Positions 1-64,000 of a stretch of DNA of 64,000 bases are shown one piece after another (positions within the stretch are counted from its first letter, which is position 1; each line of letters starts with the position of its first letter). Below the pieces are notes generated by a model. It did not search any database and was not told the DNA's origin. It saw nothing but the letters and a program-made list of their open reading frames with translations. Location: contig JACRBM010000042.1 in the NCBI GenBank assembly GCA_016219275.1, forward strand, positions 1 to 64,000, read 5' to 3'. Made by a program: the position numbers and the translations under genes. The stretch comes from Chloroflexota bacterium. GTDB taxonomy: Bacteria > Chloroflexota > Anaerolineae > UBA4142.

Positions 1-159
1 ATCTCACACGTCAACCTCGGACCAACCGAAACCACCCAATCGCCCGTCAGTGAATCATCCGTGGCGGCGTTCACCGATTGGGCGCGCGCGTTTCAAATCA
101 TCCCGGCAACTGACCAATCCGAAAATCTGACGCACACCCGCACACAGCAAGCGGCTTGA
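1..159 (+). CDS. 3' end of an unidentified gene, cut by the window edge
   Basis: Frame 1 is open from the first base to a TGA at 157-159 (52 codons), and its third positions are C/G-rich like the genes that follow. The tail ends LTHTRTQQAA. I recognise no family, and so short a piece could be open by chance. Its stop codon lies inside the -35 box of the next promoter, which fits a normal gene end. Confidence 0.4.
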   Translation: MSHVNLGPTETTQSPVSESSVAAFTDWARAFQIIPATDQSENLTHTRTQQAA

Positions 160-184
160 CATCGCTATGACATCGGTCTATCAT
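156..184 (+). promoter_or_regulatory. sigma70-type promoter of the alcohol dehydrogenase/HD-GYP pair
   Basis: TTGACA (156-161) and TATCAT (179-184) are separated by 17 bases, one mismatch from consensus. The ATG at 216 follows with a purine-rich GAGGA sequence just upstream. Read by eye; no start site is mapped. Confidence 0.65.
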
Positions 185-215
185 AAAGTCGGAACGTTGC
201 CAAGATGAGGATGTC

Positions 216-1631
216 ATGAGCACCGAAACGACGAATTCAATGCAGACCGAATTACGCAAGTATGTGTCGCCCGAGTTCGTGTTTGGGCAAGGCGCGCTCG
301 ACATGGTTAGTCAGTACGCCGTCAACTTTGGCGCGGGCAAGGCGCTGATCGTGACCGACCCGGGCATCCGCGTGGCGGGATGGACTGGGCGCGTGGAGGC
401 GGCGCTGCAACGCGCCGCGATTCCGTACGCGATCTTCGACGGTCTAACGAGCAATCCCAAAGACTATTGTAGAGTCCATTAAGGTTTGACCCCCAGTTGT
501 CCAGAGATAACTGTACCCCCACCCCCATACGACTATGGGAAGTTGAGACACTGGACAATTTCTGAAGGCTGAGTGAACCTGTAATGCAGGGACGAAATGA
601 ATTCTCCAACTATCCCAAGGATCTGCGTAGTGGATTTCCCTCTTTAAGGGGTACACTTATCGCTGGACTGTTGGGGGTTGAACCTTAATGGACTTTACAA
701 CTATGAAGTGATGCAAGGCGCTGAATTTTGCCGCGCTGAAAAATGTGATCTGATCATTGCGATTGGCGGCGGTAGCCCGATGGATTGCGCCAAAAGCATC
801 GGCATCGTCTCGTCCAACGAAAAACATATTCTTGAGTTTGAAGGCGTTGACCAAGTCGCCATCCCTGGTCTGCCCCTGATCTGCATCCCCACGACTGCCG
901 GCTCCTCCGCCGATGTTTCCCAATTCGCGATCATTACCGACACCACGCGCCGCGTCAAAATTGCCATCATCAGCAAAACGCTCGTCCCCGATGTCGCGCT
1001 GATTGACCCGCAGACGACGACGACGATGTCGCCGGCACTGACCGCCGCGACCGGCGTGGATGCGCTCGTGCATGGCTTTGAAGCATACGTCTCGAATGCC
1101 AGTTCCCCGCTCACCGATTTGTACGCCCTGGAAGCGATCCGACTGGTGACGTGTCACCTCGCGAACGCCGTGCATCAGCCGCACGATGCGTTCGCGCGCA
1201 ACCAGATGATGCTGGGCAGTCTCATGGCAGGTCTTGCTTTCTCCAACGCGAGTTTAGGATTGGTTCACAGCATGAGTCACAGTCTGGGCGGTCTCTTGGA
1301 TTTGGCGCATGGCGACTCCAACGCGATCTTGCTCGAGCCAGTCGTCGCCTTCAATTTCCACGCGACACGCGAGCGCTATGTTCGCATCGGAGAAGCGATG
1401 GGCTTGACGCTACGCGGGCTTGACGCCGAGGAACAAAAGTACGCGCTACAACGTACCCTCGCCGATCTTCGTCACCGCGTAGGAATCCGCCAGACCCTGG
1501 GCGAACTGGGGGTGACGCAACGAGATCTCCCTCACTTGGCAAGCGCCGCCCATCGCGATCCGTGCCTCGCAACCAATCCCGTCCAGCCAACCGTTGCCGA
1601 GATTGAGAAACTATATGAGCAAGTCCTCTAG
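216..1631 (+). pseudogene. iron-containing alcohol dehydrogenase (ErcA-like), interrupted by a MITE-like insertion
   Basis: The gene is split into 216-466 and 704-1631. Removing 467-703 (the insert plus one target-site copy) restores one 392-residue frame reading NPKDYEVMQGAEF across the junction, the expected length and sequence of a group III Fe-dependent alcohol dehydrogenase. The 3' part keeps IGGGSPMDCAKS (nucleotide-binding loop) and the iron-site region MSHSLGG...LAHGDSNA. The insert brings an in-frame TAA at 480-482, so only an 88-residue fragment can be made from the first start; the 3' part could be made only from an internal start (ATG at 678 or 711). The real stop overlaps the next gene's start by 17 bases. 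The dehydrogenase is presumably inactive; the event looks recent because both halves are otherwise intact. Confidence 0.9.
464..703. mobile_element. 234-bp MITE-like element with 54-bp terminal inverted repeats and CTA target duplication
   Basis: The element spans 467-700. Its ends (467-520 and 647-700) are inverted repeats matching at 45 of 54 positions by hand count; both begin TTGTA(G/A)AGTCCATTAAGGTT. The trinucleotide CTA flanks it on both sides (464-466, 701-703), and excision rebuilds a perfect dehydrogenase frame. It holds no transposase, so it would need a helper in trans. I cannot assign it to an IS family; a 3-bp duplication is used by several IS5-type groups. Confidence 0.9.
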
Positions 1632-2694
1632 CGCCGATCCGCACTGGGATCAATTGAGAGAAAAAGTGATCGGCTTGGGGGAACGATCTTTCCGCAAAAG
1701 TTATTACCCGCAACTCTTGCAACAGATCCAAGCCCTGGAAGTTGAGCGACGCAAAGCCGAGGCGAATGAGCACAAGTTCCGGACGTTATTCGAGCACATC
1801 TCGGACGGCATCGTGCTGGTGGATATTGAAACGCGCGTGTTGATTCTCGGCAACCAAGCAATCGCCCAAATGACCGGTTATTCCCAGGATGAGTTGCAAG
1901 GTCGCGCGATTTCGGACATTGTGCCGATGGAGGAGACGCCTTGGCTGCGGGAAGAATTCGCCAAGCAGGTTCGCGGAGAAATCAAGATCGTTCGCGATGT
2001 GCCCGTGAAGCGACGCGACGGGAGCGTTTTTTATGCCGATGTAAACGCCGCGCCAGTTTACTTGGATGGTCGGCGTTTGTATATGGGCGTGGTGCGCGAT
2101 GTGACCGAGCGCCGCGCGTCCGAATCCGCCTTGGAAAACGCGTACCTCGATACAGTGCTCGCGCTTTCGCGGATGATGGATGCCCGGGATGCGTACACGG
2201 GAACGCACAGTCAGAATCTTGCGGCGTGGGCGCGAGCTGTCGCCGAGCGATTGGGCTGTAGCCAGGGTGAAATCCGCACCATTCATTGGGCGGCTCTGTT
2301 GCATGACATCGGCAAGACCGGGGTGCCGGATGAAATTCTACGCAAACCCGAATCGCTCACTGCCGAAGAATGGCGCATTATGAAACGCCACCCTGAAATC
2401 GGCGCGGCGATTGTCGCTCCGATCAAGCAACTCAACGGCGTAGCGGAAATCATCCGCACGCACCATGAGAAATTCGACGGCAGTGGATACCCAGATGGAT
2501 TGATCGGCGAAACGATTCCTCTCGGCGGACGCATCTTATCGGTGGTGGATTGCTACAGCGCGATGACCGACGAACGCATCTATCGTAGCGCGCGCACGCA
2601 CGCCGAAGCCGTGGCAGAATTGAGGGTTTGTTCCGGCGTCGCTTTTGATCCGCAGATCGTTCAGATATTCTTGCAGATGCTTGGCGCGGGTTGA
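1615..2694 (+). CDS. PAS domain / HD-GYP domain signalling protein (probable cyclic-di-GMP phosphodiesterase)
   Basis: This 359-residue protein starts at the ATG at 1615, inside the end of the dehydrogenase gene (17-base overlap), so translation was probably coupled before the insertion. A short coiled N-terminus precedes a PAS domain (about residues 45-165, FRTLFEHISDGIVLVD). An HD-GYP domain follows (about 175-355) with metal-binding LLHDIGK and the signature HHEKFDGSGYP. HD-GYP proteins usually hydrolyse cyclic di-GMP; PAS domains sense redox, light or small ligands. There is no membrane segment, so it should be cytoplasmic. Pairing with an ErcA-like dehydrogenase suggests a sensor linked to alcohol oxidation. 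The upstream stop in the MITE may reduce its expression by polarity. Confidence 0.88.
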   Translation: MSKSSSADPHWDQLREKVIGLGERSFRKSYYPQLLQQIQALEVERRKAEANEHKFRTLFEHISDGIVLVDIETRVLILGNQAIAQMTGYSQDELQGRAISDIVPMEETPWLREEFAKQVRGEIKIVRDVPVKRRDGSVFYADVNAAPVYLDGRRLYMGVVRDVTERRASESALENAYLDTVLALSRMMDARDAYTGTHSQNLAAWARAVAERLGCSQGEIRTIHWAALLHDIGKTGVPDEILRKPESLTAEEWRIMKRHPEIGAAIVAPIKQLNGVAEIIRTHHEKFDGSGYPDGLIGETIPLGGRILSVVDCYSAMTDERIYRSARTHAEAVAELRVCSGVAFDPQIVQIFLQMLGAG

Positions 2695-2717
2695 GCGGCG
2701 GATGGCAAATGGCGAAT

Positions 2718-2742
2718 GGCGGATAGCGAATTGCTATCCGCC
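2718..2742. terminator. bidirectional hairpin between convergent genes
   Basis: GGCGGATAGC and GCTATCCGCC form a perfect 10-bp stem with a 5-base loop, between the convergent HD-GYP and rhaB genes. There is no long T-run, so terminator function is inferred from position. It is flanked by degenerate copies of the same words (ATGGC, AAATGGC). Confidence 0.55.
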
Positions 2743-2747
2743 ATCTG

Positions 2748-4211
2748 CTATTTGCTGTCCGCTATTCGTGTGAATCGTTCATACGCTTCGTCCCAGTGCG
2801 CGGGATCACCTGGGGTGTACGTTTTCAGCGGGAAGGTTGCGCGGATGATCGCGCGTGCGTCATCCCAGGAAGTGCAATCGCCGGACGCGATGAGTTGCGC
2901 CGCGAGATTGCCGAGCGCGGTCGCTTCGACCGGACCGGCGAACACGGGACGCGCGCACGCATCCGCCGTGAACTGGCACAGCAACTCATTCTGCGAACCG
3001 CCGCCGACGATGTGAATCACGTCGAGCCGATGCCCGATTATTTTTTCGAGCCGCGCCAACGTGAGCCGATACTTGAGCGCGAGACTTTCCAGGATCACGC
3101 GCACGAGACTGCCTTGGTCGCGCGGCGCGGATTGCCCCGCCTCGATACAAAAATTTTGGAGCGCGCGCGGCATGTCGTCGGGATTCATAAACGCGTGGTG
3201 GTCTGCGTCCACAAACGCTTGGAACGGTTGCGCCTGCTTGGCAAGCGCGACAAGTGCATCGTAACTTAATTCTTCGCCATTGCGCGCCCACGCGCGGCGG
3301 CATTCCTGCACGAGCCACATCCCGGCAATATTCTTGAGCAGACGAATCGTGCCTGCCACACCGCCCTCGTTCGTAAAATTCCCATCGCGCGTCGCATCGT
3401 TGATGAGCGGTTCGGGGACGACCGCGCCCATCAACGACCACGTCCCCGAACTGATGTACGCAAAGTTCGCGTCCTGCGCCGGAATCGCGGCAACCGCCGA
3501 GCCGGTGTCGTGGCAGGCGGGCGCGATGACCTGGGTGTGGTTCAAGCCGGCTTGATGCGGCGCGCCGAGTCGTCCGATGATGGTCGCGGGCGGGATGACG
3601 CGCGGAAAGATTTGTGTGGGCAGACTCAGGCGTTCCAACAGCGCGCGCGCCCACGCGCGTTGGCGCGCATCGAAACACTGGGTCGTCGTCGCGATGGTGT
3701 ACTCGCCCACCTTTTCGCCGGTGAGCCAATAGTTGATCAGGTCGGGGATCATCAACAGCGTGTCCGCGATGTTGAGCGCGGGCGAGCCGCGCATCGCGTA
3801 AAGTTGGTACAGCGTGTTGATTTGCATGAACTGGATGCCGGTCGTACTAAAAATTTCGTCGCGCGGGACGCGTTCAAACGCGCGCGCCATCATGCCATCG
3901 GTGCGCTGATCGCGATAATGGTACGGATTGCCGATGAGCGCGCCGGTTTTGTCGAGCAGCGCGAAATCCACGCCCCAGGTGTCCACGCCGACGCTCGCGA
4001 TATCGCCGAACTGTTGCGCTGCGCGCGCGAGTCCATTTTGGATTTCGTCGTTCAAGCGCAACACGTCCCAGTGCAAATGTCCCGCGACGCGCACGGAACG
4101 ATTCGGGAAGCGATGCGCTTCGCGCAACGTCAAACGCGCGCCGTCGAAACTGCCGACGATCGCGCGCCCGCTCTCCGCCCCCAGGTCAATCGCGACAAAA
4201 TTTCTAGTCAT
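2748..4211 (-). CDS. rhaB: L-rhamnulokinase
   Basis: Phosphorylates L-rhamnulose to L-rhamnulose 1-phosphate with ATP, the second step of rhamnose catabolism. The 487-residue protein has the FGGY-kinase fold: N-terminal ATPase motif FVAIDLGAESGRA and C-terminal GGGSQNELLCQ, near the usual length of about 480-490. I chose the ATG at 4211 because GAGAGGTG lies 7 bases upstream; a GTG three codons earlier would sit inside that ribosome site. It is the last gene of the minus-strand sugar block and directly follows the aldolase gene. No rhamnose isomerase (rhaA) is in the window; the mutarotase rhaM is at 53636. Confidence 0.93.
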   Translation of the reverse strand: MTRNFVAIDLGAESGRAIVGSFDGARLTLREAHRFPNRSVRVAGHLHWDVLRLNDEIQNGLARAAQQFGDIASVGVDTWGVDFALLDKTGALIGNPYHYRDQRTDGMMARAFERVPRDEIFSTTGIQFMQINTLYQLYAMRGSPALNIADTLLMIPDLINYWLTGEKVGEYTIATTTQCFDARQRAWARALLERLSLPTQIFPRVIPPATIIGRLGAPHQAGLNHTQVIAPACHDTGSAVAAIPAQDANFAYISSGTWSLMGAVVPEPLINDATRDGNFTNEGGVAGTIRLLKNIAGMWLVQECRRAWARNGEELSYDALVALAKQAQPFQAFVDADHHAFMNPDDMPRALQNFCIEAGQSAPRDQGSLVRVILESLALKYRLTLARLEKIIGHRLDVIHIVGGGSQNELLCQFTADACARPVFAGPVEATALGNLAAQLIASGDCTSWDDARAIIRATFPLKTYTPGDPAHWDEAYERFTRIADSK

Positions 4212-4256
4212 TGCCGTCACCTCTCAAAAAACACAATTGCATCTTGTCGTTCGACC

Positions 4257-4287
4257 GAAACCAGGTTTCTCCGAGAAACCTGGTTTC
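4257..4287. repeat. palindromic hairpin repeat family A, copy 1
   Basis: GAAACCAGGTTTCT and its complement form a 14-bp stem with a CCG loop, between rhaD and rhaB. Other copies: 5162, 10768, 27495, 31493, 58297 and 60166. Confidence 0.9.
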
Positions 4288-4301
4288 TTGTTTGCGTACG
4301 A

Positions 4302-5126
4302 TCAAAAAACATTTTGTTGAATGCCTAACGATTGGCAGATCGCGCGCACCTCATCCGCGGCAAGCCCTTCTGCCTGTTCGTGATTCACGAGGTTGAGGTA
4401 CTCGTAGCGCGCACCCGTCTCGGCGTACTCGATGCGGTCGCACGCGCGTTTGACCGATGCGTCCGAGCGCGCCATCGTGCCGTGCTTTGCCCAGACGACG
4501 ACGCGATGCGTGCGGAGCGCCGCGACCGTCGCCGCCATCAACTCCGGCGAACCTGGGACGCGAAATGGCACGACCCCCAGCCCTTCCGGCAAATTGACGA
4601 TCGTTTCCGGCTGCCAGCGCAACAGGTGACGATTCAAATACGTTTCATCGCGATACGCGGGGATGTGGCTGAGGTAGGTGAGATGCAACGGTTGCGCGTG
4701 GATGATCGCGTGAAAGTTCGTGCGACTGTTGACCACCTGGTCGCGATGCACGGCGAGGTGCGAGTTGAACTCGCTCGTCAAGCGCGTAAAGAGCCGCCGC
4801 GGCGACGTGTAGAGCCGCGCGGTTTTTCCGTCGGCGTTGACCGCGACGCAACCCAGGTTTGCGGCGGGGTCTGCTTTGATTTCGCGCAGGCGTCGCCCGG
4901 AACCGGTGACCAAGAAAATACCATCGGCTAGTTCAGGTGACGCTTCCGGTAACTCGACTACATCTTCGATTGGAAACTTGCGGCGCACTTCGATCTGCCA
5001 GCCGATGTACACGGAAATGTTGCCCGCCGCGCCTTCACTCGCTTCGATCTCGGACAAGCGTTCGCCGGCATCGCCGATTGCGGTCAAGAGTTCGTCAAAC
5101 TCTGGATAGGGTAAATCAGTGGACAT
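4302..5126 (-). CDS. rhaD: rhamnulose-1-phosphate aldolase (class II aldolase family)
   Basis: Cleaves L-rhamnulose 1-phosphate to dihydroxyacetone phosphate and L-lactaldehyde; zinc-dependent. The 274-residue protein matches RhaD along its length: GAAGNIS near residue 35, the metal region NFHAIIHAQPLHL, the block LPEGLGVVPFRVPGS, and VVWAKHGTM with the C-terminal metal histidine. In E. coli RhaD the middle metal motif is HCH; here the second position reads Gln (IHAQ), so one ligand may differ. It lies immediately upstream of rhaB, with a family A hairpin between them. Start: ATG with AAAGGCGGG upstream. Confidence 0.88.
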   Translation of the reverse strand: MSTDLPYPEFDELLTAIGDAGERLSEIEASEGAAGNISVYIGWQIEVRRKFPIEDVVELPEASPELADGIFLVTGSGRRLREIKADPAANLGCVAVNADGKTARLYTSPRRLFTRLTSEFNSHLAVHRDQVVNSRTNFHAIIHAQPLHLTYLSHIPAYRDETYLNRHLLRWQPETIVNLPEGLGVVPFRVPGSPELMAATVAALRTHRVVVWAKHGTMARSDASVKRACDRIEYAETGARYEYLNLVNHEQAEGLAADEVRAICQSLGIQQNVF

Positions 5127-5161
5127 CGTAACCCGCCTTTCTGCTTTGTACCCCCATCGCC

Positions 5162-5200
5162 AGAATCCAGGTTTCTCCCCTTCGGGGAAACCTGGATTCT
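5162..5200. repeat. palindromic hairpin repeat family A, copy 2 (UUCG loop)
   Basis: AGAATCCAGGTTTCT and its complement are separated by CCCCTTCGGGG-type sequence, which extends the stem and closes it with a TTCG tetraloop. It lies between the fucosidase and rhaD genes. A TTCG loop is unusually stable in RNA. Confidence 0.85.
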
Positions 5201-5307
5201 ATCTTTAGCGAAGTGGTAACTTGAGGAACTGTTTTTTGTTTAGCATATCCGCAAGCAATTTCATGTCAAGTTGCGTGATTTCGATGCGGAGTGATAACTG
5301 TGACGCG

Positions 5308-6588
5308 TTACTTGAGGAATAACTCGATGACCGGCACGACGACATCCGGCTTACGAACCGGCAATTCCAGACTCACCATGTCCTCGGTGACGCCGGCAAG
5401 TTGCGGGTGATTGAACTTGGCGAAAGGCACTTGACTCGCATCGTGCAATAACTGGGCGTACTCCACTTTGCCTGCCAGTCCTTCCAGGTGAATGTGTTTG
5501 AAGGGCCAAGCAAAGACGTGAATGTAGAGTCGCTTGCCGTTTTGCGTGAGTCGGCAATCTGGCGGCGCGGTGAACTCGCTCATCGTGCAGCCATAGATCG
5601 AACGCGCGTTGAGTTTCATCCAAGCGCGATACACGTCCAGCGCCTTGATCGCGCGATCGTCGAACGCGCCGCGCGCGGTCGGTCCGACGTTCATCAACAG
5701 ATTGCCGCCGCGCGACACCGAGTTGACGAGCATTTGAATCAGTTGCTCCGGACTTTTCCAGGTGTATTCGTCGCGATAATATCCCCACGAACCGCTGAAT
5801 GTTTGGCACGTTTCCCACACGACCGGCTTGCCGTTCACGTGCACCCAGCCGCGCGGTTGCACTTGCTCCGGTGTGTAGATGTCGGCTTGCTCCGGCGGCA
5901 GATCGAGCCGGTTGTCCACGATGATGTGTGGTTGCAACTCGCGCACCATCTTGAGCAACTTGTCGCTCTGCCAATCGTCGTGACCCTTGCCGGGCATTCC
6001 GCGGTACTCGCGCCCAGGATACGAAAAGTCGAACCACATCACGTCAATTTTGCCAAACTCGGTGAGCAGTTCGCGCGTCTGCGCGTGCAAGTACTCGGCG
6101 TACTTCCGCATGTCGCGCGTTTTGTTCATTTCCAACGCGGCGGGATGATTGCGCAAGGGATGAAACACGTCAATCGTAAACTCGGGATGATGCCAGTCAA
6201 TCAGCGAATAGTAGAATCCGAGCTTCAACCCGGCGGCGCGGAACGCCTCGACCCAGGGACGGAGCAGGTCGCGGCGCGCCGGCGTGTTCGTGGCTTTGTA
6301 ATCCGTGAGCTTGGAATCCCACAAACAAAAACCTTCGTGATGCTTGGTCGTGATGACGGCGTACTTCATCCCGGCGTCCTTGGCGCGTTGCGCCCATTCC
6401 TTGGGATCGTACAGGTCGGGATCAAAGTGATCCAGATATTTTTGATACGCGGCGTCGTCCATCTCTTCGCGATTACGCACCCACTCGTGCCGCGCCGCCG
6501 CCGCGTACGCGCCCCAGTGGATGAACATGCCAAAGCGATCCTGGATGAACCAGGATGTGTCACCCTGGGTCGGTTCTGGTTTCAACAT
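5308..6588 (-). CDS. alpha-L-fucosidase, glycoside hydrolase family 29
   Basis: Retaining hydrolase that removes alpha-linked L-fucose. The 426-residue protein starts its catalytic barrel with RFGMFIHWGAY, a hallmark of GH29, followed by KYAVITTKHHEGFCLWDS (active-site histidines). It then has IDVMWFDFSYPG, whose Asp is the expected nucleophile. No signal peptide is evident, so it probably acts on imported oligosaccharides in the cytoplasm. It is encoded between the GH88 and rhaD genes. Fucose specificity is inferred from the family; related 6-deoxy sugars are possible given the rhamnose genes alongside. Confidence 0.9.
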   Translation of the reverse strand: MLKPEPTQGDTSWFIQDRFGMFIHWGAYAAAARHEWVRNREEMDDAAYQKYLDHFDPDLYDPKEWAQRAKDAGMKYAVITTKHHEGFCLWDSKLTDYKATNTPARRDLLRPWVEAFRAAGLKLGFYYSLIDWHHPEFTIDVFHPLRNHPAALEMNKTRDMRKYAEYLHAQTRELLTEFGKIDVMWFDFSYPGREYRGMPGKGHDDWQSDKLLKMVRELQPHIIVDNRLDLPPEQADIYTPEQVQPRGWVHVNGKPVVWETCQTFSGSWGYYRDEYTWKSPEQLIQMLVNSVSRGGNLLMNVGPTARGAFDDRAIKALDVYRAWMKLNARSIYGCTMSEFTAPPDCRLTQNGKRLYIHVFAWPFKHIHLEGLAGKVEYAQLLHDASQVPFAKFNHPQLAGVTEDMVSLELPVRKPDVVVPVIELFLK

Positions 6589-6645
6589 ACGGATGTTCTC
6601 CTTTTCGTTCGATAATGTGTCTCAATATAGCACGGTGTTGAATTT

Positions 6646-6673
6646 GTAGGGGCGACCACAAGGGTCGCCCCCA
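6646..6673. repeat. palindromic repeat family E, copy 1
   Basis: GTAGGGGCGACC pairs with GGGTCGCCCCCAC across a short loop, between the GH88 and GH29 genes. A relative with the same GTAGGGGCG start is at 39994-40020. Likely an RNA hairpin within the transcript. Confidence 0.7.
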
Positions 6674-6680
6674 CGCCAAT

Positions 6681-7787
6681 TTACACGACCGCTTTATCCG
6701 GCGCGATCAAGCGCGTCAACGCCTCGACAAAATAATAATCGCCGTAAATCAAACCGTGCTCCATCATGCCGTGCGGCTTACTGCGCGTTCCGTGAATCAA
6801 GATGGATGGCTCGCGTGTGCCGCGACTCGAATAATCGCGCCACAGCGATTCGAGAATCGTGATTGCCGCGTTGCGCCAGTGTTCCGCTTTGGTCGCGTCC
6901 GATTCAAGCGTCGCGAGAAGCATCATGCCCGAGGCGAGCGTGGACGCAGCAGAACTATCGCGCACGTCATTTGGAATCAACGGCGAATCGTAATCCCAGT
7001 ACGGGACGTGATCGGGCGGCAAACGGCGCAGGCAATACTCGGCAAGGTTGCGCGACGCAACAAGAAATGTCGCGTCGCCGGTATTGCGATAACATTCGGC
7101 GAAACCGTAGACCGCCCATGCTTGCCCGCGCGACCAACACGACGATGCGCTCAAGCCCTGGTGAGTATCTTGCATGATGAACGCGCCGGTGTCCGGATCG
7201 AAATCCATCACATGCGACGTTGACCAGTCCGAACGCGTGTTGTACTCAAGCGCGGTGCGCGCATGCGCGGTGGCGATCTCCGCGAACCTGGGATCGCCGG
7301 TCTCAACGCTCGCCCAGTACAACAGATCGAGATTCATCAGCGTGTCAATGATCGCGCGCCCGCGCCGATCATCCGATTCGAGCGCGCCCCACGCGCGGAT
7401 GAATTTACCTTGTGCGTTGTAGCGCCGAATGAGCGAGCGCGCGGCGTTGAGCGCGGGCGCTTTGAGCGTCGCATCGCCGGTGAGTGTTGCGCCGAGGAGG
7501 TGCGATAGCTCGAACAGGAAACCCAGGTCGTGCGTGCTCGTGTCGTTTTGGCGCGGCGCAAGTTGCGCGGTCCATGCGCGCGCCGCGCGTTCGAGCGCCG
7601 CGTCGCCGGTGTGCGCGAACGCGAGCCAGAGCAAGCCAGCCCAATGCCCGCCGACCCAGCCGCCCGGTTTGACCCGCGTAGATTCCCACACGCCGTCGTT
7701 CGTCAATTCCGGAAAATCGGTGACGCGTGCGAGGTTCTGGCGCGTTACGACAATGCTGTACTGCAATGCTTCGTGTGTCCAATCCAC
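6681..7787 (-). CDS. unsaturated glucuronyl hydrolase, glycoside hydrolase family 88
   Basis: GH88 enzymes hydrate the 4,5-unsaturated uronic acid left at the non-reducing end by polysaccharide lyases, releasing the sugar below. The 368-residue protein has the alpha/alpha barrel and both catalytic aspartates in context: THDLGFLFELS (Asp87) and AIIDTLMNLDLLYW (Asp148), matching Asp88 and Asp149 of the Bacillus enzyme. I chose the GTG at 7787, which has GAGGAG 5-6 bases upstream and gives MDWTHEAL; the longer frame reads nonsense from the neighbour. Its ribosome site overlaps the stop of the alginate-lyase-like gene, so the two are coupled. No signal peptide: cytoplasmic. Confidence 0.92.
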   Translation of the reverse strand: MDWTHEALQYSIVVTRQNLARVTDFPELTNDGVWESTRVKPGGWVGGHWAGLLWLAFAHTGDAALERAARAWTAQLAPRQNDTSTHDLGFLFELSHLLGATLTGDATLKAPALNAARSLIRRYNAQGKFIRAWGALESDDRRGRAIIDTLMNLDLLYWASVETGDPRFAEIATAHARTALEYNTRSDWSTSHVMDFDPDTGAFIMQDTHQGLSASSCWSRGQAWAVYGFAECYRNTGDATFLVASRNLAEYCLRRLPPDHVPYWDYDSPLIPNDVRDSSAASTLASGMMLLATLESDATKAEHWRNAAITILESLWRDYSSRGTREPSILIHGTRSKPHGMMEHGLIYGDYYFVEALTRLIAPDKAVV

Positions 7788-7797
7788 TCTAGTCTCC

Positions 7798-8879
7798 TCA
7801 GTTGATCCACAACACCGGCTGGCGAATCGGCATGTTGCGGATGATCTCTTCATCGGTCGGGTCCGCGTCGAGCGTCTGCCAAAGTTCCAGGTATTTCGAT
7901 TCGGCGTACGCGCGTGCACAGAACAAGAGCGACGGCTGGCGCGCGGGCAAGCCGTCCCAGTGCATCACGTCGCGCGCCCAGCGCCACGATGATTTGTCTT
8001 TCAGAAACGGATAGAGAAATTCCATGCCACGTTTCATCCCGCGCCCGTCGCGCGTTTCAAAGCGCGATAAATCATCGCGCGGCGTCGAAAGCAGTTGGCA
8101 GATGCCTGCCATCACGTCGAGGTTGAAGATCGAGTAGCTGTACGGTTTGGTGCGCGCGAGTTCGCGCGGGAACGACCCATCAGACGTCATTTGATCGGGC
8201 AATAGAATTTCTTTAAAGCGGCGACGACAATCGTCCATCACCGGTTCATCGCCAATGAGATGCGCGAACGCGCCGGCTTGTAAGACCCAGCACGTCGCAT
8301 GATTATTTTGCGTGTCGCGCTCGTCCATGCCGTACGGGTGCGTCGTGAACCAACGCAAATAGTCGGCGAACCAGGATTGAATGGCGCGGAACTCGGGCAA
8401 CACGTCGCGCATCGCTTCAATCGCGCGCGTAACTTCGACGAGGTGAAGCGTGTCAATCAAGCCGATCCCGCGCCCAGCGCAAATCCCAGGAATGGCTTGG
8501 GCGTACTCAAGACGCGGATTCATCGTGTTTGCAAATTCACGAACCACGCGTGCAGGTGCGCGGCGGCGGCATCGCTAAACCCAGGATCGCGCGTCAACGC
8601 GTACGCCGCGCCGAGCGCGCCCACCTGCACCGACAACGTGATCATCAAACGGCGATGTCCGAAGAAATTGTCCGGGTTGGTTTCGCCATCGCGACGGATG
8701 TAGGGCAAGCCCTCTGCTGTGTCCGGATTGCGCCACCAGTAATCGCCTTCGGAGAAATAATCCTGGGGAGCACCTGGGCTACGCGCGCAAACGAGCGACG
8801 TGATTGGTGTCGGCGGCGCGTTCAGATATTTGCGCGCGCGCGTGAGAACGCGATCGCGCTCGAAATCTCCGAGATTCAT
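7798..8879 (-). pseudogene. alginate-lyase-family polysaccharide lyase, split by a one-base frameshift
   Basis: Two frames together make one 360-residue alginate-lyase-domain protein. The N-terminal part (8879 to 8520) has YFSEGDYWWRNPDT and HRRLMITLSVQVGALGAAY, and ends HAWFVNLQTR then TGA. The C-terminal part continues MNPRLEYAQAIPGICAGRG at 8520, with TQNNHATCW, a typical motif of the family, and ends at 7798. Adding one base at about 8520-8523 joins them exactly where homologues read continuously. The start ATG at 8877-8879 overlaps the previous stop as ATGA. Lyases of this family cut uronic acid polymers and would produce GH88 substrates. Either a true mutation or a sequencing error. Confidence 0.82.
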
Positions 8880-9979
8880 TTGACCCGCCCGGCTTGCAAA
8901 TCGGCGAGCAACGCGCTGTACGCCGCGCGATTGACGGGCAGTGTCACCGGCGCGTTGGAATACGACGACAAGGTGATCGCGTTCGCGAGTTCGAGCGACA
9001 GGATTCCCGCGCGACCATCCGCGCGCGGCGAGCGCTTTTCGCGGATCGCCGCTTCCAAATCGCGATAGACCGCTTGGTGTCCCAGACCTGGCTCCAGGTC
9101 GAACGTTTCGCTCGTCGTCTCTGGCTTGCCAAACATCGCGTCGCTCGTGAGCATGTGTTCGCGCGAGGAGGGCGTCGTGCGATAAACCGTCAAGCGATTC
9201 CCTTCGAGTTCGAGCGCGCCTTTTTCGCCGATGATTTGCAAACGCGGCTTGACACCGACCTCGACCGTGCTCACGGTCAAATAACCGGGCGCGCCGTTTG
9301 GATATTCGAACATCGCTTGCGCGGTGTCTTCCACTTGAATCGCGTGATAGCGCGTGCGCGTCAACCCCCAGACCTTGCTCGGTAGTCCGGCGAGATAACA
9401 TAGGAGGTCGAGTGTGTGCGGCGCTTGATTCATCAACACGCCGCCGCCTTCGGTTGTCCATTTCGCGCGCCAGCTGGCAGTCCGATAGTAATGCTCGGTG
9501 CGATACCAGGGTTCGACGCTGAGTGTGCGGACGAGCGGACCCAGCGCGTCCTCCGCGATCAGCGCGCGCGCGTGTTCAATCGCGGGACGAAAGCGATGTT
9601 GAAAGTTGATCGCCAGGACGCGAGCTTCTTTCTCGGCGGTGGCAATCATTTCATCGGCGGACGCGACATCTACCGCCATCGGCTTTTCGAGCAACACGTG
9701 ACAACCCGCGCGCAGACAATCAATCGTCATGCTGGGATGCAACGGATGCGGCGTAACGATCACGGCGACATCCGGCTTGTGCTCGGCGAGCATCGCACGA
9801 TAGTCCGCGTAAAACGCGCAACCGATTTCATCGGCTTGGAGTTTGCCGGCTTGAGCGTTGATGTCGCACGCCGCGATAACGTGGATGCCTTCGGCGATTT
9901 GCGCGGGGCGATGCATGCCTTTGAAAACAGACGCGGCGGCGCCGATGACCGCGTAGCGGAGTGAATGAGTGTTCGACAT
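8876..9979 (-). CDS. Gfo/Idh/MocA-family oxidoreductase
   Basis: NAD(P)-dependent sugar dehydrogenase or dehydratase-like enzyme of unknown substrate. The 367-residue protein has an N-terminal Rossmann fold (RYAVIGAAASVFKGMH, a variant glycine loop), the conserved CHVLLEKPMA with the family's EKP lysine near residue 100, and the usual C-terminal alpha/beta domain. It overlaps the lyase gene by 4 bases (ATGA) and follows the isomerase gene after one base, so all three are surely co-transcribed. A role converting uronic or deoxy sugars freed from the polysaccharide is inferred from context. Confidence 0.88.
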   Translation of the reverse strand: MSNTHSLRYAVIGAAASVFKGMHRPAQIAEGIHVIAACDINAQAGKLQADEIGCAFYADYRAMLAEHKPDVAVIVTPHPLHPSMTIDCLRAGCHVLLEKPMAVDVASADEMIATAEKEARVLAINFQHRFRPAIEHARALIAEDALGPLVRTLSVEPWYRTEHYYRTASWRAKWTTEGGGVLMNQAPHTLDLLCYLAGLPSKVWGLTRTRYHAIQVEDTAQAMFEYPNGAPGYLTVSTVEVGVKPRLQIIGEKGALELEGNRLTVYRTTPSSREHMLTSDAMFGKPETTSETFDLEPGLGHQAVYRDLEAAIREKRSPRADGRAGILSLELANAITLSSYSNAPVTLPVNRAAYSALLADLQAGRVK

Positions 9980-9980
9980 T

Positions 9981-10751
9981 TTAGTTTAGTCCCATCGCGT
10001 TGAGATTTTCAAAACTGATTTTCAAACTTTCAAATGGATCGCGTTGGCATACATCCTGCTCGACCGCGTACCATTCGACCTGGCTTTCACGGCACGCTTG
10101 CAAAATGCCGCGCCAGTTGAGATTGCCTTCGCCGATTTCTGCCATTGCCGGCTTGCCGTCGAGGATCACCATATCTTTGAGATGGACGACCGGCATGCGC
10201 CGATTCATTTTTTTGATCCAGCCGATCGGGTCGCCGCCGCCGTGCTGAATCCAGTACGTATCGAGTTCGGCTTGCACGTAACGCGGGTCGGTTTCTTCAA
10301 AGATCAAATCCAGACCGGTGCGCTTGCCAAATCGGACGAATTCGAAACTGTGGTTGTGATAACTGAACGTGAGTCCAGCGGCATGGAGTTTTTTACCGAT
10401 GGCGTTGGCTTGCGCGGAAAATCGGCGAAAGCCGTCTTCGTTCGCGCGATACTCTGGGGGCATACTGCCGATAGCGACGTGCTTGCAATTCCACAGGCGA
10501 TGCTGCGCGATGATCGTGTCCAGGTCTTGCCAGACCCAGGGCAGGCGCACATGCGTGATGCACACCGTCAAGCCATTATCGTCCAGCATGGACTTGACCT
10601 CGGCATCGGGAATCGGACCGATGGCTGAAATCTGAACGGCGGTGTAACCGATCGCGCGAATTTTTTTCAGCGTGACCGCGAGATCGCTTGCCGTCTTGGT
10701 AAATTCACGGACGTTGTAGAGTTGCGCGGCGAGAACCGGTTTCACAATCAT
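9981..10751 (-). CDS. sugar phosphate isomerase/epimerase family (xylose-isomerase-like TIM barrel)
   Basis: This 256-residue protein has the AP-endonuclease-2/xylose-isomerase-like barrel. It begins VLAAQLYNVREFTK, contains FSYHNHSFEF and DTYWIQHGG (metal-site His, Glu and Asp region), and ends with VVHLKDM and WYAVEQD. Such enzymes epimerise or isomerise keto sugars and inositols and often accompany Gfo/Idh dehydrogenases, as here (1 base apart). The substrate is not predictable from sequence. Confidence 0.85.
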   Translation of the reverse strand: MIVKPVLAAQLYNVREFTKTASDLAVTLKKIRAIGYTAVQISAIGPIPDAEVKSMLDDNGLTVCITHVRLPWVWQDLDTIIAQHRLWNCKHVAIGSMPPEYRANEDGFRRFSAQANAIGKKLHAAGLTFSYHNHSFEFVRFGKRTGLDLIFEETDPRYVQAELDTYWIQHGGGDPIGWIKKMNRRMPVVHLKDMVILDGKPAMAEIGEGNLNWRGILQACRESQVEWYAVEQDVCQRDPFESLKISFENLNAMGLN

Positions 10752-10767
10752 TACTCCTTGTTCTTAT

Positions 10768-10800
10768 AGAATCCAGGTTTCTCAAAGAAACCTGGATTCT
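10768..10800. repeat. palindromic hairpin repeat family A, copy 3
   Basis: AGAATCCAGGTTTCT and its perfect complement form a 15-bp stem with a CAA loop, between the GH3 and isomerase genes of one operon. Confidence 0.9.
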
Positions 10801-10810
10801 GCCGAATCTG

Positions 10811-12574
10811 TCAATAAACCTGGCTCGGATCGAATTTCATTCGTCCCGCCGAGAGCGTTCCGCACAACACGCGCGCCGCCGCTTGCATCGAAACCGCGAA
10901 CGACGAGAAGGTGACGATGACCGTTGGCATCTGCGGCGAGACGATGGAATCGTACGGACTGTTCGTGACGAAAATCGTCGGCTTGCCGAGCGAAAGAAAT
11001 CGGTCGTGCGCGATATTCGAAACGGCGTTGCCCGCTGCGCCCGCGCCGGCGAGGTTTGCGCTCGCGCGTTCATAGTAGCCCGTGTGGACGATGACCTCCA
11101 CCTCGCGCGCACGCGCTTGAACGATTTGCCACGCGTCCTCAAATGTCGTCACGTCGAAATCGGTGTAGACCGCGTTGACGCCGCACTCGAGCAACGCGTG
11201 GTACAACGCGCCAGGGTATGCCGCCGCATCGTTCAAGCGACGATGCAAGCCGTTGACTTGCTCGACGACGAGTGCGCGCGTCCCAGGTTTGAGCGGTAGG
11301 ATGCCGTCCTGTTGGCGCAGGATGACGACGGATTTTTCGGCGGCTTGTTGCGCGACGCGCGCGTGGTCTGGGTCGAATAAATTTTCCGCGACGCGTTGTA
11401 GATCAACGATGCCGCGCGCGCCGTCGAGCAGACCGACGCGCGCTTTGGCGATGAGCACGCGGCGCACGGATGCGTTGACCTGGTCTTCGCTCACGTGTTT
11501 GGCGCGTACCGCTTCGAGCAAGCCGCAGTACACTTGTCCGCGCAACGCATTCTCGTCTTTGAGCAAGATCAAATCTACGCCGGCTTGGATTGCGCGCACC
11601 GCCGCCTCGGCGATTTCGTACTGATTCGCCAAGCCGCCCATCGTGAACGAATCGGTCATCACGACGCCGTCGAAACCCAGTTGCCCGCGCAGAACGTCGG
11701 TCACGATCGGTTTGGAAATTGTCGCGAGTGTGCCGCTGGGGTCGAGCGCGGGAAAACTAGAATGCGCGAGCATGATCGCCGGCAAGCCCGCCTGAATCAA
11801 TGCGCGATACGGCGCGAAGTGAATCGCCTCCATGCGCGCGCGTGATTCGCGGATCCCATTCACATCGTAGTGTGCGTCCTGCGCCGATGCTCCCCGCCCC
11901 GGAAAATGTTTGCCGGTCGCGATCAGGTTCGCATCGTCGAATCCAGACAACGCCTGCAACGCGTACTCGGCGACGATGTTTGGATCGGGCGAGTAACTGC
12001 GCGTGTTGATCTCTGGATTCGCCGGATCGGTGTTCACATCGAGTACGGGCGAATGAATCCAGTTGATGCCGACCGCATTCAACTGCGCGCCCAGCGCGCG
12101 CGCGACGCGACGCGCCAGAGTCGGATCGCCGGATTGCGCCAAGCCCATCGGATGCGGAAAGCCGGACATGCCGGGTGTGTAATAATCACTGCTCTGATTC
12201 CCCTCGCAATCGAGCGCAAAGTAGAGCGGAATGCCCGCGCCGGTGTCGAGCGCGCGTTGGCGTAAGACGTTGAGTGTGTGTGCGTACTCTTGCGGCGACA
12301 CATTCGGCGCGGCGATTTTCGCGCCATAAACGCGCTCGTCTGCTTCGAGGGCGCGGCGCACGCGCGGTTCGCCAGCGCTCCCCGGTTTCAACTCGCGCAC
12401 GAATTTGCGCGAGCCGGGCGTCACGCGCAAGCCGGCGACGTGATATTGCTCGATCATCCGGAGAATGTCCGGGTGGGGATACGTCCCGGAAAAACCGAGC
12501 GCGAGCATCTGACCGATTTTTTGTTCGAGCGTCATTGAGTGGAGTAATTGAGTGATGCGTTTGTTGTCAGTCAT
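10811..12574 (-). CDS. glycoside hydrolase family 3, NagZ/beta-N-acetylhexosaminidase-like
   Basis: The 587-residue protein has the GH3 (alpha/beta)8 barrel. GLRVTPGSRKF sits near the start, ATGKHFPGRGASAQDAHYDV carries the Asp-Ala-His acid/base loop typical of NagZ-type enzymes, and FDGVVMTDSFTMGGL holds the nucleophile Asp. The usual KHFPGHG reads KHFPGRG here. About 220 further residues form a second domain. No signal peptide. Located straight after the transporter permeases, it probably trims imported oligosaccharides. Whether it prefers HexNAc or plain beta-glycosides cannot be told. Confidence 0.87.
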   Translation of the reverse strand: MTDNKRITQLLHSMTLEQKIGQMLALGFSGTYPHPDILRMIEQYHVAGLRVTPGSRKFVRELKPGSAGEPRVRRALEADERVYGAKIAAPNVSPQEYAHTLNVLRQRALDTGAGIPLYFALDCEGNQSSDYYTPGMSGFPHPMGLAQSGDPTLARRVARALGAQLNAVGINWIHSPVLDVNTDPANPEINTRSYSPDPNIVAEYALQALSGFDDANLIATGKHFPGRGASAQDAHYDVNGIRESRARMEAIHFAPYRALIQAGLPAIMLAHSSFPALDPSGTLATISKPIVTDVLRGQLGFDGVVMTDSFTMGGLANQYEIAEAAVRAIQAGVDLILLKDENALRGQVYCGLLEAVRAKHVSEDQVNASVRRVLIAKARVGLLDGARGIVDLQRVAENLFDPDHARVAQQAAEKSVVILRQQDGILPLKPGTRALVVEQVNGLHRRLNDAAAYPGALYHALLECGVNAVYTDFDVTTFEDAWQIVQARAREVEVIVHTGYYERASANLAGAGAAGNAVSNIAHDRFLSLGKPTIFVTNSPYDSIVSPQMPTVIVTFSSFAVSMQAAARVLCGTLSAGRMKFDPSQVY

Positions 12575-12590
12575 TGGAGCTTTCTAACAA

Positions 12591-12669
12591 AAGGATGAAG
12601 GATGAGGGATGAGGGATGAAAATCGAAAAGAGAATGTTTTTCATTCCTCTGCCTTCGTCCTTCATCCTT
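12591..12669. repeat. intercistronic inverted repeat (AAGGATGAAGG type)
   Basis: AAGGATGAAGG at 12591-12601 is mirrored by CCTTCATCCTT at 12659-12669, with further partial pairing of GATGAGGGATGA against TCATTCCTC inside. It overlaps the stop codon of the permease gene at 12668. The transcript would form a long hairpin between permease and GH3 messages. Confidence 0.7.
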
Positions 12670-13555
12670 ATTCTTTGACCGCGCCGATCATCACACCCTT
12701 GACGAAATATTTTTGGAGGAACGGATAGATAAAGAGGATGGGCACGGTGGCGACAATGATCGTCGCGAACTTGATCGTTTCGCCAATCGGCATCACGTCG
12801 CCGCTTGAGACGCCGGTCATCATGCTGTCCGTACTATTGCTGATGAGGATTTCGCGCAGGATCAATTGCAAGGGATACCACTCACGGGTGCGCAAGAACA
12901 ACATCGCATCGAACCACGCGTTCCAGTGCCCTACCGCGTAAAAGAGCGTGATGACCGCGAGCGCCGGCACAGATAGCGGGAGGACCACTCGCCACAAAAT
13001 CTGAAAATCATTCGCGCCGTCAATGCGCGCCGCTTCTTCCAACGCGACGGGCACGGCTTCAAATGCCGTCCGCAGGATAATCAAGTTCAGCGTACTGATC
13101 GCGCCCGGAATGATGAGCGCCAGCGGATTGTCTTGCAGATTCAATGTTTGACTCACGAGCAAGTAGCGCGGAATCATTCCGCCGCCAAAGAACATGGTGA
13201 AGACGATAAAGTACATGATTGGCGTCTTGAACATCACGTTCTTGCGCGATAGGGCATACGCGCCCAGCACGGTCAACAGCATGTTCAGCGCCGTACCCGC
13301 GATCACATAAAAGAGCGTGTTGCGATAACCGATCATGATCATCGGGTTTTCCATCACCGCTTTGTACGCCGCGAGTGTAACATTGCCGACCGGCGATAGG
13401 ATCGCGCCGCGCGTTCTCATCAGTTCGGCTGGATCGCTGAACGAAGCAAAAACCACGTACAGGAACGGATACAGCGTCACGATCATCAACCCGACCATAA
13501 AGAGGATGATGATGATGTAGATCATTTGCTCGCTCAAAGTTCGTTTGCCAACCAT
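12668..13555 (-). CDS. ABC transporter permease, LplC/YtcP type (carbohydrate uptake)
   Basis: Inner-membrane subunit for sugar uptake. The 295-residue protein has six predicted membrane spans and the EAA loop EEAARIDGANDFQILWRVV that contacts the ATPase. It ends VKGVMIGAVKE, a very typical LplC/YtcP C-terminus. It pairs with the LplB-type permease and solute-binding lipoprotein upstream. No ATPase gene is in the window; such systems often share a general one (MsmX-like). Confidence 0.92.
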   Translation of the reverse strand: MVGKRTLSEQMIYIIIILFMVGLMIVTLYPFLYVVFASFSDPAELMRTRGAILSPVGNVTLAAYKAVMENPMIMIGYRNTLFYVIAGTALNMLLTVLGAYALSRKNVMFKTPIMYFIVFTMFFGGGMIPRYLLVSQTLNLQDNPLALIIPGAISTLNLIILRTAFEAVPVALEEAARIDGANDFQILWRVVLPLSVPALAVITLFYAVGHWNAWFDAMLFLRTREWYPLQLILREILISNSTDSMMTGVSSGDVMPIGETIKFATIIVATVPILFIYPFLQKYFVKGVMIGAVKE

Positions 13556-13564
13556 AGTGTTCCT

Positions 13565-13656
13565 TTGGATGTTGGAGATCAGAGGTTGGAGGTTGGAAGT
13601 TGGAGCCAGCTCAACCTCTAACCTCTAATCTCTAACATCCAACTTCTAACATCCAA
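13565..13656. repeat. intercistronic inverted repeat (TTGGATGTTGGAGAT type)
   Basis: TTGGATGTTGGAGAT at 13565-13579 pairs with ATCTCTAACATCCAA at 13628-13642, and AGGTTGGAGGTTGGA pairs with nearby CAACCTCTAACCTCT. A further copy of CTAACATCCAA abuts the permease stop. It fills the gap between the two permease genes. Confidence 0.75.
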
Positions 13657-14619
13657 TCAAAACAAGCCCGTCTGGTTCATCCGCTTGCTAAAGCGATCCG
13701 CGAAAAGCAGCAAGCCAAAATTGATGACCGAGTTGAACAGCCCAACGGCGGCGCTGAAACCATAGTCCGCTTGGAGCACGCCTTTGCGATAGACGTACGT
13801 CGAAATCACGTCGCCGGTCTCGTACGTCAACGGGTTGTACATCAGGAGCGTTTTTTCGTACCCCACGCTCATCATGTGACCGATGCGAATGACGAGCAAA
13901 ATGATGATCGTCGGCAGAATACCTGGGATCGTGATGTGCCGAATCTGTTGCCAGCGATTCGCGCCATCCACGGTTGCGGCTTCGTACAGCGTCGGGTCAA
14001 TGTTCGTGATCGCGGCGAGATAAATGATCGAGCCCCAGCCAATCGTCTGCCAGATCGCCGAGCCAACGTAGAGCATCCAGAACCAATCGGCGCGCTGCAT
14101 GAACGGCGTGGCGGGGAAACCGAAGGTACCCAGCAAGTTGTTGACGAGTCCATCGCGCGCGAAGAAATCCACCATCATTCCGACGACGACGACGATCGAG
14201 ATAAAATGCGGCAGATAGGTGATGGTCTGCACCGTGCGTTTGAACCACGGCGTCGTGATCTCATTGAGCAACAGCGCCAGAATGATGGGGGCAGGAAAGT
14301 GGAACAGCAAATCGAGGACGTTGATCGCCAGCGTGTTGCGGATCAGACGCGCAAAGTACGCGCCGCTGAAGAACGCAGTAAAGTTTTCAAATCCGATCCA
14401 CGGACTGCCCCAGATGCCTTTGGTAATGTTGAAATCTTGGAACGCCATTAGCGCGCCGTACATCGGACCATAGTGAAAGATGAGATAGTACAACACGACC
14501 GGCGCGAGCATCAAATAGATGTATCGGTTGCGCGCGAAATCCCGGCTAATATGTTGCCACAATCTGGGTCGGGACGCTGCGATGACGGGGTGCGCCGCGA
14601 TTTGTTCGGCTGTTGCCAT
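13657..14619 (-). CDS. ABC transporter permease, LplB/YteP type (carbohydrate uptake)
   Basis: Inner-membrane subunit, 320 residues, six spans. It has the LplB-type features YLMLAPVVLYYLIFHYGPMYG (first span), TYLPHFISIVVVVGM and the EAA loop YEAATVDGANRWQQIRHIT. It ends DRFSKRMNQTGLF, typical of the family. Cognate to the LplC-type permease downstream. YteP/YtcP/YtcQ relatives import rhamnogalacturonan fragments in Bacillus, which fits the rhamnose and GH88 genes here. Confidence 0.92.
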   Translation of the reverse strand: MATAEQIAAHPVIAASRPRLWQHISRDFARNRYIYLMLAPVVLYYLIFHYGPMYGALMAFQDFNITKGIWGSPWIGFENFTAFFSGAYFARLIRNTLAINVLDLLFHFPAPIILALLLNEITTPWFKRTVQTITYLPHFISIVVVVGMMVDFFARDGLVNNLLGTFGFPATPFMQRADWFWMLYVGSAIWQTIGWGSIIYLAAITNIDPTLYEAATVDGANRWQQIRHITIPGILPTIIILLVIRIGHMMSVGYEKTLLMYNPLTYETGDVISTYVYRKGVLQADYGFSAAVGLFNSVINFGLLLFADRFSKRMNQTGLF

Positions 14620-14630
14620 GTGTTGCCTTT

Positions 14631-14823
14631 CCAGTGTTCAGTATTCAGTGTCCAGTAGACATTATCGGGAATAAGACATCTCTCGCCAAGCCGCCAAGAA
14701 CGCCAAGTTTTTTAAGATGATTCTTTGCGTGCCTTGCGTCTTGGCGAGAGGTAAAAGTTGTTTCCGAAAGTCTAGTATTCAGAAAACTTATCTGAACACC
14801 GAATACTGAATACTGTTCACTGA
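14631..14823. repeat. nested inverted repeat between binding-protein and permease genes
   Basis: Outer arms CAGTGTTCAGTATTCAGTGT (about 14633) and its near-complement ending at 14822 enclose inner arms CTCTCGCCAAG and CTTGGCGAGAG. The 210-base spacer is thus one long potential stem. There is no open frame of note in it. It may protect the upstream part of the message and so favour binding protein over permease. Confidence 0.7.
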
Positions 14824-14828
14824 CTCAG

Positions 14829-16517
14829 CTAACGCTTGTTGTACCGGTCGAGTGCGCCTTGCTGAATCTTGATGGCGTCGTCAATCCCCATGCTCTTGAT
14901 ATCTTTGACAAACTGATCCCACGCGTCCACCGGCAACGCGCCGGTGACGATCTTGGGGAAGGTTTCATCGTAACGTGTGTTGATATCGTTCATGATGGAC
15001 GCATACTTTTTTGCTTCGTCTTGCGACGGCGTGATTGGAGGCAGCGCTTTTTCGTTGACTGCATTGCCCCAGACCTTGACCGAGTCTTGTTGTTCGGGCA
15101 GCGCCGAGAACTGCTCGAAATACCGCCGGTCTTGCACAAAGGGACCGTTGTAATTGGAGCGCATAAATTGCGCCATCGCTTGATTCATCGGCAGTTTTTG
15201 CGGGTTCTTGGTGATATAGTCGGTGTACTTGGGGTAGCCGTTCTCCATTTTGTAGGAGACACCCTCGATACCAAAATTGAACAACATCTTGCCTTCGTCG
15301 CTGTACGCATAGTCCAGCCACTTGACGGCTTCGGGGATGCGCTTGCAGGCGGTGGTGATCGCCGCACCCACACCGGTGAATTCGTTATCTTTCTGTCCCA
15401 GGATTGGCTTGTCGCCTTTCTTGAGCACGGGGTACGGCGCTGCTGCCAGTTTCAAGTTGGGGTCTTTGGGCGCCATCAGCGCGGTAAAACTGCCGATGCC
15501 GTTGCCGGTATTCGCGATAAACGCGCCCAACTGATTGCCCGTTACCTTAGCATCGAAGAGCTTGCGGTCAGCCGCCACAAAATCGGGATCCATCAAGCCC
15601 TCTTTGTACCACTGTGCGATGGTCTTGAGGAATTCTTTGTACTCGGGTTGGAGCGGTCCATATTTGATCACGCCCTTGTCCTGATAGAACGTCGTCGTGA
15701 TGCCCCACGCGCCGATGAACGCCCGACTTTCGAAAGCGCCCCGATAGTATGGATTGACGACCCAGAAAGAGGTAAAGGGGACTTCGTCGGCTTTGCCATT
15801 GCCATTCGGATCCTTGGTCTTGAAGGCGACGAGCGCATTGTGCCACTCGTCAATCGTCGTCGGGATTGGCAAGCCAACCTTGTCCAGCCAATCCTTGCGA
15901 ATGATCGGACCCTGGAAGACGACCAGGAATGGATCGCCGCGCAAGAACGGGAACGCGAAAATATCGCCTTCGTCCGTGACGACTTGCTTCCGCCAATCCG
16001 GATGTTCGGTCAGAATCTTTTTCAGATTGGGAGCATATTGATCAATCAAGTTGTTGAGACGAAGAATGACGCCATCCTTAACGTACTTGGCTGGTCCGCC
16101 GGGAGCCGACAACCAATTATGTTCGAGGATGTCCGGATATTTGCCAGAAGCCACCACCAGGTTGAACTGCTCCGTCGCTTGATTGGCGGGTGGGTGTTGA
16201 AAGTCAATGTGGATGCCGGTCTTTTTCTCGATTTCCTGATAACATCCAACTTCGCCCAGACTCTTCTTGGTCGCGGACACCGCTGTGTTGAGATCAACCC
16301 AGTACGTCAACGTCAACGGTTCTTTGACGATGGGAAGCGTCAGCGCCTCAGCCGCTTTGGGCGCGGCAGTCGCCGCCACCGTGGGCGCGCCGGCGGCAGT
16401 GGTCGGCGCGGGCGCAACCGTCGGCGCGACCGGCGGCGCGCAAGAAGCCAGCACCGCTGCGGCTGAACTCAAGCCCAGCCACCGCAAGAATTCGCGACGA
16501 GTAATTTCCGAATTCAT
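14829..16517 (-). CDS. extracellular solute-binding lipoprotein of a carbohydrate ABC transporter (LplA/YtcQ type)
   Basis: Captures an oligosaccharide outside the membrane and hands it to the two permeases downstream. The 562-residue precursor begins MNSEITRREFLRWLGLSSAA, a twin-arginine-like signal. A lipobox VLASC follows near residue 26, so it is probably a Tat-exported lipoprotein. An Ala/Pro/Thr linker leads to the type 1 binding domain (LTLTYWVDLN onward). Length and the C-terminal block fit the LplA/YtcQ family, which binds uronate- or rhamnose-containing oligosaccharides. First structural gene after lacI. Confidence 0.92.
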   Translation of the reverse strand: MNSEITRREFLRWLGLSSAAAVLASCAPPVAPTVAPAPTTAAGAPTVAATAAPKAAEALTLPIVKEPLTLTYWVDLNTAVSATKKSLGEVGCYQEIEKKTGIHIDFQHPPANQATEQFNLVVASGKYPDILEHNWLSAPGGPAKYVKDGVILRLNNLIDQYAPNLKKILTEHPDWRKQVVTDEGDIFAFPFLRGDPFLVVFQGPIIRKDWLDKVGLPIPTTIDEWHNALVAFKTKDPNGNGKADEVPFTSFWVVNPYYRGAFESRAFIGAWGITTTFYQDKGVIKYGPLQPEYKEFLKTIAQWYKEGLMDPDFVAADRKLFDAKVTGNQLGAFIANTGNGIGSFTALMAPKDPNLKLAAAPYPVLKKGDKPILGQKDNEFTGVGAAITTACKRIPEAVKWLDYAYSDEGKMLFNFGIEGVSYKMENGYPKYTDYITKNPQKLPMNQAMAQFMRSNYNGPFVQDRRYFEQFSALPEQQDSVKVWGNAVNEKALPPITPSQDEAKKYASIMNDINTRYDETFPKIVTGALPVDAWDQFVKDIKSMGIDDAIKIQQGALDRYNKR

Positions 16518-16579
16518 CAGTACCTTCCTTCCCTTCCTTGGAATAGATTTATTCTAGCCGATGCCAACCATCGGCTCGT

Positions 16580-17656
16580 TCACGATACGACGGGCGCGCT
16601 CTCACGAATGATCAACTCGTGAGGGAAGACGACGGTCGCTTGTTCGCGATTGCCGTTGATTCGCTCGATGAGCATTTGCACCGCGCGTTTGCCGATCGCG
16701 TAGCGGGGCACACGTTGCGTGGTCAGTGTGGGCGTCACCTGGCTGGCGAGCGAGATGTCGTCGCAGCCGATGATCGCCACATCTTCCGGCACGCGACGCC
16801 CCAGTTCCGCGCACGCGCGCAGCGCGCCAAATGCCAGGTTGTCGTTGAAACAAACGACCGCATCCACTTCGGGATGGTTCGCGAGCAACCCGTGCGCGCC
16901 GCGCGCGCCGAGTTGCGCGCGCAGTTCGTGCCAACGCGATGACCCCGCGTCTACCGAGTTGAACCATTCGTACTGATTGCGACAACCGTTTTCATAATTG
17001 GCTTCGTTGGGAACGATCAATCCTGGGTTGATCGGAAGCTCGAACGCTTTCATCGCTTGGAGAAAACCGCGCAGACGTTCATCGGCGGAATAGGAATGTT
17101 CGGGTCCCGCCATGAATGCGATCGTTTTGCGCTTGAGGCGAACCACGTGTTCGACGGCGGCAACCATGCCCTTGGCATGTTCGGTGACGATGCTGCCACC
17201 CAGGTCGGGCGGAACAGGGCGATTGATCGAAACAAACGTGGGATGACGCGCAACCGCCGGCAACAACTCGTTATCAGGCAAGCGTCCGCCGGCGAGGATG
17301 ATGCCGTCCACGCGCGCTTGATGCAAAAAATTGAGGAGATGTTTTTCTTGATCGAGACTGCCATTCGTATTGCAAACGGTGAGGATATAACCGGCTTTGG
17401 TTGCCGTCGTTTCCGCGCCCAGCGCGACTTCGGCAAAGAAAACGGAGGCGATGTCTGGAACGATCATGCCGATAGACATCGTGCGACCCGAGGCAAGTCC
17501 GCTGGCAAGACGATTGGGGACATAACCCAGTTTCTTGATCGCAAGCTCGATCTTGCGGCGCGCCGCATCGCTCACGTATCCATTTTCACTGAGCGCGCGC
17601 GAGACGGTCGGGACCGAGACCTTGGCTTCGCGCGCGACATCTTTGATTGTGACCAC
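16580..17656 (-). CDS. LacI-family transcriptional regulator of the polysaccharide operon
   Basis: The 358-residue protein has an N-terminal helix-turn-helix and hinge (VTIKDVAREAKVSVPTVSRA; YVPNRLASGLASGRT) and a periplasmic-binding-protein-like effector domain. It starts with GTG at 17656, 8 bases after AGGAGA. It is the first gene of the minus-strand block and lies directly in front of its transporter. The promoter and two matching operators upstream make it the likely local repressor, released by a sugar from the polymer. The inducer is unknown. Confidence 0.93.
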   Translation of the reverse strand: MVTIKDVAREAKVSVPTVSRALSENGYVSDAARRKIELAIKKLGYVPNRLASGLASGRTMSIGMIVPDIASVFFAEVALGAETTATKAGYILTVCNTNGSLDQEKHLLNFLHQARVDGIILAGGRLPDNELLPAVARHPTFVSINRPVPPDLGGSIVTEHAKGMVAAVEHVVRLKRKTIAFMAGPEHSYSADERLRGFLQAMKAFELPINPGLIVPNEANYENGCRNQYEWFNSVDAGSSRWHELRAQLGARGAHGLLANHPEVDAVVCFNDNLAFGALRACAELGRRVPEDVAIIGCDDISLASQVTPTLTTQRVPRYAIGKRAVQMLIERINGNREQATVVFPHELIIRESAPVVS

Positions 17657-17712
17657 GTTGGCTTTCTCCTAATTATGTGGCGAGGACAAATCACGGTTGC
17701 AGACTGAATATG

Positions 17713-17726
17713 TGATAGCGTTATCA
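17713..17726 (-). promoter_or_regulatory. LacI-family operator O1, over the start site of the lacI promoter
   Basis: TGATAGCGTTATCA matches the LacI-family pattern TGNNANCGNTNNCA at every fixed position, with outer arms TGATA/TATCA perfectly symmetrical. It starts at the last base of the -10 box, covering about -7 to +7, a position that blocks RNA polymerase. Confidence 0.8.
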
Positions 17727-17754
17727 TAATACAGTACATATTTCCGCTTGTCAA
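17726..17754 (-). promoter_or_regulatory. sigma70-type promoter of lacI and probably the whole sugar operon
   Basis: On the minus strand TTGACA (17754-17749) and TATTAT (17731-17726) are exactly 17 bases apart. No equally good promoter is seen in the short gaps between the genes down to rhaB, so this one may drive about 15 kb. Confidence 0.8.
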
Positions 17755-17795
17755 TGAAAATAAAGCCAAGATTTTGTAGTTGATAACTGATATAC

Positions 17796-17809
17796 TGAAA
17801 ACGATACCA
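17796..17809 (-). promoter_or_regulatory. LacI-family operator O2, upstream of the promoter
   Basis: TGAAAACGATACCA also fits TGNNANCGNTNNCA. Its centre is 83 bases from that of O1, about eight DNA turns, so the two could be looped together by a tetrameric regulator. Confidence 0.65.
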
Positions 17810-17935
17810 CATATTTGTATTTATGTTTACTAAATCAACTAACAATGTGGGCAAGTCGTTCGAGCCAAAACGACGATAGGCAGTACCGAGGTACTATTGT
17901 TTCAACGGCTCAAATCGGATACGCTCATCGTGAGC

Positions 17936-17960
17936 GGTATTCTGGTCTGACCAGAATACC
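17936..17960 (+). promoter_or_regulatory. perfect FadR/GntR-type operator before the E1 fusion gene
   Basis: Half-sites GGTATTCTGGT and ACCAGAATACC are exact complements separated by CTG. The core TGGTCTGACCA matches the TGGTNNNACCA pattern of FadR-subfamily GntR regulators. It ends 16 bases before the ATG of a protein whose own N-terminus is a FadR-type DNA-binding domain, so autoregulation is likely. A smaller palindrome, AGTACC-GA-GGTACT, lies at 17882-17895. I see no convincing -10/-35 pair here. Confidence 0.85.
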
Positions 17961-17976
17961 ACAATACTGGAGTCGC

Positions 17977-19644
17977 ATGAAAATCCGCCCCGTCTCGTCC
18001 AACACACTCACGCATTCCGTCGTCGAACGTTTGCTCGGCTTGATCAGCGATGGCACCGTCAAACCCGGCGACAAGATGCCGTCGGAACGCACGCTGATGA
18101 AAAAGCTGGGTGTCTCGCGTTCGACGATTCGCGAAGCGTTGCAAGCGTTGTCGGCGAGCCATATCGTCGAGATTCGCCCCGGCGTCGGTACCTTCGTCCA
18201 CGCGCACGCCCGCGATTTGATTCCGCGCGCGCTCGCCAAAAATCGCGTGCCGAAAGACGCGCGCCCGACGAAAACAATTCTGCCGGCGGGCAATGGCAAC
18301 GGACGCGATCATCTTCTCGGCATCACGCCGATTCCTCCCGCGCCGGAAAAACCGATTCACATTCCGAATCTCAAAAAAGATCGGCTCGGCACATTCGATT
18401 TTATTTCGTGGTGGGAACGCGATAAAGTTCAAGCCGCGCGCGTCATGGTGATTGGCGCGGGCGCGCTCGGCAATGAAGTCTTGAAAAATCTCGCGCTGAT
18501 GGGCGTCGGCAATTTATTCGTCGTGGATTTCGACACGATTGAAGCCGCGAATCTTTCGCGCTCGGTTTTGTTTCGCGCGGAGGATAATGGCAAACCCAAA
18601 GCCGAAGTCGCGGCGCGGCGCGTGAAGGAACTCAATCCCGACGTTCACGTGCAATATTTTCAAGGCGATGTGAATACGGCGCTCGGGCTGGGCGTCTTTC
18701 GCCGGATGGACGCGATCATCGGTTGTCTCGATAACCGCGAAGCGCGGCTCTCGATCAATCGGTTCGCGTATCGGCTGAACAAACCCTGGGTGGACGGCGC
18801 GATCCAGGAACTGTTCGGACTCGTGCGCGTGTTCAAGCCGGGCGAAGGCGCGTGCTATGAATGCACGCTCACCGAGCAGGCGCGCCGCGAAATGTCGTTG
18901 CGTTATTCGTGTCCCCTCCTGGCGCGGCAGAATATCTTGCTCGGCAAGGTGCCGACGACGCCGACGATTTCCGCGATTGTCGCGGGCATGCAATCCCAGG
19001 AAGCGCTCAAGTTGATTCACAACATGCCGGTCGAGGCGGGGAAGGTTTTGCACGTCAACGGATTGACGAACGATTTCCACGCGACGGCGTACACGCCGGA
19101 CGAAAATTGCGAGAGCCATTGGGTCTACGGTGACATCCTCGAACTGGATCGCCAAGCGGCGACGACCACGGTCGCCGAGATGCTGCGTCTCGCGCGCGAA
19201 GCGTTGGGCGATGATGCGATTCTCGAACTCGACCAGGAATTTGTGACGCGGCTCGAATGTCATCAATGCGGGACTGTCGCCGAAATTTTCAAGCCGATCT
19301 CGCAAGTCAATTTCAACGACGGCTTGTGCCCGGGTTGCGGCGAGATGCGCGAAGTGCAAATGATTCACACGATTGCCGGCGATGAACCGTTCTTGAATCG
19401 TCCCTTGCTCGCCGTGGGCGTGCCGCCGCTGCATATCGTGCGCGCGCGTAATGAAAACGAATATCGTTTCTTTGAACTCACCGGCGATCTGGCGGATACG
19501 TTGCATTGGTCACACTTTGAGGGCGGCGCGCGATCGGCGCACGCCTCGCGTGTGCGTCTCCATCCGCGTCCGCAAATCAGACTCGGCGATGTGTTGCCGG
19601 ACGAACCGCCGCCGGTCACACGTCCGCGAGTCGTCGTCCACTGA
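17977..19644 (+). CDS. GntR winged-helix domain fused to a ubiquitin-activating (E1/ThiF-like) enzyme
   Basis: 555 residues from the ATG at 17977. Residues 8-75 are a FadR-subfamily GntR winged helix (MPSERTLMKKLGVSRSTIRE; IRPGVGTFV). After a Pro-rich linker (100-140), residues 148-350 are an E1 adenylation domain with VIGAGALGNEVLKNLALMGV, VVDFDTIEAANLSRSVLF and LDNREARLSINR. ACYECTL at 292-298 followed by RYSCPLL recalls the ECTL and catalytic-Cys region of UBA3/UBA2; Cys312 is the likely thioester cysteine. CxxC pairs at 428/431 and 451/454 form a zinc ribbon. The frame is unbroken with uniform codon use, so the fusion looks real. It should adenylate the Ubl proteins encoded downstream and also bind the operator in front of its own gene. 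Starts upstream (17815) are possible but would include the operator. Confidence 0.9.
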   Translation: MKIRPVSSNTLTHSVVERLLGLISDGTVKPGDKMPSERTLMKKLGVSRSTIREALQALSASHIVEIRPGVGTFVHAHARDLIPRALAKNRVPKDARPTKTILPAGNGNGRDHLLGITPIPPAPEKPIHIPNLKKDRLGTFDFISWWERDKVQAARVMVIGAGALGNEVLKNLALMGVGNLFVVDFDTIEAANLSRSVLFRAEDNGKPKAEVAARRVKELNPDVHVQYFQGDVNTALGLGVFRRMDAIIGCLDNREARLSINRFAYRLNKPWVDGAIQELFGLVRVFKPGEGACYECTLTEQARREMSLRYSCPLLARQNILLGKVPTTPTISAIVAGMQSQEALKLIHNMPVEAGKVLHVNGLTNDFHATAYTPDENCESHWVYGDILELDRQAATTTVAEMLRLAREALGDDAILELDQEFVTRLECHQCGTVAEIFKPISQVNFNDGLCPGCGEMREVQMIHTIAGDEPFLNRPLLAVGVPPLHIVRARNENEYRFFELTGDLADTLHWSHFEGGARSAHASRVRLHPRPQIRLGDVLPDEPPPVTRPRVVVH

Positions 19645-19688
19645 AACCTGGAACCGCGACGCCGAGAAAAAATCGCAAGCAATCACCA

Positions 19689-19736
19689 ACCCCACTCCTA
19701 CCCTCCCTTTACTAAGGGGAGGGAATCGGAGGGGTG
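19689..19736. repeat. inverted repeat between E1 and RING genes
   Basis: CCACTCCTACCCTCCCTT pairs imperfectly with AAGGGGAGGGAATCGGAGG, a common kind of intergenic palindrome in such genomes. It may slow transcription between the two genes but has no T-run. Confidence 0.6.
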
Positions 19737-19746
19737 AGATTTCGAA

Positions 19747-20676
19747 ATGCAATTCGATGCCCAAATTATTCCATGGCGCGGTTCATCACCGACGCGCCGC
19801 ACGCAGACAAATCGCATGAGCGCCGAACCACGATCCAAATGGGGTTTTCGCATTCGCTTTGCGCTCGGCGCGATCATCGCGCTCGGCTGGGGTTTCCTGC
19901 TCGGCGTTGCACTCTTGCGCGCGAATGCGACGCTCTCATTCTGGTTTGTCGGCGCAGTCATCCCACTCGCGTTCTTTGGCAGTGCGCTCGCGTGTTTCGC
20001 TTTCCAGCGCGCACTTCCCGAATGGCACACGCTCGTGCGATTACTGGCGGCTCTACTTTTCGCGGCGTTGGCGTTGCCGCTCGGATTAGGGTGGGCGTTG
20101 CGCGAGTGGGAACTCGACGCGAGTTTGTTGCTCGCGGTGACGGGAGAACAACTCTGGGAAATCGAATTTGGCATCGCGATCCTGGGTCTGATCGCCGGGA
20201 CGTGGACGGGCTGGGCGCATCCGCCGCAACGTTGGCTCGCGCGTGGCATCGCGGCTCTGCTCGAGCGTCCGACGCGTTTCTTCTCGGCGCTGTTCGAGTT
20301 TGTCACACGAGTCATCGCCAGTATCGGTCGCGCGATTCTGTGGCTGCCGCTCAAGATCATCGCGCTCGTGCGCGGTTTGATAAACGGGATCGCGTCATTT
20401 TTTAGCGCCATGCGAATTGGGATCGTTCGTTTGATTCCGCGACGAAATCGCGTGCGTTTGCCCAAACCATCGTTATTCCATCGCCACGCCGCGCCTCAAG
20501 CGAATGGCAGTGCACGCATCAAAGCCGTCGTCGAAGAGCGATGTCCGTACTGTCTCGATGTGGTCAAGCGCAATGATCCACGCGGGATTAAAGTGTGCGA
20601 GGTGTGTCACACGCCGCATCACGCGGATTGTTGGGCGATCACCGGCAAATGCCAGGTGCCGCATCTCAATACCTAG
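19747..20676 (+). CDS. membrane-anchored prokaryotic RING-finger protein (predicted E3-like)
   Basis: 309 residues. Four hydrophobic spans lie at about 37-58, 62-85, 94-115 and 139-158, then a basic amphipathic stretch (170-250). A C-terminal zinc domain follows: Cys266-x2-Cys269, Cys284-x2-Cys287, His291/292-x2-Cys295, Cys302 and His306, within ERCPYCLDVV and CEVCHTPHHADCWAI. This spacing and the HHADCW block match prokaryotic RING/treble-clef domains found with E2 enzymes. The finger faces the cytoplasm if both ends are inside. It could recruit the E2 to membrane substrates. The start is uncertain: ATG at 19816 (MSAEPRSKWG) would drop a polar 23-residue leader. Confidence 0.82.
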   Translation: MQFDAQIIPWRGSSPTRRTQTNRMSAEPRSKWGFRIRFALGAIIALGWGFLLGVALLRANATLSFWFVGAVIPLAFFGSALACFAFQRALPEWHTLVRLLAALLFAALALPLGLGWALREWELDASLLLAVTGEQLWEIEFGIAILGLIAGTWTGWAHPPQRWLARGIAALLERPTRFFSALFEFVTRVIASIGRAILWLPLKIIALVRGLINGIASFFSAMRIGIVRLIPRRNRVRLPKPSLFHRHAAPQANGSARIKAVVEERCPYCLDVVKRNDPRGIKVCEVCHTPHHADCWAITGKCQVPHLNT

Positions 20677-20784
20677 TTCACAATTTCCCAGAGTTTCCTT
20701 ATTTCCCTCATTTCCCTTGATTCCCCTTGCTTGGGCGGAGGGAACTCTGGGAAATCAAGGAACGCAACCTCGTTGGAGGAATTT

Positions 20785-21648
20785 ATGCCTGATCTCAGTG
20801 TGACTCTCGTTCTACCCGCCGGCGGCGCGCGCACGGCTGAAGTGCCGGACGATGTGCCCGTGCGCGAATTGATGCCGGAACTTATTTCCGTTCTCGAATT
20901 GCCGACGACCGGTCCCGATGGACGACCGATGGGTTATCGGATGGACAGCAAGGCGTTGGGACGCGAATTGCGCGAAGCGGAAACACTGCACGACGCGAAA
21001 ATTCCGCAACATGATCGCTTGATGATTACGGCGGATGTCACTGCCGGCGCGGGCAAGCCCTCCCTGGTTAGCGCGACGCCGCGCTTTCGCCGCCTCAAAG
21101 CCGATCACGACAAGATGCTCGAACTGAAAAAGCAGAGCCAGTTGATTGACTTTGAAGTGGTGGACGCGAAACCTGGGTTTCCGCCGGAAAAATATCTCGT
21201 GACGTTCAAATGCAAAAGCATCGTCGCGGTGGACGCGCAGGGCAATCCGCGTTTCGCCGACAAACACCAGGTCGCGATTTATCTGCACAACGAATATCCG
21301 CATCGCTGGCCCGGCTTGAAATGGCTCACACCGATTTGGCATCCCAACATCAAAGGCGCGAATGGCAGCGTCTGCATTGACGCTGCATGGTGGACTGCCG
21401 CGCGTTCGCTCGACCGGCTCGTGATCATGCTCGGCGAAATGGCGCAATGGAAAAATTTCCACGACGACCCGACCAAGCCGCCGTTTCCCTGGGACGCCGA
21501 AGCCGCCAAGTGGAGTATGAACTATCGTCGCACACACGCAGGTTGTTTTCCGGTGGACACGCGCGAATTGTTGCGCCCGGAACACGCCAAGCCGGCGAAG
21601 AAACCGGTTGCAAAGCTCAAAGCGCGTCCCAAGATCAAACTCAAGTAG
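20785..21648 (+). CDS. ubiquitin-like domain fused to an E2 (UBC) conjugating enzyme
   Basis: 287 residues from the ATG at 20785, 4 bases after TGGAGGA. Residues 1-87 are a YukD/ubiquitin-like beta-grasp domain ending TADVTAG. Residues 105-245 are a UBC fold with the E2 signature HPN (186-188) and SVCID, whose Cys197 is the expected thioester residue. The tail is Lys/Pro-rich. The Ubl part is nearly the same as the free Ubl made by the next gene (about 71 of 87 identical by hand). It should take Ubl from the E1 and pass it on with the RING protein. The fused Ubl could act as a built-in regulator or be released by the JAMM peptidases after TAG. The gap before it (20677-20784) holds a hairpin with arms TTTCCCAGAGTT and AACTCTGGGAAA. 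Confidence 0.9.
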   Translation: MPDLSVTLVLPAGGARTAEVPDDVPVRELMPELISVLELPTTGPDGRPMGYRMDSKALGRELREAETLHDAKIPQHDRLMITADVTAGAGKPSLVSATPRFRRLKADHDKMLELKKQSQLIDFEVVDAKPGFPPEKYLVTFKCKSIVAVDAQGNPRFADKHQVAIYLHNEYPHRWPGLKWLTPIWHPNIKGANGSVCIDAAWWTAARSLDRLVIMLGEMAQWKNFHDDPTKPPFPWDAEAAKWSMNYRRTHAGCFPVDTRELLRPEHAKPAKKPVAKLKARPKIKLK

Positions 21649-21771
21649 CGAACGGCGGATGGCGAATAGCAAATGGCAAATGGCAAATGGAAATTGCCAG
21701 AGGAACCAAGTATCGAGATTGAACGTGTCCACTCCAACTTCCAATCTCGAAATTCAAGTAGGAGGAACAGA

Positions 21772-22038
21772 ATGGCTGATGTACCCGTGACTCTCGTTTT
21801 GCCGGCAGGCGGATCGCGCACGGCAGAAGTGCCGAGCGATGTGCCCGTGCGTGAGTTGATGCCGGAACTCGCGTCGTCACTGCAATTGCCGACGACGGGA
21901 CCGGACGGCAGACCGATGGCATATCGGATGGATAGCAAGGCGCTCGGACGCGAACTGCGCGAAGACGAGACGCTTTCCGCCGCGGGCGTTCCGCAAAATG
22001 ATCGCCTGATGCTGACCGCCGATGTGACCGCGGGCTAA
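21772..22038 (+). CDS. free ubiquitin-like protein (YukD-like beta-grasp) ending in Gly
   Basis: 88 residues, ATG at 21772, with AGGAGG 7 bases upstream. The protein is a stand-alone copy of the Ubl domain fused to the E2: VTLVLPAGG, DVPVRELMPEL, LPTTGPDGRPM, and the end TADVTAG followed directly by the stop. A C-terminal Gly without extension means it needs no processing before adenylation by the E1. It ends in AG rather than the GG of eukaryotic ubiquitin. It is not ThiS or MoaD by sequence. Probably the modifier that is conjugated. Confidence 0.88.
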   Translation: MADVPVTLVLPAGGSRTAEVPSDVPVRELMPELASSLQLPTTGPDGRPMAYRMDSKALGRELREDETLSAAGVPQNDRLMLTADVTAG

Positions 22039-22150
22039 AACGTTGTCTCGTCGAGATGAGCTGGTAACTCGTCTTGGCGACCACTATGCCGGCGCGGCTG
22101 GCTGGGTCTTACCCCGGATCGAGCCAGCCGCCCGGCTCCCTTGAATCGAA

Positions 22151-23269
22151 ATGACTGAGATTGAAACGTATCGCGCGCTGTCCATCGCGCCGACCCAGGT
22201 AGAGAACGCCGCGCCGGTCTTGTTCGAATTGATCGGCGATTCGACCGAGATTGGTTCGGCGGACGACAACGCGATTGTGCTCGCGAATCCCAACGTCGCG
22301 CTGCATCATCTCGAAGTGCGCCGCGTAGATGGGCGCGATCACTTGCTCATCAACTTGAGCGAACGGCGGCGCGCGCGCGACCTGACCTGGTTCAAATATC
22401 GCCGGGGCGATGCGTATTGGTGTCCGCGTCACGGCAGTATCGCGCGGCTCGATGCGCGGGGTTGGTGCGCGAAATGCCGCACGCGGCGCGGCTCGCTGTG
22501 GTTGATGCGTCCGCTCACACCGGGGGATGCGTTCGACGTGGGACGCGCGTTTCGCGCGACGTATCTCGTGCCAGAACGCGCGAATCAAACCAAACTGCCG
22601 CCGCGCCAAGTTCCCCCGCGCGATGCCTTTGACCGACCGCGTAAAATCGCGATTCCGACGACTGCACCGCAAATCGCGACCCAGGACTTGCCGACCGATG
22701 ATTCGAATCTGTGGCGTTGGCAACCGGCGGAGGCGCCGTTTCCGATCTTTTTGCATCAGCGCGTCAACGTGGATGTCACGCGCCACGCGCGCCAGAATCG
22801 TGATCGCGAAGTGGGCGGCGTGTTGATTGGCGAGGTCTGCCGCGACCAGGATGGGCATCTGTTCGTCGTCGCGTCGCACGCGATCAAAGCCGAATTCGCG
22901 CAAGAATCGCGTGGACAGTTGACCTTTACACACAACACCTGGCTCAAGATTCATCACACGTTGGAAGCGCAATTTCCCGGCAAACTGATTGTCGGTTGGT
23001 ACCATACGCATCCAGGGTGGAGCATTTTTCTATCGGACTGGGATTTATTCATTCATCAAAATTTTTTCAAACAACCCTGGCAAGTCGCGCTCGTCATAGA
23101 CCCATCGCTAGATCGCGCCGGTTTCTTTGTGTGGAAAGATAATCAGGTTTGCAACCCGCAAGCCCCGGTTGAGCCGTTTCGACTCGCCGAAGTAGAATGG
23201 TCGGATATCGCGCGACCACGCGTGCGGATCAAGTTGACCGATCCGCATGGCGCATCCAAGGTCAAATGA
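22151..23269 (+). CDS. FHA-like / zinc-knuckle / JAMM (MPN+) isopeptidase
   Basis: 372 residues. An FHA-like N-terminus (about 25-80: TEIGSADDNAIVLANPNVALHHLEVRR) would bind phosphothreonine partners. A zinc knuckle follows (Cys91, His94, Cys106, Cys109). The C-terminal JAMM domain (about 200-330) has catalytic Glu220 in REVGGVLIGE, His285 and His287 in WYHTHPG, Ser295 and Asp298: a complete zinc metallo-deubiquitinase signature. It would remove or process the Ubl. It lies between the free Ubl and a second JAMM gene, in the same direction with short gaps. No strong ribosome site is visible before the ATG at 22151. Confidence 0.88.
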   Translation: MTEIETYRALSIAPTQVENAAPVLFELIGDSTEIGSADDNAIVLANPNVALHHLEVRRVDGRDHLLINLSERRRARDLTWFKYRRGDAYWCPRHGSIARLDARGWCAKCRTRRGSLWLMRPLTPGDAFDVGRAFRATYLVPERANQTKLPPRQVPPRDAFDRPRKIAIPTTAPQIATQDLPTDDSNLWRWQPAEAPFPIFLHQRVNVDVTRHARQNRDREVGGVLIGEVCRDQDGHLFVVASHAIKAEFAQESRGQLTFTHNTWLKIHHTLEAQFPGKLIVGWYHTHPGWSIFLSDWDLFIHQNFFKQPWQVALVIDPSLDRAGFFVWKDNQVCNPQAPVEPFRLAEVEWSDIARPRVRIKLTDPHGASKVK

Positions 23270-23287
23270 AAGTGAAGGAGTTTTGCC

Positions 23288-23944
23288 ATGACAACCCGAA
23301 TCAAGTTACTCGACTGGGAACCGGCGACCATCTGCGAAGCGCCGATGCCGCTCGACGACGCGTTGCGTTGGAATTCACGATACGAAGCCGCGGTGAACCC
23401 GCGTATCGCAATCTTTTTCGCCCAGTCCGCGTACATCAAGTGCATCGAACACACGCGCAGCGATATGGATAGCGAGGTCGGCGGCGCGCTCATCGGCAAG
23501 GTGTGCATAGACCCGCAAACGGAACAGCAATACATTCTGATTCAGGACGTTATCCCCGCGCTCTACACTCAAGCCGGCGAAACACACGTGACCTTTACGC
23601 ACGAAACGTTGATCCACCTGAACACCGAACTGGAAGACCGCTTTCCCGGCAAACGCATGGTCGGTTGGTACCACACGCATCCGCGTCTCGGCGTGTTCAT
23701 GTCCGGTTACGATACCTGGTTGCATCGGCATTTCTTCCACGATTCGACCCAGGTCGCGCTCGTCGTAGACCCCGAGCGCAACCAAGGCGGCTTTTTCTGT
23801 TGGAGCGCGCAAGGCGACTTGGATCCGGTCAATTACACCGGGTTTTACGAGTGGAGTGATCGGAACGATGACAGCATTATCGGATGGACGAACGTGTCGC
23901 CGGTCGTGAATGGCGCGGAGTTGGATCTGGTGGCGGTGGCGTGA
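23288..23944 (+). CDS. JAMM/Mov34 metallopeptidase, second copy
   Basis: 218 residues, with GAAGGAG upstream and 18 bases after the previous gene. The JAMM domain is complete: Glu63 in SEVGGALIGK, His129 and His131 in WYHTHPR, Ser139 and Asp142. It aligns closely with the JAMM half of its neighbour, including the RFPGK lead-in, so the two arose by duplication. It lacks the FHA and zinc parts. Two active peptidases suggest different tasks, for example Ubl-E2 cleavage and substrate deconjugation, but this is inference. Confidence 0.9.
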   Translation: MTTRIKLLDWEPATICEAPMPLDDALRWNSRYEAAVNPRIAIFFAQSAYIKCIEHTRSDMDSEVGGALIGKVCIDPQTEQQYILIQDVIPALYTQAGETHVTFTHETLIHLNTELEDRFPGKRMVGWYHTHPRLGVFMSGYDTWLHRHFFHDSTQVALVVDPERNQGGFFCWSAQGDLDPVNYTGFYEWSDRNDDSIIGWTNVSPVVNGAELDLVAVA

Positions 23945-23991
23945 AGCGAATCGCGAATTGCAAATTGCGACTTGCCTGAAAGGAGAACAAG

Positions 23992-24852
23992 ATGAGTTTG
24001 CGAATGCGCGTTTATTATTACGCGGTGCTGGGTGCGCTGGGCGCGCTCATCGGTTGGCGCATCAGTGACACGCTTGGATTCATGCGCGGCGTGAATGTAT
24101 ACGTGAACGATCTCGTGCTGGGCGGCATCATCGGCTTGTGCCTGGGTCTCTTGATCGGCGCGAGCGAGGGATTGTTGGCGCGCTCGTGGTATCGCGCGGC
24201 GCGTGCGGGCGCGCTCGCCGGTGGCATTGGATTGCTCGCCGGCGCGATTGGTTTGCCGGTTGGCGAATTCGTCTTCCAAATCACCGGCGGCGAATTGATC
24301 GGACGCGCGCTGGGGTGGGCGTTGTTTGGCGCGCTCATCGGTTTGTCCGAAGGCGTCACGAGTGGAACACAAATGTGGAAAGGCGCGGTCGGCGGCGTGC
24401 TGGGTGGACTCCTCGGCGGCATTGTGCTGTTCGTTTTGCAATCGCTCATCGGCGCGACGGTCATCGGCAAGATGCTGGGACTCGTCTTGCTCGGCGCGGC
24501 AGTCGGCGTGTTCATCGCGTTGATCGTCGTTCTGCTCTCGCGCGCGTGGCTCGAAGTGGTGAGCGGCAAGTTAAAAGGCACCGAGTTCATTCTCGACAAG
24601 TATCTGCACGCGCACGGACCGGCGGCGATCATCGGGAGCAACGATTTCAAAGCGGACATCGCGTTGCCCGATCCTGGGATCGCGCCGCAGCACGCGCGCT
24701 TGAAAGGCGCGGGCGCGTACTTTGTCATCGAAGATATGAGCATTGGCAAAGGTACGTTCGTGGATGGAAAAAAAGTTGAGGCCGCGCGTCTGGCGAACAA
24801 CGCGTCCATCCGGGTCGGCAACACGATGATGATTTATCACGAACGACATTAG
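23992..24852 (+). CDS. polytopic membrane protein with C-terminal FHA domain
   Basis: 286 residues. Residues 1-190 are Gly/Ala-rich hydrophobic spans with glycine-zipper-like patterns (LGGIIGLCLGLLIGA, GGVLGGLLGGIVLF), about six segments. Residues 195-285 form a cytoplasmic FHA domain: IIGSNDFKADIALPDPGI, APQHARL, GKGTFVDGKKV, ASIRVGN. It would be a membrane receptor for threonine-phosphorylated proteins. A ribosome site AAAGGAG precedes the ATG. No kinase is encoded nearby. Same operon as the JAMM genes. Confidence 0.85.
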   Translation: MSLRMRVYYYAVLGALGALIGWRISDTLGFMRGVNVYVNDLVLGGIIGLCLGLLIGASEGLLARSWYRAARAGALAGGIGLLAGAIGLPVGEFVFQITGGELIGRALGWALFGALIGLSEGVTSGTQMWKGAVGGVLGGLLGGIVLFVLQSLIGATVIGKMLGLVLLGAAVGVFIALIVVLLSRAWLEVVSGKLKGTEFILDKYLHAHGPAAIIGSNDFKADIALPDPGIAPQHARLKGAGAYFVIEDMSIGKGTFVDGKKVEAARLANNASIRVGNTMMIYHERH

Positions 24853-24874
24853 CCACACCCTTAAGGGTGTGGCT
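24851..24874 (+). terminator. perfect hairpin overlapping the FHA gene stop
   Basis: AGCCACACCC and GGGTGTGGCT form a 10-bp stem with a TTAA loop, starting inside the stop codon of the FHA gene and ending 9 bases before the next start. There is no T-run, so it may act as an RNA stabiliser or translational boundary and not as a full terminator. Confidence 0.6.
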
Positions 24875-24883
24875 AAAAGGACG

Positions 24884-26086
24884 ATGAAAATGAAAACCTG
24901 GTTTCGATCATTCATCCTCGCGTGCACGATGGCGCTCGTCGCGACGATAAACACATACGCGCAAACGCCGGTCGTCATCAATGTGACCCAAGTGGACACC
25001 TCGCGCTTTCCGCAAGTAGATGTGTACATTTCGGTGACGGACGCGAATGGCAATCCGGTACGAAATGTGCCGGCAAGCGCGCTGCAAGTTCAAGAAAACG
25101 GCAAGACGGTCGCGGCAACGGCGACGACGCGCTCCGGCGACCTGGGTCCAGTGAGTACGATCCTCATCGTAGATCGCAGCGGTAGCATGGCGCGTAGCGG
25201 CAAGATGGACGGTGCGAAGCAAGCTGCGACGACGTTCGTGAATCAAATGCGTTCGGGTGATCGCGCCGCGTTGGTGCAGTTCGACACGGAAATCGAAACT
25301 CTGCAATCATTGACCGACAACAAGAACGCGCTGCTTGCCGCAATTCCAAAACTCGTCCCGCGCGGTAACACGGCGATGTACGACGCGCTCGGTCAAGCGA
25401 GCAGGTTTTTCGAATCGGCGCAGGGACGCAAAGCGGTCATCGTCGTGACGGATGGCATGGACAACGCGAGCAACCTCAGCCGCGATGCGATGTTGAATTC
25501 CGCGAATTCGAGCGGTTATTCGATCTACACGATTGGTCTGGGCGCGCAAGCGGTGGGTACGAATAGTCAGGAAGGCATTGACGAGCCGGTGCTCCAAGAG
25601 ATCGCGCGCGCGTCGTTGGGCGAATACTATTACGCGCCGGACGCGAGTCAACTCGGCACGCTGTATCAGCAAATCGCGTCGCGCATTCAAAACGAGTACA
25701 AGTTGACGTACACCTCGACTGCCGCGCTGCGCGATGGATTGAAACGCGCGATTGTGGTGACCGCGCCGGGCTTGGGCACGACGCGCGCGGATTACAATCC
25801 GGGCGGCGTGATTCCCGAAGTTGAGCCGCAAGGATGGTCGTGGGTGTGGTTTATGCTCGCGTTGATTCTGCTCGTCGCGCTGTTCTTTGCGCCGCAAGGA
25901 GCGCGTTGGGTGTTCGCGCGCGCGACGCCCGCGCCCGCACCAAAGTCGCGAGTGCGATTGACGGAGGGCGCAACGACCCCCGCGCCAAGCTCACCGCGTC
26001 CCTCGCGCATCAAGATCAAGAAGCCGGCAACCGCGGATGCGACGCGGCAAAAGTTGCCGTGGGACGAGGAGCCATCCAAGCATTGA
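24884..26086 (+). CDS. secreted, membrane-anchored von Willebrand factor A (VWA) domain protein
   Basis: About 400 residues. The ATG at 24884 or 24890 opens a signal peptide (FILACTMALVATINTYAQ). A short N-terminal beta domain is followed by a VWA domain (about 85-275) with a complete metal-ion site: DRSGSMARS, Thr in GNTAMYD, and VVTDGMDNAS. Near 320-340 is a membrane span (WFMLALILLVALFF), then a basic Pro-rich cytoplasmic tail. VWA domains bind proteins through Mg2+. It could be the outside partner of the membrane RING/FHA proteins, but only neighbourhood supports that. Confidence 0.85.
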   Translation: MKMKTWFRSFILACTMALVATINTYAQTPVVINVTQVDTSRFPQVDVYISVTDANGNPVRNVPASALQVQENGKTVAATATTRSGDLGPVSTILIVDRSGSMARSGKMDGAKQAATTFVNQMRSGDRAALVQFDTEIETLQSLTDNKNALLAAIPKLVPRGNTAMYDALGQASRFFESAQGRKAVIVVTDGMDNASNLSRDAMLNSANSSGYSIYTIGLGAQAVGTNSQEGIDEPVLQEIARASLGEYYYAPDASQLGTLYQQIASRIQNEYKLTYTSTAALRDGLKRAIVVTAPGLGTTRADYNPGGVIPEVEPQGWSWVWFMLALILLVALFFAPQGARWVFARATPAPAPKSRVRLTEGATTPAPSSPRPSRIKIKKPATADATRQKLPWDEEPSKH

Positions 26087-26094
26087 TTCGTGAC

Positions 26095-26142
26095 GAAAGG
26101 GCGAAGCATTTTCCAGAGTTTAGAGTAATGCTTTGCCCTTTC
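26095..26142 (+). terminator. long hairpin after the VWA gene
   Basis: GAAAGGGCGAAGCATT and AATGCTTTGCCCTTTC form a 16-bp stem with one G-T pair and a 16-base loop. No T-run follows. Confidence 0.55.
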
Positions 26143-26172
26143 AAATTAGACGATATTTGAATTGAGAATTAT

Positions 26173-26241
26173 GCCCACGAAGGACACCAAGATCACAAAG
26201 CAAAACTGAATAATTTCGTGTCCTTCGTGTTCTTCGTGGGG
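26173..26241. repeat. inverted repeat of CACGAAGGACAC type
   Basis: CACGAAGGACACCAAGA is mirrored by TTTCGTGTCCTTCGTG and a further CTTCGTGGGG. Such 'cacgaaggacac' palindromes are frequent spacer repeats in large environmental genomes. It fills most of the gap before the TolB-like gene. Confidence 0.65.
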
Positions 26242-26281
26242 GAAAAGTTAAATTCGGGTAACGTCTATATCGGAGCAAAAC

Positions 26282-27328
26282 ATGTTTGACAATATGCCGA
26301 ATGTCGGGAAGAAAGGGAACCCAGGTTCGTCGAATCGGCGCGCGCCAATCGTGGTCGGTCTGCTTGCGCTCGTCGCGTTGCTGATTTGCCTCGCGCTGGC
26401 AGGTTTGGGCGCGGGGACATTTTGGTTGCAGCGACCTGGGTCATCCTTGCCGGAAAAACTCGGTTTGACATCTCCGTCAACGAGCGTGACGTCGGACGCG
26501 ACAACCGCGCCCGCGGCGTCATCGTCCGCGCGCGCGACCGGTAAAATCGCGTACAGCGTTTTTACCGGCGATTCGCCGGAGGGCAAAACGATTTGGGTGA
26601 TGAACGCGGATGGCAGTAATCCAAAACAAATTCTGCCCAAAGCGTCCTCGCCGACGTTTTCGCCGGACGGCAAGCGCATCGCGTTTTATCAGTGGAACAA
26701 TGGCATCTTTGTCGCGAACGCGGATGGATCGAACGCGCAGAAAATTCTCGGCGAGACGAACGCAAAATATCTCGCGTGGTCGCATGACGGCAAATGGATC
26801 GCGTTCGCATCCCAGCCGATTCAAAAAGAAGGCATGAATGTGAACATTGACGCAGTGTTCGCGGACGGCAGTCTGCGGCGCACAATTGTCGGCGGCGGTA
26901 CGTTGCCTGCCTGGTCGCCGGACGATACGCAGATCACATTTTCGTCGTGTCGCGGAAGTAACTGCGGAATTTTGATCGCGAGTTCGTTGGGCAACGATGG
27001 CGGACGTTTGATCGTCGGCGAGTTGGGCGCGAATCCGATGTGGTCGCCGGATGGACAACGCATCGTCTATCAAGCCGAAGCGGATGGCGTCAAGCAATTG
27101 TTCGTCGTCAACGCGAATGGATCGGGCAAGCGGCAACTGACGACCGGCAAAGAACAACACGTCGGCGCAACGTGGTCGCTCGACGGAAATTTTATTTTCT
27201 ATCGTGCGACCGACAACAATCACTGGGGCATTTATCGCATGAACGCCGATGGCAGCAATCCAACGCGTCTCATCCAGGATGTCGCACCAGTGGATTGGGC
27301 ATACGAGCGGTTAGCGGTCGGCAAGTAA
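26282..27328 (+). CDS. membrane-anchored TolB-like beta-propeller protein (PD40 repeats)
   Basis: 348 residues. One N-terminal membrane anchor (residues 21-45, IVVGLLALVALLICLALAG) is followed by a Ser/Thr linker and an extracytoplasmic propeller. At least five PD40/WD40-like blades can be read (FSPDGKRIAFY, WSHDGKWIAFA, WSPDDTQITFS, WSPDGQRIVYQ, WSLDGNFIFYR), alternating with MNADGSNP-type loops. It is a scaffold and no enzyme is implied. It is the last gene of the plus-strand block and is followed by a real terminator. Membership in the ubiquitin-like operon is plausible but not certain (195-base gap). Confidence 0.82.
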   Translation: MFDNMPNVGKKGNPGSSNRRAPIVVGLLALVALLICLALAGLGAGTFWLQRPGSSLPEKLGLTSPSTSVTSDATTAPAASSSARATGKIAYSVFTGDSPEGKTIWVMNADGSNPKQILPKASSPTFSPDGKRIAFYQWNNGIFVANADGSNAQKILGETNAKYLAWSHDGKWIAFASQPIQKEGMNVNIDAVFADGSLRRTIVGGGTLPAWSPDDTQITFSSCRGSNCGILIASSLGNDGGRLIVGELGANPMWSPDGQRIVYQAEADGVKQLFVVNANGSGKRQLTTGKEQHVGATWSLDGNFIFYRATDNNHWGIYRMNADGSNPTRLIQDVAPVDWAYERLAVGK

Positions 27329-27345
27329 ATCCAAAGCAGCAGCAT

Positions 27346-27463
27346 GGGGCGATTGAAATCGCCGCGGGCGGGCGTTCCGCCGGGCGTCCACCTCCGTGGA
27401 CGCCGATTCGCCGGCGTAGGCGGGCGACCAGCCACCGGCTCACGCGGGGCAATTTCAATTGCC
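27346..27463. repeat. dispersed repeat family C, copy 1
   Basis: A string of three hairpins: GGGCGATTGAAATCGCC, GGCGTCCACCTCCGTGGACG and GGCAATTTCAATTGCC, joined by GGGCGTTCCGCC and GGGCGACCAGCC. A second, slightly longer copy is at 54025-54170. Confidence 0.85.
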
Positions 27464-27494
27464 ATCTCTCCGGTGGGCATACAACACTATCGAG

Positions 27495-27532
27495 AGAATC
27501 CAGGTTTCTCCAAGAAACCTGGATTCTTTTTT
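27495..27532 (+). terminator. family A hairpin with T-run: terminator of the ubiquitin-like/TolB block
   Basis: Copy 4 of the family A palindrome (AGAATCCAGGTTTCT, loop CCA, perfect 15-bp stem) is followed directly by six T on the plus strand, a full intrinsic terminator. It shows how this repeat family can work as termination signals. Confidence 0.85.
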
Positions 27533-27571
27533 GCTCAAATATTTCTGTGTGTTTCTGTGGCAGAAAACGTG

Positions 27572-28243
27572 TCAGTCACTAACGGGGCGAATCAATTCTG
27601 CGGAGTTATTGCGCGGCGAGTTGACGAGCGATGAAACTGGGTAGGCAATCATCTTGTCGGCGGGATACGGTTGCAGAAGCGTCACCAATTCACCCAGGTC
27701 TTGGTTGGCTGGGTTGAGCCACGATTTGTATGATGTCTTGGGTAGGATAACGGGCATCCGCTCGTGAATCGGTTTCATCAACTCGTTCGCCGATGTGGTA
27801 ATGATCGTGCACGAAGCGATCCACTCGTCGTCGGGCGATTTCCACACGTCGTACAAGCCGGCAAAGCCAAACGGCTTTTTCGATTTGAGCTGAATGAACA
27901 TTGGAATTTTCTGCGCGCCGGTCTTTTGCCATTCGTAAAATCCATCGGCGACGATCAAGCAACGCCGGCTTTTCAACGGTCGTTTGAAGCTCGCCTTCTC
28001 CGCGACGGTCTCGGCGCGCGCGTTGATCATCTTGGAGCCGATAGCCATGTCCTTTGCCCACACCGGAATCAAGCCCCAACGCATCGCGTCAAGCACATTC
28101 TGTCCGTCGCGTTGCACGACCGCGACGACTTGCTGGGTTGGCGCGACGTTGTAGTTGGGTTTCACTTCGGCATTGACTTGCGCGATATTGAACGCCAGTT
28201 GAATCTGTTCGAGATCCGACTGGATGATAAACCGACCGCACAT
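27572..28243 (-). CDS. SOS-response-associated peptidase (SRAP/YedK/HMCES family)
   Basis: Forms a covalent thiazolidine link to abasic sites in single-stranded DNA, shielding them. The 223-residue protein begins MCGRFIIQSD; Cys2 is the catalytic residue after Met removal. NYNVAPTQQV and an active-site glutamate and histidine region (ERMPVILPK) are in place. The longer reading frame upstream is only repeat DNA. The start at 28241-28243 has GGAGGAGG 6 bases before it. It follows RecD2, another DNA-repair gene, across a tandem repeat array. Confidence 0.92.
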   Translation of the reverse strand: MCGRFIIQSDLEQIQLAFNIAQVNAEVKPNYNVAPTQQVVAVVQRDGQNVLDAMRWGLIPVWAKDMAIGSKMINARAETVAEKASFKRPLKSRRCLIVADGFYEWQKTGAQKIPMFIQLKSKKPFGFAGLYDVWKSPDDEWIASCTIITTSANELMKPIHERMPVILPKTSYKSWLNPANQDLGELVTLLQPYPADKMIAYPVSSLVNSPRNNSAELIRPVSD

Positions 28244-28261
28244 AAGGTACCTCCTCCAGTA

Positions 28262-28534
28262 GCGCAAATTTCCAATTTGCGTTGGCAAGTTGGAAACTTG
28301 CCCTACGCGACTACGTGGCGCAAATTTCCAATTTGCGTGCGGCAAGTTGGAAACTTGCCCTACGCGGCTACGTGGCGCAAATTTCCAATTTGCGTACGGC
28401 AGGTTGGAAACTTGCCCTACGCGACTACGTGGCGCAAATTTCCAATTTGCGTTGGCAAGTTGGAAACTTGCCCTACGCGGCTACGTGGCGCAAATTTCCA
28501 ATTTGCGTACGGCAAGTTGGAAACTTGCCCTACG
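28262..28534. repeat. tandem array of five 56/57-bp units, each with two palindromes (family D)
   Basis: Units begin at 28262, 28318, 28375, 28432 and 28488 (the last is truncated at 47 bp). Each holds GCAAATTTCCAATTTGC and GGCAAGTTGGAAACTTGCC, then CCCTACGCG(A/G)CTACGTG. Units 1 and 4 share GCGTTGGC; units 2, 3 and 5 have one more base (GTGCGGC or GTACGGC). The stop codon of recD2 lies in unit 5. A degenerate relative is at 38095-38188. Confidence 0.92.
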
Positions 28535-30764
28535 ATCCAGTTTTATATACCGCCGACGATTTCTTCGTCGGCGCGTTTTTTGTTTGAGCCGGTTCCTGCA
28601 AGCGTTTAGCCAGCCGCGAATTGCGTTGCACGATCTTGTTGTTCTTGACCGCGAGCGCGATCGCTTTGGGAGTGCCGACCAGGACGACGAGTTCTTTGGC
28701 GCGCGTCACGGCGGTGTAAAGTAGGTTGCGTTGCAACATCAAGTAATGTTGCGTGAGCAAGGGGATCACCACCGCGCGATATTCGCTCCCCTGGGATTTG
28801 TGAACGCTCATTGCAAACGCGTGCACGAGTTCATCCAATTCTCCGAATTCATACTCCACGCGCGCGCCGTCGAAATCCACACCCAGGACTTGGTCCTCGC
28901 TATCTACTGACACGACGCGACCCAGGTCGCCGTTGAACACTTGCTTGTCATAGTTGTTGCGTGTTTGCAGAACCTTGTCGCCCACGCGAAAGACGCGGCT
29001 ACCGTGACGCTGCTCTTTCTTACGCTCCGCCGCCGGATTGAGTGCATCTTGGAGCGATTGATTCAACGCACCCACTCCCACAGTCCCGCGGTGCATCGGA
29101 CTGAGTACCTGGATGTCTTCGATGGCGTCCATGCCGAATTTGTTCGGGATGCGCGTCTTGACCACTTCGACAACGCGCTGTGCGGCTTGCTCCGGTTCGC
29201 TTTCTTTGAAGAGAAAAAAATCCTTGGCGACCTGGGTGAACTGCGGCATCTCACCCTGGTTAATTCGATGCGCGTTCGTGATGATGAGACTCTCTTCCGC
29301 TTGGCGAAAGATCACGTCGAGCGCGACGACGGGCACGAACTGGGACGCGATCAAATCGCGCAACACACTGCCCGCGCCGACCGAGGGCAGTTGATCGGGG
29401 TCGCCGATCAAGAGCACGTGACTCCAGAGATCGAGCGCCTTGAGCAACGCGTTCATCAGCAATAGGTCAATCATCGAGAGTTCATCCACGATGATCAAAT
29501 CCGCGTCGAGCGGATTGTCGCGGTCGCGCAGAAACTTGTTGCCTTCATACGGTTTGAATTCCAGGAGCCGATGCAAGGTCTGCGCGGTTTCGCCGGTCGC
29601 TTCGCTCAAACGTTTCGCGGCGCGTCCGGTCGGCGCGGCAAGTTTGAACGTCTTGCGTTTGGCTTTCAAGAGCTGAATCAACGCGCGCACGCTCGTCGTC
29701 TTGCCGGTGCCAGGTCCGCCGGTGAGGACAGAGACTTTGGAGGTGAGTGCGGTCTTGACCGCCTCTTGTTGTTTCGCGGTCAACGCGATGCGATTCTTTT
29801 GCGCGACCCACTCGAACGCGCTCGCCCAATCGAGCGCGCGAAATTCCTCCAGGCGCGTGCGCGGCTGTGCGACCAATTCCTTCAAGCGATTGGCGACGCC
29901 GATCTCGGCGTAATAGAATGGGATCAAGTAGACGGCTTCATCTTCGACGAACACTTCTTCGGCTTGCGCCAGTCGCGCGATGGCTTCTTCGACGAGTTGC
30001 GCCGATGCATCCAGCGCCTCGGTCGCCGCGCGAATCAGATCGGTGCGCAACGCGAACACGTGTCCATCGTCGCTGAATTGACCCAGGACGTAGCGCACGC
30101 CGGCTTCGATCCGCGCGGGGTCGCTGGGCTGAATGCCCATCGCGCGCGCGATTTTATCGGCGGTGAGAAATCCAATGCCCCAGATATCGCGCGCGAGACG
30201 ATACGGATCGTTGCGCACGATGTTGAGCGCGCCGTCGCCGTATGCTTTGTAGATTTTCACCGCGAGCGACGTACTGACGCCATGACTCTGGAGAAAGAGC
30301 ATCACTTCTTTGATCTGCTTCTGCTCCGCCCAGCCGCGTTGAATGATCTCGATGCGCTTGGGTCCGACGCCATCCACCTCGCGCAGACGCGCGACATCGG
30401 TTTCGATCACGTCGAGCGTGTCGAGTCCGAAATGTTTAACGATGCGTTCCGCGGTGACCGGACCGACGCCTTTAATCAGACCGGAACCCAGGTATTTGCG
30501 TAGACCTTGGACGGTCGCCGGATATTGCAAGGAAAAATGTTTGATCTCGAATTGGCGACCATGTTGAGGATGATTCGTCCAGATGCCATCGAGCGACAAC
30601 GATTCGCCGACATTCGCGCCCATCAGATTGCCGACGATGGTGATCGTGTCCGGTTTGCCTTCGGGCAAAAAGCGCGCGACGGTATAACCGTTCTCTTCGT
30701 TGTAGAACGTGATGCGCTCGATGGTGCCGCGCAACGATTGTAGCGGAACAGATGAGGGAGTCAC
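28530..30764 (-). CDS. RecD2-type 5'-3' DNA helicase
   Basis: 744 residues. An N-terminal OB-like and helix-hairpin-helix region (GLRKYLGSGLIKGVGPVTAERIVKHFG) precedes superfamily 1B helicase motifs. These include VSVLTGGPGTGKTTSVRALI (Walker A, near residue 350), LIIVDELSMID (Walker B) and GDPDQLPSVGAG. VHKSQGSEYRAVV and YTAVTRAKELVVL lie at the end. RecD2 is the RecBC-independent form and unwinds DNA in repair. I placed the start at the GTG at 30764, 7 bases after a TATAAT box, implying a leaderless message. The C-terminus runs into the tandem repeat array, which supplies its stop. Confidence 0.9.
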   Translation of the reverse strand: MTPSSVPLQSLRGTIERITFYNEENGYTVARFLPEGKPDTITIVGNLMGANVGESLSLDGIWTNHPQHGRQFEIKHFSLQYPATVQGLRKYLGSGLIKGVGPVTAERIVKHFGLDTLDVIETDVARLREVDGVGPKRIEIIQRGWAEQKQIKEVMLFLQSHGVSTSLAVKIYKAYGDGALNIVRNDPYRLARDIWGIGFLTADKIARAMGIQPSDPARIEAGVRYVLGQFSDDGHVFALRTDLIRAATEALDASAQLVEEAIARLAQAEEVFVEDEAVYLIPFYYAEIGVANRLKELVAQPRTRLEEFRALDWASAFEWVAQKNRIALTAKQQEAVKTALTSKVSVLTGGPGTGKTTSVRALIQLLKAKRKTFKLAAPTGRAAKRLSEATGETAQTLHRLLEFKPYEGNKFLRDRDNPLDADLIIVDELSMIDLLLMNALLKALDLWSHVLLIGDPDQLPSVGAGSVLRDLIASQFVPVVALDVIFRQAEESLIITNAHRINQGEMPQFTQVAKDFFLFKESEPEQAAQRVVEVVKTRIPNKFGMDAIEDIQVLSPMHRGTVGVGALNQSLQDALNPAAERKKEQRHGSRVFRVGDKVLQTRNNYDKQVFNGDLGRVVSVDSEDQVLGVDFDGARVEYEFGELDELVHAFAMSVHKSQGSEYRAVVIPLLTQHYLMLQRNLLYTAVTRAKELVVLVGTPKAIALAVKNNKIVQRNSRLAKRLQEPAQTKNAPTKKSSAVYKTGS

Positions 30765-30771
30765 GCCGGGG

Positions 30772-30777
30772 ATTATA
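30772..30777 (-). promoter_or_regulatory. -10 box of a leaderless recD2 promoter
   Basis: TATAAT on the minus strand, 7 bases from the GTG start, so transcription should begin at the start codon itself. A weak TTGTTC lies 17 bases upstream of the box. No ribosome site is possible in this arrangement. Confidence 0.65.
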
Positions 30778-30809
30778 GCGCAGATGTCAAGACCGAACAA
30801 GTGGTCTAT

Positions 30810-31436
30810 CTATAATCTTTTCTCGACAATCGCCAGGATTTCGCGCTTGCGTCGTTCGGCTTCCGCGACGAGTTGCGCCGCGCGCGAACGGCGATCCTGG
30901 GTGAACATCGCGTCGTCAATCGAACCAAGATTGATCGCGACGTTCAACGCCGCGCCGCGTACGCCCGCTTCCGCCATCAACGCGCCCACGCCGCCGTCGC
31001 TCGCGGCATTCTTGTTGCCTTTTTCCGCGACGACGCGCGCCAGTTCGAGCACTTGCGCGCATTGTTCAGCGACGTGCAGTGGCACATCGGTGGCATGTTT
31101 CAGCGCGTCTCGAATCGCGTTCGCGCGCGCGTTTTTTTCTTCGTCGGTGTGCTTGGGCAGTTTGTACGCCTCCATCACGCGCGCGTACGCGTCGGTATCG
31201 CTTTGCATCAAGTCGCGCAGTTCGCGCTGCAGTTCTTCGGCGCGTATGAGGATTGTTTGCATTTCGTCATTCACCGCCGCATAGTTTTTTCTGCCGATAG
31301 TCAGACGGCACACCATCGCGACGAGCGACGCGCCGAGCGCGCCGCTGAGCGCGGCGACGGTGCCGCCACCCGGCGCGGGTTCCGCCGAGGCAACCTGGTC
31401 TAAAAATGTTTGCACGGATTCAGATGCGAAGGACAT
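30810..31436 (-). CDS. fchA: methenyltetrahydrofolate cyclohydrolase / formimino-THF cyclodeaminase
   Basis: 208 residues, all-helical FTCD C-terminal domain. It starts FLDQVASAEPAPGGGTVAALSGALGA, the family hallmark, and ends in a Lys/Arg-rich helix. It removes ammonia from 5-formimino-THF, giving methenyl-THF, the last step of the formimino branch of histidine breakdown. AGGAGG stands 8 bases before the ATG. It follows ftcD across one family A hairpin, so both halves of the animal FTCD enzyme are separate genes here. Confidence 0.9.
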   Translation of the reverse strand: MSFASESVQTFLDQVASAEPAPGGGTVAALSGALGASLVAMVCRLTIGRKNYAAVNDEMQTILIRAEELQRELRDLMQSDTDAYARVMEAYKLPKHTDEEKNARANAIRDALKHATDVPLHVAEQCAQVLELARVVAEKGNKNAASDGGVGALMAEAGVRGAALNVAINLGSIDDAMFTQDRRSRAAQLVAEAERRKREILAIVEKRL

Positions 31437-31492
31437 GGAAAACCTCCTGGATCAATTTAACATCTACGCAAATGCAATCAGCAAGCGGAGAT

Positions 31493-31525
31493 AGAATCCA
31501 GGTTTCTTCGAGAAACCTGGATTCT
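31493..31525. repeat. palindromic hairpin repeat family A, copy 5
   Basis: Perfect 15-bp stem, loop TCG, between ftcD and fchA. Confidence 0.9.
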
Positions 31526-31543
31526 GGCGAAGGGATTGTCAAT

Positions 31544-32440
31544 TTACTCGCCGTGGATTTTCATCTCGACGACCTGGTTCGCGTTCAGCGCCGGCAACTT
31601 GAGCGCGTGCGCCGCGAGCTGGGTCAATGCTTCGAGCGGCACGAGTCCGATGAGTTCGCTTTCCAACACCTGGACGTCCCGCCTGTCGGCTTCGGCTTTC
31701 ACCGCATTGAACGCGGTCAACATACCGGTCACGTTAAAGTCGGTCAGGTTCATCGAAACCTGCGCGAGGTTGCGTTCGCGCAACATGAATCCCTTTGCCT
31801 TGACCGATTTCAATCCGCCGCCGCGTTCGCGGATTGCACGTGCAATGTCTTTGGCAATTTGCAAATCGCTCGTTGCCAGGTTGACGTTGAACGCGATGAG
31901 GTATGGTCGCGCGCCGATCACCGTCGCACCGGCTTTGCCGAGGCGACTGGGTCCGAAATCCGGCGCGCGCGCTGGGTCGGTCGCGATTTCGCGCCTGAGC
32001 GTTTCGTACTGTCCGCGCCGAATGTACGCTAGGTCGCGTCGTTCGGGGCGCGTTGCCGCGCTCTCGTAGAGATACACGGGAATATCCAATTCGCGCGCGA
32101 CGCGTGCGCCCAAGCGTTGCGCCATCGTGACGCATTCCTGCATCGTCACGCCGCTGACCGGCACGAACGGCACGACATCGGTTGCGCCGATGCGCGGATG
32201 TTCGCCGTGATGCGTGTCGAGATCAATCAAGCGCGCGGCGGTCCCGATCCCGCGAAACGCGGCGTCTTCTAGCGCGTCCGGCGCGCCGGCGAGTGTGATG
32301 ACGCAGCGGTTGTGATCCGCGTCCATCTCGCGGTCGAGCAGTTTGACGCCGGGCAACAACATCGCGCTGACGATTTCATCAACGATTTGCACGCGCCGAC
32401 CTTCGGAAAAATTCGGCACGCATTCGACAATCTTTTCCAT
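31544..32440 (-). CDS. ftcD: glutamate formimidoyltransferase
   Basis: 298 residues. Moves the formimino group from N-formimino-L-glutamate to tetrahydrofolate. VECVPNFSEGR opens the protein and THHGEHPRIGATDVVPFVP holds the catalytic histidine near residue 82. Next YLYESAATRPERRDLAYIRRGQYE follows as in all family members. It is encoded between hutU and fchA in the same direction. AAGGAAA precedes the ATG. Confidence 0.93.
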   Translation of the reverse strand: MEKIVECVPNFSEGRRVQIVDEIVSAMLLPGVKLLDREMDADHNRCVITLAGAPDALEDAAFRGIGTAARLIDLDTHHGEHPRIGATDVVPFVPVSGVTMQECVTMAQRLGARVARELDIPVYLYESAATRPERRDLAYIRRGQYETLRREIATDPARAPDFGPSRLGKAGATVIGARPYLIAFNVNLATSDLQIAKDIARAIRERGGGLKSVKAKGFMLRERNLAQVSMNLTDFNVTGMLTAFNAVKAEADRRDVQVLESELIGLVPLEALTQLAAHALKLPALNANQVVEMKIHGE

Positions 32441-32468
32441 GATTTTCCTTAACTCGGATGTTAATTAT

Positions 32469-32538
32469 GGGACGCGGACGAACGCGGACAAGCGCAGATA
32501 AAAAAATAATCCGTGTTCATCCGCGTTCATCCGCGCCC
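32469..32538. repeat. inverted repeat family B, copy 1
   Basis: GGACGCGGACGAACGCGGAC pairs with ATCCGCGTTCATCCGCG and neighbours, between hutU and ftcD. Other members: about 42025-42077, 48054-48186 and 53978-54226. Confidence 0.8.
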
Positions 32539-32556
32539 TATTTGTTTTTGGGCGAT

Positions 32557-34200
32557 TCACCGCATCATCGGTATCTTGATGCCGGTTCGCTTGGCGAATT
32601 GAATCGCTTCGGGATACCCGGCATCTGCGTGACGAATCACGCCCATGCCTGGGTCGCTCGTCAGCACGCGCTCCAAACGTCGCGCCGCTTCGGGTGTGCC
32701 GTCGGCGACGATGACCTGTCCTGCGTGAATCGAATAGCCGATGCCCACGCCGCCGCCGTGATGAATCGAAACCCAGGTCGCGCCGTTCACCGCGTTGATG
32801 AGCGCGTTGAGCAGGGGCCAATCCGCGATCGCGTCCGAACCATCGCGCATCGCTTCCGTTTCGCGGCGCGGCGACGCGACGGAACCGGCATCGAGATGAT
32901 CGCGTCCGATGACAATTGGCGCGGACACGATGCCTTTGGCGACGAGATCGTTGAACTTTAAACCGGCGCGCGCGCGTTCGCCGTAGCCCAGCCAGCAGAT
33001 GCGCGCCGGTAAACCCTGGAACGCGATGCGTTTTTGCGCCATGCGAATCCAGCGCGCTAGGTGTTCGTTTTCCGGAAAGAGTTCGAGGATCGCTTCGTCG
33101 GTCCGATAAATATCTTGCGGATCGCCGGAGAGCGCGACCCAGCGAAACGGTCCCTTGCCTTCGCAGAAAAGCGGACGAATGTATGCGGGCACGAACCCAG
33201 GATAATCGAACGCGTTCTTGACGCCGGCGTCATACGCGCGCTGACGCAAATTGTTGCCGTAATCGAAAACGATGGATCCGCGCTTTTGAAAATCGAGCAT
33301 CGCCTCGACGTGCTTTGCCATGGATGCCATCGAGCGCTGCTGGTAATCGAGGTAATTAGTAATTCGTAATTGGTTCGCTTCTTCGAGCGGCATTTCGGGT
33401 ACGTACATCAACGGATCATGCGCGGGCGTTTGATCGGTGACGACATCCGGGACAACGCCGCGCGCGACGAGTTCGGACAGCACATCCGCCGCGTTGCCAA
33501 TCACACCGATAGAGCGCGCTTGTTTTTGCTTGAGCGCATCTTCGACGCGCGTCATCGCGTCCTCGAGATTGTCCGTCAGTTCGTCGAGATAGCGCGTTTC
33601 GAGACGACGTTGTGCGCGCTGAGGGTCAACCTCGACGACGAGTGCGACGCCTTGGTTCAACGTCACCGCAAGCGGCTGCGCGCCGCCCATCCCGCCGAGT
33701 CCCGCCGTCAAAACGAATTTGCCCTGGAGCGAACCCCAGCCCTGTTGTTGTGCGAGACTGCCAAGCGTTTCATACGTTCCTTGCACGATGCCTTGACTGC
33801 CGATATAAATCCAACTGCCCGCCGTCATCTGTCCGTACATGATCAGCCCAGCGCGTTCCCATTCGTCGAAATTTTCCTGGGTCGCCCACGCCGGCACAAT
33901 GTTCGAGTTCGCGATCAAGACGCGCGGCGCGTCCGGGTGTGATTTGAGAACGCCGACCGGCTTGCCCGACTGGACGAGCAACGTTTCATCCGTTTCGAGT
34001 TCGCGCAGTGATTTCACAATCGCGTCGAAACATTCCCAGTTACGCGCGGCGCGCCCGCGTCCGCCGTAGACGATGAGTTCGTCCGGCTTTTCCGCGACGT
34101 CGGGATCGAGGTTGTTCATCAACATGCGCAGCGGCGCTTCGGTGAGCCAGGACTTGCACGTGATTTGTGCGCCGCGCGGCGCGCGGATTATTCTCGACAT
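32557..34200 (-). CDS. hutU: urocanate hydratase
   Basis: 547 residues. Converts urocanate to imidazolone propionate using a tightly bound NAD+. [15 protein letters not shown] (NAD site) and [16 protein letters not shown] (catalytic Cys) are both present, and [15 protein letters not shown] near the end is diagnostic. Length is normal. GGGAGGAT is upstream of the ATG. The operon hutU-ftcD-fchA covers the middle and last steps; histidase (hutH) and imidazolonepropionase (hutI) are not in the window. Confidence 0.95.
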
Positions 34201-34352
34201 CTTATCATCCTCCCAGATACGCCGCTTTGACGCGCGGATTTTGCGTCAATGCTTGCGTGGTATCGCGCACGTTGTGATATTGCAACGTGAGGTGCTTGGA
34301 TAATACACGCGTCTTCAGTAGTGTCAAGATACGCGAAGCCCGGCAAGCCGAA

Positions 34353-34399
34353 TTGACACCCGCCCTATTTCGTGGTACATTCTAAACATCTTAAGATGT
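34353..34399 (+). promoter_or_regulatory. promoter and palindromic operator of the HutC-type regulator
   Basis: TTGACA (34353-34358) and TACATT (34376-34381) are 17 bases apart. The perfect palindrome ACATCTTAAGATGT (34386-34399) covers the expected start point, so the regulator may repress itself and the genes that follow. No matching copy was noticed before hutU. Confidence 0.7.
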
Positions 34400-34441
34400 A
34401 TTAAGATTTATTTTCTCCTCCTCCGCAAAGGTCGGTTGCCT

Positions 34442-35230
34442 ATGAAGATCACACGGGATAGCGCATTCCCGCTCTACCAGCAACTGGCGAGTGCGTTACG
34501 CCATCAAATTGAAACCGGGAAACTCAAGCCCGGCGCGATGTTGCCCCCGGAAAGCATTCTCACGCGCCAGTTTCAAGTTAGCCGCATCACCGCGCGCCAA
34601 GCTCTTGACTTGCTCGTGGCAGAAGGATTGATTATCCGCAAGCAAGGTAAGGGCACGTTTGTTTGTCCTCCCAAGATTCAGCAAGACCTAAGTTCACTGC
34701 GAGGATTCGCCGAACTCATGGCGACGCGGGGCGCGGAACAAAAGATGCAGGTATTGGCATTCGAGATGGTGTTGCCGGATCAACGTGTTGCCGAGTCACT
34801 GCGCGTGACGTCAGGCGAACAGGTGTTGCGGATCAAACGGCGGCATTTGTTGAAAGGCAACCCGATTGCGTATGCCATCATCTACTTGCCGCGTGAGTTG
34901 GGGCAGCGTTTCACGATCAACCAGGTTTCCCAGACGCCGATCTATTCCTTGTTGACCGAAAAGGCGCGCGTCGAAATCAAACGCGCGACCCAGGTCGTGC
35001 GCGCGATCGGCGCGGATCAAGACGCGGCGACGGTCCTCAAATTACCGCGCGGCGCGCCGGTGATGATGGTCGAACGCATCACCTACGCGCGCGACGAAAA
35101 GCCCGTCGAGTATATTCTGTTCTTTCATCGCGGCGATTCGTACGAACTGACCGCCGAACTGAATCGCGAACCGACGAAAAATATCTTGCGCCAGCAAGAT
35201 AATCTTGGTCGTTTCGCGCCGGACAGTTAG
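34442..35230 (+). CDS. GntR-family regulator, HutC subfamily (UTRA effector domain)
   Basis: 262 residues from the ATG at 34442 (a TTG two codons earlier is less likely). N-terminal winged helix: AFPLYQQLASALRHQIE, MLPPESILTRQFQVSRITAR and GKGTFVCPPK. The UTRA ligand-binding domain follows (LRIKRRHLLKGNPIAYAIIYLP; PVEYILFFHRGDSYEL). It lies divergent to the histidine genes and just before the creatininase/transport block, with its own promoter and operator. It may control either side; ligand unknown. Confidence 0.9.
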   Translation: MKITRDSAFPLYQQLASALRHQIETGKLKPGAMLPPESILTRQFQVSRITARQALDLLVAEGLIIRKQGKGTFVCPPKIQQDLSSLRGFAELMATRGAEQKMQVLAFEMVLPDQRVAESLRVTSGEQVLRIKRRHLLKGNPIAYAIIYLPRELGQRFTINQVSQTPIYSLLTEKARVEIKRATQVVRAIGADQDAATVLKLPRGAPVMMVERITYARDEKPVEYILFFHRGDSYELTAELNREPTKNILRQQDNLGRFAPDS

Positions 35231-35258
35231 CGGAGATGCTTTGACCAATGGAGGGAAG

Positions 35259-36002
35259 ATGAAAGGCGTGCGTTTATCCGAGTTGACCTGGCAAGAAGCG
35301 GCGGCGGCGATCAAAACGCATCCGCTTGCCGTGATCCCGATTGGCGCGGGCACGAAAGAGCACGGACCGCATCTGCCGTGCGGCACCGATTTGATGGTCG
35401 TCGAAGAACTCGCGCGGCGCGTCGTCGAAGTGTGTCCGATCCTCCTGATGCCCGCGTTGCCCTACGGCTATTTCCCCGCGTTCATAGAGTTTCCCGGCAG
35501 TGTCTCGCTGCAACCGGAAACTTTTACGGGCGTCGTCGGCGACATTATTCGCTCGCTCGCGCGGCATGGCACAAAAAAATTCCTGATCCTCGACGGCGGC
35601 GTTTCGACATTTCCGCCGATGCGGACCCTGGCGATGCAATTGCACAATGAGCTGGGAATCCAGGTCGCGGTCACCAACATTTTGGGATTGGGCGCAGAGG
35701 TCGAGAAAGAAATCGCAGAGCAAGCATCCGGCGGACACGCGGACGAGATGGAAACCTCGAACATGCTGTTCATTCGTCCCAATCTGGTCAAGATGGAGCG
35801 CGCTGTGAACGAAGTGCTGCCCGCCATCCCGCATACACGCGGCAAAGGTGGCGCGCAAAAAATCTACGTCGCCGGCAGAATGACCACCCAGAGCGGCATC
35901 AACGGCGACGCTACGCTTGCCACGCGCGCCAAAGGCGAGAAACTACTCGCGGCAATGGCGCAAGACATTATTGATTTTTGCAATGAATTCGCAAAAACGT
36001 AA
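35259..36002 (+). CDS. creatininase family amidohydrolase
   Basis: 247 residues from ATG 35259 (GGAGGG 4 bases upstream). Metal-dependent hydrolase fold with IPIGAGTKEHGPHLPCGTD (Glu, His and Asp metal ligands), SGGHADEMETSNML (His/Glu ligands) and a conserved C-terminus. Members open cyclic amides such as creatinine, or act on formamide-type bonds in cofactor pathways. The true substrate is unknown; it is grouped with an aminotransferase, an amidohydrolase and a peptide-type importer. Confidence 0.87.
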   Translation: MKGVRLSELTWQEAAAAIKTHPLAVIPIGAGTKEHGPHLPCGTDLMVVEELARRVVEVCPILLMPALPYGYFPAFIEFPGSVSLQPETFTGVVGDIIRSLARHGTKKFLILDGGVSTFPPMRTLAMQLHNELGIQVAVTNILGLGAEVEKEIAEQASGGHADEMETSNMLFIRPNLVKMERAVNEVLPAIPHTRGKGGAQKIYVAGRMTTQSGINGDATLATRAKGEKLLAAMAQDIIDFCNEFAKT

Positions 36003-36015
36003 CCTGGGATCAACC

Positions 36016-37299
36016 ATGACTCTAACAAACAACCCAGACTATCTCGCGCTCGCGGAAAAATATGACGCCGATTTCAACCCGGCGAATCAGCGCATCGTCA
36101 TCGAACGCGGCGCGGGCGCAGTGCTCACCGATACGACCGGGCATCAGACGATTGACGCGAGCGACATCATCGCGAGCGTCGGGCATTGTCATCCGCGCCA
36201 CGTTGCGGCGTTACAGCAAGCCGCCACGCAGATGATCACCGGCAAAGGCAGTCTCGCGAACCCGAGTCGCGCTTTACTGATCACGCGCCTGGTCGGACTG
36301 ACGCCGGATAATCTCGTCCAGGTTTTTCTCGCGACGAGCGGCAGTGAGATCGTCGAATGGGCAATTCGCATCGCGCGGCGTGCGAGCGGACGCCATGAGA
36401 TTCTTTCGTTTTGGGGCGGCTTGTACGGTCGCACAATCGGCGCGCAAAGTCTCACCGGCATACAGCGGCGCAAGCGCCAATTCGGACCCATGTTGCCTGG
36501 CGTCTTTCACGCGCCGTACGCGTACTGCTATCGCTGTCCGTTCGAGAAAAAATTTGAGGACTGTAATTTCTACTGTATCAAGTTTCTCGACCGCCTGCTC
36601 GACGCCGCGAGCACCGGCGATCTTGCCGCGCTGATCGTCGAGCCGTATCAAGGTGTCGGTGGGATTATTTTTCCGCCGGAAGGTTATTTGCCGCGATTGG
36701 AAAAATGGGCGCGCGAGCGCGGCATCATATTCATCCTTGATGAAATTCAATCATCGTTCGGTCGCACCGGCAAAATGCTCGCGCTCGAATGGGAGCATCT
36801 CCGCCCGGAAATTTTGTGCCTGGGCAAAGGTCTGGGCGGCGGCATTTCGATTGCCGCGCTCGTCGCCGAAGCGAAACTCATCGCGTCGCTCAAGCCCGGC
36901 GAATTGTCCGGCGGCAACGGCGGCAATCCGTTCGCGTGTGCGTCCGCGCTCGCGGTGATTGACATTATCGAAGACGAAAAACTGAACGCGCATGCGTTCG
37001 AGATCGGCGAGTACTGGTTGGGACGGATGCGCGAATGGCAGAACGAATTCGCGATCATCGGCGATGTGCGCGGGCGCGGCGTGTGTCTCGCGATGGAATT
37101 CGTCAAGGATCGCATGACGAAAGAGCCGTTGCGCGGATTTGCCAACAAACTGGGTGAGGCGTGTTACGCCAAAGGCGTTTTCGTGCCGGGCAGCGATCAC
37201 ATTTTGACGATTCGTCCGCCGCTCGTCATCACGTTCGCGCAAGCCGAACGTGTCGCCAACGTGATCGAAGAAACGCTGCGCGAACTGACGGGAGTGTGA
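36016..37299 (+). CDS. PLP-dependent class III aminotransferase
   Basis: 427 residues from ATG 36016. The fold type I features are clear: DIIASVGHCHPR, SGSEIVEWAIRIARR, FILDEIQSSFGRTGKM, and CLGKGLGGGI with the PLP lysine. A Cys-rich patch, YAYCYRCPFEKKFEDCNFYC (five Cys near residue 175), is typical of one branch of omega-amino acid aminotransferases. It could take GABA, ornithine-like or dialkylglycine substrates. Same transcript as its neighbours. Confidence 0.9.
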   Translation: MTLTNNPDYLALAEKYDADFNPANQRIVIERGAGAVLTDTTGHQTIDASDIIASVGHCHPRHVAALQQAATQMITGKGSLANPSRALLITRLVGLTPDNLVQVFLATSGSEIVEWAIRIARRASGRHEILSFWGGLYGRTIGAQSLTGIQRRKRQFGPMLPGVFHAPYAYCYRCPFEKKFEDCNFYCIKFLDRLLDAASTGDLAALIVEPYQGVGGIIFPPEGYLPRLEKWARERGIIFILDEIQSSFGRTGKMLALEWEHLRPEILCLGKGLGGGISIAALVAEAKLIASLKPGELSGGNGGNPFACASALAVIDIIEDEKLNAHAFEIGEYWLGRMREWQNEFAIIGDVRGRGVCLAMEFVKDRMTKEPLRGFANKLGEACYAKGVFVPGSDHILTIRPPLVITFAQAERVANVIEETLRELTGV

Positions 37300-37302
37300 A
37301 CG

Positions 37303-38094
37303 ATGCCAACAGTCATTGACACGCACACGCATATCGGGCTTGCTTCATTCATCACCAAGCCGATCTCGGAAGAGAAACTCAAACGCCCGGCTTTCCGCGA
37401 TCCAATGGAGAACTCGATTAAGAATCTAATCGCGCGGATGGATGCGAATGGCGTCACGCGCGCGGTGACGTTTGCGTATCCGCTCGAAGAGGTGGACGCG
37501 GTGATGGCAAACGAGTACGTGTTCGCCGCCCAGCGCGCGTACCCCGCGCGCATCATTCCGTTCGCGCTGATCGGCGACGATGTCGAACGCTGGGCGAAGG
37601 CGGGCGCGCGCGGTTTCAAGGAGCAGGACATTCTCCAAGCGCCGGAGCGATTCAATCTCAAGCGCGCGTACGCGATGGTTGCCGAGACCGGCAAGCCGTT
37701 ACTTTTGCACGGACGTTCGCGCACGCCGAGCGAAGTATCGGACAAGATCAAAGGCATGTTGCGCGATGCGCCGCGGCTCAAGGTCATCGTCGCGCACATG
37801 GGACGCCACACGCCGAACACGCGCCAACACGTCGAAGAGAATTTGCTCGCGTTGCGCGATGACGCGAATGTGTACTTTGAGACTTCGACGGTGCGCGATC
37901 CGGCAATCATCGCGCGTGCGGTTGAATTGATTGGCGAAGATCGCGTGTTGTTCGGCTCCGATTTTCCGTTCAACTCGTACCAGGACCCTGATCCGCTCGC
38001 GGTGGAACTCGACGTGATTCGGCGCGCGAACCTTGCGCCGCGCGTGGCGCAGAAAATATTCGGACAAAATATTCTGCGCTTGTTGGAACTGTAG
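37303..38094 (+). CDS. amidohydrolase family 2 (metal-dependent TIM-barrel hydrolase)
   Basis: 263 residues, starting 3 bases after the previous stop. TVIDTHTHIG (HxH metal ligands), LHGRSRTPSE, IVAHMGRH and VLFGSDFPFNSY (Asp) are the four metal-site blocks of this superfamily. Members hydrolyse or decarboxylate small carboxylates and lactones. The product is unspecified; the neighbourhood suggests nitrogen compound breakdown. Confidence 0.87.
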   Translation: MPTVIDTHTHIGLASFITKPISEEKLKRPAFRDPMENSIKNLIARMDANGVTRAVTFAYPLEEVDAVMANEYVFAAQRAYPARIIPFALIGDDVERWAKAGARGFKEQDILQAPERFNLKRAYAMVAETGKPLLLHGRSRTPSEVSDKIKGMLRDAPRLKVIVAHMGRHTPNTRQHVEENLLALRDDANVYFETSTVRDPAIIARAVELIGEDRVLFGSDFPFNSYQDPDPLAVELDVIRRANLAPRVAQKIFGQNILRLLEL

Positions 38095-38188
38095 AGCAAA
38101 TAAGAAATTTGCTCCACGCGAACTGTAGCGCAAATTTCCAATGTGCGATGTTGATGCAGAGTGGCAAATTAGAAATTTGCCCCACAGA
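38095..38188. repeat. degenerate family D palindromes
   Basis: GAGCAAATAAGAAATTTGCTC, GCGCAAATTTCCAATGTGC and GGCAAATTAGAAATTTGCC lie in a row, clearly related to the 28262-28534 array but diverged. Confidence 0.75.
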
Positions 38189-38263
38189 AGGAGGTGGTTC
38201 GAAAGTAAAACGAACGATGCCTACATCCGGTTGTCTGGATTTGTCTCACCCTTGGAGGAGAAG

Positions 38264-39988
38264 ATGAAAAAGTATTTTCTGCTTTCACTCGCGCTCGTCA
38301 CGATGTTGATGATGATTGCCGCGTGTGCGCCGACACCGACGCCGGCGCCAACCCTAGCGCCGCCAACCGCGGCGCCGAAACCAACGGATATGCCCAAGCC
38401 GACAGATGCGCCGAAGGCGACTGAAGCACCAAAACCAACTACGGCTCCGGCAACTGCCGCGCCCAAACCAACCGATGTGCCGAAACCCGCCGCGCCAACT
38501 GTCTTGCGCTTTCGTCTGACGCGCGATCCGCGCACACTCGAACCTGGGTTGTTCCTCGAACTCATCACCGGTTACATCGCCAAAGATTTGCACGCCGGGT
38601 TGGTGCGCTATAACGAAAAAATGGAACTCGTGCCATTCATCGCGAAGGAATGGTCGGTCTCGACAGATGGTTTGACGTACACGTTCAAACTGCGCGATGA
38701 CGTCAAATTCCACAACGGGCGCAAAGTGGTTGCGGACGATTTTGTGTACACGTTCACGCGCATCTTGAATCCCAAAGTCAAAGCCGCCGCTGGTCCGGCG
38801 AACCTTGCCAAAGTTAAGGGCGTCAAAGATTTCATTGATGGCAAAGTCACGAGCGTCGAAGGATTGCAAGCGCCAGACGCGACGACATTCAAAATCGTGA
38901 TGGCGCAACCTGATCCCGCGTTGATGTTGCGTCTCGGCACGAACTTTATGGCGGTCGTGCCGAAGGAAGCCGTGATTGACGGCGAAGCCAAGTGGAAAGA
39001 CAAACCGGTCGGCGCGGGCGCGTACAAGTACGTGGATTGGCAGCCGAACGTCAAGGTCGTGCTCGAAGCGAATCCGGATTTTTTCCTGGGCAAACCCAAA
39101 GTGGACCGCATCGAATATCTCACGGTGCCGGATGCCGCGACCGCGCTCGCACAGTACCAAAAAGGCGAACTCGACATCCTGGGTGTGACCGGCGCGCAAC
39201 TCGCGCAGATCGAACGCGACGCGACGTTGAGCAAAGAATTGAATCAATGGTCACGCGGTCAACTGACCTTCTTTGCGTTGAACGAAAAGCGCGTGCCCGC
39301 ATTCAAAGACAAGAATGTGCGCCAAGCGTTCAACTATGCGGTCAATCGCAAAGACCTGATCGAAAAAGTGTTGCGCAACGACCGCAACATGGCGACCGGT
39401 TATGTGCCGGTGGGCATTCCCGAAGCGATTCCGAACGAGACCGGTTACGCGTTCGATCCCGCAAAAGCGAAAGAGCTGATGGCAAAAGCCGGTTTTGCGG
39501 ATGGCAAAGGTTTCCCCAAGATTGAATTTGTGACGACTGCGGATGAGCAAACGCTCGCCGAAGCGATCACCGCGCAGTTGAAAGCAAACCTGGGTGTGGA
39601 TGTCGCCGTTCGCATCGGCGAGAGTGGCGATGTGTTGAACGGTTTGTGGGCGAAGGACAAGTGGGACATTGTCTCGTGGGGTTGGTCGGCGGATCGCCCC
39701 GCCTCCGAAGTCTGGCTCTTTGAATTGTTGTACAGCAAAGCGGAAAGTAACTTTGCCAGTTACAGCAATCCCGAGTACGACAAACTCGTGGACATGGCGC
39801 TCGCGGAAACGGATCCCGCCAAACGTCTTGCCGCGTGGCGTGAGGTTGCCAAGATGGCGAGCGATGAAGCGCCGCTGATCCCGTTCGGTTTTGCCAAGCA
39901 CCTGTTCTTGGTCAAGCCATACGTCAAGGGTTTTAGCGCGGACTTGCTCGGACCGCGTCGGTTCGAAACTGTTGAGATCGTAAAATGA
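38264..39988 (+). CDS. extracellular solute-binding lipoprotein, DppA/OppA family
   Basis: 574 residues from ATG 38264 with GGAGGAG upstream. Signal peptide MKKYFLLSLALVTMLMMIAAC ends in a lipobox at Cys21. A repetitive Pro/Thr/Lys linker follows (PKPTDAPKATEAPKPT type, residues 23-75). Next is the family 5 binding domain (LEPGLFLELITGYIAKDLHAG; AKEWSVSTDGLTYTFKLRDDV). It binds peptides, nickel or other small solutes and works with the two permeases downstream. Confidence 0.92.
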   Translation: MKKYFLLSLALVTMLMMIAACAPTPTPAPTLAPPTAAPKPTDMPKPTDAPKATEAPKPTTAPATAAPKPTDVPKPAAPTVLRFRLTRDPRTLEPGLFLELITGYIAKDLHAGLVRYNEKMELVPFIAKEWSVSTDGLTYTFKLRDDVKFHNGRKVVADDFVYTFTRILNPKVKAAAGPANLAKVKGVKDFIDGKVTSVEGLQAPDATTFKIVMAQPDPALMLRLGTNFMAVVPKEAVIDGEAKWKDKPVGAGAYKYVDWQPNVKVVLEANPDFFLGKPKVDRIEYLTVPDAATALAQYQKGELDILGVTGAQLAQIERDATLSKELNQWSRGQLTFFALNEKRVPAFKDKNVRQAFNYAVNRKDLIEKVLRNDRNMATGYVPVGIPEAIPNETGYAFDPAKAKELMAKAGFADGKGFPKIEFVTTADEQTLAEAITAQLKANLGVDVAVRIGESGDVLNGLWAKDKWDIVSWGWSADRPASEVWLFELLYSKAESNFASYSNPEYDKLVDMALAETDPAKRLAAWREVAKMASDEAPLIPFGFAKHLFLVKPYVKGFSADLLGPRRFETVEIVK

Positions 39989-39993
39989 AATCC

Positions 39994-40020
39994 GTAGGGG
40001 CGGGGTCACCCCGCTCCTAC
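39994..40020. repeat. palindromic repeat family E, copy 2
   Basis: GTAGGGGCGGGG and CCCCGCTCCTAC pair with one mismatch around a TCA loop, between binding-protein and permease genes. Confidence 0.8.
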
Positions 40021-40039
40021 CACCCCGATTGTGTTTTCA

Positions 40040-40966
40040 ATGTCACGCTTTCTCGTTCAACGAATCTTTGCCACCATCTTTAGTCTGTTCGCCGCGACGC
40101 TCATCGCGTTCCTTGCCTCGCGTCTCGCGCCGGGCGATCCGATTCGGATGATGGTCGGCGATCAAAACATCGCACCGCAGGTGATTCGGCAGTTGCAGGC
40201 ACAGTACGGTCTCGATCAACCAATCCCAGTTCAGTATTTTTATTTTCTTCGCAACGCGCTCGTCGGCGATTTTGGCACGTCGTACTATTACATCGGCAAG
40301 CCGGTGATGGAGGTGATCGCGCCGGGCGTGCTCGTCTCGTTGCAGTGGGAGAGCATCGCGCTGTTGCTCGCGGTGGCGAGCGCACTCGTGCTGGGCACGC
40401 TCTCGGCGATCAAGCACAACACCTGGCTCGACAACGCGATCATGTTCGTAGCATTATCCGGGATTTCACTGCCCAGTTTTGCGCTCGCCACATTTTTAAT
40501 TGTGATCTTTTCACTTTACTTTAATTTGCTTCCAGTCGCCGGACTAACGAGTCCGGCGCACTATGTTCTGCCGTGCCTCACGATGGCGGCGCAACCGTCG
40601 GCATTGCTCGCACGCATGTTGCGCGCTTCGATGCTCGAAGTGATCAACCAAGAGTACGTCGTCACCGCGCGCGCCAAAGGTCTGCGCGAATCGGCGGTGA
40701 TCGTGCGGCATGCGCTCAAGAACGCATTGCTCCCGACGCTCACCGTACTCGGCATTATGGTCGGACGCATCCTGGCTGGCGCGTTCTTGATCGAAACGGT
40801 GTTCAGTATTCCGGGCATCGGGCGCATCGGCGTGCAAGCCGTCGTGCATCGCGATTATCCGGTCATCCTGGGTGTCACGATCTTACTCTCGGTCGCGTTC
40901 TTATTCGTCACATTCATCGTGGATTTGCTGTACGGATTTTTGGATCCACGGATTCGGTACACGTGA
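40040..40966 (+). CDS. ABC transporter permease, DppB family
   Basis: 308 residues from ATG 40040 (a GTG at 40031 is possible; no clear ribosome site for either). MSRFLVQRIFATIFSLFAAT, ASRLAPGDPIRMMVG, and the EAA region VVTARAKGLRESAVIVRHALKNALLP are diagnostic. Six membrane spans. Pairs with DppC 2 bases downstream. Confidence 0.92.
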   Translation: MSRFLVQRIFATIFSLFAATLIAFLASRLAPGDPIRMMVGDQNIAPQVIRQLQAQYGLDQPIPVQYFYFLRNALVGDFGTSYYYIGKPVMEVIAPGVLVSLQWESIALLLAVASALVLGTLSAIKHNTWLDNAIMFVALSGISLPSFALATFLIVIFSLYFNLLPVAGLTSPAHYVLPCLTMAAQPSALLARMLRASMLEVINQEYVVTARAKGLRESAVIVRHALKNALLPTLTVLGIMVGRILAGAFLIETVFSIPGIGRIGVQAVVHRDYPVILGVTILLSVAFLFVTFIVDLLYGFLDPRIRYT

Positions 40967-40968
40967 TT

Positions 40969-41856
40969 ATGGCTCAGACTATTCTGCCAACTTCCCCACG
41001 CAAACCGGCGGCGTCCAACCTCTGGATGGACGCGTGGTATCGTCTGCAAAAAAATCGCGCGGCGGTCGTGTCGTTCTTTTTTATCATCGCGTTGATTTTA
41101 TTTATCGTTCTCTCGCCGATGCTGGGTTTGCCCTCGCCGCTCGATCAAGACCTGGGACGCATCAGCGAAGAACCCAGCGCGGACCACTGGTTTGGCACGG
41201 ATGAACTGGGACGCGATTTACTCAGTCGTGTTGTGCACGGTGGGCAGGTGTCCTTGATGGTCGGTCTCGTCGTGCAAATTGCGACGGCGAGCATCGGCAT
41301 GTTGCTCGGATTGATCGCTGGGTATTACGGCGGTACGGTGGACACGATCATCATGCGCGTGGTGGATACGATGTACGCGTTTCCGCCGTTTCTCTTCGCG
41401 GTGTTCATGGCGGCGATTTTGCCGCCGTCGGTGTGGAGTATTGTGCTCGTGCTTGTGCTCGTCGGCTGGCCCTGGGAAGCGCGCGTCACGCGCGGGTTGG
41501 TGTTGTCGCTCAAGGAACGCGAGTACGTCACTGCGGCACGCGTCGTCGGCGCGTCGAATTGGCGGATTATGCTGCGACACATTTTGCCCAACTCGCTCAG
41601 CCCGATCATCGTCGGTTTTTCGATTGGCATTGCCGGGACGATTATGGCGGAATCGGGCTTGTCGTTTCTTGGCATCGGCATTCGTCCACCCACGCCGAGT
41701 TGGGGTGGGATGATTGACAAGGGGCGCTTGTTCTTGCAGGTCTATCCACACCTCGCGATTTTTCCCAGCATCGCGCTAGCCGTGACGGTGCTCGCGTTCA
41801 ACTTTTTGGGTGATGGTCTGCGCGACGCGCTCGACCCGCGGATGCGGAGGGAATAG
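40969..41856 (+). CDS. ABC transporter permease, DppC family
   Basis: 295 residues. LGRISEEPSADHWFGTDELGRDLLSRV, the EAA loop YVTAARVVGASNWRIMLRHILPN, and GDGLRDALDPRMR at the C-terminus are family marks. It is two bases after dppB. No DppD/DppF ATPase genes follow, which such systems normally carry; they must lie elsewhere. Confidence 0.92.
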   Translation: MAQTILPTSPRKPAASNLWMDAWYRLQKNRAAVVSFFFIIALILFIVLSPMLGLPSPLDQDLGRISEEPSADHWFGTDELGRDLLSRVVHGGQVSLMVGLVVQIATASIGMLLGLIAGYYGGTVDTIIMRVVDTMYAFPPFLFAVFMAAILPPSVWSIVLVLVLVGWPWEARVTRGLVLSLKEREYVTAARVVGASNWRIMLRHILPNSLSPIIVGFSIGIAGTIMAESGLSFLGIGIRPPTPSWGGMIDKGRLFLQVYPHLAIFPSIALAVTVLAFNFLGDGLRDALDPRMRRE

Positions 41857-42105
41857 GACCCATCAACGAAATTGTTCCGCTAAAACAATACCGTCGCCAA
41901 ATCGTTTTCGCCCGTTTTTTTATCCGCGAATAACGCGAATCTCCGCTAATTTTTAAATTCATTCGCGTTATTCGTGGATGAATTTATGATTTTGGCGAAG
42001 GTGTTGTAAAAGCAAAGACTTTTTGAACGCGGACGCTTCGCGCGCGGACAAACGCAGATAGAAAATATCCGCGTCCGAATTTATATTCAAGTCTGGAGAA
42101 TTTCA
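41857..42105. other. intergenic region with a 17-bp hairpin and family B fragment
   Basis: No gene seen. CCGCGAATAACGCGAAT (41924) pairs with ATTCGCGTTATTCGTGG (41961) with one mismatch, and a run of seven T precedes it. A short family B inverted repeat (GCGGAC...ATCCGCGTCC) lies at about 42025-42077. Confidence 0.65.
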
Positions 42106-43095
42106 ATGGCGACAAGAATCGAAAGTTTTGGAGATACAGCCAACGTCGAATTAACTATCCTGGTAGACAACCGCACGGATCAGTTGGTCGAGTCCACGGA
42201 ATCCGTCAAGCGATTTACGGATGCGCCTCTGCTGGCAGAACACGGTTTTGCCGCCCTGGTTCATCTCAAAGAGAGCGGCGCACGAATTCTCTGGGATGCC
42301 GGTTACACACGCATCGCCTTGTTGGAAAATTTGCGATGGATGAAAATGGATCCGGCGACGATCAATCAAATCGCGCTTAGTCACGGCGACGACGATCACA
42401 CAACTGCCGTGACGGAAATTCTCAAAGCGATGGACTTGAAGCCGCAACCGCGCCAATGGAATGCCGACGCAACATCCGAAACGATGCGCGCGTGGGCAGT
42501 CGGTCGCCGGGTTTCGATCATCGCGCACCCTGCCGCTTTCCGCGAACGGTGGATTTTGCGCGACGACGGTACGCGACGCGGACCGCTGCCAATTCCTCCA
42601 CGCGATGAATGGCAAGCCCTCGGCGGACAAATCGTTCTCTCGGAAGGACCTTGCCAACTTGCGCCGGGTGTCTGGACAACGGGCGCGATTCCGCGACGCA
42701 GTTTTGAAACTATCGGTGTGTCTCCGTTTTTGTACTATCGAGAAGGAAATACCTTCGTTAAAGATCAGATGGAAGATGACCAGGCATTGGTGATTCATCT
42801 TCGAGACAAAGGATTGGTGGTGCTTTCTGGTTGCGCGCATTCGGGCATCGTCAACACGGTGAATTACGCGCGTGAAATCAGTGGCGTAGAGCAGGTATTT
42901 GCCATCATCGGTGGTTTCCATCTTGCCCGGGCGAAAGCAGACCTTATTCAACGAACTATTTCGGAAATTGGCGCGCTCGATCCTCAACTCGTTGCGCCGT
43001 CGCACTGCAGTGGCTTCAAGACGACCATGCAATTTGCCGAACAGATGCCAGACGCATTCGTGCAGGCGCTCGTGGGTACGACGTACGCGTTTTAG
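42106..43095 (+). CDS. MBL-fold metallo-hydrolase (RFA-P synthase-like)
   Basis: 329 residues. Metallo-beta-lactamase fold with LSHGDDDHTTAV as the metal motif (HxDDDH form), ILSEGPCQLAPGVWTTG, VLSGCAHSGIVNTV and IIGGFHLARA. This pattern is that of the archaeal dihydropterin phosphate synthase-like branch, which acts on phosphate esters or thioesters. The specific substrate is unknown. It stands alone after a hairpin spacer. Confidence 0.85.
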   Translation: MATRIESFGDTANVELTILVDNRTDQLVESTESVKRFTDAPLLAEHGFAALVHLKESGARILWDAGYTRIALLENLRWMKMDPATINQIALSHGDDDHTTAVTEILKAMDLKPQPRQWNADATSETMRAWAVGRRVSIIAHPAAFRERWILRDDGTRRGPLPIPPRDEWQALGGQIVLSEGPCQLAPGVWTTGAIPRRSFETIGVSPFLYYREGNTFVKDQMEDDQALVIHLRDKGLVVLSGCAHSGIVNTVNYAREISGVEQVFAIIGGFHLARAKADLIQRTISEIGALDPQLVAPSHCSGFKTTMQFAEQMPDAFVQALVGTTYAF

Positions 43096-43132
43096 CGCGA
43101 ATGCCGGTTTGGTTTGCGATCTCGGAGAGACG

Positions 43133-43335
43133 TTAAAATTTGTTTTCGAACGTGATCGCTTGCTCGTCGCCCTTGGTCGGTGATTCAACAACAAATTCCA
43201 CGTCTGGCGTACATTCCGTACGCGCAGGACGAACTGTGGTTCGTGGATTGAGCGCGTGGATGCCGCCGCGCGATGAATCAAAAAGGGCAAACCGAACCCG
43301 GTATGCCCTTGCGCTTCTTCGAGCGAAAAATCATT
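43133..43335 (-). other. possible gene remnant between chrA and the MBL gene
   Basis: On the minus strand a frame is open through most of this gap and ends at TAA 43133-43135. It reads protein-like text such as SRGGIHALNPRTTV and VEFVVESPTKGDEQAITF, but lacks a clear start and overlaps other open frames. It could be the 3' end of a decayed gene or chance. Confidence 0.3.
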
Positions 43336-43866
43336 TTAACGCCACAGCAAGCCAATCAACGCGCCGACGAGAATGAGCATCCACGCTTCGATTTTCGAGA
43401 ACAACAGAATGCCCAGCGCCGCCAGCGCGAGGAGCACGGACAGCGGTTCCTGGATCATCGTCGTCGCCAGGCGCAACGAGACCGCGACCAACACGGCAAC
43501 CGCCGCTGGCTTGACGCCGTTGAGAAACGCGCGCACCCAGCGCGAATGGCGGACGCGTTGAAAGTATCGCGTCGTCAGAATCACGAGCAAGATACCTGGC
43601 GCGTAAATCGCAATCGTCGCGACAAGCGCGCCGCCGATGCCGGCGACCTTGTAACCGACGAACGTCGCCAGAATCGTGATCGGACCGGGCGTGACCTGAC
43701 CGAGCGCGAGACCGTCCAGAAATTCCTTGTGCGTCAGCCATTGCTGACCGATCACGATTTCATCTTCGATCAACGCGACGATGACCAAGCCGCCGCCAAA
43801 GATCAGCGCGCCCATCTTGGCGAACGTGATCGCGAGTTCCCAGAGTGTCATCAACTCCGGCGACAT
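43336..43866 (-). CDS. short-chain chromate transporter family protein ChrA, second half
   Basis: 176 residues, starting MSPELMTLWELAITFAKMGALIFGGG with the GGG motif of one CHR domain. LALGQVTPGPITILATFVGY gives the conserved QVTPGP. It overlaps the first-half gene by 16 bases; together they equal one full ChrA. The short pairs are thought to function as heterodimers. Chromate or sulfate-like anions are possible substrates; a sulfur operon upstream makes an anion link plausible. Confidence 0.85.
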   Translation of the reverse strand: MSPELMTLWELAITFAKMGALIFGGGLVIVALIEDEIVIGQQWLTHKEFLDGLALGQVTPGPITILATFVGYKVAGIGGALVATIAIYAPGILLVILTTRYFQRVRHSRWVRAFLNGVKPAAVAVLVAVSLRLATTMIQEPLSVLLALAALGILLFSKIEAWMLILVGALIGLLWR

Positions 43867-44390
43867 TGCCACCACTCCCAACCGATCCCCGCCACACCTG
43901 CGAGCAATAACACGACGACGATATTCGCGTTCAACGCGACAATCGCCGCAAACACTAAAAGCGCGACGGCGATATGAAATCGTTGCGCGATCGCAGTGCG
44001 TCCCAGCCGATAGCATGAAACCAGGATGAGCGCGATGACGACCGGATTCATCCCCCACAAAATGCGCGTTGCCGCCGGGGTGTCGCCATATTCGAAATAC
44101 AACGAACTCAAAACGAGGAGAATGGCGAATGCCGGAAAGAGGAAACCGAACGCGGCGATGAGCGCGCCGGGCAATCCTTTCAGGCGATAGCCGCAATACA
44201 CCGCGACCATCGTCGCGGTGGGTCCCGGCAACATTTGGCACATGCTCAAGCCCGCCAGAAAATCGTCGCGCGCGAGCCAGCCGCGTCGTTCGACGATTTC
44301 GTTCTGGATGTTGGAGATGTGCGCGACCATGCCGCCAAAACTGGTCGCGCCCAGTTTGAGAAACGCGTGCGCGAGTTGCAATGAGGTCAT
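43851..44390 (-). CDS. short-chain chromate transporter family protein ChrA, first half
   Basis: 179 residues from the ATG at 44390, overlapping the hdrB stop as ATGA. MTSLQLAHAFLKLGATSFGG and MCQMLPGPTATMVAVYCGY are the CHR-domain marks. About six membrane segments. Translationally coupled to hdrB and to the second half, hence part of the sulfur/redox operon. Confidence 0.85.
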   Translation of the reverse strand: MTSLQLAHAFLKLGATSFGGMVAHISNIQNEIVERRGWLARDDFLAGLSMCQMLPGPTATMVAVYCGYRLKGLPGALIAAFGFLFPAFAILLVLSSLYFEYGDTPAATRILWGMNPVVIALILVSCYRLGRTAIAQRFHIAVALLVFAAIVALNANIVVVLLLAGVAGIGWEWWQCRRS

Positions 44391-45193
44391 ATCCCAAATG
44401 CCGCCGTCATCAGTTGCGTAAAATACGAAACCTGGATGTTGTATTTCACCCCGAAGCGTTTTTCGATCGTACTCTGCTTGTCGTCTAGACTCATTTTGCA
44501 CAGCGGACACGCCACCGCAATGCGCCGCGCGCCGGCGTTCTGCGCTTCGTCTAACACGCGTCTGCTCGCGACGAGCGCCGCGTCGGGATGCGTAAGCAAA
44601 AGCGAGCCGCCGCAACAACGCGTCTTTGCGGCGAACGGCAACACCGTCGCGCCGAGCGCGTTCAGCAAATCGTCGAGCATCATCGGATTCGCGTCCGACG
44701 CTTCAATCGCGATGTCGCGCGGGCGCGTGAGCAGACAGCCATAGTACGCCACGACGCGCAGGTCGCGCAAGGGTCGTGTCACTTTTTCCGCGATGCGCGC
44801 GAATCCAATCTCGCGCGCGAAGATTTCGAGCGGATGCGCGACGCGCACCGGTTCGGTGTACTCCAAGCCCAGCGATTTCAACGCCGCGTTCACGCGCGTG
44901 CGCGTCCCGGTGTCTTGCAACGCGTGCGCGGTGTGCGCGAGATTATTGTAACACATACTGCACGGCGCGAAAAGTCGCGCCGATTTTTTTTGCGCGAGCG
45001 CGAGCGTGCGCGCCGCCAATGCCAACCCCAACGTTTCGTCGAGCGAACGCGCGGCGGTCGCGCCACAGCACGCCCAATCGCGCACCTCGGCGAGTTCGAT
45101 TCCCAAATGTTTCGCGACGAGTTGAAACGATTGATCGTACGCGCGCGCCATTCCGTGGAGCGAGCATCCCGGCACGTATTGATACTGGGTCAT
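44387..45193 (-). CDS. hdrB: heterodisulfide reductase-like subunit HdrB (CCG domains)
   Basis: 268 residues with two cysteine-rich CCG regions: WACCGATAARS with FAPCSMCYNN, and KTRCCGGSLLLTHPD with VACPLCKMSL. In methanogens these hold the catalytic non-cubane iron-sulfur clusters that split disulfides. It overlaps hdrC by four bases (ATGA). In Apr-linked versions the unit passes electrons to or from the APS reductase or quinone; its real partner here is not known. Confidence 0.9.
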   Translation of the reverse strand: MTQYQYVPGCSLHGMARAYDQSFQLVAKHLGIELAEVRDWACCGATAARSLDETLGLALAARTLALAQKKSARLFAPCSMCYNNLAHTAHALQDTGTRTRVNAALKSLGLEYTEPVRVAHPLEIFAREIGFARIAEKVTRPLRDLRVVAYYGCLLTRPRDIAIEASDANPMMLDDLLNALGATVLPFAAKTRCCGGSLLLTHPDAALVASRRVLDEAQNAGARRIAVACPLCKMSLDDKQSTIEKRFGVKYNIQVSYFTQLMTAAFGI

Positions 45194-45702
45194 CGCGCCG
45201 ACCCCTGAGCGAGAATTTCTTGAATCATGCGCGTGAGCGATTTGGCATCGTCAATCCTACCCGGCGCGAGCGCGAGTTCGCCGCGCCGCGCGAGCCGCAG
45301 TCCCATCTCGACGTGCGGCAACAACACGCTCATGCCGACGCGCCGCGCGTATGCTAGCATCAACTCCGGCTCGAACACGATGCCGCGCTTGCGAACGTTT
45401 TCGACAAACTCGCGATAGAACCACACGTTCGAATTGAGGATGCCGCGCGTTTCCGCAACGCGTTTGAGCCGCATCATCAAGTCCGCAATGTCAATCCCGC
45501 GCGGACAATATGTCGTGCAACTGTAGCAGGTCGCGCACAGCCAAAACGTATTCGCGTTGAGTGCGTCGTCCATGTAACCGAGCTGAATCAGTCGAATAAG
45601 CAAGCGCGGCGTGTGATCCATCGCGAACGCCATCGGGCATCCGCCCGCGCAGCGCCCGCACTGGTAACACGCTCGCGCAATGTTGGTGATTTGGGCATCC
45701 AT
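45190..45702 (-). CDS. hdrC: heterodisulfide reductase-like subunit HdrC (ferredoxin)
   Basis: 170 residues. Two 4Fe-4S motifs, CYQCGRCAGGCP and CATCYSCTTYCP, followed by a helical C-terminus. The ATG overlaps the last base of the hdrA stop (TAATG) and its stop overlaps hdrB, so all three are made together. Carries electrons between HdrA and HdrB. Confidence 0.92.
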   Translation of the reverse strand: MDAQITNIARACYQCGRCAGGCPMAFAMDHTPRLLIRLIQLGYMDDALNANTFWLCATCYSCTTYCPRGIDIADLMMRLKRVAETRGILNSNVWFYREFVENVRKRGIVFEPELMLAYARRVGMSVLLPHVEMGLRLARRGELALAPGRIDDAKSLTRMIQEILAQGSAR

Positions 45703-48035
45703 TATTTGAACGGACTCGGTCCCAAACGGAGTAAATCAGTAACGAAGGTCCGGATGTGTTGCGCGTACGCCGCCGCATCGTTGATGCCCAGGTTCAACAT
45801 CTTGATTCGCTCCGGCTCGACCATCATGCGCTTGAGCGTCTCTTGCATATTCGCCAAGCGCGTCCGCGCGAGATCGCTCCCCTGGACGAAATGGCACTGC
45901 TTGGAATCGCATCCGAAAATCATCACGCCGTCAATCCCGGCGGAGAGCGCATCCGTCACCCACGCGACGTTGATCGAACCGGCGCACGGCGCCGGGATCG
46001 TCACGACATTCGCGGGATATACAAGCCCTTGTTGCCCGGCGAGATCGGCGGCGGGATACGCGTCGTTCGCGCAGAGGAACGCGAGGATCGTCGGTTGTTC
46101 CTTGCCGGCAAACCCTGGATTGATCGCCGCGATCATTTGCGCGCCTTGCTTGATGCTGAAATTCTTGAGCGAGATTACGCGCATCGGACACGCGCCCTGG
46201 CAAATGCCGCACTGCCGGCATTTCAAATAATCCGGCGCGGGGTACCCGGTCGCGTCCCAGTAGTACGCGTCGAACGGACACTCTTCCATGCACCGTTTGC
46301 ACTTGTCACACTTGGTCTTGTCCAACACCGGCACCGTCGGACGAATTTCGATTTGCTGGCGCAACGACGCCATCGCCTTCATCGCCGCGCCACCCGCGCT
46401 TTTCACCGCGGTCATCACATCCATCGGACCCTGGGTCGCGCCCGCGGCGTAAATGCCGGCGCGTTGCGTATCGTACGGAAAACACTGGACATGCCCGGCG
46501 GCGAATCCGCCCGCCGATTGCGCGGTTGGCGAAATCGTTTGCGTCCACGCGCCATTCGGTTGGATGCCGGTCGCCAGCACAACCATATCCGCGCACAGTT
46601 CGATTTGCCGCGCAGACAAGGTGTCCTCCGCGCGCACGGTGAGTTGTTTCGTCGTCGCGTCTTCGACAATCTCGAATGGATTGCCGCGCACGAAAATCGC
46701 GCCATGCTTTTCTTGCGCTTCGCGATAGAGTAATTCCGCATCGCCAATCGCGCGCATGTCCATGTAGAACACCGTCACGCGCGCATCGGGATTCAGTTCT
46801 TTGATGTACGCGATTTGTTTGAGCGTGACCGCGCAGCAAATCTGCGAGCAGTACGGCAAGTGCGCGACATCGCGACTGCCGACGCACTGGATAAACGCGA
46901 TGTCGCCGACCGGCGCGCCGTCGGACACGCGCGCGAGTGTGCCATCGGTGAAGCCATCGCGCGACGCGACGCGTTCGAATTCGAGATTCGTCACGACGTT
47001 GGCGAATCGTCCATAGCCGTACCGCTCGACCGCGCGCGCGTCGAATGGTTCCCACCCTGTCGCCATCACGATGCCGCCGACGTTCACATTCTCGCGCGAC
47101 GCGGTCGCGTCGAGTTGAATCGCGTGCGTGGGACACGCGCCGACGCACGCGTTACAATCGGGCGGGCAGAGTTCACGATCAATCACGTACGCGCGCGGGT
47201 TGGCGAACGCGTGCGGCAGGTAAATCGCTTTGGTCGTCCGGCGTCCAAATTCAAACGGATCGCTCCGCGTGGCTGGGCACACCTCCGCACATTTGCCACA
47301 CGCGTTGCATTGCGCCGCGTCCACATAGCGCGGCTCGCGGCGCAAGGTAACATCGAAATTTCCCGGCGAGCCGGCAATCGTCTCGACCTGGGTCTGCGTG
47401 TGCATCGCAACGCGCGCATCGCGTTTGGTCCGTTCGACGATAAAATCCACGCCGCACTGCGGCGGACACATGCGCGGGAAATACTTGTGCAAACCGACGA
47501 CGCGCCCGCCGAGATACGGTTGTTTTTCGATCAGCGTCACTTGAACGCCGGCGGCAACGAGATCGGATGCTGCGCTCAACCCGGCGATGCCGCCGCCGAC
47601 GACGAGCGCGCGGTTGACGCCGGGAAAAGTGAGCGGCGTTAACGGTTCGAGCAAACGCGCTTTCGCCAGCGACATCGCGATCAGCGTTTTGGCTTTGCGC
47701 GTGGCTTGCTCCGGCGCGTCCGCGTGCGGCAACGCGCACTGCTCCAAGATGTTGCAGCGTTCGATGAGGTACGGATTCAGTCCAGCATCTGCCAATGCTT
47801 GCTCAATCGCCTCTTTGTGCGCGCGCGGCGAACACCCCGCGATCACGACGCGATCAATCGCACCGCTCTGCATGTCCGCGCGCACCAGCGCGAGACCGTC
47901 GGCGCTACAAACATTCGCGTGCTCGCGACAAAGCGCGACGCCTTTCGCTTTCGTCAGTTCTTTCGCGAGCGCAGCCGTGACGATGACATTCGACACGCGT
48001 CCGTTGCACTGGCAAATGTACAGACCGATGGGCAT
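45702..48035 (-). CDS. hdrA: HdrA-like flavoprotein with C-terminal MvhD domain
   Basis: 777 residues from ATG 48035 (AGGAG 7 bases upstream). N-terminal Fe-S region (CQCNGRVSNVI), FAD site ALVVGGGIAGLSAASDL near residue 145, and several ferredoxin motifs: CNACGKCAEVCP, CPPDCNACVGACP, CDKCKRCMEECP and CRQCGICQGACP. The last 130 residues are an MvhD-like domain (LAFLCANDAYPA...; FGCDSKQCHF) that links HdrA to a hydrogenase or other donor. HdrA is the flavin bifurcation site in known complexes. The fusion saves a separate MvhD gene. It could serve the role of QmoA/QmoB beside the APS reductase. Confidence 0.9.
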   Translation of the reverse strand: MPIGLYICQCNGRVSNVIVTAALAKELTKAKGVALCREHANVCSADGLALVRADMQSGAIDRVVIAGCSPRAHKEAIEQALADAGLNPYLIERCNILEQCALPHADAPEQATRKAKTLIAMSLAKARLLEPLTPLTFPGVNRALVVGGGIAGLSAASDLVAAGVQVTLIEKQPYLGGRVVGLHKYFPRMCPPQCGVDFIVERTKRDARVAMHTQTQVETIAGSPGNFDVTLRREPRYVDAAQCNACGKCAEVCPATRSDPFEFGRRTTKAIYLPHAFANPRAYVIDRELCPPDCNACVGACPTHAIQLDATASRENVNVGGIVMATGWEPFDARAVERYGYGRFANVVTNLEFERVASRDGFTDGTLARVSDGAPVGDIAFIQCVGSRDVAHLPYCSQICCAVTLKQIAYIKELNPDARVTVFYMDMRAIGDAELLYREAQEKHGAIFVRGNPFEIVEDATTKQLTVRAEDTLSARQIELCADMVVLATGIQPNGAWTQTISPTAQSAGGFAAGHVQCFPYDTQRAGIYAAGATQGPMDVMTAVKSAGGAAMKAMASLRQQIEIRPTVPVLDKTKCDKCKRCMEECPFDAYYWDATGYPAPDYLKCRQCGICQGACPMRVISLKNFSIKQGAQMIAAINPGFAGKEQPTILAFLCANDAYPAADLAGQQGLVYPANVVTIPAPCAGSINVAWVTDALSAGIDGVMIFGCDSKQCHFVQGSDLARTRLANMQETLKRMMVEPERIKMLNLGINDAAAYAQHIRTFVTDLLRLGPSPFK

Positions 48036-48053
48036 CAAGTACTCCTGAAAATA

Positions 48054-48186
48054 GGACGCGGATTAACGCGGATAAAAATAAACGTAAGCATTCAGTTCAT
48101 CCTGCCATTGCAAACACAGTGCGTTCGCAATGACACCCGACAGGTTTCAAATGAACATCCGCGTTTGTCCGCGTTCACCCGCGTCC
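48054..48186. repeat. inverted repeat family B, copy 3
   Basis: GGACGCGGATTAACGCGGAT (48054-48073) and its near-complement ending CACCCGCGTCC (48157-48186) flank 80 bases that also contain CATTGCAAAC/GTTCGCAATG words. It separates aprB from hdrA. Confidence 0.75.
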
Positions 48187-48192
48187 AAATTT

Positions 48193-48519
48193 TTACTCGT
48201 CGTTGCGTGTTCGGACGACGAAGCGTTCGACCTTGCCGTTGATGTCCACGCAAGTCCAGGTGATCTTGTTCGTGCCCATCAGCGGAATCAGTTTCGCGCG
48301 ATAGTAACCCAGTTGATACGGCGCTTTGGTTTCGAGCGCGCCTTGCGGGCAAATCTTGACGCACGACATACAATCCCAGCAATCACGCGGGGAATGGCAA
48401 TATCCTTTTTTCGTCTCTAGGTGCAGCGTCATCAAATCGCCGGGACAGACTTGCTCGCAGAGCGGTTCGTGTTCGGCTTTGCACCCATCGCATTTGTTTA
48501 CATTTACTCGTGGCGGCAT
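48193..48519 (-). CDS. aprB: adenylylsulfate (APS) reductase beta subunit, ferredoxin type
   Basis: 108 residues. VNVNKCDGCKAEHEPLCEQVCPGDLM and CWDCMSCVKICPQGAL hold two 4Fe-4S clusters. IPLMGTNKITWTCVDINGKVERF matches the C-terminal AprB extension that wraps the alpha subunit. Together these are specific to AprB, although it is shorter than the roughly 150 residues of some. AAGGAGAG precedes the ATG. Delivers electrons to AprA. Confidence 0.85.
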   Translation of the reverse strand: MPPRVNVNKCDGCKAEHEPLCEQVCPGDLMTLHLETKKGYCHSPRDCWDCMSCVKICPQGALETKAPYQLGYYRAKLIPLMGTNKITWTCVDINGKVERFVVRTRNDE

Positions 48520-48540
48520 AGCTCTCCTTCATAAAATTGC

Positions 48541-48582
48541 CAAAGGTGCCAAAGCAGAATTTTGGCATGTTTGGCACCTTTG
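48541..48582. repeat. perfect 13-bp hairpin between aprA and aprB
   Basis: CAAAGGTGCCAAA pairs with TTTGGCACCTTTG around a 16-base loop. No T-run. Probably an intercistronic RNA hairpin. Confidence 0.75.
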
Positions 48583-48583
48583 T

Positions 48584-50338
48584 CTACGGTTTATACCGAT
48601 CCCCCGGCACCATCTGCTCGTACGGTCGCGTGAACACATGCACCGCGCCGGTTGCCGGGTCGCGTTTCGAGTTCACAAAGCAATCGAATTTCGCGTCGTT
48701 CTTTTCCGGAAAATCGGTGCGCGTTTGCCAACCGGGCCAGCGCGTCTCTTCGCGAAACAACAAGTGATGCAAGAGAACCTGGGCAACGTCGAGGCGATCC
48801 ACAACCTCGTGCGCCTCCATCAACTCGTGCAGATTGTGGACGACGAGATATTTCGTCTGGTCTTGGAGGATGCGGATATTCTTGAGCGCGTACTCCAACC
48901 CCTGGCGATTCATGCGGAAGAATTGATGGATGCCGCCGGCGTACTCATCCATCAATCGTTGCATCCGTTCTTCCATCTCGCGCGGTGAAACGCCATCGTC
49001 CTCGACCTGGCGCACGGCGGGCGCGAACACGCGCGCCTTTTCATACGCGATTTGTTGCGCGTCCACGTGTGGTGCGCTTTGCTTGGCGATGTACTCGACC
49101 GCGCCGCGCGCCGCGAGCATTCCTTCCGCCGCGCAGCCGCCGACGAACTTGTTCGGCGCGCCGCCGGCGACATCGCCGGACGCAAAGAGACCCTGCATCG
49201 TCGTACTGCGTTTGACATCCACCCAGTACCCGCTCGCCGTATGCCCGCCGACGATGTACGGATCGTTGCCGTAAATTTCGATCGGCTCTTGGCTCACATC
49301 TTGCGCGCGACTCGCGAGGAACAAGACGAACGCCGGGCGCTCGTTGAGATAGTCCACCTTCATATCTTTGATCTGTTCCGGCGTCATGCCGCGTGTGTCC
49401 ACGTAACACGGACCGCGCCCGGCGAGCCATTCTTCCATCGGCACATTCGCGCGGATGAAACGCGGCGCGGATTCACCGCCGAGATGCGCGTAGCGTTCTT
49501 GCAAAACCTTTTCGCCTTGCGCGTTGATCATCGGCGTTTCGTACCCGACCGAAATCGTGTCAATCGGTCCGTTGAAATCTTTCGTGCGCGTCGCGCACCA
49601 GCGCATCTCGAACGTCGTCATCTCCGCGCCGGCGCGAATGCCCATCGCGTACCCCGTGCCGACGTTGAACGGGCAGTACCACAGTTGGTGATGACTGTCG
49701 ATGCTGTCGGCTTGGTACGGTTTGTAGATGCCCGCCGCGCCGCCGGTCGAGACAATCGTCGCTTTCGCTTTGACGACGTAGAATTTGTTCTCGCGCACGC
49801 TAAAGCCCATCGCGCCGATCACGCGCGCGCCGTCGGTGAGAAAGTTGGTCGCGACGACGCGGTTGAGAATTTCGCAACCGTACTCGCGCACCTTTTCCGC
49901 GAGGATCACTTTCATCTCCGACCCTTTGATCGTAATGTCCCACTTGCCGCGCGTGTGGTACTCGTCGCCGTCTTCCTCTTTGTCAATCGGCAAGCCCCAC
50001 TTTTCCCATTCTTCGGTCGGTTGATTCAACACCTCAGCGAGCGTCGTCATCAAGTCTTCGCGAATGATGCCACCGGCTTGACTGCGACTCCAACGCACGA
50101 ATTGTTCGACGGTGCGCCCTTTCTTGATGTAGGTGTTGATCGCGTCCATTCCGCCGGCGAGACAACCACTGCGATCAATGTGCGCTTTTTCCATCAAGGT
50201 CACGCGCAGTTGCGGATTTTGCTTTTTCGCTTCAATCGCGGCAAAGCATCCCGAATTGCCCGCGCCGATGATGAGCAAATCGGTATCGAGGACAACTTCT
50301 TGAACTTGGTCTACACTGCTTGGCAGTTTTTCAGTCAT
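48584..50338 (-). CDS. aprA: adenylylsulfate (APS) reductase alpha subunit, FAD flavoprotein
   Basis: 584 residues, somewhat shorter than classic AprA (about 620-660). FAD site LLIIGAGNSGCFAAIEAK. AprA marks seen: HIDRSGCLAGGMDAINTY, TRGKWDITIKG, RWCATRTKDFNGP (substrate Arg), AGRGPCYVDTRGM and DPYIVGGHTASGYW (active-site His). It reduces APS to sulfite and AMP, or the reverse in sulfur oxidisers. Direction cannot be told; no ATP sulfurylase or sulfite reductase gene is here. Related fumarate-reductase-type flavoproteins are the main alternative, but an AprB gene next door supports APS reductase. Confidence 0.8.
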   Translation of the reverse strand: MTEKLPSSVDQVQEVVLDTDLLIIGAGNSGCFAAIEAKKQNPQLRVTLMEKAHIDRSGCLAGGMDAINTYIKKGRTVEQFVRWSRSQAGGIIREDLMTTLAEVLNQPTEEWEKWGLPIDKEEDGDEYHTRGKWDITIKGSEMKVILAEKVREYGCEILNRVVATNFLTDGARVIGAMGFSVRENKFYVVKAKATIVSTGGAAGIYKPYQADSIDSHHQLWYCPFNVGTGYAMGIRAGAEMTTFEMRWCATRTKDFNGPIDTISVGYETPMINAQGEKVLQERYAHLGGESAPRFIRANVPMEEWLAGRGPCYVDTRGMTPEQIKDMKVDYLNERPAFVLFLASRAQDVSQEPIEIYGNDPYIVGGHTASGYWVDVKRSTTMQGLFASGDVAGGAPNKFVGGCAAEGMLAARGAVEYIAKQSAPHVDAQQIAYEKARVFAPAVRQVEDDGVSPREMEERMQRLMDEYAGGIHQFFRMNRQGLEYALKNIRILQDQTKYLVVHNLHELMEAHEVVDRLDVAQVLLHHLLFREETRWPGWQTRTDFPEKNDAKFDCFVNSKRDPATGAVHVFTRPYEQMVPGDRYKP

Positions 50339-50373
50339 GGACTAAACTCCTTCATGTATCCAGACACATAGTG

Positions 50374-50484
50374 TCATTGCGAGGAGTGGAGCGACGACCC
50401 TGACACTTGCGTTCCCGCCAGAGCAAGTGAGCAATCTCCAACAAGCAAATGGGAGATTGCTTCGCACACTGCGCTCGCAATGAC
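50374..50484. repeat. inverted repeat family G (GTCATTGCGAGG type), copy 1
   Basis: GTCATTGCGAGGAG at one end and CGCTCGCAATGAC at the other, with GCAATCTCC and GGAGATTGCTTCG-like inner arms. Family widely seen between genes of many bacteria. Second copy at 55827-55905. Confidence 0.85.
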
Positions 50485-50493
50485 AACGACGCG

Positions 50494-51990
50494 TCACTTG
50501 GTCAACGGAAATCCCAGCATCGCCATCCACGCGGTTTGCGCGATGATGACGTAGATGTTGGCGATGATCGAAAGCGGAATGCCGAACTTCATTACCTTCC
50601 AACCCGATTCGCCGGACGCGCCCCACGCGATCATGAACGCGGTGATCGAGATCGGCAGGAAGAATGCGTAACTCAAGCAGTTGGTCGTGATGAGCGTAAA
50701 GGGCAGCAAGTTCATGCCCAGTTGTTGCGCCACGCCGACGGTCAACGGGATAAAGATCGCGCCGGTCGCAACCGCGCTGACGATGCCCGCGCGCGCGATG
50801 TGGAAACCGAACACCATGATCGCCAGGACGACGACGGCATTCAAACCCACCGCGCCCTTGAGCGGATTCACGATAAAGCCGGCGAGCCATTGACCGACGC
50901 CGCTCGTTTCCAACGCGCCGCTGAGTGAAATCGCGCCGCCGAGCAAAACCCACACGTCCCACATGATGTGCTTGTTGATTTCTTTAAAGTCGAGTTTGCC
51001 GAACGGCAAGAACAATAACAGCACGACGATCAAAGAGACGATGCCGGCGGTGATCGTGTGGAGCGAACCTTCCGTCACCCACATCGCCAAGCCGAGCAGG
51101 ATGCACCCAATCGCCCAAATCTCCGGGCGCGTGATGCGACCCAGTTCTTGACGCAATTTTGGCAATTCAACTTCCGCGCCGGGAATTTCCAATTTGTTCA
51201 GTTTGAAAAACCAGACGACGTAGACGAACAGCACCGGGAGCAGACCCCAGAGCGGAATGTTGTAGATGAACCAGTCCATCCACGTGATCGCGAGTTTTTG
51301 CGTTTGCTGAAAATGCGCAACGAGTTGCAGATTCGGGAAATGACTGGTGAGAATCAGGGGGCCGGTAAAGAGCGGCACCAAACCGGTAATCATCAACAAG
51401 ATCGCGGTGTTGATGCGTTTGCTCTCCGCGAGATGTTCTCTGCCGCGCATCAGCCCGGACACGCCTTTCGCGATCGGGAGAAAGAGCGCGGTCTCGCTTA
51501 CGGTCGGCAGCACGCCGCCAATCGCCAAATCGGACAAGGACAGCCCCAACAGAATTCGCGTCACGCGCGCCGACTTGAGCGCGGTCGTGATGTTCAATGC
51601 GATTCGTTTGCCCAGAGGCGTGCCCATCATAATCGCGGCGATGATAAACGCGCCAATCGCCAAAAAGAAACTGTCGCTCGTGAATGCTTTGAACGCGTCG
51701 GGAATTTTGAATCCTCCCAGGATTACGATCAATGCCGGACCGACCAAGCCGACGACGGCTTTCGGCAGCGCGTCTGTGATCATACAAATGATGAACCACA
51801 GGAAAACCGCCAGCACCGTTTGCCCTTGCGGTTTCAAACCGACGAGAGTCATGCCGGTCCAGGCGGGCGCGAAATGCAAAACAAACAAGACGCCGAAGGC
51901 AATTGCCAGCGCGGTGATTTGCTTTTTGAGCGCGACCTGCTCCTCCGCATCTGCCTGCGCGAGCGCCTGAACTACAGTTTGAGTCGCCAT
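50494..51990 (-). CDS. DASS/SLC13-family sodium:anion symporter (sulfate- or dicarboxylate-type)
   Basis: 498 residues, about twelve membrane spans. VFLWFIICMITDALPKAVVGL, SDSFFLAIGAFIIAAIM, the SLC13-type loop SDLAIGGVLPTVSETALFLP and ITTNCLSYAFFLPIS are family features. It is first in the transcript with aprA-aprB-hdr, so it may import sulfate or a sulfonate, or exchange sulfur anions; dicarboxylates cannot be excluded. Starts with ATG at 51990 with GAGAGGT upstream. Confidence 0.85.
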   Translation of the reverse strand: MATQTVVQALAQADAEEQVALKKQITALAIAFGVLFVLHFAPAWTGMTLVGLKPQGQTVLAVFLWFIICMITDALPKAVVGLVGPALIVILGGFKIPDAFKAFTSDSFFLAIGAFIIAAIMMGTPLGKRIALNITTALKSARVTRILLGLSLSDLAIGGVLPTVSETALFLPIAKGVSGLMRGREHLAESKRINTAILLMITGLVPLFTGPLILTSHFPNLQLVAHFQQTQKLAITWMDWFIYNIPLWGLLPVLFVYVVWFFKLNKLEIPGAEVELPKLRQELGRITRPEIWAIGCILLGLAMWVTEGSLHTITAGIVSLIVVLLLFLPFGKLDFKEINKHIMWDVWVLLGGAISLSGALETSGVGQWLAGFIVNPLKGAVGLNAVVVLAIMVFGFHIARAGIVSAVATGAIFIPLTVGVAQQLGMNLLPFTLITTNCLSYAFFLPISITAFMIAWGASGESGWKVMKFGIPLSIIANIYVIIAQTAWMAMLGFPLTK

Positions 51991-52021
51991 TGAAATTACC
52001 TCTCATGGATGAGAAAAAATT

Positions 52022-52106
52022 TTGGCTCATGCTAGGTTGCCGAATGACGCGAACACACGTTGCGTGTGATCGGGGCGTCAGCGCCAAGGCAACCCACATG
52101 AGCCAA
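52022..52106 (-). terminator. 85-base rod-shaped hairpin with T-run in the leader of the sulfur operon
   Basis: Arms TTGGCTCATG/CATGAGCCAA (10 bp), GGTTGCC/GGCAACC (7 bp), TGACGC/GCGTCA (6 bp) and CACACG/CGTGTG (6 bp, loop TTG) are nested in order. Read on the minus strand the rod is followed by AAAATTTTTTCTC, so it resembles an intrinsic terminator. It lies 213 bases downstream of the predicted promoter and just before the DASS start: an attenuator is possible. It fits no riboswitch consensus I know. Confidence 0.7.
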
Positions 52107-52209
52107 TCTGTCAAACCTTGCACGATTCAATTCAGGGAAAATCAGAAACGCGTGTGCTTGCCTCCTCCTTGTCTGCCGAGTGGTTGTGAACTATTTTACA
52201 ACCCAGGAG

Positions 52210-52253
52210 ATTATACGGTAGGCGGACGGCAAGCTCTATCGTCCAGACGATAG
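52210..52253 (-). promoter_or_regulatory. class II Crp/Fnr-type promoter of the DASS-apr-hdr operon
   Basis: On the minus strand a TATAAT box (52215-52210) predicts a start at 52203. The perfect palindrome CTATCGTC-CA-GACGATAG (52236-52253) is centred exactly 41.5 bases upstream, the class II CRP/FNR position. It has CRP geometry (TATCG, 6 bases, CGATA). No proper -35 box is present, as expected for an activator-dependent promoter. A Crp/Fnr gene is adjacent. Confidence 0.75.
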
Positions 52254-52568
52254 TACGCGGACAAGTTCAAACGGAATGGTTGTTGAGAAACTCAGTCAAC
52301 CTTGCGAAGGTTTAGCCGATAAATCAAGTGTGGTTTGCAAACGGTCGGCGCGTCTATGACCAACGCGTTTCTGATCAACCTTCGCAAGGGTTTTCGCCGA
52401 ACTGTCCAAGCCCTGAGAGGCTGTCTGTAAAGTCTCACGCCAAACCGCAAAGAGCGCAATTTTTTGTTCTCTTTGTGCCTTTGCGCCTTTGCGTGAGAAT
52501 CCAGTGCCCCTTTGAAGACAAGCTCTGAGACTTGTGTGAAGGGGAAAATCTTGAGGGAATGGCTATAC
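52254..52568. other. gene-free spacer with AACCTTGCGAAGGTT palindromes and a TCTCACGC/GCGTGAGA hairpin
   Basis: No gene seen. AACCTTGCGAAGGTT (52298-52312) and AACCTTCGCAAGGGTT (52377-52392) are related palindromes. A longer stem runs from TCTCACGC to GCGTGAGA (about 52433-52499) with GCAAAGAG-type inner pairing and a TTTTTT loop; it may terminate the regulator's message. Confidence 0.6.
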
Positions 52569-53312
52569 TTACACGCGGTTGAGCATTTCGGCGGGTTTGA
52601 GAACAGTGATCCCTTTACGGGAAACGTGGATGATCCCATCTTTTTCCAGTTGCGCCAATGTTTCGCTGACGGTCTGTTGGCACGAACCGATCATCGCGGC
52701 GATTTGTTCTTGTGTGAGGCGCACCGGCACTTGGACCGGCGCGCTCCAGGACGCGGGATCCACGAGTTTGGAATAACTGAGATAGACGAGGAGTTTGAGC
52801 AGACGCGTCGTGACATCACACACCATCAAGTTTTCGATTTGCTCGCAGAGAAAGCGAATGCGCTGTCCCAGCGATTGCATCACGCGTTTGGCGAGGAGCG
52901 GCGAACGCGCCAACAAAGCATCCAAATTATCTTTGCTGATCTCGTAATAACAGCACTCGATTTGCGCCTGCGCGTTGCACTCGCGCTTGTTGTGCCCTTC
53001 GCCGACGACTTCTGCTAAACCAAACAGCTCACCCTCGCGACGCGTAAAAATTCCGGATTCTTTGCCGAACGGATTGATGCGACAAATGCGTACTTCGCCG
53101 CGCGCGAGATAGTACGCCGCGTCCGCCGCATCGCCCTGGAAGAAGATGAACGCATGGGGTTCGACTACGCGCTGGGTGGCGAGCGCAATAAAACTCGCTT
53201 TTTCTAAAGCCAGTCCTTCAAAGACATCTTGTTCGACGAGATGCCAATGCGCTTGCGCTTCACTCGGGTTGGTCGTTAATTTAATTGGGATCGCATTCTG
53301 ATCGTTTGACAT
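52569..53312 (-). CDS. Crp/Fnr-family transcriptional regulator
   Basis: 247 residues. Cyclic-nucleotide-binding-like beta domain (FIFFQGDAADAAYYLARGEVRI; EGELFGLAEVVGEG) then a dimer helix and winged helix (LTQEQIAAMIGSCQQTVSETLAQLEKDGII). No N-terminal Cys cluster like Fnr. The domain has GELFGL in place of the cAMP-binding consensus, so the effector is uncertain; redox or heme sensing is possible. It is upstream of, and in the same direction as, the sulfur operon whose promoter carries a matching operator geometry. Confidence 0.9.
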   Translation of the reverse strand: MSNDQNAIPIKLTTNPSEAQAHWHLVEQDVFEGLALEKASFIALATQRVVEPHAFIFFQGDAADAAYYLARGEVRICRINPFGKESGIFTRREGELFGLAEVVGEGHNKRECNAQAQIECCYYEISKDNLDALLARSPLLAKRVMQSLGQRIRFLCEQIENLMVCDVTTRLLKLLVYLSYSKLVDPASWSAPVQVPVRLTQEQIAAMIGSCQQTVSETLAQLEKDGIIHVSRKGITVLKPAEMLNRV

Positions 53313-53341
53313 CGCGTTTCACTTCTCAGTTGAAAATATAA

Positions 53342-53454
53342 AACGCCAACCTCACGGCAGTGATGGACCATCGTGATGATGGCGTTGGGTTTGCCCCGTC
53401 CGATTGATTTGCCGGAACACCAAACTCGAGCGTTGCGTGATGCTCATTGGTGTT
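53342..53454 (-). other. two hairpins in the leader of the Crp/Fnr gene
   Basis: AACGCCA/TGGCGTT (53342-53348 with 53380-53386) and AACACCAA...GAGC/GCTC...TTGGTGTT (53416-53423 with 53447-53454) are side by side. On the minus strand the nearer one ends in TTGGCGTTTTATATTTT, so it looks terminator-like and may attenuate the regulator. The rest of the 323-base gap (53313-53635) shows no gene. Confidence 0.5.
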
Positions 53455-53635
53455 TTACCTCGCGTGCGTCGTTCTGTGGACTGCTCCCCAAAAACTGGAG
53501 GATGATTTCATTATATTCCCAATCGAGTGGATAGGCAAAACTCTGCGCGCTTTCGCTCAGGTACAAGTTGCTTTATCGTTTGTTTTGTGGCACGATAGCG
53601 TCCGAGGTTAATTCTGATTCCGAGGAGGTTTTTCC

Positions 53636-53959
53636 ATGCGTCGCGTTGGATTTTTGCTTCAAGTTCGCCGGGACAAGCTCGCAGAGTACAAGGCGCATCA
53701 CCAACAAGTCTGGACTGAGATGCTCGACGCGCTGCGCCGAACCGGCTGGCACAACTATTCGCTCTTTATGCGTGACGATGGCTTGTTGTTCGGGTACTTT
53801 GAAACACCCGAAAGTTTTCAAGCCGCGCTCGCCGGCATGGCGAAAGAAGAGATCAACGCCAAGTGGCAAGTGTTTATGGCGCCCTATTTCGAGAACCTGG
53901 GCGGCGCGCACGCGGACGAAAGCATGATCGAGTTGGAAGAGGTCTTTCACCTCGATTGA
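53636..53959 (+). CDS. rhaM: L-rhamnose mutarotase
   Basis: 107 residues, AGGAGG 8 bases before the ATG. Interconverts alpha- and beta-L-rhamnopyranose so the isomerase gets its substrate. FLLQVRRDKLAEYKAHHQQVW (catalytic His), GWHNYSLFMRDDGLLFGYFE and KWQVFMAPYFE are all family blocks. Alone on the plus strand, 50 kb from rhaB and rhaD. Confidence 0.92.
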   Translation: MRRVGFLLQVRRDKLAEYKAHHQQVWTEMLDALRRTGWHNYSLFMRDDGLLFGYFETPESFQAALAGMAKEEINAKWQVFMAPYFENLGGAHADESMIELEEVFHLD

Positions 53960-53977
53960 GCGAGACAGGAAGATACA

Positions 53978-54226
53978 GGACGCGGATGAACACGGATTTT
54001 CGACACTGTATCATCGTGACCGATGGGGCGATTCAAATCGCCTTTGATGGGCGTTCCGCCGGGCGTCCACCTACGTGGACGCATTTCGCCCGCGCACTTA
54101 TAGCCCCGTAGCGAAGCGGAGTGGGGGCGGGCGACCAGCCGAAGGCTCACGCGGGGCAATTTCAATTGCCAAGTCTTGGATTTTCGGATAAGAAATATCC
54201 GCGTTCATCCGTGTTCATCCGCGTCC
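53978..54226. repeat. family B arms enclosing a family C element
   Basis: GGACGCGGATGAACACGGAT (53978-53997) has its exact complement at 54207-54226. Between them is the second family C copy (54025-54170), about 28 bases longer than the first because of an insertion around CCCGTAGCGAAGCGGAGTGG. The arrangement looks composite, as if family C had inserted in a family B palindrome. No gene in this 303-base gap. Confidence 0.85.
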
Positions 54227-54262
54227 AAAAAATCTTTTCAGAGGCGGATGCTGAGCGACGAA

Positions 54263-55804
54263 CTATCCGCGCGCCTTTGCCGCCGCGCGCGCGATCGCGT
54301 CGAACTCGTTCTTGAGCGCGGGATACAACGCGCGATAGCGCGGATAGTACTCGGCGTACACAGACCTTGCCGCGCCGGGTTTATCCGCGCTGTTCGTTTG
54401 GATGACCGCATCGCACGCGGATTCGACATCGCGATACATGCCCGCGCCCACGCCCGCGAGCAATGCCGCGCCGAATGCCGCGCCTTCGGTTATGTTCACT
54501 GTGACGATTTCCGCTTCGAACACATCGGCGAGAATCTGTCGCCACAACGCGCTGCGCGCGCCGCCGCCCGACGCGCGAACCTGGGTCGGCGTGACGCCGA
54601 GCGCGCGCATCAACTCCAACGAATCGCGCAAGCCGTAACTGACGCCTTCGAGCACCGCGCGCGTGAGATGCGCTTTGGTGTGCCGCACCGTCAAGCCGAT
54701 GAACGCGCCGCGGGCATTCGGATCGGGATGCGGTGTGCGTTCGCCGGTGAGGTACGGCAAAAAGAGCAAGCCCTCGCAACCGGCGGGCGCAGTCGCCGCG
54801 TCGCGCGTCAGCACATCGTACACATCCTCATTCGTTCGCGCCGCGATTTCTTTTTCGTGCGCGCCGAGCGCGTCGCGATACCAACGAAAACTTCCCGCCG
54901 CCGAAAGCATCACGCCCATCAAGTGCCACTTGCCCGGAACCGCGTGACAGAACGCGTGTAAGCGTCCTTGCGGCTCGACGCGATACGCATCGCTCGATGC
55001 GAACACGACCCCCGATGTGCCGAGTGTCGCCGAGACGATGCCCTCGCGCACGATGCCGGTCCCGACCGCGCCCGCGGCTTGATCGCCGCCGCCGCCCACG
55101 ACCGGCGTGCCGGCGAGCAACCCGGTCGCGTGCGCGGCGTCGGCGGAAATTTTCGCGCTGACGACCGGCGACTCGGTCACCTCCGGCATCCATGCGCGCG
55201 GCAGGTCGAGCGCGCGCAACATCTCATCCGACCACGCGCGCTTGCCCACGTCGAACAGCGAGGTGCCGGACGAATCGGACACGTCGCTGAAAAATTCGCC
55301 GGTCAATTTGTAGCGCGCGTAATCCTTCGGCAACAGAACGTGCGCGACGCGGCGATACACGTCCGGTTCGTTTTCGCGCACCCACAAAATTTTTGGCGCG
55401 GTAAAACCGGTGAGTACGGGATTGCCGGTGAGTTGCAATACGCGCGCCGCGCCCACGCGTGCGGTGATGTCGTCGCATTGTTTTTGCGTGCGCTGATCGT
55501 TCCACAAGATGCACGGGCGCAACGGTTCGCCGTGCGCGTCGAGCAAGGTCGCGCCGTGCATTTGCCCGGTCAACCCAATCGCGGCAATGTCGCCGGGATT
55601 GACGCGCGATTTTTCGAGCACCCCGCGAATGCTTTGCACGGTGCCGTTCCAAAATAGCGCGGCGTCCTGCTCGCTCCACAACGGGTGCGGCGTCTCGAAA
55701 GGATACTCGGTCGCGGCAACGACGACGACCGCGCCGCGTTCGTCAATCAACAACGCTTTCGTCGCCGTCGTCGAAACATCAATGCCTAGAAGATAACTGG
55801 ACAT
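54263..55804 (-). CDS. xylB: xylulokinase (FGGY family)
   Basis: 513 residues from ATG 55804 with AGGAG 8 bases upstream. SYLLGIDVSTTATKALLID (ATP site), GLTGQMHGATLLD, ILWNDQRTQKQC and GGGARSALWRQILADV are the family marks; the DQRT motif fits xylulokinase better than glycerol or gluconate kinases. Phosphorylates D-xylulose to xylulose 5-phosphate. It stands with GH3 and dehydrogenase genes in the same direction. Confidence 0.9.
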   Translation of the reverse strand: MSSYLLGIDVSTTATKALLIDERGAVVVVAATEYPFETPHPLWSEQDAALFWNGTVQSIRGVLEKSRVNPGDIAAIGLTGQMHGATLLDAHGEPLRPCILWNDQRTQKQCDDITARVGAARVLQLTGNPVLTGFTAPKILWVRENEPDVYRRVAHVLLPKDYARYKLTGEFFSDVSDSSGTSLFDVGKRAWSDEMLRALDLPRAWMPEVTESPVVSAKISADAAHATGLLAGTPVVGGGGDQAAGAVGTGIVREGIVSATLGTSGVVFASSDAYRVEPQGRLHAFCHAVPGKWHLMGVMLSAAGSFRWYRDALGAHEKEIAARTNEDVYDVLTRDAATAPAGCEGLLFLPYLTGERTPHPDPNARGAFIGLTVRHTKAHLTRAVLEGVSYGLRDSLELMRALGVTPTQVRASGGGARSALWRQILADVFEAEIVTVNITEGAAFGAALLAGVGAGMYRDVESACDAVIQTNSADKPGAARSVYAEYYPRYRALYPALKNEFDAIARAAAKARG

Positions 55805-55826
55805 CAATTAGACTCCTGGTCGTCTT

Positions 55827-55905
55827 GTCATTGCGAGGAGCAAAGCGACGAAGCAATCCCCAACCTGCGAGGAGATTGCTTCGACCCTTCGGGTCTCGCA
55901 ATGAC
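55827..55905. repeat. inverted repeat family G, copy 2
   Basis: GTCATTGCGAGGAGC, inner GAAGCAATC/GATTGCTTC and outer CTCGCAATGAC, between GH3 and xylB. Confidence 0.85.
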
Positions 55906-55916
55906 AGATCAGGTCT

Positions 55917-58271
55917 TTAGCGAACTTGGGTTGCGCCGGCGAACACGCGCTGCGGAACGATGCGTTTGCTTCCCAGAATTTCGAACGAGCCATTCAAGCG
56001 AGTGTCTTGCGATGAACTTCCGAGCATCACCTGGATCGTCCCTGGCTCGACGACGAGTTGCATCGCTTCGTCGTAGAACGCGAGCAAGTCCAGCGGCAGT
56101 TCGAATACAACTGTGCGCGATTCGCCGGGCGCGAGATGGACGCGTTTGAATCCCTTCAGTTCCTTCACCGGGCGCGGCACCGAAGCGACCTCATCGCGGA
56201 TGTACAACTGCGCGACCTCGTCGCCAGCGCGTGCGCCGATGTTTTTGATTTGCGCGCTGATCGTGGCGCGCGCGTCTGTCGAATCAATTTGCAAGTTCGA
56301 GTACTCGAACTGCGTGTAGCTCAAACCGTGACCGAACGGAAAGAGCGGCGTGACCGAAAGCGAAACGTAATCGGTTTGCCAGTTGGAGCGTCCGCCCGAT
56401 GGTTTGTGATTGTAAAAGAGGGGAACTTGACCGACAGAGCGGAGCCACGTCATCGTCAATTTGCCACCTGGGTTCACCTCGCCGAACAAAACCTCGGCGA
56501 TTGCCGCGCCGCCCTCTTCGCCCGGCAACCACGCTTCGACAATCGCCGGAATATTTTCCGCGATCCACGAAATCGCGAGCGGACGACCGTTGACGAGCAC
56601 GACGACGGTCGGCTTGCCCACCGCCGCGATTTTCTCGACGAGTTCTTGTTGCACGCCCGGCAAAAGCAAATCCGCGCTGTCGCGCGATTCGCCGCATGTG
56701 CATCCCAGTGCCAAACCGGACTTGTCGCCGACGACGAGGACGACGACGTCGGCGGATTGCGCGACCTGAATCGCTTCGGCAAATCCAGAGTGGTCGGCGT
56801 TGTTGATCGCGCAGCCCGGCGCAAAGAGCACGCGCGTGTCCGGCGATACGCGCGCGCGAATCGCGTCGAGAATCGTTTGCGTTTGCACCGATCCTGGGAC
56901 GATGCCGTTCGAGTGCGGATCGCATTTGAGAAGCGTCGCGAGTTCGGGTTGCTTTTCTAACAACGTTTCGATGTGCGCGGGATGCGAATAATCGGCGAAC
57001 AAATGGCGCGCCTCATTCGCATTCGGTCCGATGACGGCAATGCTCTTCAACGTCTTGGATAGCGGCAAGACATTGCCATCGTTCTTCAACAGCACAATGC
57101 TTTGCTCGGCAATCTGCCGCGCGAGTTGGCGTTGCGCCGGCGTGTCGTACACGGACAGCACGCGATCAATGTCCACGTACGGATTTTCGAACAGACCCAG
57201 TTCGAATTTTTTTCGCAGGATGCGCTCGACCGAAATGTCAACCAGGGATTCGGGAATCACGCCGGCTTGGACTGCTTGCAACAACGGCGAGGCGTAACAA
57301 TCTATCGTCGGCAGTTCGACATCAATGCCGGCATTCAACGCGAGGTGCGCGGCGTGCGCCGCGTCGGTCGCGACGCGATGATAATTGTACAGCATCGAAA
57401 TCGCGCGATAGTCCGAAACGACCAAGCCATCAAAGCCGATCTCGCCGCGCAAGAGATCGGTCATGATCGCGCGCGACGCCGCGACGACAACGCCATCGAG
57501 TTCCGAGTACGCGTTCATCATCGAGGCAAGGTGCGCTTGTTGCACGACGGCTTGGAACGGCATCAAAATCACATCGCGCAATTCGCGCGGACCGATATGC
57601 ACCGGCGTGCAGTTCATCCCGGCTTCGGAAATGCCGTGTCCGAGAAAATGTTTGCCGGTCGCCATTACGCCCTCGCGTAAATTCGCACCTTGCAAACCGC
57701 GCACGTACGCGATGCCCATTTGCGACGCGAGCACCGGGTCTTCGCCGAACGTTTCTTCGACGCGTCCCCAACGCGGGTCGCGCGCGATGTCGAGCACGGG
57801 TGCGAGACCCTGGTGCGCGCCGACTGCGCGCATCTGCGTGCGAATGATCGCGGTCATTTGCTCGGCGAGTTCCGGCATCCACGTGCTTGCCAGTCCGATG
57901 ATTTGCGGAAAGCACGTCGCGCCGAGCGCCATGTAGCCGCTACAACATTCTTCGTGGACGATGGCGGGAATGCCGAGTCGTGTGTGATTGACGAGGTACG
58001 CTTGAATCGCGTTCGACATTTCGGCGATGGCGCGCGGCGCGAGCGTGCTGCCGCCGCCGACGCGCGTGATTTGCCCGATGCCTTGCGCGATCAGCGACGA
58101 TGCTTTGGTTTCCGCCAAACCCTGTTGTTCGTTTTGCAATTCGTACACCCAGCACGAGCCGAGTTGCGCAATCTTTTCCGCGAGCGTCATCCGCGCGAGC
58201 AAATCCTGGACGCGCTCGGCGGTCGAATACGCGGCGGCTTGATAAATTGGCGTTGACAGATTCTCTTTCAC
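55917..58271 (-). CDS. glycoside hydrolase family 3 beta-glucosidase/beta-xylosidase (BglX type)
   Basis: 784 residues, GTG start at 58271 with AGGAAA upstream. Three-domain GH3: barrel with ATGKHFLGHG and FDGLVVSDYRAI (nucleophile Asp), the alpha/beta sandwich, and a fibronectin-III-like C-terminus (EVAQLYIRDEVASVPRPVKELK...). No signal peptide is seen, so it is likely cytoplasmic. Next to xylB, a beta-xylosidase role is reasonable, but substrates cannot be fixed by sequence. Confidence 0.92.
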   Translation of the reverse strand: MKENLSTPIYQAAAYSTAERVQDLLARMTLAEKIAQLGSCWVYELQNEQQGLAETKASSLIAQGIGQITRVGGGSTLAPRAIAEMSNAIQAYLVNHTRLGIPAIVHEECCSGYMALGATCFPQIIGLASTWMPELAEQMTAIIRTQMRAVGAHQGLAPVLDIARDPRWGRVEETFGEDPVLASQMGIAYVRGLQGANLREGVMATGKHFLGHGISEAGMNCTPVHIGPRELRDVILMPFQAVVQQAHLASMMNAYSELDGVVVAASRAIMTDLLRGEIGFDGLVVSDYRAISMLYNYHRVATDAAHAAHLALNAGIDVELPTIDCYASPLLQAVQAGVIPESLVDISVERILRKKFELGLFENPYVDIDRVLSVYDTPAQRQLARQIAEQSIVLLKNDGNVLPLSKTLKSIAVIGPNANEARHLFADYSHPAHIETLLEKQPELATLLKCDPHSNGIVPGSVQTQTILDAIRARVSPDTRVLFAPGCAINNADHSGFAEAIQVAQSADVVVLVVGDKSGLALGCTCGESRDSADLLLPGVQQELVEKIAAVGKPTVVVLVNGRPLAISWIAENIPAIVEAWLPGEEGGAAIAEVLFGEVNPGGKLTMTWLRSVGQVPLFYNHKPSGGRSNWQTDYVSLSVTPLFPFGHGLSYTQFEYSNLQIDSTDARATISAQIKNIGARAGDEVAQLYIRDEVASVPRPVKELKGFKRVHLAPGESRTVVFELPLDLLAFYDEAMQLVVEPGTIQVMLGSSSQDTRLNGSFEILGSKRIVPQRVFAGATQVR

Positions 58272-58296
58272 AATGATGTTTCCTCGTGTCAGATTT

Positions 58297-58339
58297 GTAC
58301 TAGAAACCAGGTTTCTTCAAGAAACCTGGTTTCTAGTAC
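58297..58339. repeat. palindromic hairpin repeat family A, copy 6
   Basis: The longest copy: GTACTAGAAACCAGGTTTC has its exact complement after a TTCAA loop, a 19-bp stem, between the HAD and GH3 genes. Confidence 0.9.
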
Positions 58340-58957
58340 TCATGGTGCGACGTGTCCATTCAGACATGTCTGGATGTCGTGAATCGTTTGCGGCGTGTCG
58401 CGATACCAAACGCCGCACATACCCAGCGTCTGCGCGACCTGCACGTTCGACAACTTGTCGTCTACGAACACGCACGCATCCGCCGGCAGATTGAGCTGCG
58501 ACAAGGCAAGTTCGTAGATGCGCGGGTCGGGCTTGAGCAGTTTGACTTCGGCAGAATAGATTGCGCCATCCATCCACGCATCGAACTTGAATTTGGAATT
58601 GTGGATCGAACGCGCGTCCGACCACGCGTTGCTCAAAATGCCGACCTTGTACGGCGGGCGCAAACCCTGGAGGAACTGGACGAAGACAGTATCGAGTTGC
58701 TCGCTCGACCAGAAATCGCGTTGTAATTCCCAGGTCTGTTCATCGCTCAATCCGAGTTGGCTGCCGACCGCGCGCCACACCTCAGGTTCGGCGACTAGAC
58801 CCGACGCGGCGTGTTTCGCCGGTTCGGAATCGAGTACGAGGCGCGTCAATTGACCCTGGGACAATCCGAGACGCGCCTCCCACTCGAATCGCTTGGTGTG
58901 ATCGCGCTCATGCAGAATCACGCCGCCCACATCAAGAATGATCGCGCGAATCGGCAC
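58340..58957 (-). CDS. HAD-superfamily hydrolase (phosphatase)
   Basis: 205 residues from GTG 58957 with AGGAG 7 bases upstream. RAIILDVGGVILHE is HAD motif I with the first Asp kept but the second position Gly (DVGG), common in the HAD-IA group; GILSNAWSD is motif II, KLLKPDPRIY motif III and CVFVDDKLSNV motif IV. Acts on phosphorylated sugars or glycerol-type substrates in most relatives. Overlaps the preceding gene by 26 bases. Confidence 0.87.
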   Translation of the reverse strand: MPIRAIILDVGGVILHERDHTKRFEWEARLGLSQGQLTRLVLDSEPAKHAASGLVAEPEVWRAVGSQLGLSDEQTWELQRDFWSSEQLDTVFVQFLQGLRPPYKVGILSNAWSDARSIHNSKFKFDAWMDGAIYSAEVKLLKPDPRIYELALSQLNLPADACVFVDDKLSNVQVAQTLGMCGVWYRDTPQTIHDIQTCLNGHVAP

Positions 58958-60131
58958 TGGGTTTCTCCTGGGATGGTTGGTCGCTCGATGCGCCGACGAT
59001 GATTGCATCGTCCGCAAAATTCTCGACGCTCTTGGTCTTTGGGTGAAAGCGCGGCGCGTGCGCGAGAATGCCTTCGGTCGTGTAGAACGGATTGCTCGGC
59101 GTCAGCGGCAATTTTACTTTTTCGCCGTGCGTGCCGGAATAATAAATCGCGGTGATCAATTCAATCGTGCGTCGCCCGGCGTGACCATCAATCAGCAAAT
59201 CCTCTTTGCCTTCCAGCGCCGCGAGCACGTTCGCGATTTGCCCGGTGTGACCGGTGTAAGCCAATTCGGGTAATCGGTCGTACCGCGCTTGGATTTCTGT
59301 CGCCAATGCCGGATCGGGTTCGGGAAAACCGTTTTCTTTTTGTTTGGACGCGACGACTTTCCAGGGCGCGGCGATGGTCGCGCGCTCGCCTTGAATCACG
59401 AATTGTTGCGGCTCGCCGTGATGCAACAACGATGCGGTGATCTGTCCGATGCCACCGTTCGCGTATCGGAGCACGGTCGTCGAAAAATCTTCGACCTCGG
59501 AATTGTCGTGCGCGACGTTCGCGATGACCGCTTGCAATTCGGCGGGCATCCCGATGATCCATTGAAAAAGATCAATCTGATGAACGGCGTGATTCAGCGT
59601 GCAACCGCCGCCTTCCTTGCCCCAGGTGCCGCGCCACCACAGGTCGTAATAGTTTTGTCCGCGCCACCAGAACGAGTCCACCTGCGCGTGAACGATTTTG
59701 CCGATGACATTCTGCTCGACCATCTTTTTCAAGTTCCAGTTCGGAGTCTTGAAGCGATTTTGCGCGACAATCGAAAGCAGTTTGCCGTTCGCTTGCGCGG
59801 CGTTCAGCATCTGATCGCATTCTTGCAGCGAGGTCGCCATCGGTTTTTCGACGAGCACGTGCTTGCCGGCATTGAGCGAATTGATCGCGATCTCGGCATG
59901 AACGTACGGCGGCGTGCAGATCGAAGCCAGGTCGAAATCGCCGTCGTTCAACAGCAAACGATGATCGTTGTAAATCCTGGCTTTCAGTCCATACTTTTCC
60001 GCTTTCTGAACCGCTTTCTCCGGATAAATATCCACGAGCGCGACAATTTCGCATTTTTCCGGGAATTCGAGATAGCCCCAAATGTGGCTGTCCGAAATTC
60101 CGCCGGTTCCGATGATTGCGACTTGAACCAT
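58932..60131 (-). CDS. Gfo/Idh/MocA-family oxidoreductase
   Basis: 399 residues. VQVAIIGTGGISDSHIWGYLEF (NAD-binding loop), GKHVLVEKPMATS (EKP) and WWRGTWGKEGGGCTLNHAVHQID (substrate region, typical). The C-terminal 25 residues are Ser/Pro-rich and unlike the family. It is followed with overlap by the HAD gene. Sugar substrate unknown. Confidence 0.88.
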   Translation of the reverse strand: MVQVAIIGTGGISDSHIWGYLEFPEKCEIVALVDIYPEKAVQKAEKYGLKARIYNDHRLLLNDGDFDLASICTPPYVHAEIAINSLNAGKHVLVEKPMATSLQECDQMLNAAQANGKLLSIVAQNRFKTPNWNLKKMVEQNVIGKIVHAQVDSFWWRGQNYYDLWWRGTWGKEGGGCTLNHAVHQIDLFQWIIGMPAELQAVIANVAHDNSEVEDFSTTVLRYANGGIGQITASLLHHGEPQQFVIQGERATIAAPWKVVASKQKENGFPEPDPALATEIQARYDRLPELAYTGHTGQIANVLAALEGKEDLLIDGHAGRRTIELITAIYYSGTHGEKVKLPLTPSNPFYTTEGILAHAPRFHPKTKSVENFADDAIIVGASSDQPSQEKPSADSRDHS

Positions 60132-60165
60132 GATCGTTTATTCCTTTCGTGAATCAATATCTTCC

Positions 60166-60198
60166 AGAATCCAGGTTTCTTAAAGAAACCTGGATTCT
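60166..60198. repeat. palindromic hairpin repeat family A, copy 7
   Basis: Perfect 15-bp stem, TAA loop, overlapping the stop codon of the Gfo/Idh gene that ends at 60197. Confidence 0.9.
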
Positions 60199-61222
60199 AT
60201 GACAAATATCCCAATCTCTGCGCGTTGGCTTCGGCTTCGAGCGCGAGTTGCGACGCGAGGAAGCAATGCGTTTGCGGCATCGCGGTTTCCGTGCGATTCA
60301 AAACATCCGCGATGAGTTGCGGACCGTACGGCAAATCGTGTTGGCTGCAATCGAAATAGCGAATGCCTTTTTGATCAACGAGGAAGAGGTGATCGCCGCC
60401 CGCGCGCCCGGCAATGTCAATGTATTTTCGCAATTCGATGTAACCGTCCGTGCCGATGATCGTCAGGCGACCATCGCCCCACATGCCTAGCCCTTGCGGC
60501 GTAAACCAGTCCACGCGAATGTACCCTGCGCCCTGGTCGCTTCGCAACAGCATATCGCCGAAATCTTCCAATTCCGGAAATTGCGGGTGATTGAAATTCG
60601 CGACCTGGGACGCGACGACCTCGGCTTGGGTCGAGCCGGTGTAGAACAGGAATTGGTCAACTTGGTGCGACGCAATGTCGGCGAGGATGCCGCCGTACTT
60701 GGCGCGCTGATAAAACCAGTCGGGACGTACGGGTGGATTGATGCGATGCGGTCCCAAGCCGACCGTCTGCACGACCTTGCCGATCGTGCCAGCTTGGATC
60801 AATTCACCGGCTTGGATGGCGGCGCGCACTTCCAAGCGTTCGCTGAAACAAATCGAGTAGATGCGTTTCGTTGCGGCTTGGACACGGCGCACCTCGGCAA
60901 GTTGTTCGAGCGTGGTAAAGCCGGGCTTGTCAGTCATGTAATCCTTGCCGTGTTGCATGACTTTAATTCCGAGCGGCGCGCGGTCGCACGGGATGCCCGC
61001 GCTGATGACGAGTTGAATACTTTCGTCGTCCAAAATTTCTTGCGCGCTCGAAGCTAGGCGCGCTTGCGGAAATGCTTTGGCGAATTCCGGGATGAGGTCT
61101 GGTTCCGGCGCGTAGAACGAAACGAATTCTGCGCCCGCGCGCAAAAGCAAGCGCGCCTGACCGTAGATGTGGTTGTGATTGATGCCAATCGCAGAAAAGC
61201 GGACGATGGGTGAAGGTTTCAT
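60197..61222 (-). CDS. Gfo/Idh/MocA-family oxidoreductase
   Basis: 341 residues; GGAGAG before the ATG. Begins RFSAIGINHNHIYGQ, an unusual NAD loop lacking the GxGxxG pattern, then GKDYMTDKPGFTTLEQL (DKP in place of EKP) and YGGILADIASHQVDQFLFYT. This matches a divergent sugar-dehydrogenase branch. It is not close to the other two Gfo/Idh proteins in the window. Confidence 0.83.
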   Translation of the reverse strand: MKPSPIVRFSAIGINHNHIYGQARLLLRAGAEFVSFYAPEPDLIPEFAKAFPQARLASSAQEILDDESIQLVISAGIPCDRAPLGIKVMQHGKDYMTDKPGFTTLEQLAEVRRVQAATKRIYSICFSERLEVRAAIQAGELIQAGTIGKVVQTVGLGPHRINPPVRPDWFYQRAKYGGILADIASHQVDQFLFYTGSTQAEVVASQVANFNHPQFPELEDFGDMLLRSDQGAGYIRVDWFTPQGLGMWGDGRLTIIGTDGYIELRKYIDIAGRAGGDHLFLVDQKGIRYFDCSQHDLPYGPQLIADVLNRTETAMPQTHCFLASQLALEAEANAQRLGYLS

Positions 61223-61360
61223 AAACTCTCCGTTATGAATTGTTTTTTCGCCATAGAGAACATCGAGAGCATAGAGAAAACAAAATGAATTTCTCCATGT
61301 GCGAAGCGTCTATGTGCTCTATAGCTAATCCGACATCGCCAACGTACTCAGGGCTTGATG

Positions 61361-62695
61361 CTAACCTTGGAACTGAGGCAACCACCGGGCTTGCACCTCT
61401 AACATCTCGTCCACCAGCGCATGGATTTGGGGCAGGGTGCAAACGGCGGCGGTGAGCGGATCCGCCATCACGGCATAATGCACCGCGTCCTTGTTCCCGG
61501 TCAAGGATGCCTCGACCGCCAGCTCTTGCACGTTGATATTGGTACGGTTGACCGCCGCCAATTGCGTTGGCAGATTGCCCACGACCACACCTTGGACACC
61601 GTTGCAATCTACCAGGCAAGGCACTTCAACGCAACAACCGTCAGGCAAGTTTGTGATCAGACCGGTGTTGGGCACATTTCCATTGATACGCGCGGGCTGA
61701 TTCGTTTCCATCGCTTCGACGATGTACGAGCCGTACTCGTGCGTGCGCTGGGTCGGCAGATTTTTGACGCCTTGGATCAGTTCTTGAAATTCTTGCTCGG
61801 CGCGATGGACGCGGGCTTGGCAGTGGCGCAAGTAGCCGCCCGTGCGCCCAAAGTCGAACCAGGCATCTGCCGAGTTTTTGAAACGGGGCGCTAGTTCTTC
61901 TTCGACATTGCGCGCGGTTTTGCGAAAGTACGGCACGTACTCGCTCGCGTGACCGCTCGACTCGGTGACAAAGTAACCCAGGTTCTTCATCAACTCACCG
62001 CGCACCGGTTCTTCGTCCATAATTTCTTGACGTTCCAGTGCTTGCGAGATGCGCGGGTAAAGGTCTTGTGCGCCATCGCGAAATTCGAGAAACCAGGACT
62101 GGTGATTGATGCCCGCGCACAAGAACGAAACTTGCTCGAACGGCACGTCAATCCATCGCGCCAACATCTCCGCGGTGCCTTGCACGCTATGGCACAGTCC
62201 CACGTGCGGGCGACCAGTACCATCGGCGATTGCCCAGCAGTTGATTGCCATCGGATTGACGTAGTTGAGGAGCAACGCGTCGGGGGCAAGTTCGTCCATC
62301 TCGTCGCACAAATCCAGGAGAACTGGGATCGTTCGCAAGCCGCGAAAGACGCCGCCCGGTCCCAACGTGTCGCCGACGCATTGTTCGACGCCGTACTTTT
62401 TCGGAATCTCGATGTCGAGCGCGTACGCATCCAGTCCGCCCTGTTGAAAAGTGGTGATCACGTACTGCGCGTCTTGCACGGCTTGCCGCCGGTCGAGTGT
62501 GGCTTGGACGCGCGCGGAGAGTCCGCGCTGGTCAATCATCGCTTGCACGAGATTGCGACTGCGTTCGAGTCGCACTGGGTCAATATCCATCAGCGCGAGC
62601 GTGCAATCCTGGAGTACGGGTGTGAGCAGAATATCACTGCACAGGTTACGCGTAAAGACGATACTACCCGCGCCAATCAAGGCGATTTTGGTCAT
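61361..62695 (-). CDS. glycoside hydrolase family 4 (alpha-galactosidase/alpha-glucosidase/alpha-glucuronidase type)
   Basis: 444 residues. GH4 enzymes use NAD+ and a metal to cleave alpha-glycosides by redox-assisted elimination. KIALIGAGSIVFTRNLCSDIL is the NAD site, LLNYVNPMAINCWA and GLCHSVQGTAEML (metal Cys and His), and FLCAGINHQSWFLEF carry the GH4 active-site blocks. Cytoplasmic. Substrate type is uncertain; alpha-galactoside by resemblance of CHSVQG. Confidence 0.9.
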   Translation of the reverse strand: MTKIALIGAGSIVFTRNLCSDILLTPVLQDCTLALMDIDPVRLERSRNLVQAMIDQRGLSARVQATLDRRQAVQDAQYVITTFQQGGLDAYALDIEIPKKYGVEQCVGDTLGPGGVFRGLRTIPVLLDLCDEMDELAPDALLLNYVNPMAINCWAIADGTGRPHVGLCHSVQGTAEMLARWIDVPFEQVSFLCAGINHQSWFLEFRDGAQDLYPRISQALERQEIMDEEPVRGELMKNLGYFVTESSGHASEYVPYFRKTARNVEEELAPRFKNSADAWFDFGRTGGYLRHCQARVHRAEQEFQELIQGVKNLPTQRTHEYGSYIVEAMETNQPARINGNVPNTGLITNLPDGCCVEVPCLVDCNGVQGVVVGNLPTQLAAVNRTNINVQELAVEASLTGNKDAVHYAVMADPLTAAVCTLPQIHALVDEMLEVQARWLPQFQG

Positions 62696-62806
62696 GGAAG
62701 GAATACCCCTTGTCGCCGCAGAACCACACAGAAATTCGCAGAAGAAATCTTGCGTGTTGCGAAGTGTGCGCGCTTCGGCGGCGAAAAGAAATCTGATACC
62801 GATAAG

Positions 62807-64000
62807 CTAATTGCTTTCGCAGTTCAACACGCAATTGATCGCCTGCCCCGGCGCGACGATGTAACGCACCTCGAAGCAATCCTCGCGCGGTTGAACGTCA
62901 AACTCGGCGGCATTCGTTTCGACGCGCAGGGACAAGCCGGGCAAATCCCAGGTATCGCGCGCAATTTGTGCGATGCGCGCGCCGGGCGCGTGAACGAGAA
63001 ACGCGATCTCGCTCGTCGTCGTCATCTCCAAACGATTTTTGCTCGCGCGCGCATCCACCGGTTCGAGATAGAACGCGCGCACCCAGCCAACGTGTTCGGC
63101 ATCCACGCGCCAATGGATCGTCGCGGGATGCAGTTGATTCGATTGCGGCGCGGTGCGACTCGTAAACTCGCCGCCGATAATCCGGTCTTTGCCGAGCCAC
63201 GCGGTTGCCACGCAACGCGGCGCATCCGCAAGAACGTGCTCGACCTGGCGTTCGCCGCGAAACGCGACGAAATGTTCGAGCGCATCGGGGGGCACATTCG
63301 CGCCGAGGAACGCGACCAACGGAACGAAGCCAATATCGTGTTCGTGATCGAAAGGATGATCCGTGTTCGGGAATGGCGCGAGTTGTTTATCCGTTGCCAG
63401 CCGCATCCAAATTCCAATGACGGAGATGTAGCGACAGAGATCCATGCCGTAACTGCGATCATACGGACCCGCGAGATTTCGCAAATCGGCGTGATAGAAT
63501 TGCGCGATGTCGCGCCAGAGCGTCGCTTCCATCTCACTGCCGAGTTGCGCGAGCAGAGGCGAGAGCGCGGGATATGACCGCCACAGCGCGAGCGCGTACA
63601 CATCAACGCCATAATACGTCGGTGAGTTGTATTCGGCAAATGCGTCGTGTTGCTTGAAGAGGCGGTACACCTCGCGCGCCATGCGTTCGCCTTCGGCAAA
63701 CCACGCCGGTTCGTCAAAGCGTTTGCCGGCGAAGCAAAGCATAAACGCGTACATCAGCGCGATGTTCGTGTACGACGCGCTCAATCCGCGCGCGAGCGCG
63801 CCGGCGACTGCTTTACGAATCGCGCCGTCCATTTTTTGCGTCAGCGTTTCCGGTAATTGCTCCGTGTACTCAAAAAGTACGAGCGCGAGCGCGGTGATGA
63901 TGAATTCGCGCCAGTTCGGATCGTAATCGCGCCAGATCACGGCATCGGCGGGCGGGTACGGTTCTTCCGGCGCGCGAAAGAATGTGCCGTGAAAGACGCG
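62807..64000 (-). CDS. unrecognised large protein, probably an alpha/alpha-toroid glycan enzyme, 5' end outside the window
   Basis: 397 codons are open to the window edge with no internal break. Many Trp/Tyr-rich helices (WREFIITALALVLFEY; FAEYNSPTYYGVDVYALALW; GPYDRSYGMDLCRYISVIG) are followed by a beta-rich C-terminus. This recalls the alpha/alpha-barrel plus beta-sandwich design of polysaccharide lyases and related enzymes, but I do not recognise a family. Location behind GH4 fits glycan degradation. 113 bases separate it from the GH4 start. Confidence 0.7.
   Translation of the reverse strand, partial: RVFHGTFFRAPEEPYPPADAVIWRDYDPNWREFIITALALVLFEYTEQLPETLTQKMDGAIRKAVAGALARGLSASYTNIALMYAFMLCFAGKRFDEPAWFAEGERMAREVYRLFKQHDAFAEYNSPTYYGVDVYALALWRSYPALSPLLAQLGSEMEATLWRDIAQFYHADLRNLAGPYDRSYGMDLCRYISVIGIWMRLATDKQLAPFPNTDHPFDHEHDIGFVPLVAFLGANVPPDALEHFVAFRGERQVEHVLADAPRCVATAWLGKDRIIGGEFTSRTAPQSNQLHPATIHWRVDAEHVGWVRAFYLEPVDARASKNRLEMTTTSEIAFLVHAPGARIAQIARDTWDLPGLSLRVETNAAEFDVQPREDCFEVRYIVAPGQAINCVLNCESN

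Follow-up and report, generated by a model that had tools for sequence, protein, structure and literature searches.

Inspection of the window, the whole 64,000-nucleotide stretch of DNA analysed here, revealed a gene whose product joins a FadR-type GntR winged helix to a ThiF/MoeB-like E1 and a C-terminal ubiquitin-fold domain (UFD). This gene, GntR-E1, is followed by genes for a candidate E3, an E2, ubiquitin-like (Ubl) modifiers and predicted deconjugases (Table 1). An earlier note on this DNA had placed the winged helix and the E1 in one open reading frame, and the Pfam scan found both domains there; the coordinates that it gave were all correct. The same note had described the two domains as joined without break, which is true in that they share a polypeptide but not in that a low-confidence linker of variable length separates them. 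The linker comprises about 35 residues in the window protein and 26–43 in relatives, and pLDDT drops below 50 at residues 95–120. No match to the FCD/FadR C-terminal ligand-binding domain was found in the Pfam scan of the fusion, the ThiF/E1 domain standing in its place.

Table 1. Features of the GntR-E1 locus, with positions in the window.
Feature	Position	Strand	Basis
Second conserved palindrome AGTACCGAGGTACT (AGTAC-N4-GTACT), adjoining the −35 region	17882..17895	.	kept in most fusions
Inferred promoter TTGTTT-17-TACGCT, weak in the window	17897..17925	+	placed by aligning nine upstream regions
Operator, perfect 25-bp palindrome GGTATTCTGGTCTGACCAGAATACC, core TGGTCTGACCA at 17943–17953 (predicted site)	17936..17960	.	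letters; conservation in fusions
Whole GntR-E1 fusion gene, stop codon included	17977..19644	+	ORF; Pfam; kept in relatives
FadR-type GntR winged helix, residues 1–88	17977..18240	+	PF00392 E 4.9e-21 at residues 12–73; pLDDT over 90; R38/R48/R52 invariant
Flexible interdomain linker, about residues 91–130	18247..18366	+	low pLDDT at 95–120
E1 (ThiF/MoeB-like) adenylation domain, residues 133–378	18373..19110	+	PF00899 (ThiF) E 1.9e-58 at residues 145–378
E2-recruiting type of ubiquitin-fold domain, residues 384–512, interrupted by a zinc ribbon (C428/C431/C451/C454)	19126..19512	+	AlphaFold model; VIA fold matches
Membrane/RING protein (Prok-RING_1), candidate E3	19747..20676	+	PF14446 E 8e-7; syntenic
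YukD-type Ubl fused to E2 (UBC fold; GSVCIDA catalytic Cys region)	20785..21648	+	PF08817, PF00179; syntenic
Free Ubl modifier, end ...TADVTAG	21772..22038	+	PF08817
FHA-JAB predicted deconjugase, HTHPGWSIFLSDWD motif	22151..23269	+	PF01398 E 1.9e-12
JAB predicted deconjugase, HTHPRLGVFMSGYD motif	23288..23944	+	PF01398 E 8.2e-9
Membrane protein with FHA domain	23992..24852	+	PF00498, PF16697; syntenic
VWA-domain protein, with which the conserved part of the examined cluster ends	24869..26086	+	PF00092 E 8.6e-21; syntenic

The earlier note had named a start codon downstream of the winged helix as the finding that would overturn its proposal. Such a start was excluded because relatives at 56–85% identity share both the position of the MKI... 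start and the winged helix. On codon-level comparison the winged helix is under purifying selection, with a dN/dS of ~0.14–0.21 over residues 1–80 between the window and five relatives and with differences mostly at third positions. Extension of the reading frame upstream to a TTG at 17815 was rejected, as the in-frame stretch is not conserved and stop codons occur 1–69 codons upstream in relatives.

Within the E1 domain, the ATP-site residues G160, G162, G165, D184, D186, N192, R195, K208 and D252 were invariant in 61 sequences, as were C293, C296, C312, C378 and H381. By analogy with ThiF and MoeB, we take C312, which the AlphaFold model places in a low-confidence crossover loop, to be the candidate thioester cysteine, and C293, C296, C378 and H381 to form a probable zinc site. 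Comparison of the AlphaFold model with ThiF/MoeB gave a VIA Z of 29.5. The C-terminal domain folded alone with an AlphaFold pLDDT of 95.2, and its 16 best VIA matches were UFDs of SUMO and NEDD8 E1s (Z 6.8–9.0, with 74–88 residues aligned at 6–13% identity). Foldseek scores for the UFD matches were weak (E 0.075), and a sequence search of the PDB with this domain returned nothing up to E 1, the UFDs being reached by fold comparison only. To our knowledge, the four-cysteine zinc ribbon inside this domain is absent from eukaryotic UFDs. Since UFDs recruit E2 enzymes, the modelled UFD makes it probable that this E1 charges the E2 of its operon. Taken together, the invariant ATP-site, cysteine and zinc residues, the ThiF/MoeB fold and the predicted UFD argue for a working, E2-charging E1.

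The downstream genes are consistent across the family: the RING, Ubl-E2, Ubl, JAB, FHA and VWA set was kept with nearly all fusions on contigs long enough to judge. Both JAB proteins have complete JAMM motifs. In 70 of 72 loci, unfused relatives included, the last three residues of the free Ubl are Thr-Ala-Gly, and this terminal TAG fits what would be expected of a conjugated modifier. In the E2-fused Ubl the same tripeptide runs on into the linker, as if this Ubl could be cleaved by a JAB protein. PADLOC gave weak matches only, to E1-E2, BilD and JAB models; when homologues of BilA-D were sought with it, the E1-BilD match was weak (66 residues, E 3.2e-7) and the Ubl and E2 had no match.

Among relatives, a search recovered the fusion from eight further genomes, in one of which it is cut by a contig end. 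When one genome was scanned for each species, 80 loci were recovered, about 70 of them fused. By their labels the fused loci are all from Chloroflexota, mostly Anaerolineae and mostly metagenome-assembled genomes; the cultured carrier is Pelolinea submarina MO-CFX1 (L123). Among 400 sampled Chloroflexota genomes, 10 had the fusion. In a maximum-likelihood tree the fused E1s lay on one side of a branch with support of 93/90, and nine unfused E1s (L155–L163) formed their sister group (99/98). These unfused E1s are 56–58% identical over the E1 core and have no GntR domain, and the ThiF of a Crinalium plasmid, at 37% identity, likewise has none. The simplest reading would be a single fusion event followed by long retention. 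One apparently unfused exception on the tree, L150, was rejected because a contig end cuts it; L135 and L147 were similarly rejected, together with L150, as unfused or operator-less loci because their contigs end there. No relative was found in viral contigs and no plasmid match covered 80% of the query, and spread by viruses or plasmids was rejected on these grounds. The nine unfused loci contain Ubl, E2 and JAB genes in a different gene order, and gave no RING, FHA or VWA match.

The 25-bp palindrome that the earlier note had reported upstream of the gene is indeed perfect, with 12-bp arms around one central base, and ends exactly 16 bases before the ATG at 17977. A script listing contained only six palindromes with arms of at least 9 bp in the 64-kb window. 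Perfect palindromes of 43, 33 and 31 bp at 58297–58339, 60166–60198 and 4257–4287 share AGAAACCTGG(T/A)TTCT and are probably a dispersed palindromic repeat. In a scan of the whole 6.16-Mb assembly, the operator core TGGTCWGACCA occurred once and no second core site was found elsewhere in the genome, for which reason a regulon extending beyond the operon was rejected. The Pelolinea genome and four other genomes also have a single core site, and some relatives' genomes have 2–6 copies.

We determined how often the site accompanies the fusion by seeking, in the 69 fusions with intact upstream DNA, an exact copy of the core no more than 60 bp from the start. It was present in 56, lying 24–42 bp before the start and most often at 29–30; allowing up to one mismatch raised the count to 63 of 69, and up to two mismatches to 66. 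Three fusions (L090, L092 and L153) had no recognisable site close upstream. The exact site was absent upstream of the nine unfused sister E1s, although this difference between fused and unfused genes is one contrast of two clades and not nine or 78 independent cases. Three unfused E1s did have a two-mismatch match no further than 250 bp away, as expected by chance, and only exact and one-mismatch sites therefore carry weight. Because the operator is kept amid intergenic DNA that is barely alignable among fusions, we consider it a real phylogenetic footprint. Its right outer half (ACC at +10 to +12; ATACC) was near-invariant, in 54–56 of 56, and its left outer half was less conserved; the true site may therefore be something other than a simple palindrome. 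At L101 a second copy of TGGTCTGACCA was seen at 2951–2961, 231 bp before the fusion start and 201 bp upstream of the proximal site.

The closest solved structures to the winged helix are those of FadR-family proteins and PdhR. Escherichia coli FadR contacts DNA through R35, T44, R45, T46, T47, R49 and H65, and binds the sites ATCTGGTACGACCAGAT (fadBA) and CTGGTCCGACC (fadL) (PMC4259882); the core of these sites is also the core of the fusion operator. When we aligned the fusion with FadR on their common ER...R-x-T-x-RE motif, the equivalent residues were, in order, R38, S47, R48, S49, T50, R52 and P68. The three positions corresponding to FadR R35, R45 and R49 (R38, R48 and R52) were arginine in all 58 fusions compared, and in each of these residue 50 was threonine or serine. 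Because both the residues and the site match those of FadR, this comparison supports direct recognition of the operator by the fusion's own winged helix.

In the window, the promoter was poorly defined: a consensus scan gave no call, and its −10 element is poor. Relatives have sigma-70-like promoters, such as TTGACA-17-TATATT in L038 and TTGGCA-17-TACAAT in L043, which end ~8–12 bp before the operator and thereby place it over or just after the expected +1. This position, together with the precedent of BirA and FadR, is why we infer repression. In many relatives the right arm of the second palindrome reads GTCCT instead of GTACT, and the exact window sequence AGTACNNNNGTACTATTG, which includes CTATTG, occurs once in the genome. 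AGTAC-N4-GTACT resembles a LexA box; however, the lexA promoters of this and 12 other genomes carry GAAC-N4-GTTC, and control by LexA through this palindrome was rejected. Clusters of 8-bp-spaced repeats resembling CACTATTG or CACTATCG were seen in genome G000 (C28:34171–34248, C40:206123–206188, C41:3548–3573 and C26:33025–33103) and look like short tandem arrays.

The co-occurring domain and site make autorepression by GntR-E1 likely. In our model the FadR-type winged helix would bind the TGGTCWGACCA palindrome at the transcription start of its own operon, and bound GntR-E1 would repress this ubiquitin-like conjugation operon. ThiF and MoeB are homodimers, and we therefore propose that dimerisation, which would pair two winged helices, occurs most simply via the E1 domain. 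On balance we favour a protein that is both an E1 and the autorepressor of its own operon, with an effector logic like that of BirA, in which scarcity of acceptor leads the adenylate-bound form to dimerise and repress (PMC6391492). The E1 domain would most likely double as the effector domain, as in BirA. An idle E1, either free or loaded with Ubl adenylate or thioester without an acceptor, would favour operator binding. Conversely, an E1 engaged with E2 on its UFD and with Ubl would favour release, such that expression would track conjugation demand. Gating of DNA binding by the state of the E1 (ATP, Ubl adenylate or thioester) is plausible, if speculative, by analogy with BirA. Because the linker is flexible, the state of the E1 need not reach the winged helix, and that GntR-E1 senses the conjugation state at all is close to an even call. 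That it is a conjugation-state-sensing transcription factor, which would tie expression of the E2, E3, modifier and deconjugase genes of its operon directly to conjugation flux, is a suggestion that we make tentatively and with rather less than even confidence.

The main rival to this model is a simple concentration-dependent autorepressor that exerts negative feedback on operon dose, with the E1 serving only to dimerise and the conjugation state going unsensed. Such a repressor would explain the same domain and operator evidence, and the long flexible linker provides no obvious allosteric path for state sensing. However, a separate small GntR protein would serve equally well for this purpose, and the fact that one clade has strictly kept the fusion suggests, as weak evidence, that coupling is of benefit; we regard the plain autorepressor as somewhat unlikely but a serious contender. 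A different division of labour, in which a second regulator acting at AGTAC-N4-GTACT is the main, stress-inducible switch and the GntR-E1 site provides fine-tuning, is compatible with our model. It would account for the retention of the second palindrome in most fusions, and Bub operons elsewhere are under the DNA-damage-responsive regulators CapW, CapH+CapP and CapK+CapS (PMC13373217). This palindrome is nevertheless unlike the boxes that these genomes have at their lexA promoters, and we consider such an arrangement unlikely.

It was also conceivable that some other FadR-type regulator binds the operator and that the E1's GntR domain is vestigial or acts with another partner, given the multiple core sites in some relatives' genomes and the recognition of similar cores by other FadR-type regulators. 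What makes this very improbable is that site and domain co-occur and are absent together, that all three base-contacting arginines are invariant, and that the window's own genome has a single core site. Finally, the winged helix might serve not in transcription control but as a tether that holds the E1 on DNA, so that DNA-bound targets close to chromosomal sites are conjugated. In favour of this, homology marks the domain as DNA-binding and the E1 has the look of an active enzyme, but the sole core site in the 6.16-Mb genome is at the gene's own promoter, in the expected +1 region that is the usual place for a repressor, and of all these explanations we give tethering the least credence.

Several known systems resemble GntR-E1 in part. 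BirA also combines a winged helix with an adenylate-forming ligase and acts at a palindrome in the promoter of its own pathway's operon, where it represses (PMC6391492). In contrast to BirA, the winged helix of GntR-E1 is of another family and its partner is a ThiF/E1 of a Ubl pathway rather than a biotin protein ligase domain. MocR, PdxR and GabR similarly have a GntR winged helix, a flexible linker and an enzyme fold that serves as their effector domain (PMC6677901, PMC5734734). Their enzyme fold is a PLP aminotransferase, whereas in GntR-E1 the partner is an E1 whose active-site residues are retained; the Pfam scan of GntR-E1 contained no PLP aminotransferase-like domain. FadR/PdhR-type repressors share the winged helix, the base-contacting residues and the TGGTNNNACCA operator core predicted for GntR-E1, but in the latter an E1 replaces the FCD/FadR C-terminal effector domain. 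Bub and Bil operons, like this cluster, group E1, E2, Ubl and JAB genes. The Bub operon regulators are separate, DNA-damage-responsive proteins (CapW, CapH+CapP and CapK+CapS; PMC13373217), whereas the predicted regulator of this cluster is built into the E1, and the cluster also has RING, FHA and VWA genes. The unfused sister clade has the same E1 core and a Ubl ending in VTAG, and differs from the fusions in lacking the GntR domain and the exact operator and in its gene set.

Set against these systems, what the earlier note had proposed is supported in part: comparison supports a single polypeptide uniting a FadR-type DNA-binding domain with what looks like an active E1, and a matching operator at the promoter of the same gene. 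The note had added that such a fusion was not known from earlier descriptions. This agrees with the searchable literature, from which key papers on ubiquitin-like systems were beyond reach; the literature that we searched contained no description of a GntR-ThiF fusion in this sense, although a prior mention is possible, and a 2006 survey of prokaryotic Ubl systems mentions neither GntR nor helix-turn-helix domains. As read from sequence comparison, the novelty would be an autogenous enzyme-repressor built on an E1, enzyme-repressors as a kind being already known from BirA.

Knowledge of how bacteria control ubiquitin-like conjugation operons is just beginning, and the regulators described are separate, DNA-damage-responsive proteins (PMC13373217). 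Because the first enzyme of the cascade has a DNA-binding domain and a dedicated site, the one-protein feedback loop proposed here is directly testable in vitro. With GntR-E1, the small group of enzyme-repressors to which BirA belongs would gain an E1, and the GntR-E1 operator would be a ready reporter of the conjugation state.

Follow-up and report, generated by a model that had tools for sequence, protein, structure and literature searches.

Ubiquitin-like cascades of the RING type are commonly regarded as eukaryotic systems that go back to archaea, and those characterised in bacteria act for the most part in defence. Burroughs, Iyer and Aravind reportedly described in 2011 bacterial operons of E1, E2, ubiquitin-like protein (Ubl), JAB and RING genes with the Prok-RING_1 family (PF14446). 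The operon analysed here, found in a window of 64,000 nucleotides (the whole stretch of DNA studied), is a variant of these known RING-containing bacterial Ubl operons. They have the same RING family with membrane helices and the same partners (Ubl, E1, E2 and JAB); as far as is known, the present operon differs by a GntR winged helix with an operator, an E1 domain like the ubiquitin-fold domain (UFD), a VWA protein, shared tails and a Ubl-E2 junction.

The ubiquitin operon of Caldiarchaeum subterraneum (E1, E2, small RING, Ub and Rpn11) is likewise a complete set including RING. It differs in being archaeal, with a small RING and a Gly-Gly ubiquitin that is not of the YukD type, and lacks VWA, FHA and TM parts; we know of no DNA-binding E1 in it. 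Its CsRpn11, the best solved match of the operon JAMM, processes precursors, cutting linear Ub precursors and fusions (PMC6043591). Bil and Bub operons also encode E1, E2, Ubl and a protease, and the Bub family of bacterial ubiquitination-like operons is often under a dedicated, operon-level repressor (PMC13373217). Their regulator is a separate protein, whereas here the probable regulator is fused to E1. Bil/Bub operons are not known to include a RING, VWA or membrane FHA; here all three occur and a defence context is absent.

The operon E1 resembles the SUMO and NEDD8 E1s (UBA2/UBA3) in its adenylation domain (Z 26–28) and a Zn site built from the crossover and UFD-leading loops, and possibly in its C-terminal domain, which is predicted to be UFD-like. 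Unlike UBA2/UBA3, it has no inserted catalytic-cysteine domain, is a single homodimer-type chain, and carries a Zn ribbon in the UFD-like domain plus a winged helix. FadR/GntR regulators share the N-terminal GntR winged helix (Pfam, E = 5e-21) and the TGGTCNGACCA-type operator, but have an effector-binding domain where E1 stands here. A search of the literature on GntR-ThiF/E1-like fusions and Anaerolineae ubiquitin returned nothing about this operon, which does not exclude a prior description; the E1 winged helix with its operator, the UFD-like domain, the VWA gene, the Ubl-E2 junction and the shared tails were not found described before.

Extent and conservation of the operon

The operon consisted of an operator (17936–17960) and eight genes spanning 17977–26086 (table 1), and was thus longer than in the first-pass annotation, which had reported seven plus-strand genes at 17977–24852. 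All seven were recovered at these positions and on this strand, but the eighth gene, encoding the VWA protein, had been overlooked. A TolB-like gene (26282–27328) was rejected as an operon part, being present only in a few near relatives. The earlier inventory of E1, Ubl-E2, RING, Ubl and two JAMMs was correct, but had missed the GntR winged helix, the UFD-like domain, the operator and the tail motif.

That the genes form a complete conjugation and deconjugation set was borne out by Pfam matches to each catalytic class and by active residues kept in homologues. A neighbourhood comparison gave an identical gene order in dozens of Anaerolineae genomes, indicating that the gene set is not due to chance. 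This order was shared by approximately 65 Anaerolineae loci, with the E1, E2, RING and JAMM residues kept. Loss of the active Cys and JAMM residues among homologues had been named as evidence against the annotation; these residues were found to be conserved. Of 396 genomes sampled from the class, only 47 gave a Ubl-E2 match. One lineage has the operon flanked by rplL and lexA, both being present at 17 loci; this is a housekeeping position. Pelolinea submarina (L086) is a cultured host of the operon.

Table 1. Features of the operon, with positions in the window.
Feature	Position	Strand	Description	Basis
Operator	17936..17960	.	25-bp palindrome GGTATTCTGGTCTGACCAGAATACC; core TGGTCTGACCA at 17943-17953; ends 16 nt before E1 start codon	
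E1	17977..19644	+	GntR wHTH aa 13-74; ThiF adenylation 146-379; UFD-like ~386-505; disordered tail	Pfam, alignment, models, fold comparison
Membrane RING, likely E3	19747..20676	+	Prok-RING_1; ~4 predicted TM; C-terminal zinc finger, 8 ligands C4-H-C-C-H	
Ubl-E2	20785..21648	+	YukD-type Ubl fused to canonical E2; T-A-G|A junction at residues 86-89; tail KIKLK	Pfam, alignment, PDB profile matches
Free Ubl	21772..22038	+	YukD family; 88 aa; acidic; ends V-T-A-G	Pfam, homologue C-termini
FHA-JAMM, second JAMM	22151..23269	+	N-terminal degenerate FHA; CxxH/CxxC finger; RVRIK near end	Pfam JAB 2e-12
JAMM metallopeptidase	23288..23944	+		Pfam JAB 8e-9; PDB search
memFHA	23992..24852	+	Multi-TM glycine-rich membrane protein; C-terminal YscD-like FHA	Pfam
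Exported VWA protein	24869..26086	+	Signal peptide; one C-terminal TM; cytosolic tail RIKIK	Pfam; conserved last operon gene

The E1 and its operator

The ThiF domain was matched by Pfam with E = 1.9e-58, and residues G160, G162, D186, N192, R195, K208, D252 and C312, the last being the active Cys of the first-pass annotation, were invariant in all 81 E1s. The adenylation domain aligned best with MoeB and UBA3 (Z 28), and the Zn-site residues are C293, C296, C378 and H381. The C-terminal domain, with invariant E417, D419 and E421, gave no sequence-level match to known UFDs; from its model (pLDDT 90) we predict a likeness to the ubiquitin-fold domain through which eukaryotic E1s recruit E2. In a fold comparison of this predicted model the top 14 rows were all E1 UFDs, at middling Z values of 6.3–8.2, against 5.0 or less for the next rows; the best two Foldseek matches were UFD complexes, with E of only 0.06–0.08.

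In the winged helix, R48, T50, R52 and the wing residue G71 were kept in 74–80 of 81 E1s. Pfam found no FCD/acyl-CoA effector domain in E1. Since the winged helix is followed by a ThiF E1 instead, the protein may work like a FadR regulator, yet is not one.

A FadR-like palindrome (TGGTCNGACCA) lies approximately 30 bp upstream of the E1 start codon, just downstream of the -10 box of the promoter. Its core was found exactly upstream of 56 of the 78 homologous E1 genes (0.01 expected), and a relaxed form (GGTNNNACC) upstream of 72 (1.2 expected). A sigma70-like promoter accompanied 60 of these 72 operators, with a median of 10 nt from the end of the -10 box to the operator. At 15 loci with an HTH-less E1 the operator was absent (0/15); the resulting co-occurrence of HTH and operator (72/78 vs 0/15, Fisher p = 7e-13) is drawn from related loci that are not independent. 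The winged helix on E1, together with an operator that precedes the E1 gene and is missing where the helix is missing, indicates that E1 is probably the repressor of its own operon. In principle, another FadR-like regulator could read the operator. One copy of the operator with a T/A centre occurs in the window's genome, and the fully scanned genome G402 contained two exact-core sites, one at the operon and the second inside a gene. A wide regulon was rejected because such sites are few per genome.

Putative conjugation and deconjugation proteins

Pfam detected both YukD and UQ_con domains in the Ubl-E2 protein (7e-10 and 6e-10), and its PDB profile matches were to UBE2K and other E2s. The E2 residues H186-P187-N188 and Cys197, listed previously, are present and conserved, and the basic first helix of E2 carries R100 and R103. 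The free Ubl matched YukD at 5e-11; its terminal Gly88, also listed previously, is present and conserved, and the C-terminus was exactly [VI]TAG in 70 of 71 intact homologues. This end is a single Gly after Ala and not Gly-Gly, which counts against the conjugation model.

Processing of the fused Ubl was absent from the first-pass annotation. At the junction the fused Ubl retains an exact Ubl end: T86 was found in 74/74 proteins, A87 and G88 each in 73/74, and A, G or S came next in 72. Such a near-invariant T-A-G followed by A/G/S points to release of the fused Ubl from E2, probably by a JAMM. Support for processing also comes from f8-type Ubls with the extensions VTAG-RS and VTAG-QGRRA, and from one ITAG-A. 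Rather unlikely, though deserving weight, is a permanent fusion in which the Ubl is never freed and serves E2 either as an allosteric element or as a scaffold that works non-covalently. Related operons (L039/L052, f8) have an E2 without a fused Ubl, which makes the fusion dispensable and leaves room for a role specific to it, but a scaffold has no need of the exact T-A-G end that was kept in 73–74 of 74 proteins. Concerted evolution of the fused and free Ubl was rejected (within-genome identity 0.71, orthologues 0.73–0.79).

The membrane RING assignment stood, on a membrane N-terminus and a Pfam match to Prok-RING_1 (PF14446) with E = 8e-7 and 29.3 bits, against a cut-off of 29.1. Across 76 homologues its zinc ligands were kept at 95% or above, and the protein is likely the E3. 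The two JAMMs were confirmed with their metal and Glu residues (E/HxH/S/D) present and conserved; in the JAMM at 23288–23944, E63, H129, H131, S139 and D142 each reached 95% conservation or more across 70 homologues. Among solved structures this JAMM came closest to Rpn11, first the archaeal one of Caldiarchaeum and next that of 26S, and to CSN5. The FHA-JAMM gene is an extra of the window's clade (loci L045–L049 and L051), and its FHA match was marginal (E = 0.014).

Membrane proteins, shared tails and proposed function

The FHA domain of memFHA was matched by Pfam with E = 1e-10, and the protein was conserved in at least 66 homologues. Phosphothreonine binding by FHA domains usually depends on Gly-Arg and Ser residues. 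In memFHA, G215-S216 and A231-P232-Q233-H234 replace the usual GR and SRxH (S216, P232, Q233 and H234 conserved in 66), and both FHA domains of the operon were without the Gly-Arg and Ser. A role as phospho-reader was therefore rejected for both, and they look like the structural YscD type. This weakens the signalling half of the earlier proposal of a signalling or envelope role; its membrane parts hold, and the envelope role is one that we infer. The MIDAS of the VWA protein is intact and conserved (D102xSxS, T168, D195).

A short basic/hydrophobic tail motif was common to E1 (RVRLH and RVVVH in the window), Ubl-E2 (KIKLK), the cytosolic VWA tail (RIKIK) and FHA-JAMM (RVRIK). It was counted in 51/81, 67/75, 46/67 and 6/7 homologues, respectively, compared with 3.9, 3.0, 1.6 and 0.0 in a shuffle control, and in 0–1 homologues of RING, Ubl, JAMM and memFHA. 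In a tail-motif scan of G402, Ubl-E2 and VWA ranked 1 and 2 of 1973 called genes, and the E1 tail was within background (score 9.0). Since only Ubl-E2 and VWA stood out there, the motif was rejected as a genome-wide substrate tag. A lysine conjugation site was also rejected, the window's E1 tail (RPRVVVH) having no lysine. The motif is short and basic and lies at disordered ends, as would a basic tail that simply binds membrane or RNA; we consider this reading doubtful, as hydrophobic and basic residues alternate in strict register and lysine-rich tails of other proteins scored far lower in G402. As a docking motif, its common partner might at a guess be the acidic Ubl or memFHA.

An anti-phage system of the Bil, Bub or CBASS kind, with the winged helix in the role of CapW, CapH/P or CapK/S, seems improbable. 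The frequent dedicated repressor of Bub operons (PMC13373217) and the patchy distribution (47 of 396 genomes of the class) would suit it. Against it, no nuclease, CD-NTase or defence neighbour was seen, in agreement with the first-pass annotation, and PADLOC called no adjacent defence gene, matching only a generic E1, JAB, RecD2 and one weak regulator. The rplL-lexA position of 17 loci is not a defence island, the operon has exported VWA and multi-TM parts, and its architecture is strongly conserved across the class. A sulfur-carrier pathway (MoeB/ThiF with MoaD/ThiS) in place of protein conjugation is very improbable: the alignment of the adenylation domain with MoeB and UBA3 (Z 28) and the single terminal Gly would fit, but the E2 (HPN, Cys), RING, two JAMMs and UFD-like domain do not fit a sulfur relay, the Ubl is of YukD type, and a rhodanese or cofactor gene is absent. 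A type VII secretion accessory locus is scarcely credible, YukD and FHA domains being known from T7SS, but no WXG100 protein was found in six genomes with the operon or a divergent relative (a Bacillus subtilis control scored), and in these genomes YukD was restricted to the operon.

A self-regulated, membrane-attached ubiquitin-like conjugation operon appears likely; both conjugation and repression are what we infer from sequence. The E1 would form a homodimer via its MoeB-like adenylation domain, so that two winged helices sit on the operator and keep the operon repressed. A JAMM would cut Ubl-E2 after T-A-G to give free Ubl and E2, with the separate Ubl gene adding more. E1 would then adenylate Ubl Gly88 and accept it on Cys312, and its UFD-like domain (E417, D419, E421) would bind the E2 helix (R100, R103) and pass Ubl onto Cys197 of E2. 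The membrane RING may deliver E2~Ubl to substrates on the inner side of the membrane, and the JAMM peptidases would take the tag off. Ubl-adenylate, Ubl thioester or E2 on E1 would plausibly lift repression, so that conjugation demand raises supply. The E1, E2 and VWA tails may dock on a common partner, with an outside ligand on the VWA domain gathering the machinery at the membrane. That the E1-repressor reads the conjugation state of the cell and feeds it back to DNA, with the VWA protein as an envelope sensor wired in by the shared tails, could equally well hold or fail. If this holds, a Ubl cascade would here, for the first time to our knowledge, be coupled directly to transcription by its own E1.

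The cascade is widespread in Anaerolineae, tied to the membrane and, in one lineage, in a housekeeping position. An E1 that doubles as a transcription factor would offer a simple reporter assay of E1 state, and the compact set of E1 (UFD-like), E2, RING, Ubl and Rpn11-like JAMM may serve for studying the origins of such cascades.

Operon content, spread and conserved residues

The seven genes that the first-pass annotation had taken for a complete ubiquitin-like conjugation and deconjugation locus are present on the plus strand in the order it described, and curated profiles gave them the same names. Its end point was set too early, since the VWA gene just beyond also belongs to the operon. 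The window lies on contig C42 of a 6.16 Mb genome (98% complete). Homologous loci, collected from scans of 400 phylum genomes and 396 class genomes plus one named-genome scan, showed the order E1, membrane RING, Ubl::E2, Ubl, (FHA-JAMM), JAMM, membrane FHA (memFHA) and VWA, with VWA as constant as the other operon genes. The extra FHA-JAMM gene was confined to the window's own clade and one further locus (L051).

The nucleotide-binding residues, Cys312 and zinc ligands C293 and C296 were invariant among 81 E1s; C378 and H381 were present in 80 of them, all four Cys of the C-terminal ribbon in 78, and the exceptions were gaps. Conservation was at least 95% for E2 H186-P187-N188 and C197, the RING ligands, JAMM E63/H129/H131/S139/D142 and the VWA MIDAS residues. 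The E2 profile matched UBE2K and other E2s, and the first match of the JAMM was Caldiarchaeum Rpn11 (CsRpn11).

Coordinates of the probable operator, the diverged operon and other features
Feature	Location	Description
Operator palindrome	window 17936-17960	25 bp, imperfect at centre only
f8-type operon	L040:3396-13777	also L041, L244-L255, L257
Tandem repeat	window 28262-28534	57-bp unit, 4.8 copies, 94% matches; between SRAP and RecD2 genes
Histidine degradation cluster	window 30810-35230	FTCD, urocanase; HutC-like GntR-UTRA regulator
Third JAMM, apart from operon	G000:C39:55094-55429	144-aa open frame; 82 bits to Prok-JAB, better than operon JAMMs

The E1 winged helix and its probable operator

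A GntR winged helix was found at E1 residues 13-74 (E=5e-21) and in every window-type homologue except truncated records and locus L258; its residues R48, T50, R52 and G71 were conserved in 74-80 of 81 E1s. About 30 bp upstream of the E1 start lies a palindrome. Of 78 upstream regions, 56 contain it as exact TGGTCNGACCA (0.01 in shuffles) and 72 in the looser form GGTNNNACC (1.2 in shuffles). A sigma70-like promoter lies 5' of it at 60 of 72 loci, the -10 box being a median 10 nt from the operator; from a site just after the -10 box a repressor blocks transcription. No palindrome was seen at 15 loci with an E1 devoid of the helix (Fisher p=7e-13, which overstates independence as the loci are related), nor within the stretch searched at L259, where E1 does have the helix. 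From these sequences we infer that E1 would bind DNA at the palindrome. Exact-core sites were few per genome, making the operon itself the likely target.

The diverged f8-type operon of another family has the order E1, Ubl, E2, JAMM, JAMM, RING, RING. Its E1 lacks the winged helix, one JAMM carries a TM segment and both RINGs are Prok-RING_1; a dynamin-like GTPase, an ADP-ribosylglycohydrolase-like protein and a CAP protein are often encoded upstream. L258 (genome G644), with RING, E2, JAMM, memFHA and VWA and an E1 devoid of winged helix and operator, is an intermediate between the two types. A YukD-like Ubl stretch inside longer open frames was observed in three very large genomes (G321, G328, G352; L016-L018), all from another family within the phylum.

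Ubl processing, E2 contact and tail motif

The fused Ubl ends in T-A-G at the E2 junction in 73-74 of 74 cases (next residue A, G or S in 72), and of 71 intact free Ubls 70 terminate exactly at the equivalent Gly. Short extensions past this Gly occurred in one window-type and two f8-type Ubls; those of L247 and L248 (VTAG-RS, VTAG-QGRRA) are precursor-like. CsRpn11 acts on linear ubiquitin precursors, releasing ubiquitin (PMC6043591), and by analogy the simplest reading is that the JAMM would release the fused Ubl from E2. It is doubtful that the fused Ubl is instead a permanent scaffold, for which the exact T-A-G end would be superfluous.

The E1 C-terminal domain was modelled alone from 63 sequences (pLDDT 90). 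Its best 14 structural matches came from UBA2, UBA3 or plant E1, in each case the ubiquitin-fold domain (Z 6.3-8.2); for UBA3 the superposition covered 74-76 residues at 2.4-2.5 A. The matches after these lay at Z 5.0 and lower. Because Foldseek alone was non-significant (E 0.06) and no sequence-level match to ubiquitin-fold domains was found, this identity is likely rather than proven. Eukaryotic E1s use an acidic patch on the domain to bind the basic motif carried by the first helix of E2 (PMC12355090); the invariant E417, D419 and E421 of E1 and R100 and R103 of E2 are consistent with a similar contact.

A motif of the type [KR]-x-[RK]-[IV]-[KR]-[LI]-[KR] recurred in the disordered ends of E1 (51/81; 3.9 in shuffled tails), Ubl-E2 (67/75; 3.0), VWA (46/67; 1.6) and FHA-JAMM (6/7; 0.0), with nothing above chance in RING, Ubl, JAMM or memFHA. 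The VWA tail is placed in the cytosol by its position behind the TM segment. With the G402 clade excluded from its construction, a position matrix applied to genome G402 (2.24 Mb; 1973 genes by a simple script) ranked Ubl-E2 first (23.6) and VWA second (21.4), the next gene scoring 13.0; the E1 tail (9.0) was not separable from other genes. The counts and this ranking suggest that the motif ties parts of the system together. Ubl is acidic (net charge mostly -5 to -10) and is the first candidate for the partner bound.

Function and precedent

The operon is distributed patchily, with 47 carriers among the 396 class genomes sampled and 6 among the 14 members listed for the window's family. This pattern and the repressors carried by Bub operons, which are bacterial ubiquitination-like systems (PMC13373217), would both suit anti-phage defence, which we nevertheless consider unlikely. 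A sulfur relay and a role in secretion are both very improbable. Operons with E1, E2, JAB, Ubl and the same RING family were reportedly described in a 2011 study. For an E1 that carries a DNA-binding domain together with the matching operator, no earlier report was found in the literature searched, which did not include the 2011 study or the 2024-2026 Bil/Bub papers. The best account, and in our judgement a probable one, is that of a Ubl conjugation system, reversible and attached to the membrane, in which E1 would act as the repressor of its own operon.

Follow-up and report, generated by a model that had tools for sequence, protein, structure and literature searches.

The window analysed here, a stretch of 64,000 nucleotides from a Chloroflexota bacterium (assembly GCA_016219275.1, contig JACRBM010000042.1, positions 1 to 64,000 of the forward strand), contains a gene for a membrane-anchored protein that ends in a RING-type finger. 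By Pfam domains, the gene order around it reads GntR-E1, RING, UBL-E2, UBL, JAB (with a weak FHA match), JAB, membrane-FHA and VWA (Table 1). The RING reading frame spans 309 codons with zero internal stops; on the complementary strand the same register offers no open frame and is interrupted by stops. Starting instead from the ATG at codon 24 (about 19816), which is in frame, would yield a protein of 286 residues. This later start is plausible because the orthologues have less N-terminal sequence and residues 1-30 are of low confidence in the AlphaFold2 model, and it would suit the orthologue lengths better than the annotated start, which is possibly early. The initial annotation had placed the gene between those of an E1 and an E2, and domain searches bear this out, with a ThiF match (2e-58) on one side and a UBC-type E2 match (7e-10) on the other.

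Table 1 Genes and protein features of the conjugation locus, with positions in the window
Feature	Position	Strand	Basis
E1, GntR winged helix and ThiF adenylation domain	17815..19644	+	Pfam, PDB matches
Membrane-anchored Prok-RING_1 protein gene, 309 aa	19747..20676	+	Translation; PF14446; 50 orthologous loci
Four-helix membrane bundle, aa 31-152	19837..20202	+	AlphaFold2, hydropathy, charge pattern
Long basic amphipathic helix, aa 175-224	20269..20418	+	AlphaFold2; net charge
RING-type finger, aa 266-306	20542..20664	+	Ligand conservation, fold model
E2, YukD-type UBL and UBC domain	20731..21648	+	Pfam YukD and UQ_con; PDB; conservation
Stand-alone YukD-type UBL ending TADVTAG	21673..22038	+	Pfam
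JAB/JAMM peptidase, weak N-terminal FHA match	22151..23269	+	Pfam; HTHPGWSIFLSDWD motif in translation
Second JAB/JAMM peptidase	23288..23944	+	Pfam; JAMM motif conserved in 45 sequences
Membrane protein with C-terminal FHA domain	23992..24852	+	Pfam; conserved position
VWA-domain protein, closing the conserved block	24869..26086	+	Pfam; conserved position

The partner genes retain the residues expected to matter for conjugation. The E1, for which an ATG near 17977 is probably the real start, finds UBA7, UBA1, UBA2, UBA5 and ThiF among its PDB matches and keeps a conserved Cys in RYSCPLLAR along with a CxxC...CPxCG arrangement; judged by its place, the RYSCPLLAR Cys may be the counterpart of the eukaryotic E1 Cys. 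The GntR domain is fused to the E1 in all 44 of the complete E1s, and an E1 with such an N-terminal DNA-binding domain may double as a transcription regulator. The E2, probably starting at an ATG near 20785, has HPN and the catalytic Cys (HPNIKGANGSVCID), counts UBE2K and UBE2D among its nearest solved E2s in the PDB, and is present in the genome as a single copy, in this operon. For the stand-alone UBL the real start is probably an ATG near 21772. Its AG end recurs in 46 of 49 copies, and a modifier with such an end would need no processing before activation; the UBL fused to the E2 shows the same TAG at its junction, which is possibly cleavable by the JABs. In both JABs the H-x-H-x10-D motif is intact. 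The membrane FHA and VWA genes (23992-26086) form a constant end to the operon, a hint of phospho-dependent control or of a membrane complex.

Architecture and fold of the anchored finger protein

Four membrane spans and an amphipathic basic stretch had been read from the sequence, and both are upheld by structure prediction. AlphaFold2, together with an alignment of 37 orthologues, places membrane helices at residues 31-62, 65-89, 95-120 and 134-152, with pLDDT mostly over 90 across the bundle, although Kyte-Doolittle hydropathy by itself gives just three clear peaks in this region and the fourth helix is weaker. The amphipathic helix falls within a segment (residues 153-262) whose net charge is +16 here and +16.8 in the orthologue mean, and between it and the finger AlphaFold2 predicts a disordered, low-confidence linker (residues 225-260). 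The segment charges of this protein are +6 for the N-terminus, +1 for loop 2-3, -3 for loop 3-4 and +16 for the tail; the orthologue means follow the same signs, with loop 3-4 neutral to negative and the other three segments positive. This pattern is consistent with an N-in/C-in topology, and thus fits a finger that would face the cytoplasm. A Foldseek search with the full-length model returned no significant match for the membrane part; the finger alone again recovered the EL5 RING.

The C-terminal RING-like finger with eight ligands was likewise recovered. The ligands are C266, C269, C284, C287, H292, C295, C302 and H306, and the pattern C-x2-C-x14-C-x2-C-x4-H-x2-C-x6(7)-C-x3-H occurs in 49 of 49 orthologues with a complete C-terminus; a fiftieth, whose C-terminus is lost at a contig end, was left outside this count. 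A one-metal zinc ribbon was considered and is disfavoured, given that the conserved ligands number eight rather than four. The sole Pfam domain in the protein is Prok-RING_1 (PF14446) at residues 263-302, at 29.3 bits a narrow pass over the curated gathering cut-off of 29.1; a six-frame genome search with the same profile scored the gene at 33.7 bits and found no second copy in the genome. The family's ligand set, C-C / C-C / H-C / C-(C or H), is present in the finger, with His as the eighth ligand (C-x3-H) where Planctomycetota and other relatives have Cys (C-x4-C). The last pair, C302-x3-H306, also differs from the C-x2-C of the canonical RING finger (C3HC4/C3H2C3). Mean identity to this protein across orthologues is 0.74 in the finger as against 0.18 in the membrane part, suggesting that selection holds the finger to an exact form but asks of the anchor mainly that it be hydrophobic. 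NCBIfam and PADLOC contain no model that matches the protein.

We then compared the finger with known RING folds, as the initial annotation had suggested. A finger-only AlphaFold model built with 53 relatives reached a mean pLDDT of 86.5, and its best VIA-align match was the RNF165 RING bound to UbcH5b~Ub (Z 4.3, rmsd 2.0, 41 residues), with the EL5 RING-H2 and RBX1 among the further nearest solved folds. A Pygo PHD finger is also close (Z 4.1), and with the RING and PHD matches tied at Z values of at most 4.3 the fold comparison decides neither way. Searching the PDB by sequence with the profile of the finger produced marginal matches only, to PHD, nuclear-receptor and RING fingers, and these carry no weight here.

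This tie lends some weight to a first alternative, in which the finger is a PHD-like docking or reader module that is tethered to the membrane and recruits UBL conjugates, the E1 or the E2 to it without stimulating transfer. Several residues by which RING fingers engage E2s are indeed missing. RING-type E3s commonly, though not universally, carry a linchpin Arg or Lys; after the eighth ligand here it is absent, and H306 is mostly followed by Leu/Tyr and, one position on, by Asn/His among the orthologues. E2s that partner RINGs commonly carry a Phe in loop 4; the operon E2 has a strongly conserved Gln or His in its place, and a likewise strongly conserved TA(S/A) instead of SPA in loop 7, where UBE2K has AAA. 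The fusion of UBL and E2 might, moreover, already give efficient transfer, and the operon E2 may transfer without any E3, the validated bacterial systems being listed as UBL, E1, E2 and protease (PMC12687455). Burroughs and colleagues reportedly noted in 2011 that not all prokaryotic RING fingers are ubiquitin-related. Set against this are the Pfam assignment to Prok-RING_1 beside E1, E2, UBL and JAB genes, and three finger residues that by sequence position would lie roughly where RINGs meet E2s: Y/F268, an aromatic flanked by the first and second ligands; W296, which never varies; and P305, which hardly varies and adjoins the last ligand. On this evidence we regard a docking or reader role as unlikely.

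Distribution and genomic setting of the operon

A scan of genome contigs with the finger protein gave 65 loci, of which 50 are orthologous operons, labelled nearly all as Anaerolineae, Anaerolineales or Chloroflexi. The E1 gene lies directly upstream and the E2 gene directly downstream of the RING gene in 49 of these 50, the exception being a contig end, and farther downstream the conserved set runs from a UBL with an AG end through one JAMM peptidase gene or two to the genes for the FHA and VWA proteins. In one of the loci (L080) the E2, FHA and VWA genes each fall into overlapping frames, which points to frameshifts or to errors in sequencing. Because these first loci had been selected by the RING, we searched in reverse from the E2. 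Among the 16 E2-side loci that were read, 15 carry a finger gene and the remaining one is cut by a contig end; several of the 16 share contigs with the RING-side set, but the nine with a more distant E2 lie on other contigs. In eight of these nine the finger is present, in the layout E1-UBL-E2-JAB-JAB-RING and usually with a second finger gene; where both occur, a soluble finger protein is paired with one that crosses the membrane once. This divergent layout, E1-UBL-E2-JAB-JAB-RING(-RING), was seen in another family of the class (L045, L046, L126-L134). Planctomycetota loci read UBL-E2-JAB-E1-JAB-E2-RING-RING, and in Verrucomicrobia the same finger family adjoins E1, E2, UBL and JAB genes. The recurrence of the finger across layouts suggests that it is a standing partner of E1/E2/UBL/JAB sets.

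The surroundings of the operon bear on a second alternative, that the whole block is an anti-phage module like Bil or the CBASS-type E1/E2/JAB systems, with the RING protein as its targeting part; such a function can be combined with an E3 activity. Reported bacterial UBL systems serve mainly phage defence (PMC12687455), PADLOC finds the E1 and JABs weakly similar to its E1-E2, BilD and JAB models, and the distribution is patchy, with a related E2 in 28 of the 298 genomes of the class. PADLOC has, however, no match for the RING, E2, UBL, FHA or VWA proteins, and homologues of BilA-D were not found with it, the E1 alone being weakly BilD-like (27 bits). The gene content is constant, and no relative was found in viral contigs. 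Of the 38 loci whose upstream sequence is long enough to tell, 24 have the E1 directly after rplL, at the end of a nusG-rplK-rplA-rplJ-rplL block, and in 22 of 39 lexA adjoins the VWA gene, a neighbourhood which speaks for a locus that is fixed in that clade and passed on vertically. The rplL-adjacent arrangement with lexA nearby was observed in L059, L060 and about 22 more loci; upstream of the operon in the window itself, translations indicate sugar-transport-like genes and a LacI-type regulator, not rplL. Taken as a whole, a defence function appears improbable for this operon.

Two further scenarios fare worse. The membrane protein could be the main substrate of the pathway, with the finger holding the E2 so that it modifies the protein's own cytoplasmic tail or those of its partners; the membrane FHA and VWA proteins, encoded close by throughout, could be such partners, and the tail carries many basic residues, but an invariant tail lysine was sought in the alignment and none was found, so that we consider this very improbable. 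That the YukD-type UBL instead marks a type VII secretion system of which the membrane protein is a component is hardly credible. YukD (PF08817) does take its name from the WXG100 system, and the classic form of YukD does not undergo conjugation (PMC1779556), yet the genome has no match to a WXG100 protein, its YukD domains are confined to the operon, and E1, E2 and JAB genes are constant neighbours.

A probable membrane-bound E3 and its known counterparts

The explanation that we favour, at a probability of roughly 0.7, is that the protein serves as RING-type E3 in a bacterial ubiquitin-like conjugation pathway that is complete in itself. Family membership and gene context make this reading likely, and conservation across the Chloroflexota lineage beside genes for the E1, the E2, the modifier and its removal suggests that the protein is probably the ligase that chooses the pathway's substrates. 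The initial annotation had likewise called it a probable E3; the RING-type finger, the anchor and the E1/E2/UBL/JAB company agree with that call, whereas the absent linchpin, the missing loop-4 Phe and the fold tie speak against it. An archaeal RING protein from an E1/E2/ubiquitin operon is a working E3 (PMC5654768).

In the proposed mechanism, the E1 would adenylate the AG-ended UBL and hand it, via its own Cys, to the UBL-fused E2. The finger, held at the cytoplasmic face of the membrane by the four helices and the flexible linker, would recruit the charged E2 and promote transfer to lysines of targets at or near the membrane, and the JAMM peptidases would take the modifier off again. That the finger binds the E2 and stimulates discharge, what kind of targets it serves, and that the JABs act on these conjugates are predictions of this model. 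Substrates in the membrane or envelope, as first annotated, are possible, the anchor being the sole indication of them. Proteasomal degradation of the tagged proteins appears unlikely, as the genome has no match to PF00227. One may go further and postulate a chromosomally fixed pathway, independent of defence and of the proteasome, in which a dedicated membrane RING E3 takes part in the tagging and untagging of membrane proteins as a housekeeping signal and the GntR-E1 acts in addition as a DNA-binding regulator; we offer this fuller picture tentatively and hold it to be doubtful, if somewhat more than a bare conjecture.

An E3 of this kind would be of interest in several respects. As the RING gene sits lineage-wide between E1 and E2 with minimal partners, it makes RING E3 use in bacteria directly testable. 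If the finger is active without a linchpin and facing a Phe-less E2, it may represent an early or alternative route of RING transfer; if it is active while bound to the membrane, it would parallel the membrane E3s of eukaryotes.

Eukaryotic membrane RING E3s, for example the MARCH proteins and Doa10, share with this protein a membrane anchor and a cytoplasmic RING-type finger; the likeness is one of layout, not of established sequence homology, and the second metal site differs in ligand identity and spacing. A closer likeness in gene content is the srfp system of Caldiarchaeum subterraneum (PMC5654768), in which a RING gene accompanies ubiquitin, E1 and E2 genes and a neighbouring JAMM peptidase. 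Its product, demonstrated to act as an E3, is a RING-H2 of small size that carries a linchpin Arg as well as the Ile and Trp for contact with the E2 (PMC5654768), whereas the protein described here is membrane-bound, has no linchpin and is a putative E3, and its modifier is YukD-type with an AG end. The Bil and Bub operons also unite a UBL, E1, E2 and JAMM peptidase. A 2025 review gives UBL, E1, E2 and protease as the components of the validated bacterial systems, Bil and Bub included, and lists no RING for these two (PMC12687455); the operon in the window differs from them also in its GntR-fused E1, its UBL-fused E2 and its location outside defence surroundings.

The nearest kin are the Prok-RING_1 relatives (PF14446), with which this protein shares the finger, by curated profile, and the company of E1, E2, UBL and JAB genes; here the finger forms the very C-terminal end of the chain and is preceded by a four-helix membrane bundle. 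Prokaryotic RING E3s accompanied by E1, E2, JAB and YukD-like modifiers are said to have been proposed by Burroughs, Iyer and Aravind in 2011. The public family library already has an entry for Prok-RING_1, and the protein belongs to this predicted kind; its local peculiarities are the membrane anchor, the C-x3-H end of the finger, the UBL-E2 fusion and the GntR-E1 fusion.

Follow-up and report, generated by a model that had tools for sequence, protein, structure and literature searches.

A ubiquitin-like protein encoded both free and fused to an E2 enzyme in a Chloroflexota operon, and the likely maturation of the fusion by a JAMM protease of the same operon

The locus studied here encodes two closely similar ubiquitin-like proteins (Ubls), one as the N-terminal domain of a ubiquitin-conjugating (E2) protein and the other on its own, which raises the question of how old this pair is and whether the fused copy is ever released. 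It lies in a window of 64,000 nucleotides from a Chloroflexota bacterium (class Anaerolineae; GenBank assembly GCA_016219275.1, contig JACRBM010000042.1), and all the features of the window described below are on the plus strand. The initial annotation had reported 71 identical residues out of 87 between the two copies, and an ungapped alignment confirmed the pair to the residue (72/88 when Met is included, and 204/264 nucleotides). A repeat search that took no account of genes returned a single family, formed by positions 20785–21048 and 21772–22035 (77%), whose limits run exactly from the ATG to the Gly88 codon. Both copies share the ending TADVTAG, also as annotated; in the free protein, which as encoded in this genome needs no processing, the stop codon follows directly, and in the fusion the residues AGKPSL stand behind the terminal glycine.

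Upstream of the pair is the gene of an E1 (17977–19644), the product of which combines an N-terminal GntR winged helix, a ThiF adenylation domain and a C-terminal region (Pfam: GntR, 4.9e-21; ThiF, 1.9e-58). UBA7 and UBA1 are the closest solved chains (1e-29), and these matches suggest Ubl activation as its role. It is followed by a gene (19747–20676) for a protein with a hydrophobic N-terminal part and a C-terminal Prok-RING_1 domain scoring barely above the cut-off (29.3 against 29.1 bits), which is the E3 candidate and is encoded upstream of the fusion in 31/31 well-covered loci. The fusion itself (20785–21648; 287 amino acids from an ATG start) matches YukD at 40.0 bits and UQ_con at 39.3 bits, the Pfam cut-off being 27 bits for each; its Ubl domain (Met1–Gly88, 20785–21048; YukD, 6.8e-10) is one unit of the repeat and ends in TAG, and its E2 domain (21079–21648; UQ_con, 6.2e-10) carries an HPN motif at residues 186–188, Cys197 and a basic C-terminal tail. 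The free Ubl (21772–22038; 88 amino acids, VTAG and then the stop; YukD, 5e-11, 43.6 bits) is followed by two JAMM genes. The first (22151–23269; JAB, 1.9e-12) encodes a protein with the motif HTHPGWSIFLSDWD and a weak FHA-like N-terminal part (16.3 bits, below the cut-off of 20.7), and the second (23288–23944; JAB, 8.2e-9) one with the motif HTHPRLGVFMSGYD, which is the candidate processing and deconjugating protease. Next come a membrane-type protein with a C-terminal FHA domain (23992–24852; FHA, 1.4e-10) and a VWA-domain protein (24869–26086; VWA, 8.6e-21), each found in 30/31 well-covered loci.

E1, RING, E2 and JAMM genes occurred together in 31/31 well-covered loci, and the only YukD matches (two) and JAB matches (two) in the window's own genome all fall within this operon. 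No proteasome was found in that genome, so that the operon would have a non-proteasomal role or depend on another protease. PADLOC gave generic E1–E2 and JAB matches and a weak, partial match to BilD in the window (27.4 bits), with none for the Ubl or E2 proteins, and we therefore rejected assignment to a known defence-system family. The GntR-type DNA-binding winged helix at the N-terminus of the E1 (17977–18220) was present in 31/31 well-covered fused loci; it was looked for in the E1s of the f37 family, in which Ubl and E2 are separate proteins, and was absent. With such a domain, the E1 may regulate the operon that encodes it.

Prokaryotic operons with E1, E2, RING and JAB proteins and a YukD-like Ubl are said to have been described by Burroughs, Iyer and Aravind in 2011, and we take the present operon to be a member of that class. 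It has the same parts, namely a ThiF-type E1, an HPN-type E2, Prok-RING_1, JAB and a YukD-like Ubl. In the Caldiarchaeum system, as set out in the sections of the reports drawn on here (PMC6043591, PMC5654768), a JAMM gene likewise lies beside E1, E2 and RING genes, and CsRpn11 cuts its Ubl precursor, CsUb-pre, after the last glycine; that precursor carries a nine-residue extension behind Gly-Gly, whereas the present one carries an E2 passenger behind Ala-Gly. The Bil system, in the portion of the source cited (PMC11354881), resembles it in that a JAMM protein (BilC) exposes the C-terminal glycine of a bacterial Ubl (BilA), but BilA has two Ubl domains, compared with the single domain here, BilB is an E2 with a CEHH motif, and that portion lists no RING. 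A polyUbl–E2-like fusion (Iyer 2006, PMC1779556) also places a Ubl and an E2 fold in one chain, with JAB and E1 nearby; the passage on this arrangement (type 6e) calls the E2-like domain inactive, whereas H186, P187, N188 and C197 were invariant in 43/43 aligned fusions of the present kind, Cys197 being assigned as the catalytic residue from the motif. A full-text literature search returned no paper on a Chloroflexota Ubl–E2 fusion accompanied by a free twin, and none for the combination of Anaerolineae, ubiquitin-like and ubiquitin-conjugating; the arrangement may be new in print.

The pair recurs across the Anaerolineae, and its carriers include the cultured Leptolinea tardivitalis (L064) and Pelolinea submarina (L066). 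Screening 84,980 species genomes yielded 49 loci, and the comparison set comprised 47 fusion loci (46 of these and the window), 49 loci with a free copy and 45 within-genome pairs. Class-wide, 54 of 396 genomes matched the fusion query and 16 had the fusion, with the free copy also present in 16/16. Where the sequence extends more than 1.5 kb beyond the fusion (45 loci, the window included), a free Ubl was present in 45/45, which shows that the pairing is not chance.

The high identity of the two copies had been taken to suggest a recent duplication or gene conversion, and the first of these did not hold up. In the window pair, 19/44 fourfold sites differ and dS is 0.86 (NG86) or 1.6 (YN00), synonymous sites being near saturation. 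Alignment of Ubl pairs from related genomes, which had been proposed as a check, gave within-genome identities of 0.65–0.83 (median 0.72, 45 pairs), with the window pair second highest at 0.818. On a tree of the Ubls, a single branch set off all the free copies in 78% of bootstrap trees when an outgroup was included and in 66% when it was not, a split by type that was seen in 0/500 shuffles; support for the branch itself is modest (72/65 with the outgroup, 68/46 without) because only 88 columns were available. The outgroup consisted of the distant f37 Ubls on a branch of length 5, and we therefore did not use the rooting to say whether the fused or the free form came first. Grouping the window's fused and free copies as sisters was rejected (AU p 8e-5), and with it a recent duplication of the window pair. 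The divergence and the separation of fused and free copies on the tree show instead that the duplication is old, and it most likely predates the split of the carrier lineages.

It might still be argued that TAG has been kept in the fusion only through gene conversion between the copies, or because they separated recently, and within-genome pairs are indeed slightly more alike than cross-genome pairs (amino acid identity 0.722 against 0.704; nucleotide identity 0.690 against 0.658), the window pair ranking near the top. However, the two window copies share no identical run longer than 15 nucleotides, below the cross-genome 95th percentile of 20, and the separation by type on the tree, the rejected sister grouping and the near-saturated synonymous sites all stand against it. 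As a general cause of TAG retention this explanation is largely refuted, and we regard it as highly improbable. A recent gene conversion in the window pair is thus not supported. Joining every copy, fused or free, from the window and its near relatives L032–L037 in one clade was not rejected (AU p 0.24), and an older conversion or exchange may have taken place in their common ancestor.

In the tail of the fused copy, T86-A87-G88 (21040–21048), with the proposed cut after G88, is invariant in 47/47 fusions, and each of these three residues is encoded there by all four of its codons. When mapped on a tree of the E2 portion, the TAG codons underwent 55 nucleotide steps and no amino acid step, compared with about 11 amino acid steps predicted from the Ubl average (394 per 1925), and the three positions after TAG underwent 15, 21 and 26 amino acid steps. 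The linker from TAG to the anchor (21049–21078, AGKPSLVSAT preceding PRFRRL in the window) is variable, with 6–11 residues across the 47 fusions. Because 33/88 Ubl columns are invariant among the fusions, three invariant tail columns alone would have about a 5% chance of arising, and what carries weight is therefore how the tail contrasts with the linker, together with the absence of amino acid steps. In the fusion as modelled with AlphaFold (43 rows; mean pLDDT 75.7, pTM 0.56), residues 86–96, between the last Ubl strand (77–84) and the first E2 helix (99–117), have pLDDT values below 50 and are predicted to be disordered, which makes a folding role for TAG and the linker unlikely; low-confidence parts of the model around 192–195 and 226–235 were left out of the interpretation. 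An internal translation start for the E2 was considered and rejected, since an in-frame start codon occurs in the linker in 14/47 fusions and none has a 4-base SD core.

The E2 domain, which matches E2s in Foldseek, also exists without a Ubl attached. Locus L074 has a separate E2 starting MTVRVTDSPRV and one Ubl ending in TAG, with no fused Ubl and one JAMM, and L081 encodes its E2, starting MKVGPGESPHI, apart from a Ubl that ends TAG-RQL. Both E2s start eight residues before the PRxRRL-type anchor, within the range of linker lengths in the fusions, and because each begins at an ATG of its own and has its own anchor sequence we read them as unfused genes and rejected a frameshift or assembly error. 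In the f37 family the VTAG end is kept, although its Ubls are only about 40% identical. One to five residues follow TAG in 4/14 unfused single-Ubl loci (RQL in L081, and RS, QGRRA and A elsewhere), and the free Ubl of L057 likewise has residues after TAG; if these Ubls are used, such tails must come off.

A JAMM gene follows in 45/45 fused loci in which the downstream sequence exceeds 1.5 kb. Both JAMM proteins of the window have the motif H-T-H-P-x7-S-x2-D, the zinc motif is kept in all the compared JAMM proteins uncut by a contig end (that of L040 is cut), and CsRpn11 (6fjv) is the nearest solved chain to the second JAMM of the window (6.9e-8). Enzymes of this kind act on linear fusions: the excerpts cited describe cutting of CsUb-pre and CsUb-GFP by CsRpn11 (PMC6043591, PMC5654768) and of linear Sumo-cGAS-cGAS by the bacterial JAMM Cap3 (PMC10097602). 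Some bulky residues behind the cut site stop CsRpn11, according to the section cited (PMC6043591), and the finding of A, G or S as the first residue behind TAG in 46/47 fusions matches this intolerance.

Several observations count against a cut. Instead of Gly-Gly, the tail has Ala-Gly in each of the 47 fused and the 49 free copies; in the sections of the reports drawn on, a Gly77Ala change in CsUb makes cutting by CsRpn11 much slower (PMC6043591), and a Giardia Ub-eS31 fusion with Ala at 75, and so with an Ala-Gly junction, is reported as uncut (PMC11354881). The presence of JAMM proteins does not track the fusion: they are also encoded in all 14 unfused loci and must have another job too, most likely deconjugation. 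Two JAMMs were found in 7/45 fused loci compared with 14/14 unfused single-Ubl loci, and JAMM number was rejected as a sign of fusion processing for want of correlation. Lastly, L074 manages with no fused Ubl.

On balance we read the locus as a complete bacterial Ubl conjugation operon with two old, separately conserved Ubl paralogues, and we consider it probable, with moderate confidence, that the Ubl–E2 precursor is cut after Gly88 by a JAMM of the operon. The cut after TAG by such a JAMM is likely in view of the conservation of the tail, the predicted disorder around it, the unfused homologues and the precedents in other systems. One Ubl is translated already mature and the other as the N-terminal half of the precursor; the cut would free the C-terminal glycine of this second Ubl and leave an E2 beginning a few residues before its first helix, like the natively unfused E2s of the family. 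The E1 would adenylate both Ubls for transfer to Cys197 of the E2, the RING protein may help to place them on targets, and the JAMM would also take conjugates apart. The fusion would then be an analogue of the eukaryotic ubiquitin–ribosomal-protein precursors, with a conjugating enzyme as its passenger. In ubiquitin-L40 and ubiquitin-S27a, as treated in the part of the source cited (PMC11354881), one modifier is likewise fused to a functional partner and another gene supplies it otherwise. The passengers there are different, and the Ubls of the window differ from one another at 16/88 residues. Eukaryotic ubiquitin fusions rely on other proteases and have near-identical ubiquitin in all the genes.

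A more elaborate proposal, which we offer tentatively, is that in Anaerolineae two distinct modifiers pass through one E1, E2 and RING protein, that the precursor is an E2 blocked by a Ubl propeptide, and that the JAMM acts as an activator, with 1:1 release, and then as an eraser. We found in the literature no description of a protease-gated conjugation cascade of this kind for bacteria, and no published cleavage of such a Ubl–E2 fusion.

Alternatively, the fused Ubl might be an integral part of the E2 that is never cut and provides docking or activation, for E1 recruitment, E2 backside binding or chain growth, so that conjugation is confined to the free Ubl. Fused and free copies are told apart by six positions, mainly 15 (A in fused and S or T in free) and 36 (hydrophobic, L, V, M, I or A, in nearly all fused and polar, mostly S or T, in nearly all free), and the hydrophobic residue at position 36 could pack the fused Ubl on an uncut E2. 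Moreover, the fused copy was never the sole Ubl wherever downstream sequence could be examined, and Ubl fusions to other partners that look permanent do exist. However, a permanent fused domain gives no reason for a C-terminal tail to stay, and TAG, which would be expected to be needed for activation only, is found without replacement throughout the fusions in a disordered stretch. In the fusions that look permanent, TAG was found at the domain end in 0/18 YukD-like Ubls with non-E2 partners (that of L114 reads TTGG), a comparison that provides contrast rather than proof because the controls are only distantly related and come from loci of other types; Pfam domains were scanned for L111 and L116. 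We therefore think an uncut domain rather unlikely. The same differences between the copies bear on the purpose of a cut, which had been suggested to be the supply of more Ubl. This is doubtful, as the fused copy forms a separate paralogue that has conserved residues of its own and, in loci with enough downstream sequence, never stands alone, and the long conservation of two versions points to different uses, not merely to more Ubl. Lys27 is present in 34/49 free copies and 1/47 fused copies, and Lys56, a candidate chain or structural lysine, in 47/47 fused and 49/49 free copies.

The conservation of Lys56 would also suit a fused Ubl that acts as a chain acceptor, with this lysine taking the free Ubl, the E2 carrying the growing chain and the JAMM trimming it. 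We find this improbable, because Lys56 is kept equally in the free copy, where it may be structural, and because the invariant TAG of the fusion is left without a reason. Both Ubls score above the Pfam YukD cut-off, and the operon could on that account be viewed as an accessory of type VII secretion in which the Ubl serves not as a modifier but as a structural subunit of the YukD/EsaB type. This is barely credible and was rejected: the genome has no WXG100 (PF06013) match, the four conjugation and JAMM gene types stay together in every well-covered locus, and the TAG tail is absent from the 18 other YukD-like fusions.

If the cut by the operon JAMM is real, bacteria share with eukaryotes the trick of maturing a modifier from a fusion, here with the conjugating enzyme as the passenger, and two modifier paralogues are kept in one pathway. 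The locus would in that case offer a compact, single-operon E1/E2/RING/JAMM cascade that could be reconstituted and used to ask why a second ubiquitin-like protein persists across a bacterial class.

Other arrangements of these domains were also seen. At L095:3-743 (G039) the order is reversed, the E2 being followed in frame by a Ubl that ends in AMAG and a stop, with the start of the E2 cut by the contig end; the glycine there is free without a cut, and this is the sole case of its order in 396 genomes. At L094 and L109–L112 a YukD-like Ubl with no TAG tail is found on proteins of about 365 amino acids, that of L111 having FHA and TIR domains, for which signalling or defence is a possible role. 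At L113–L125 a YukD-like Ubl lies near the start of proteins of 311–614 amino acids, with WD40 repeats in that of L116. Finally, near an E2-like match in L126 (G635) there is a distant Ubl-like sequence that ends in EAG-ASR, perhaps another precursor.
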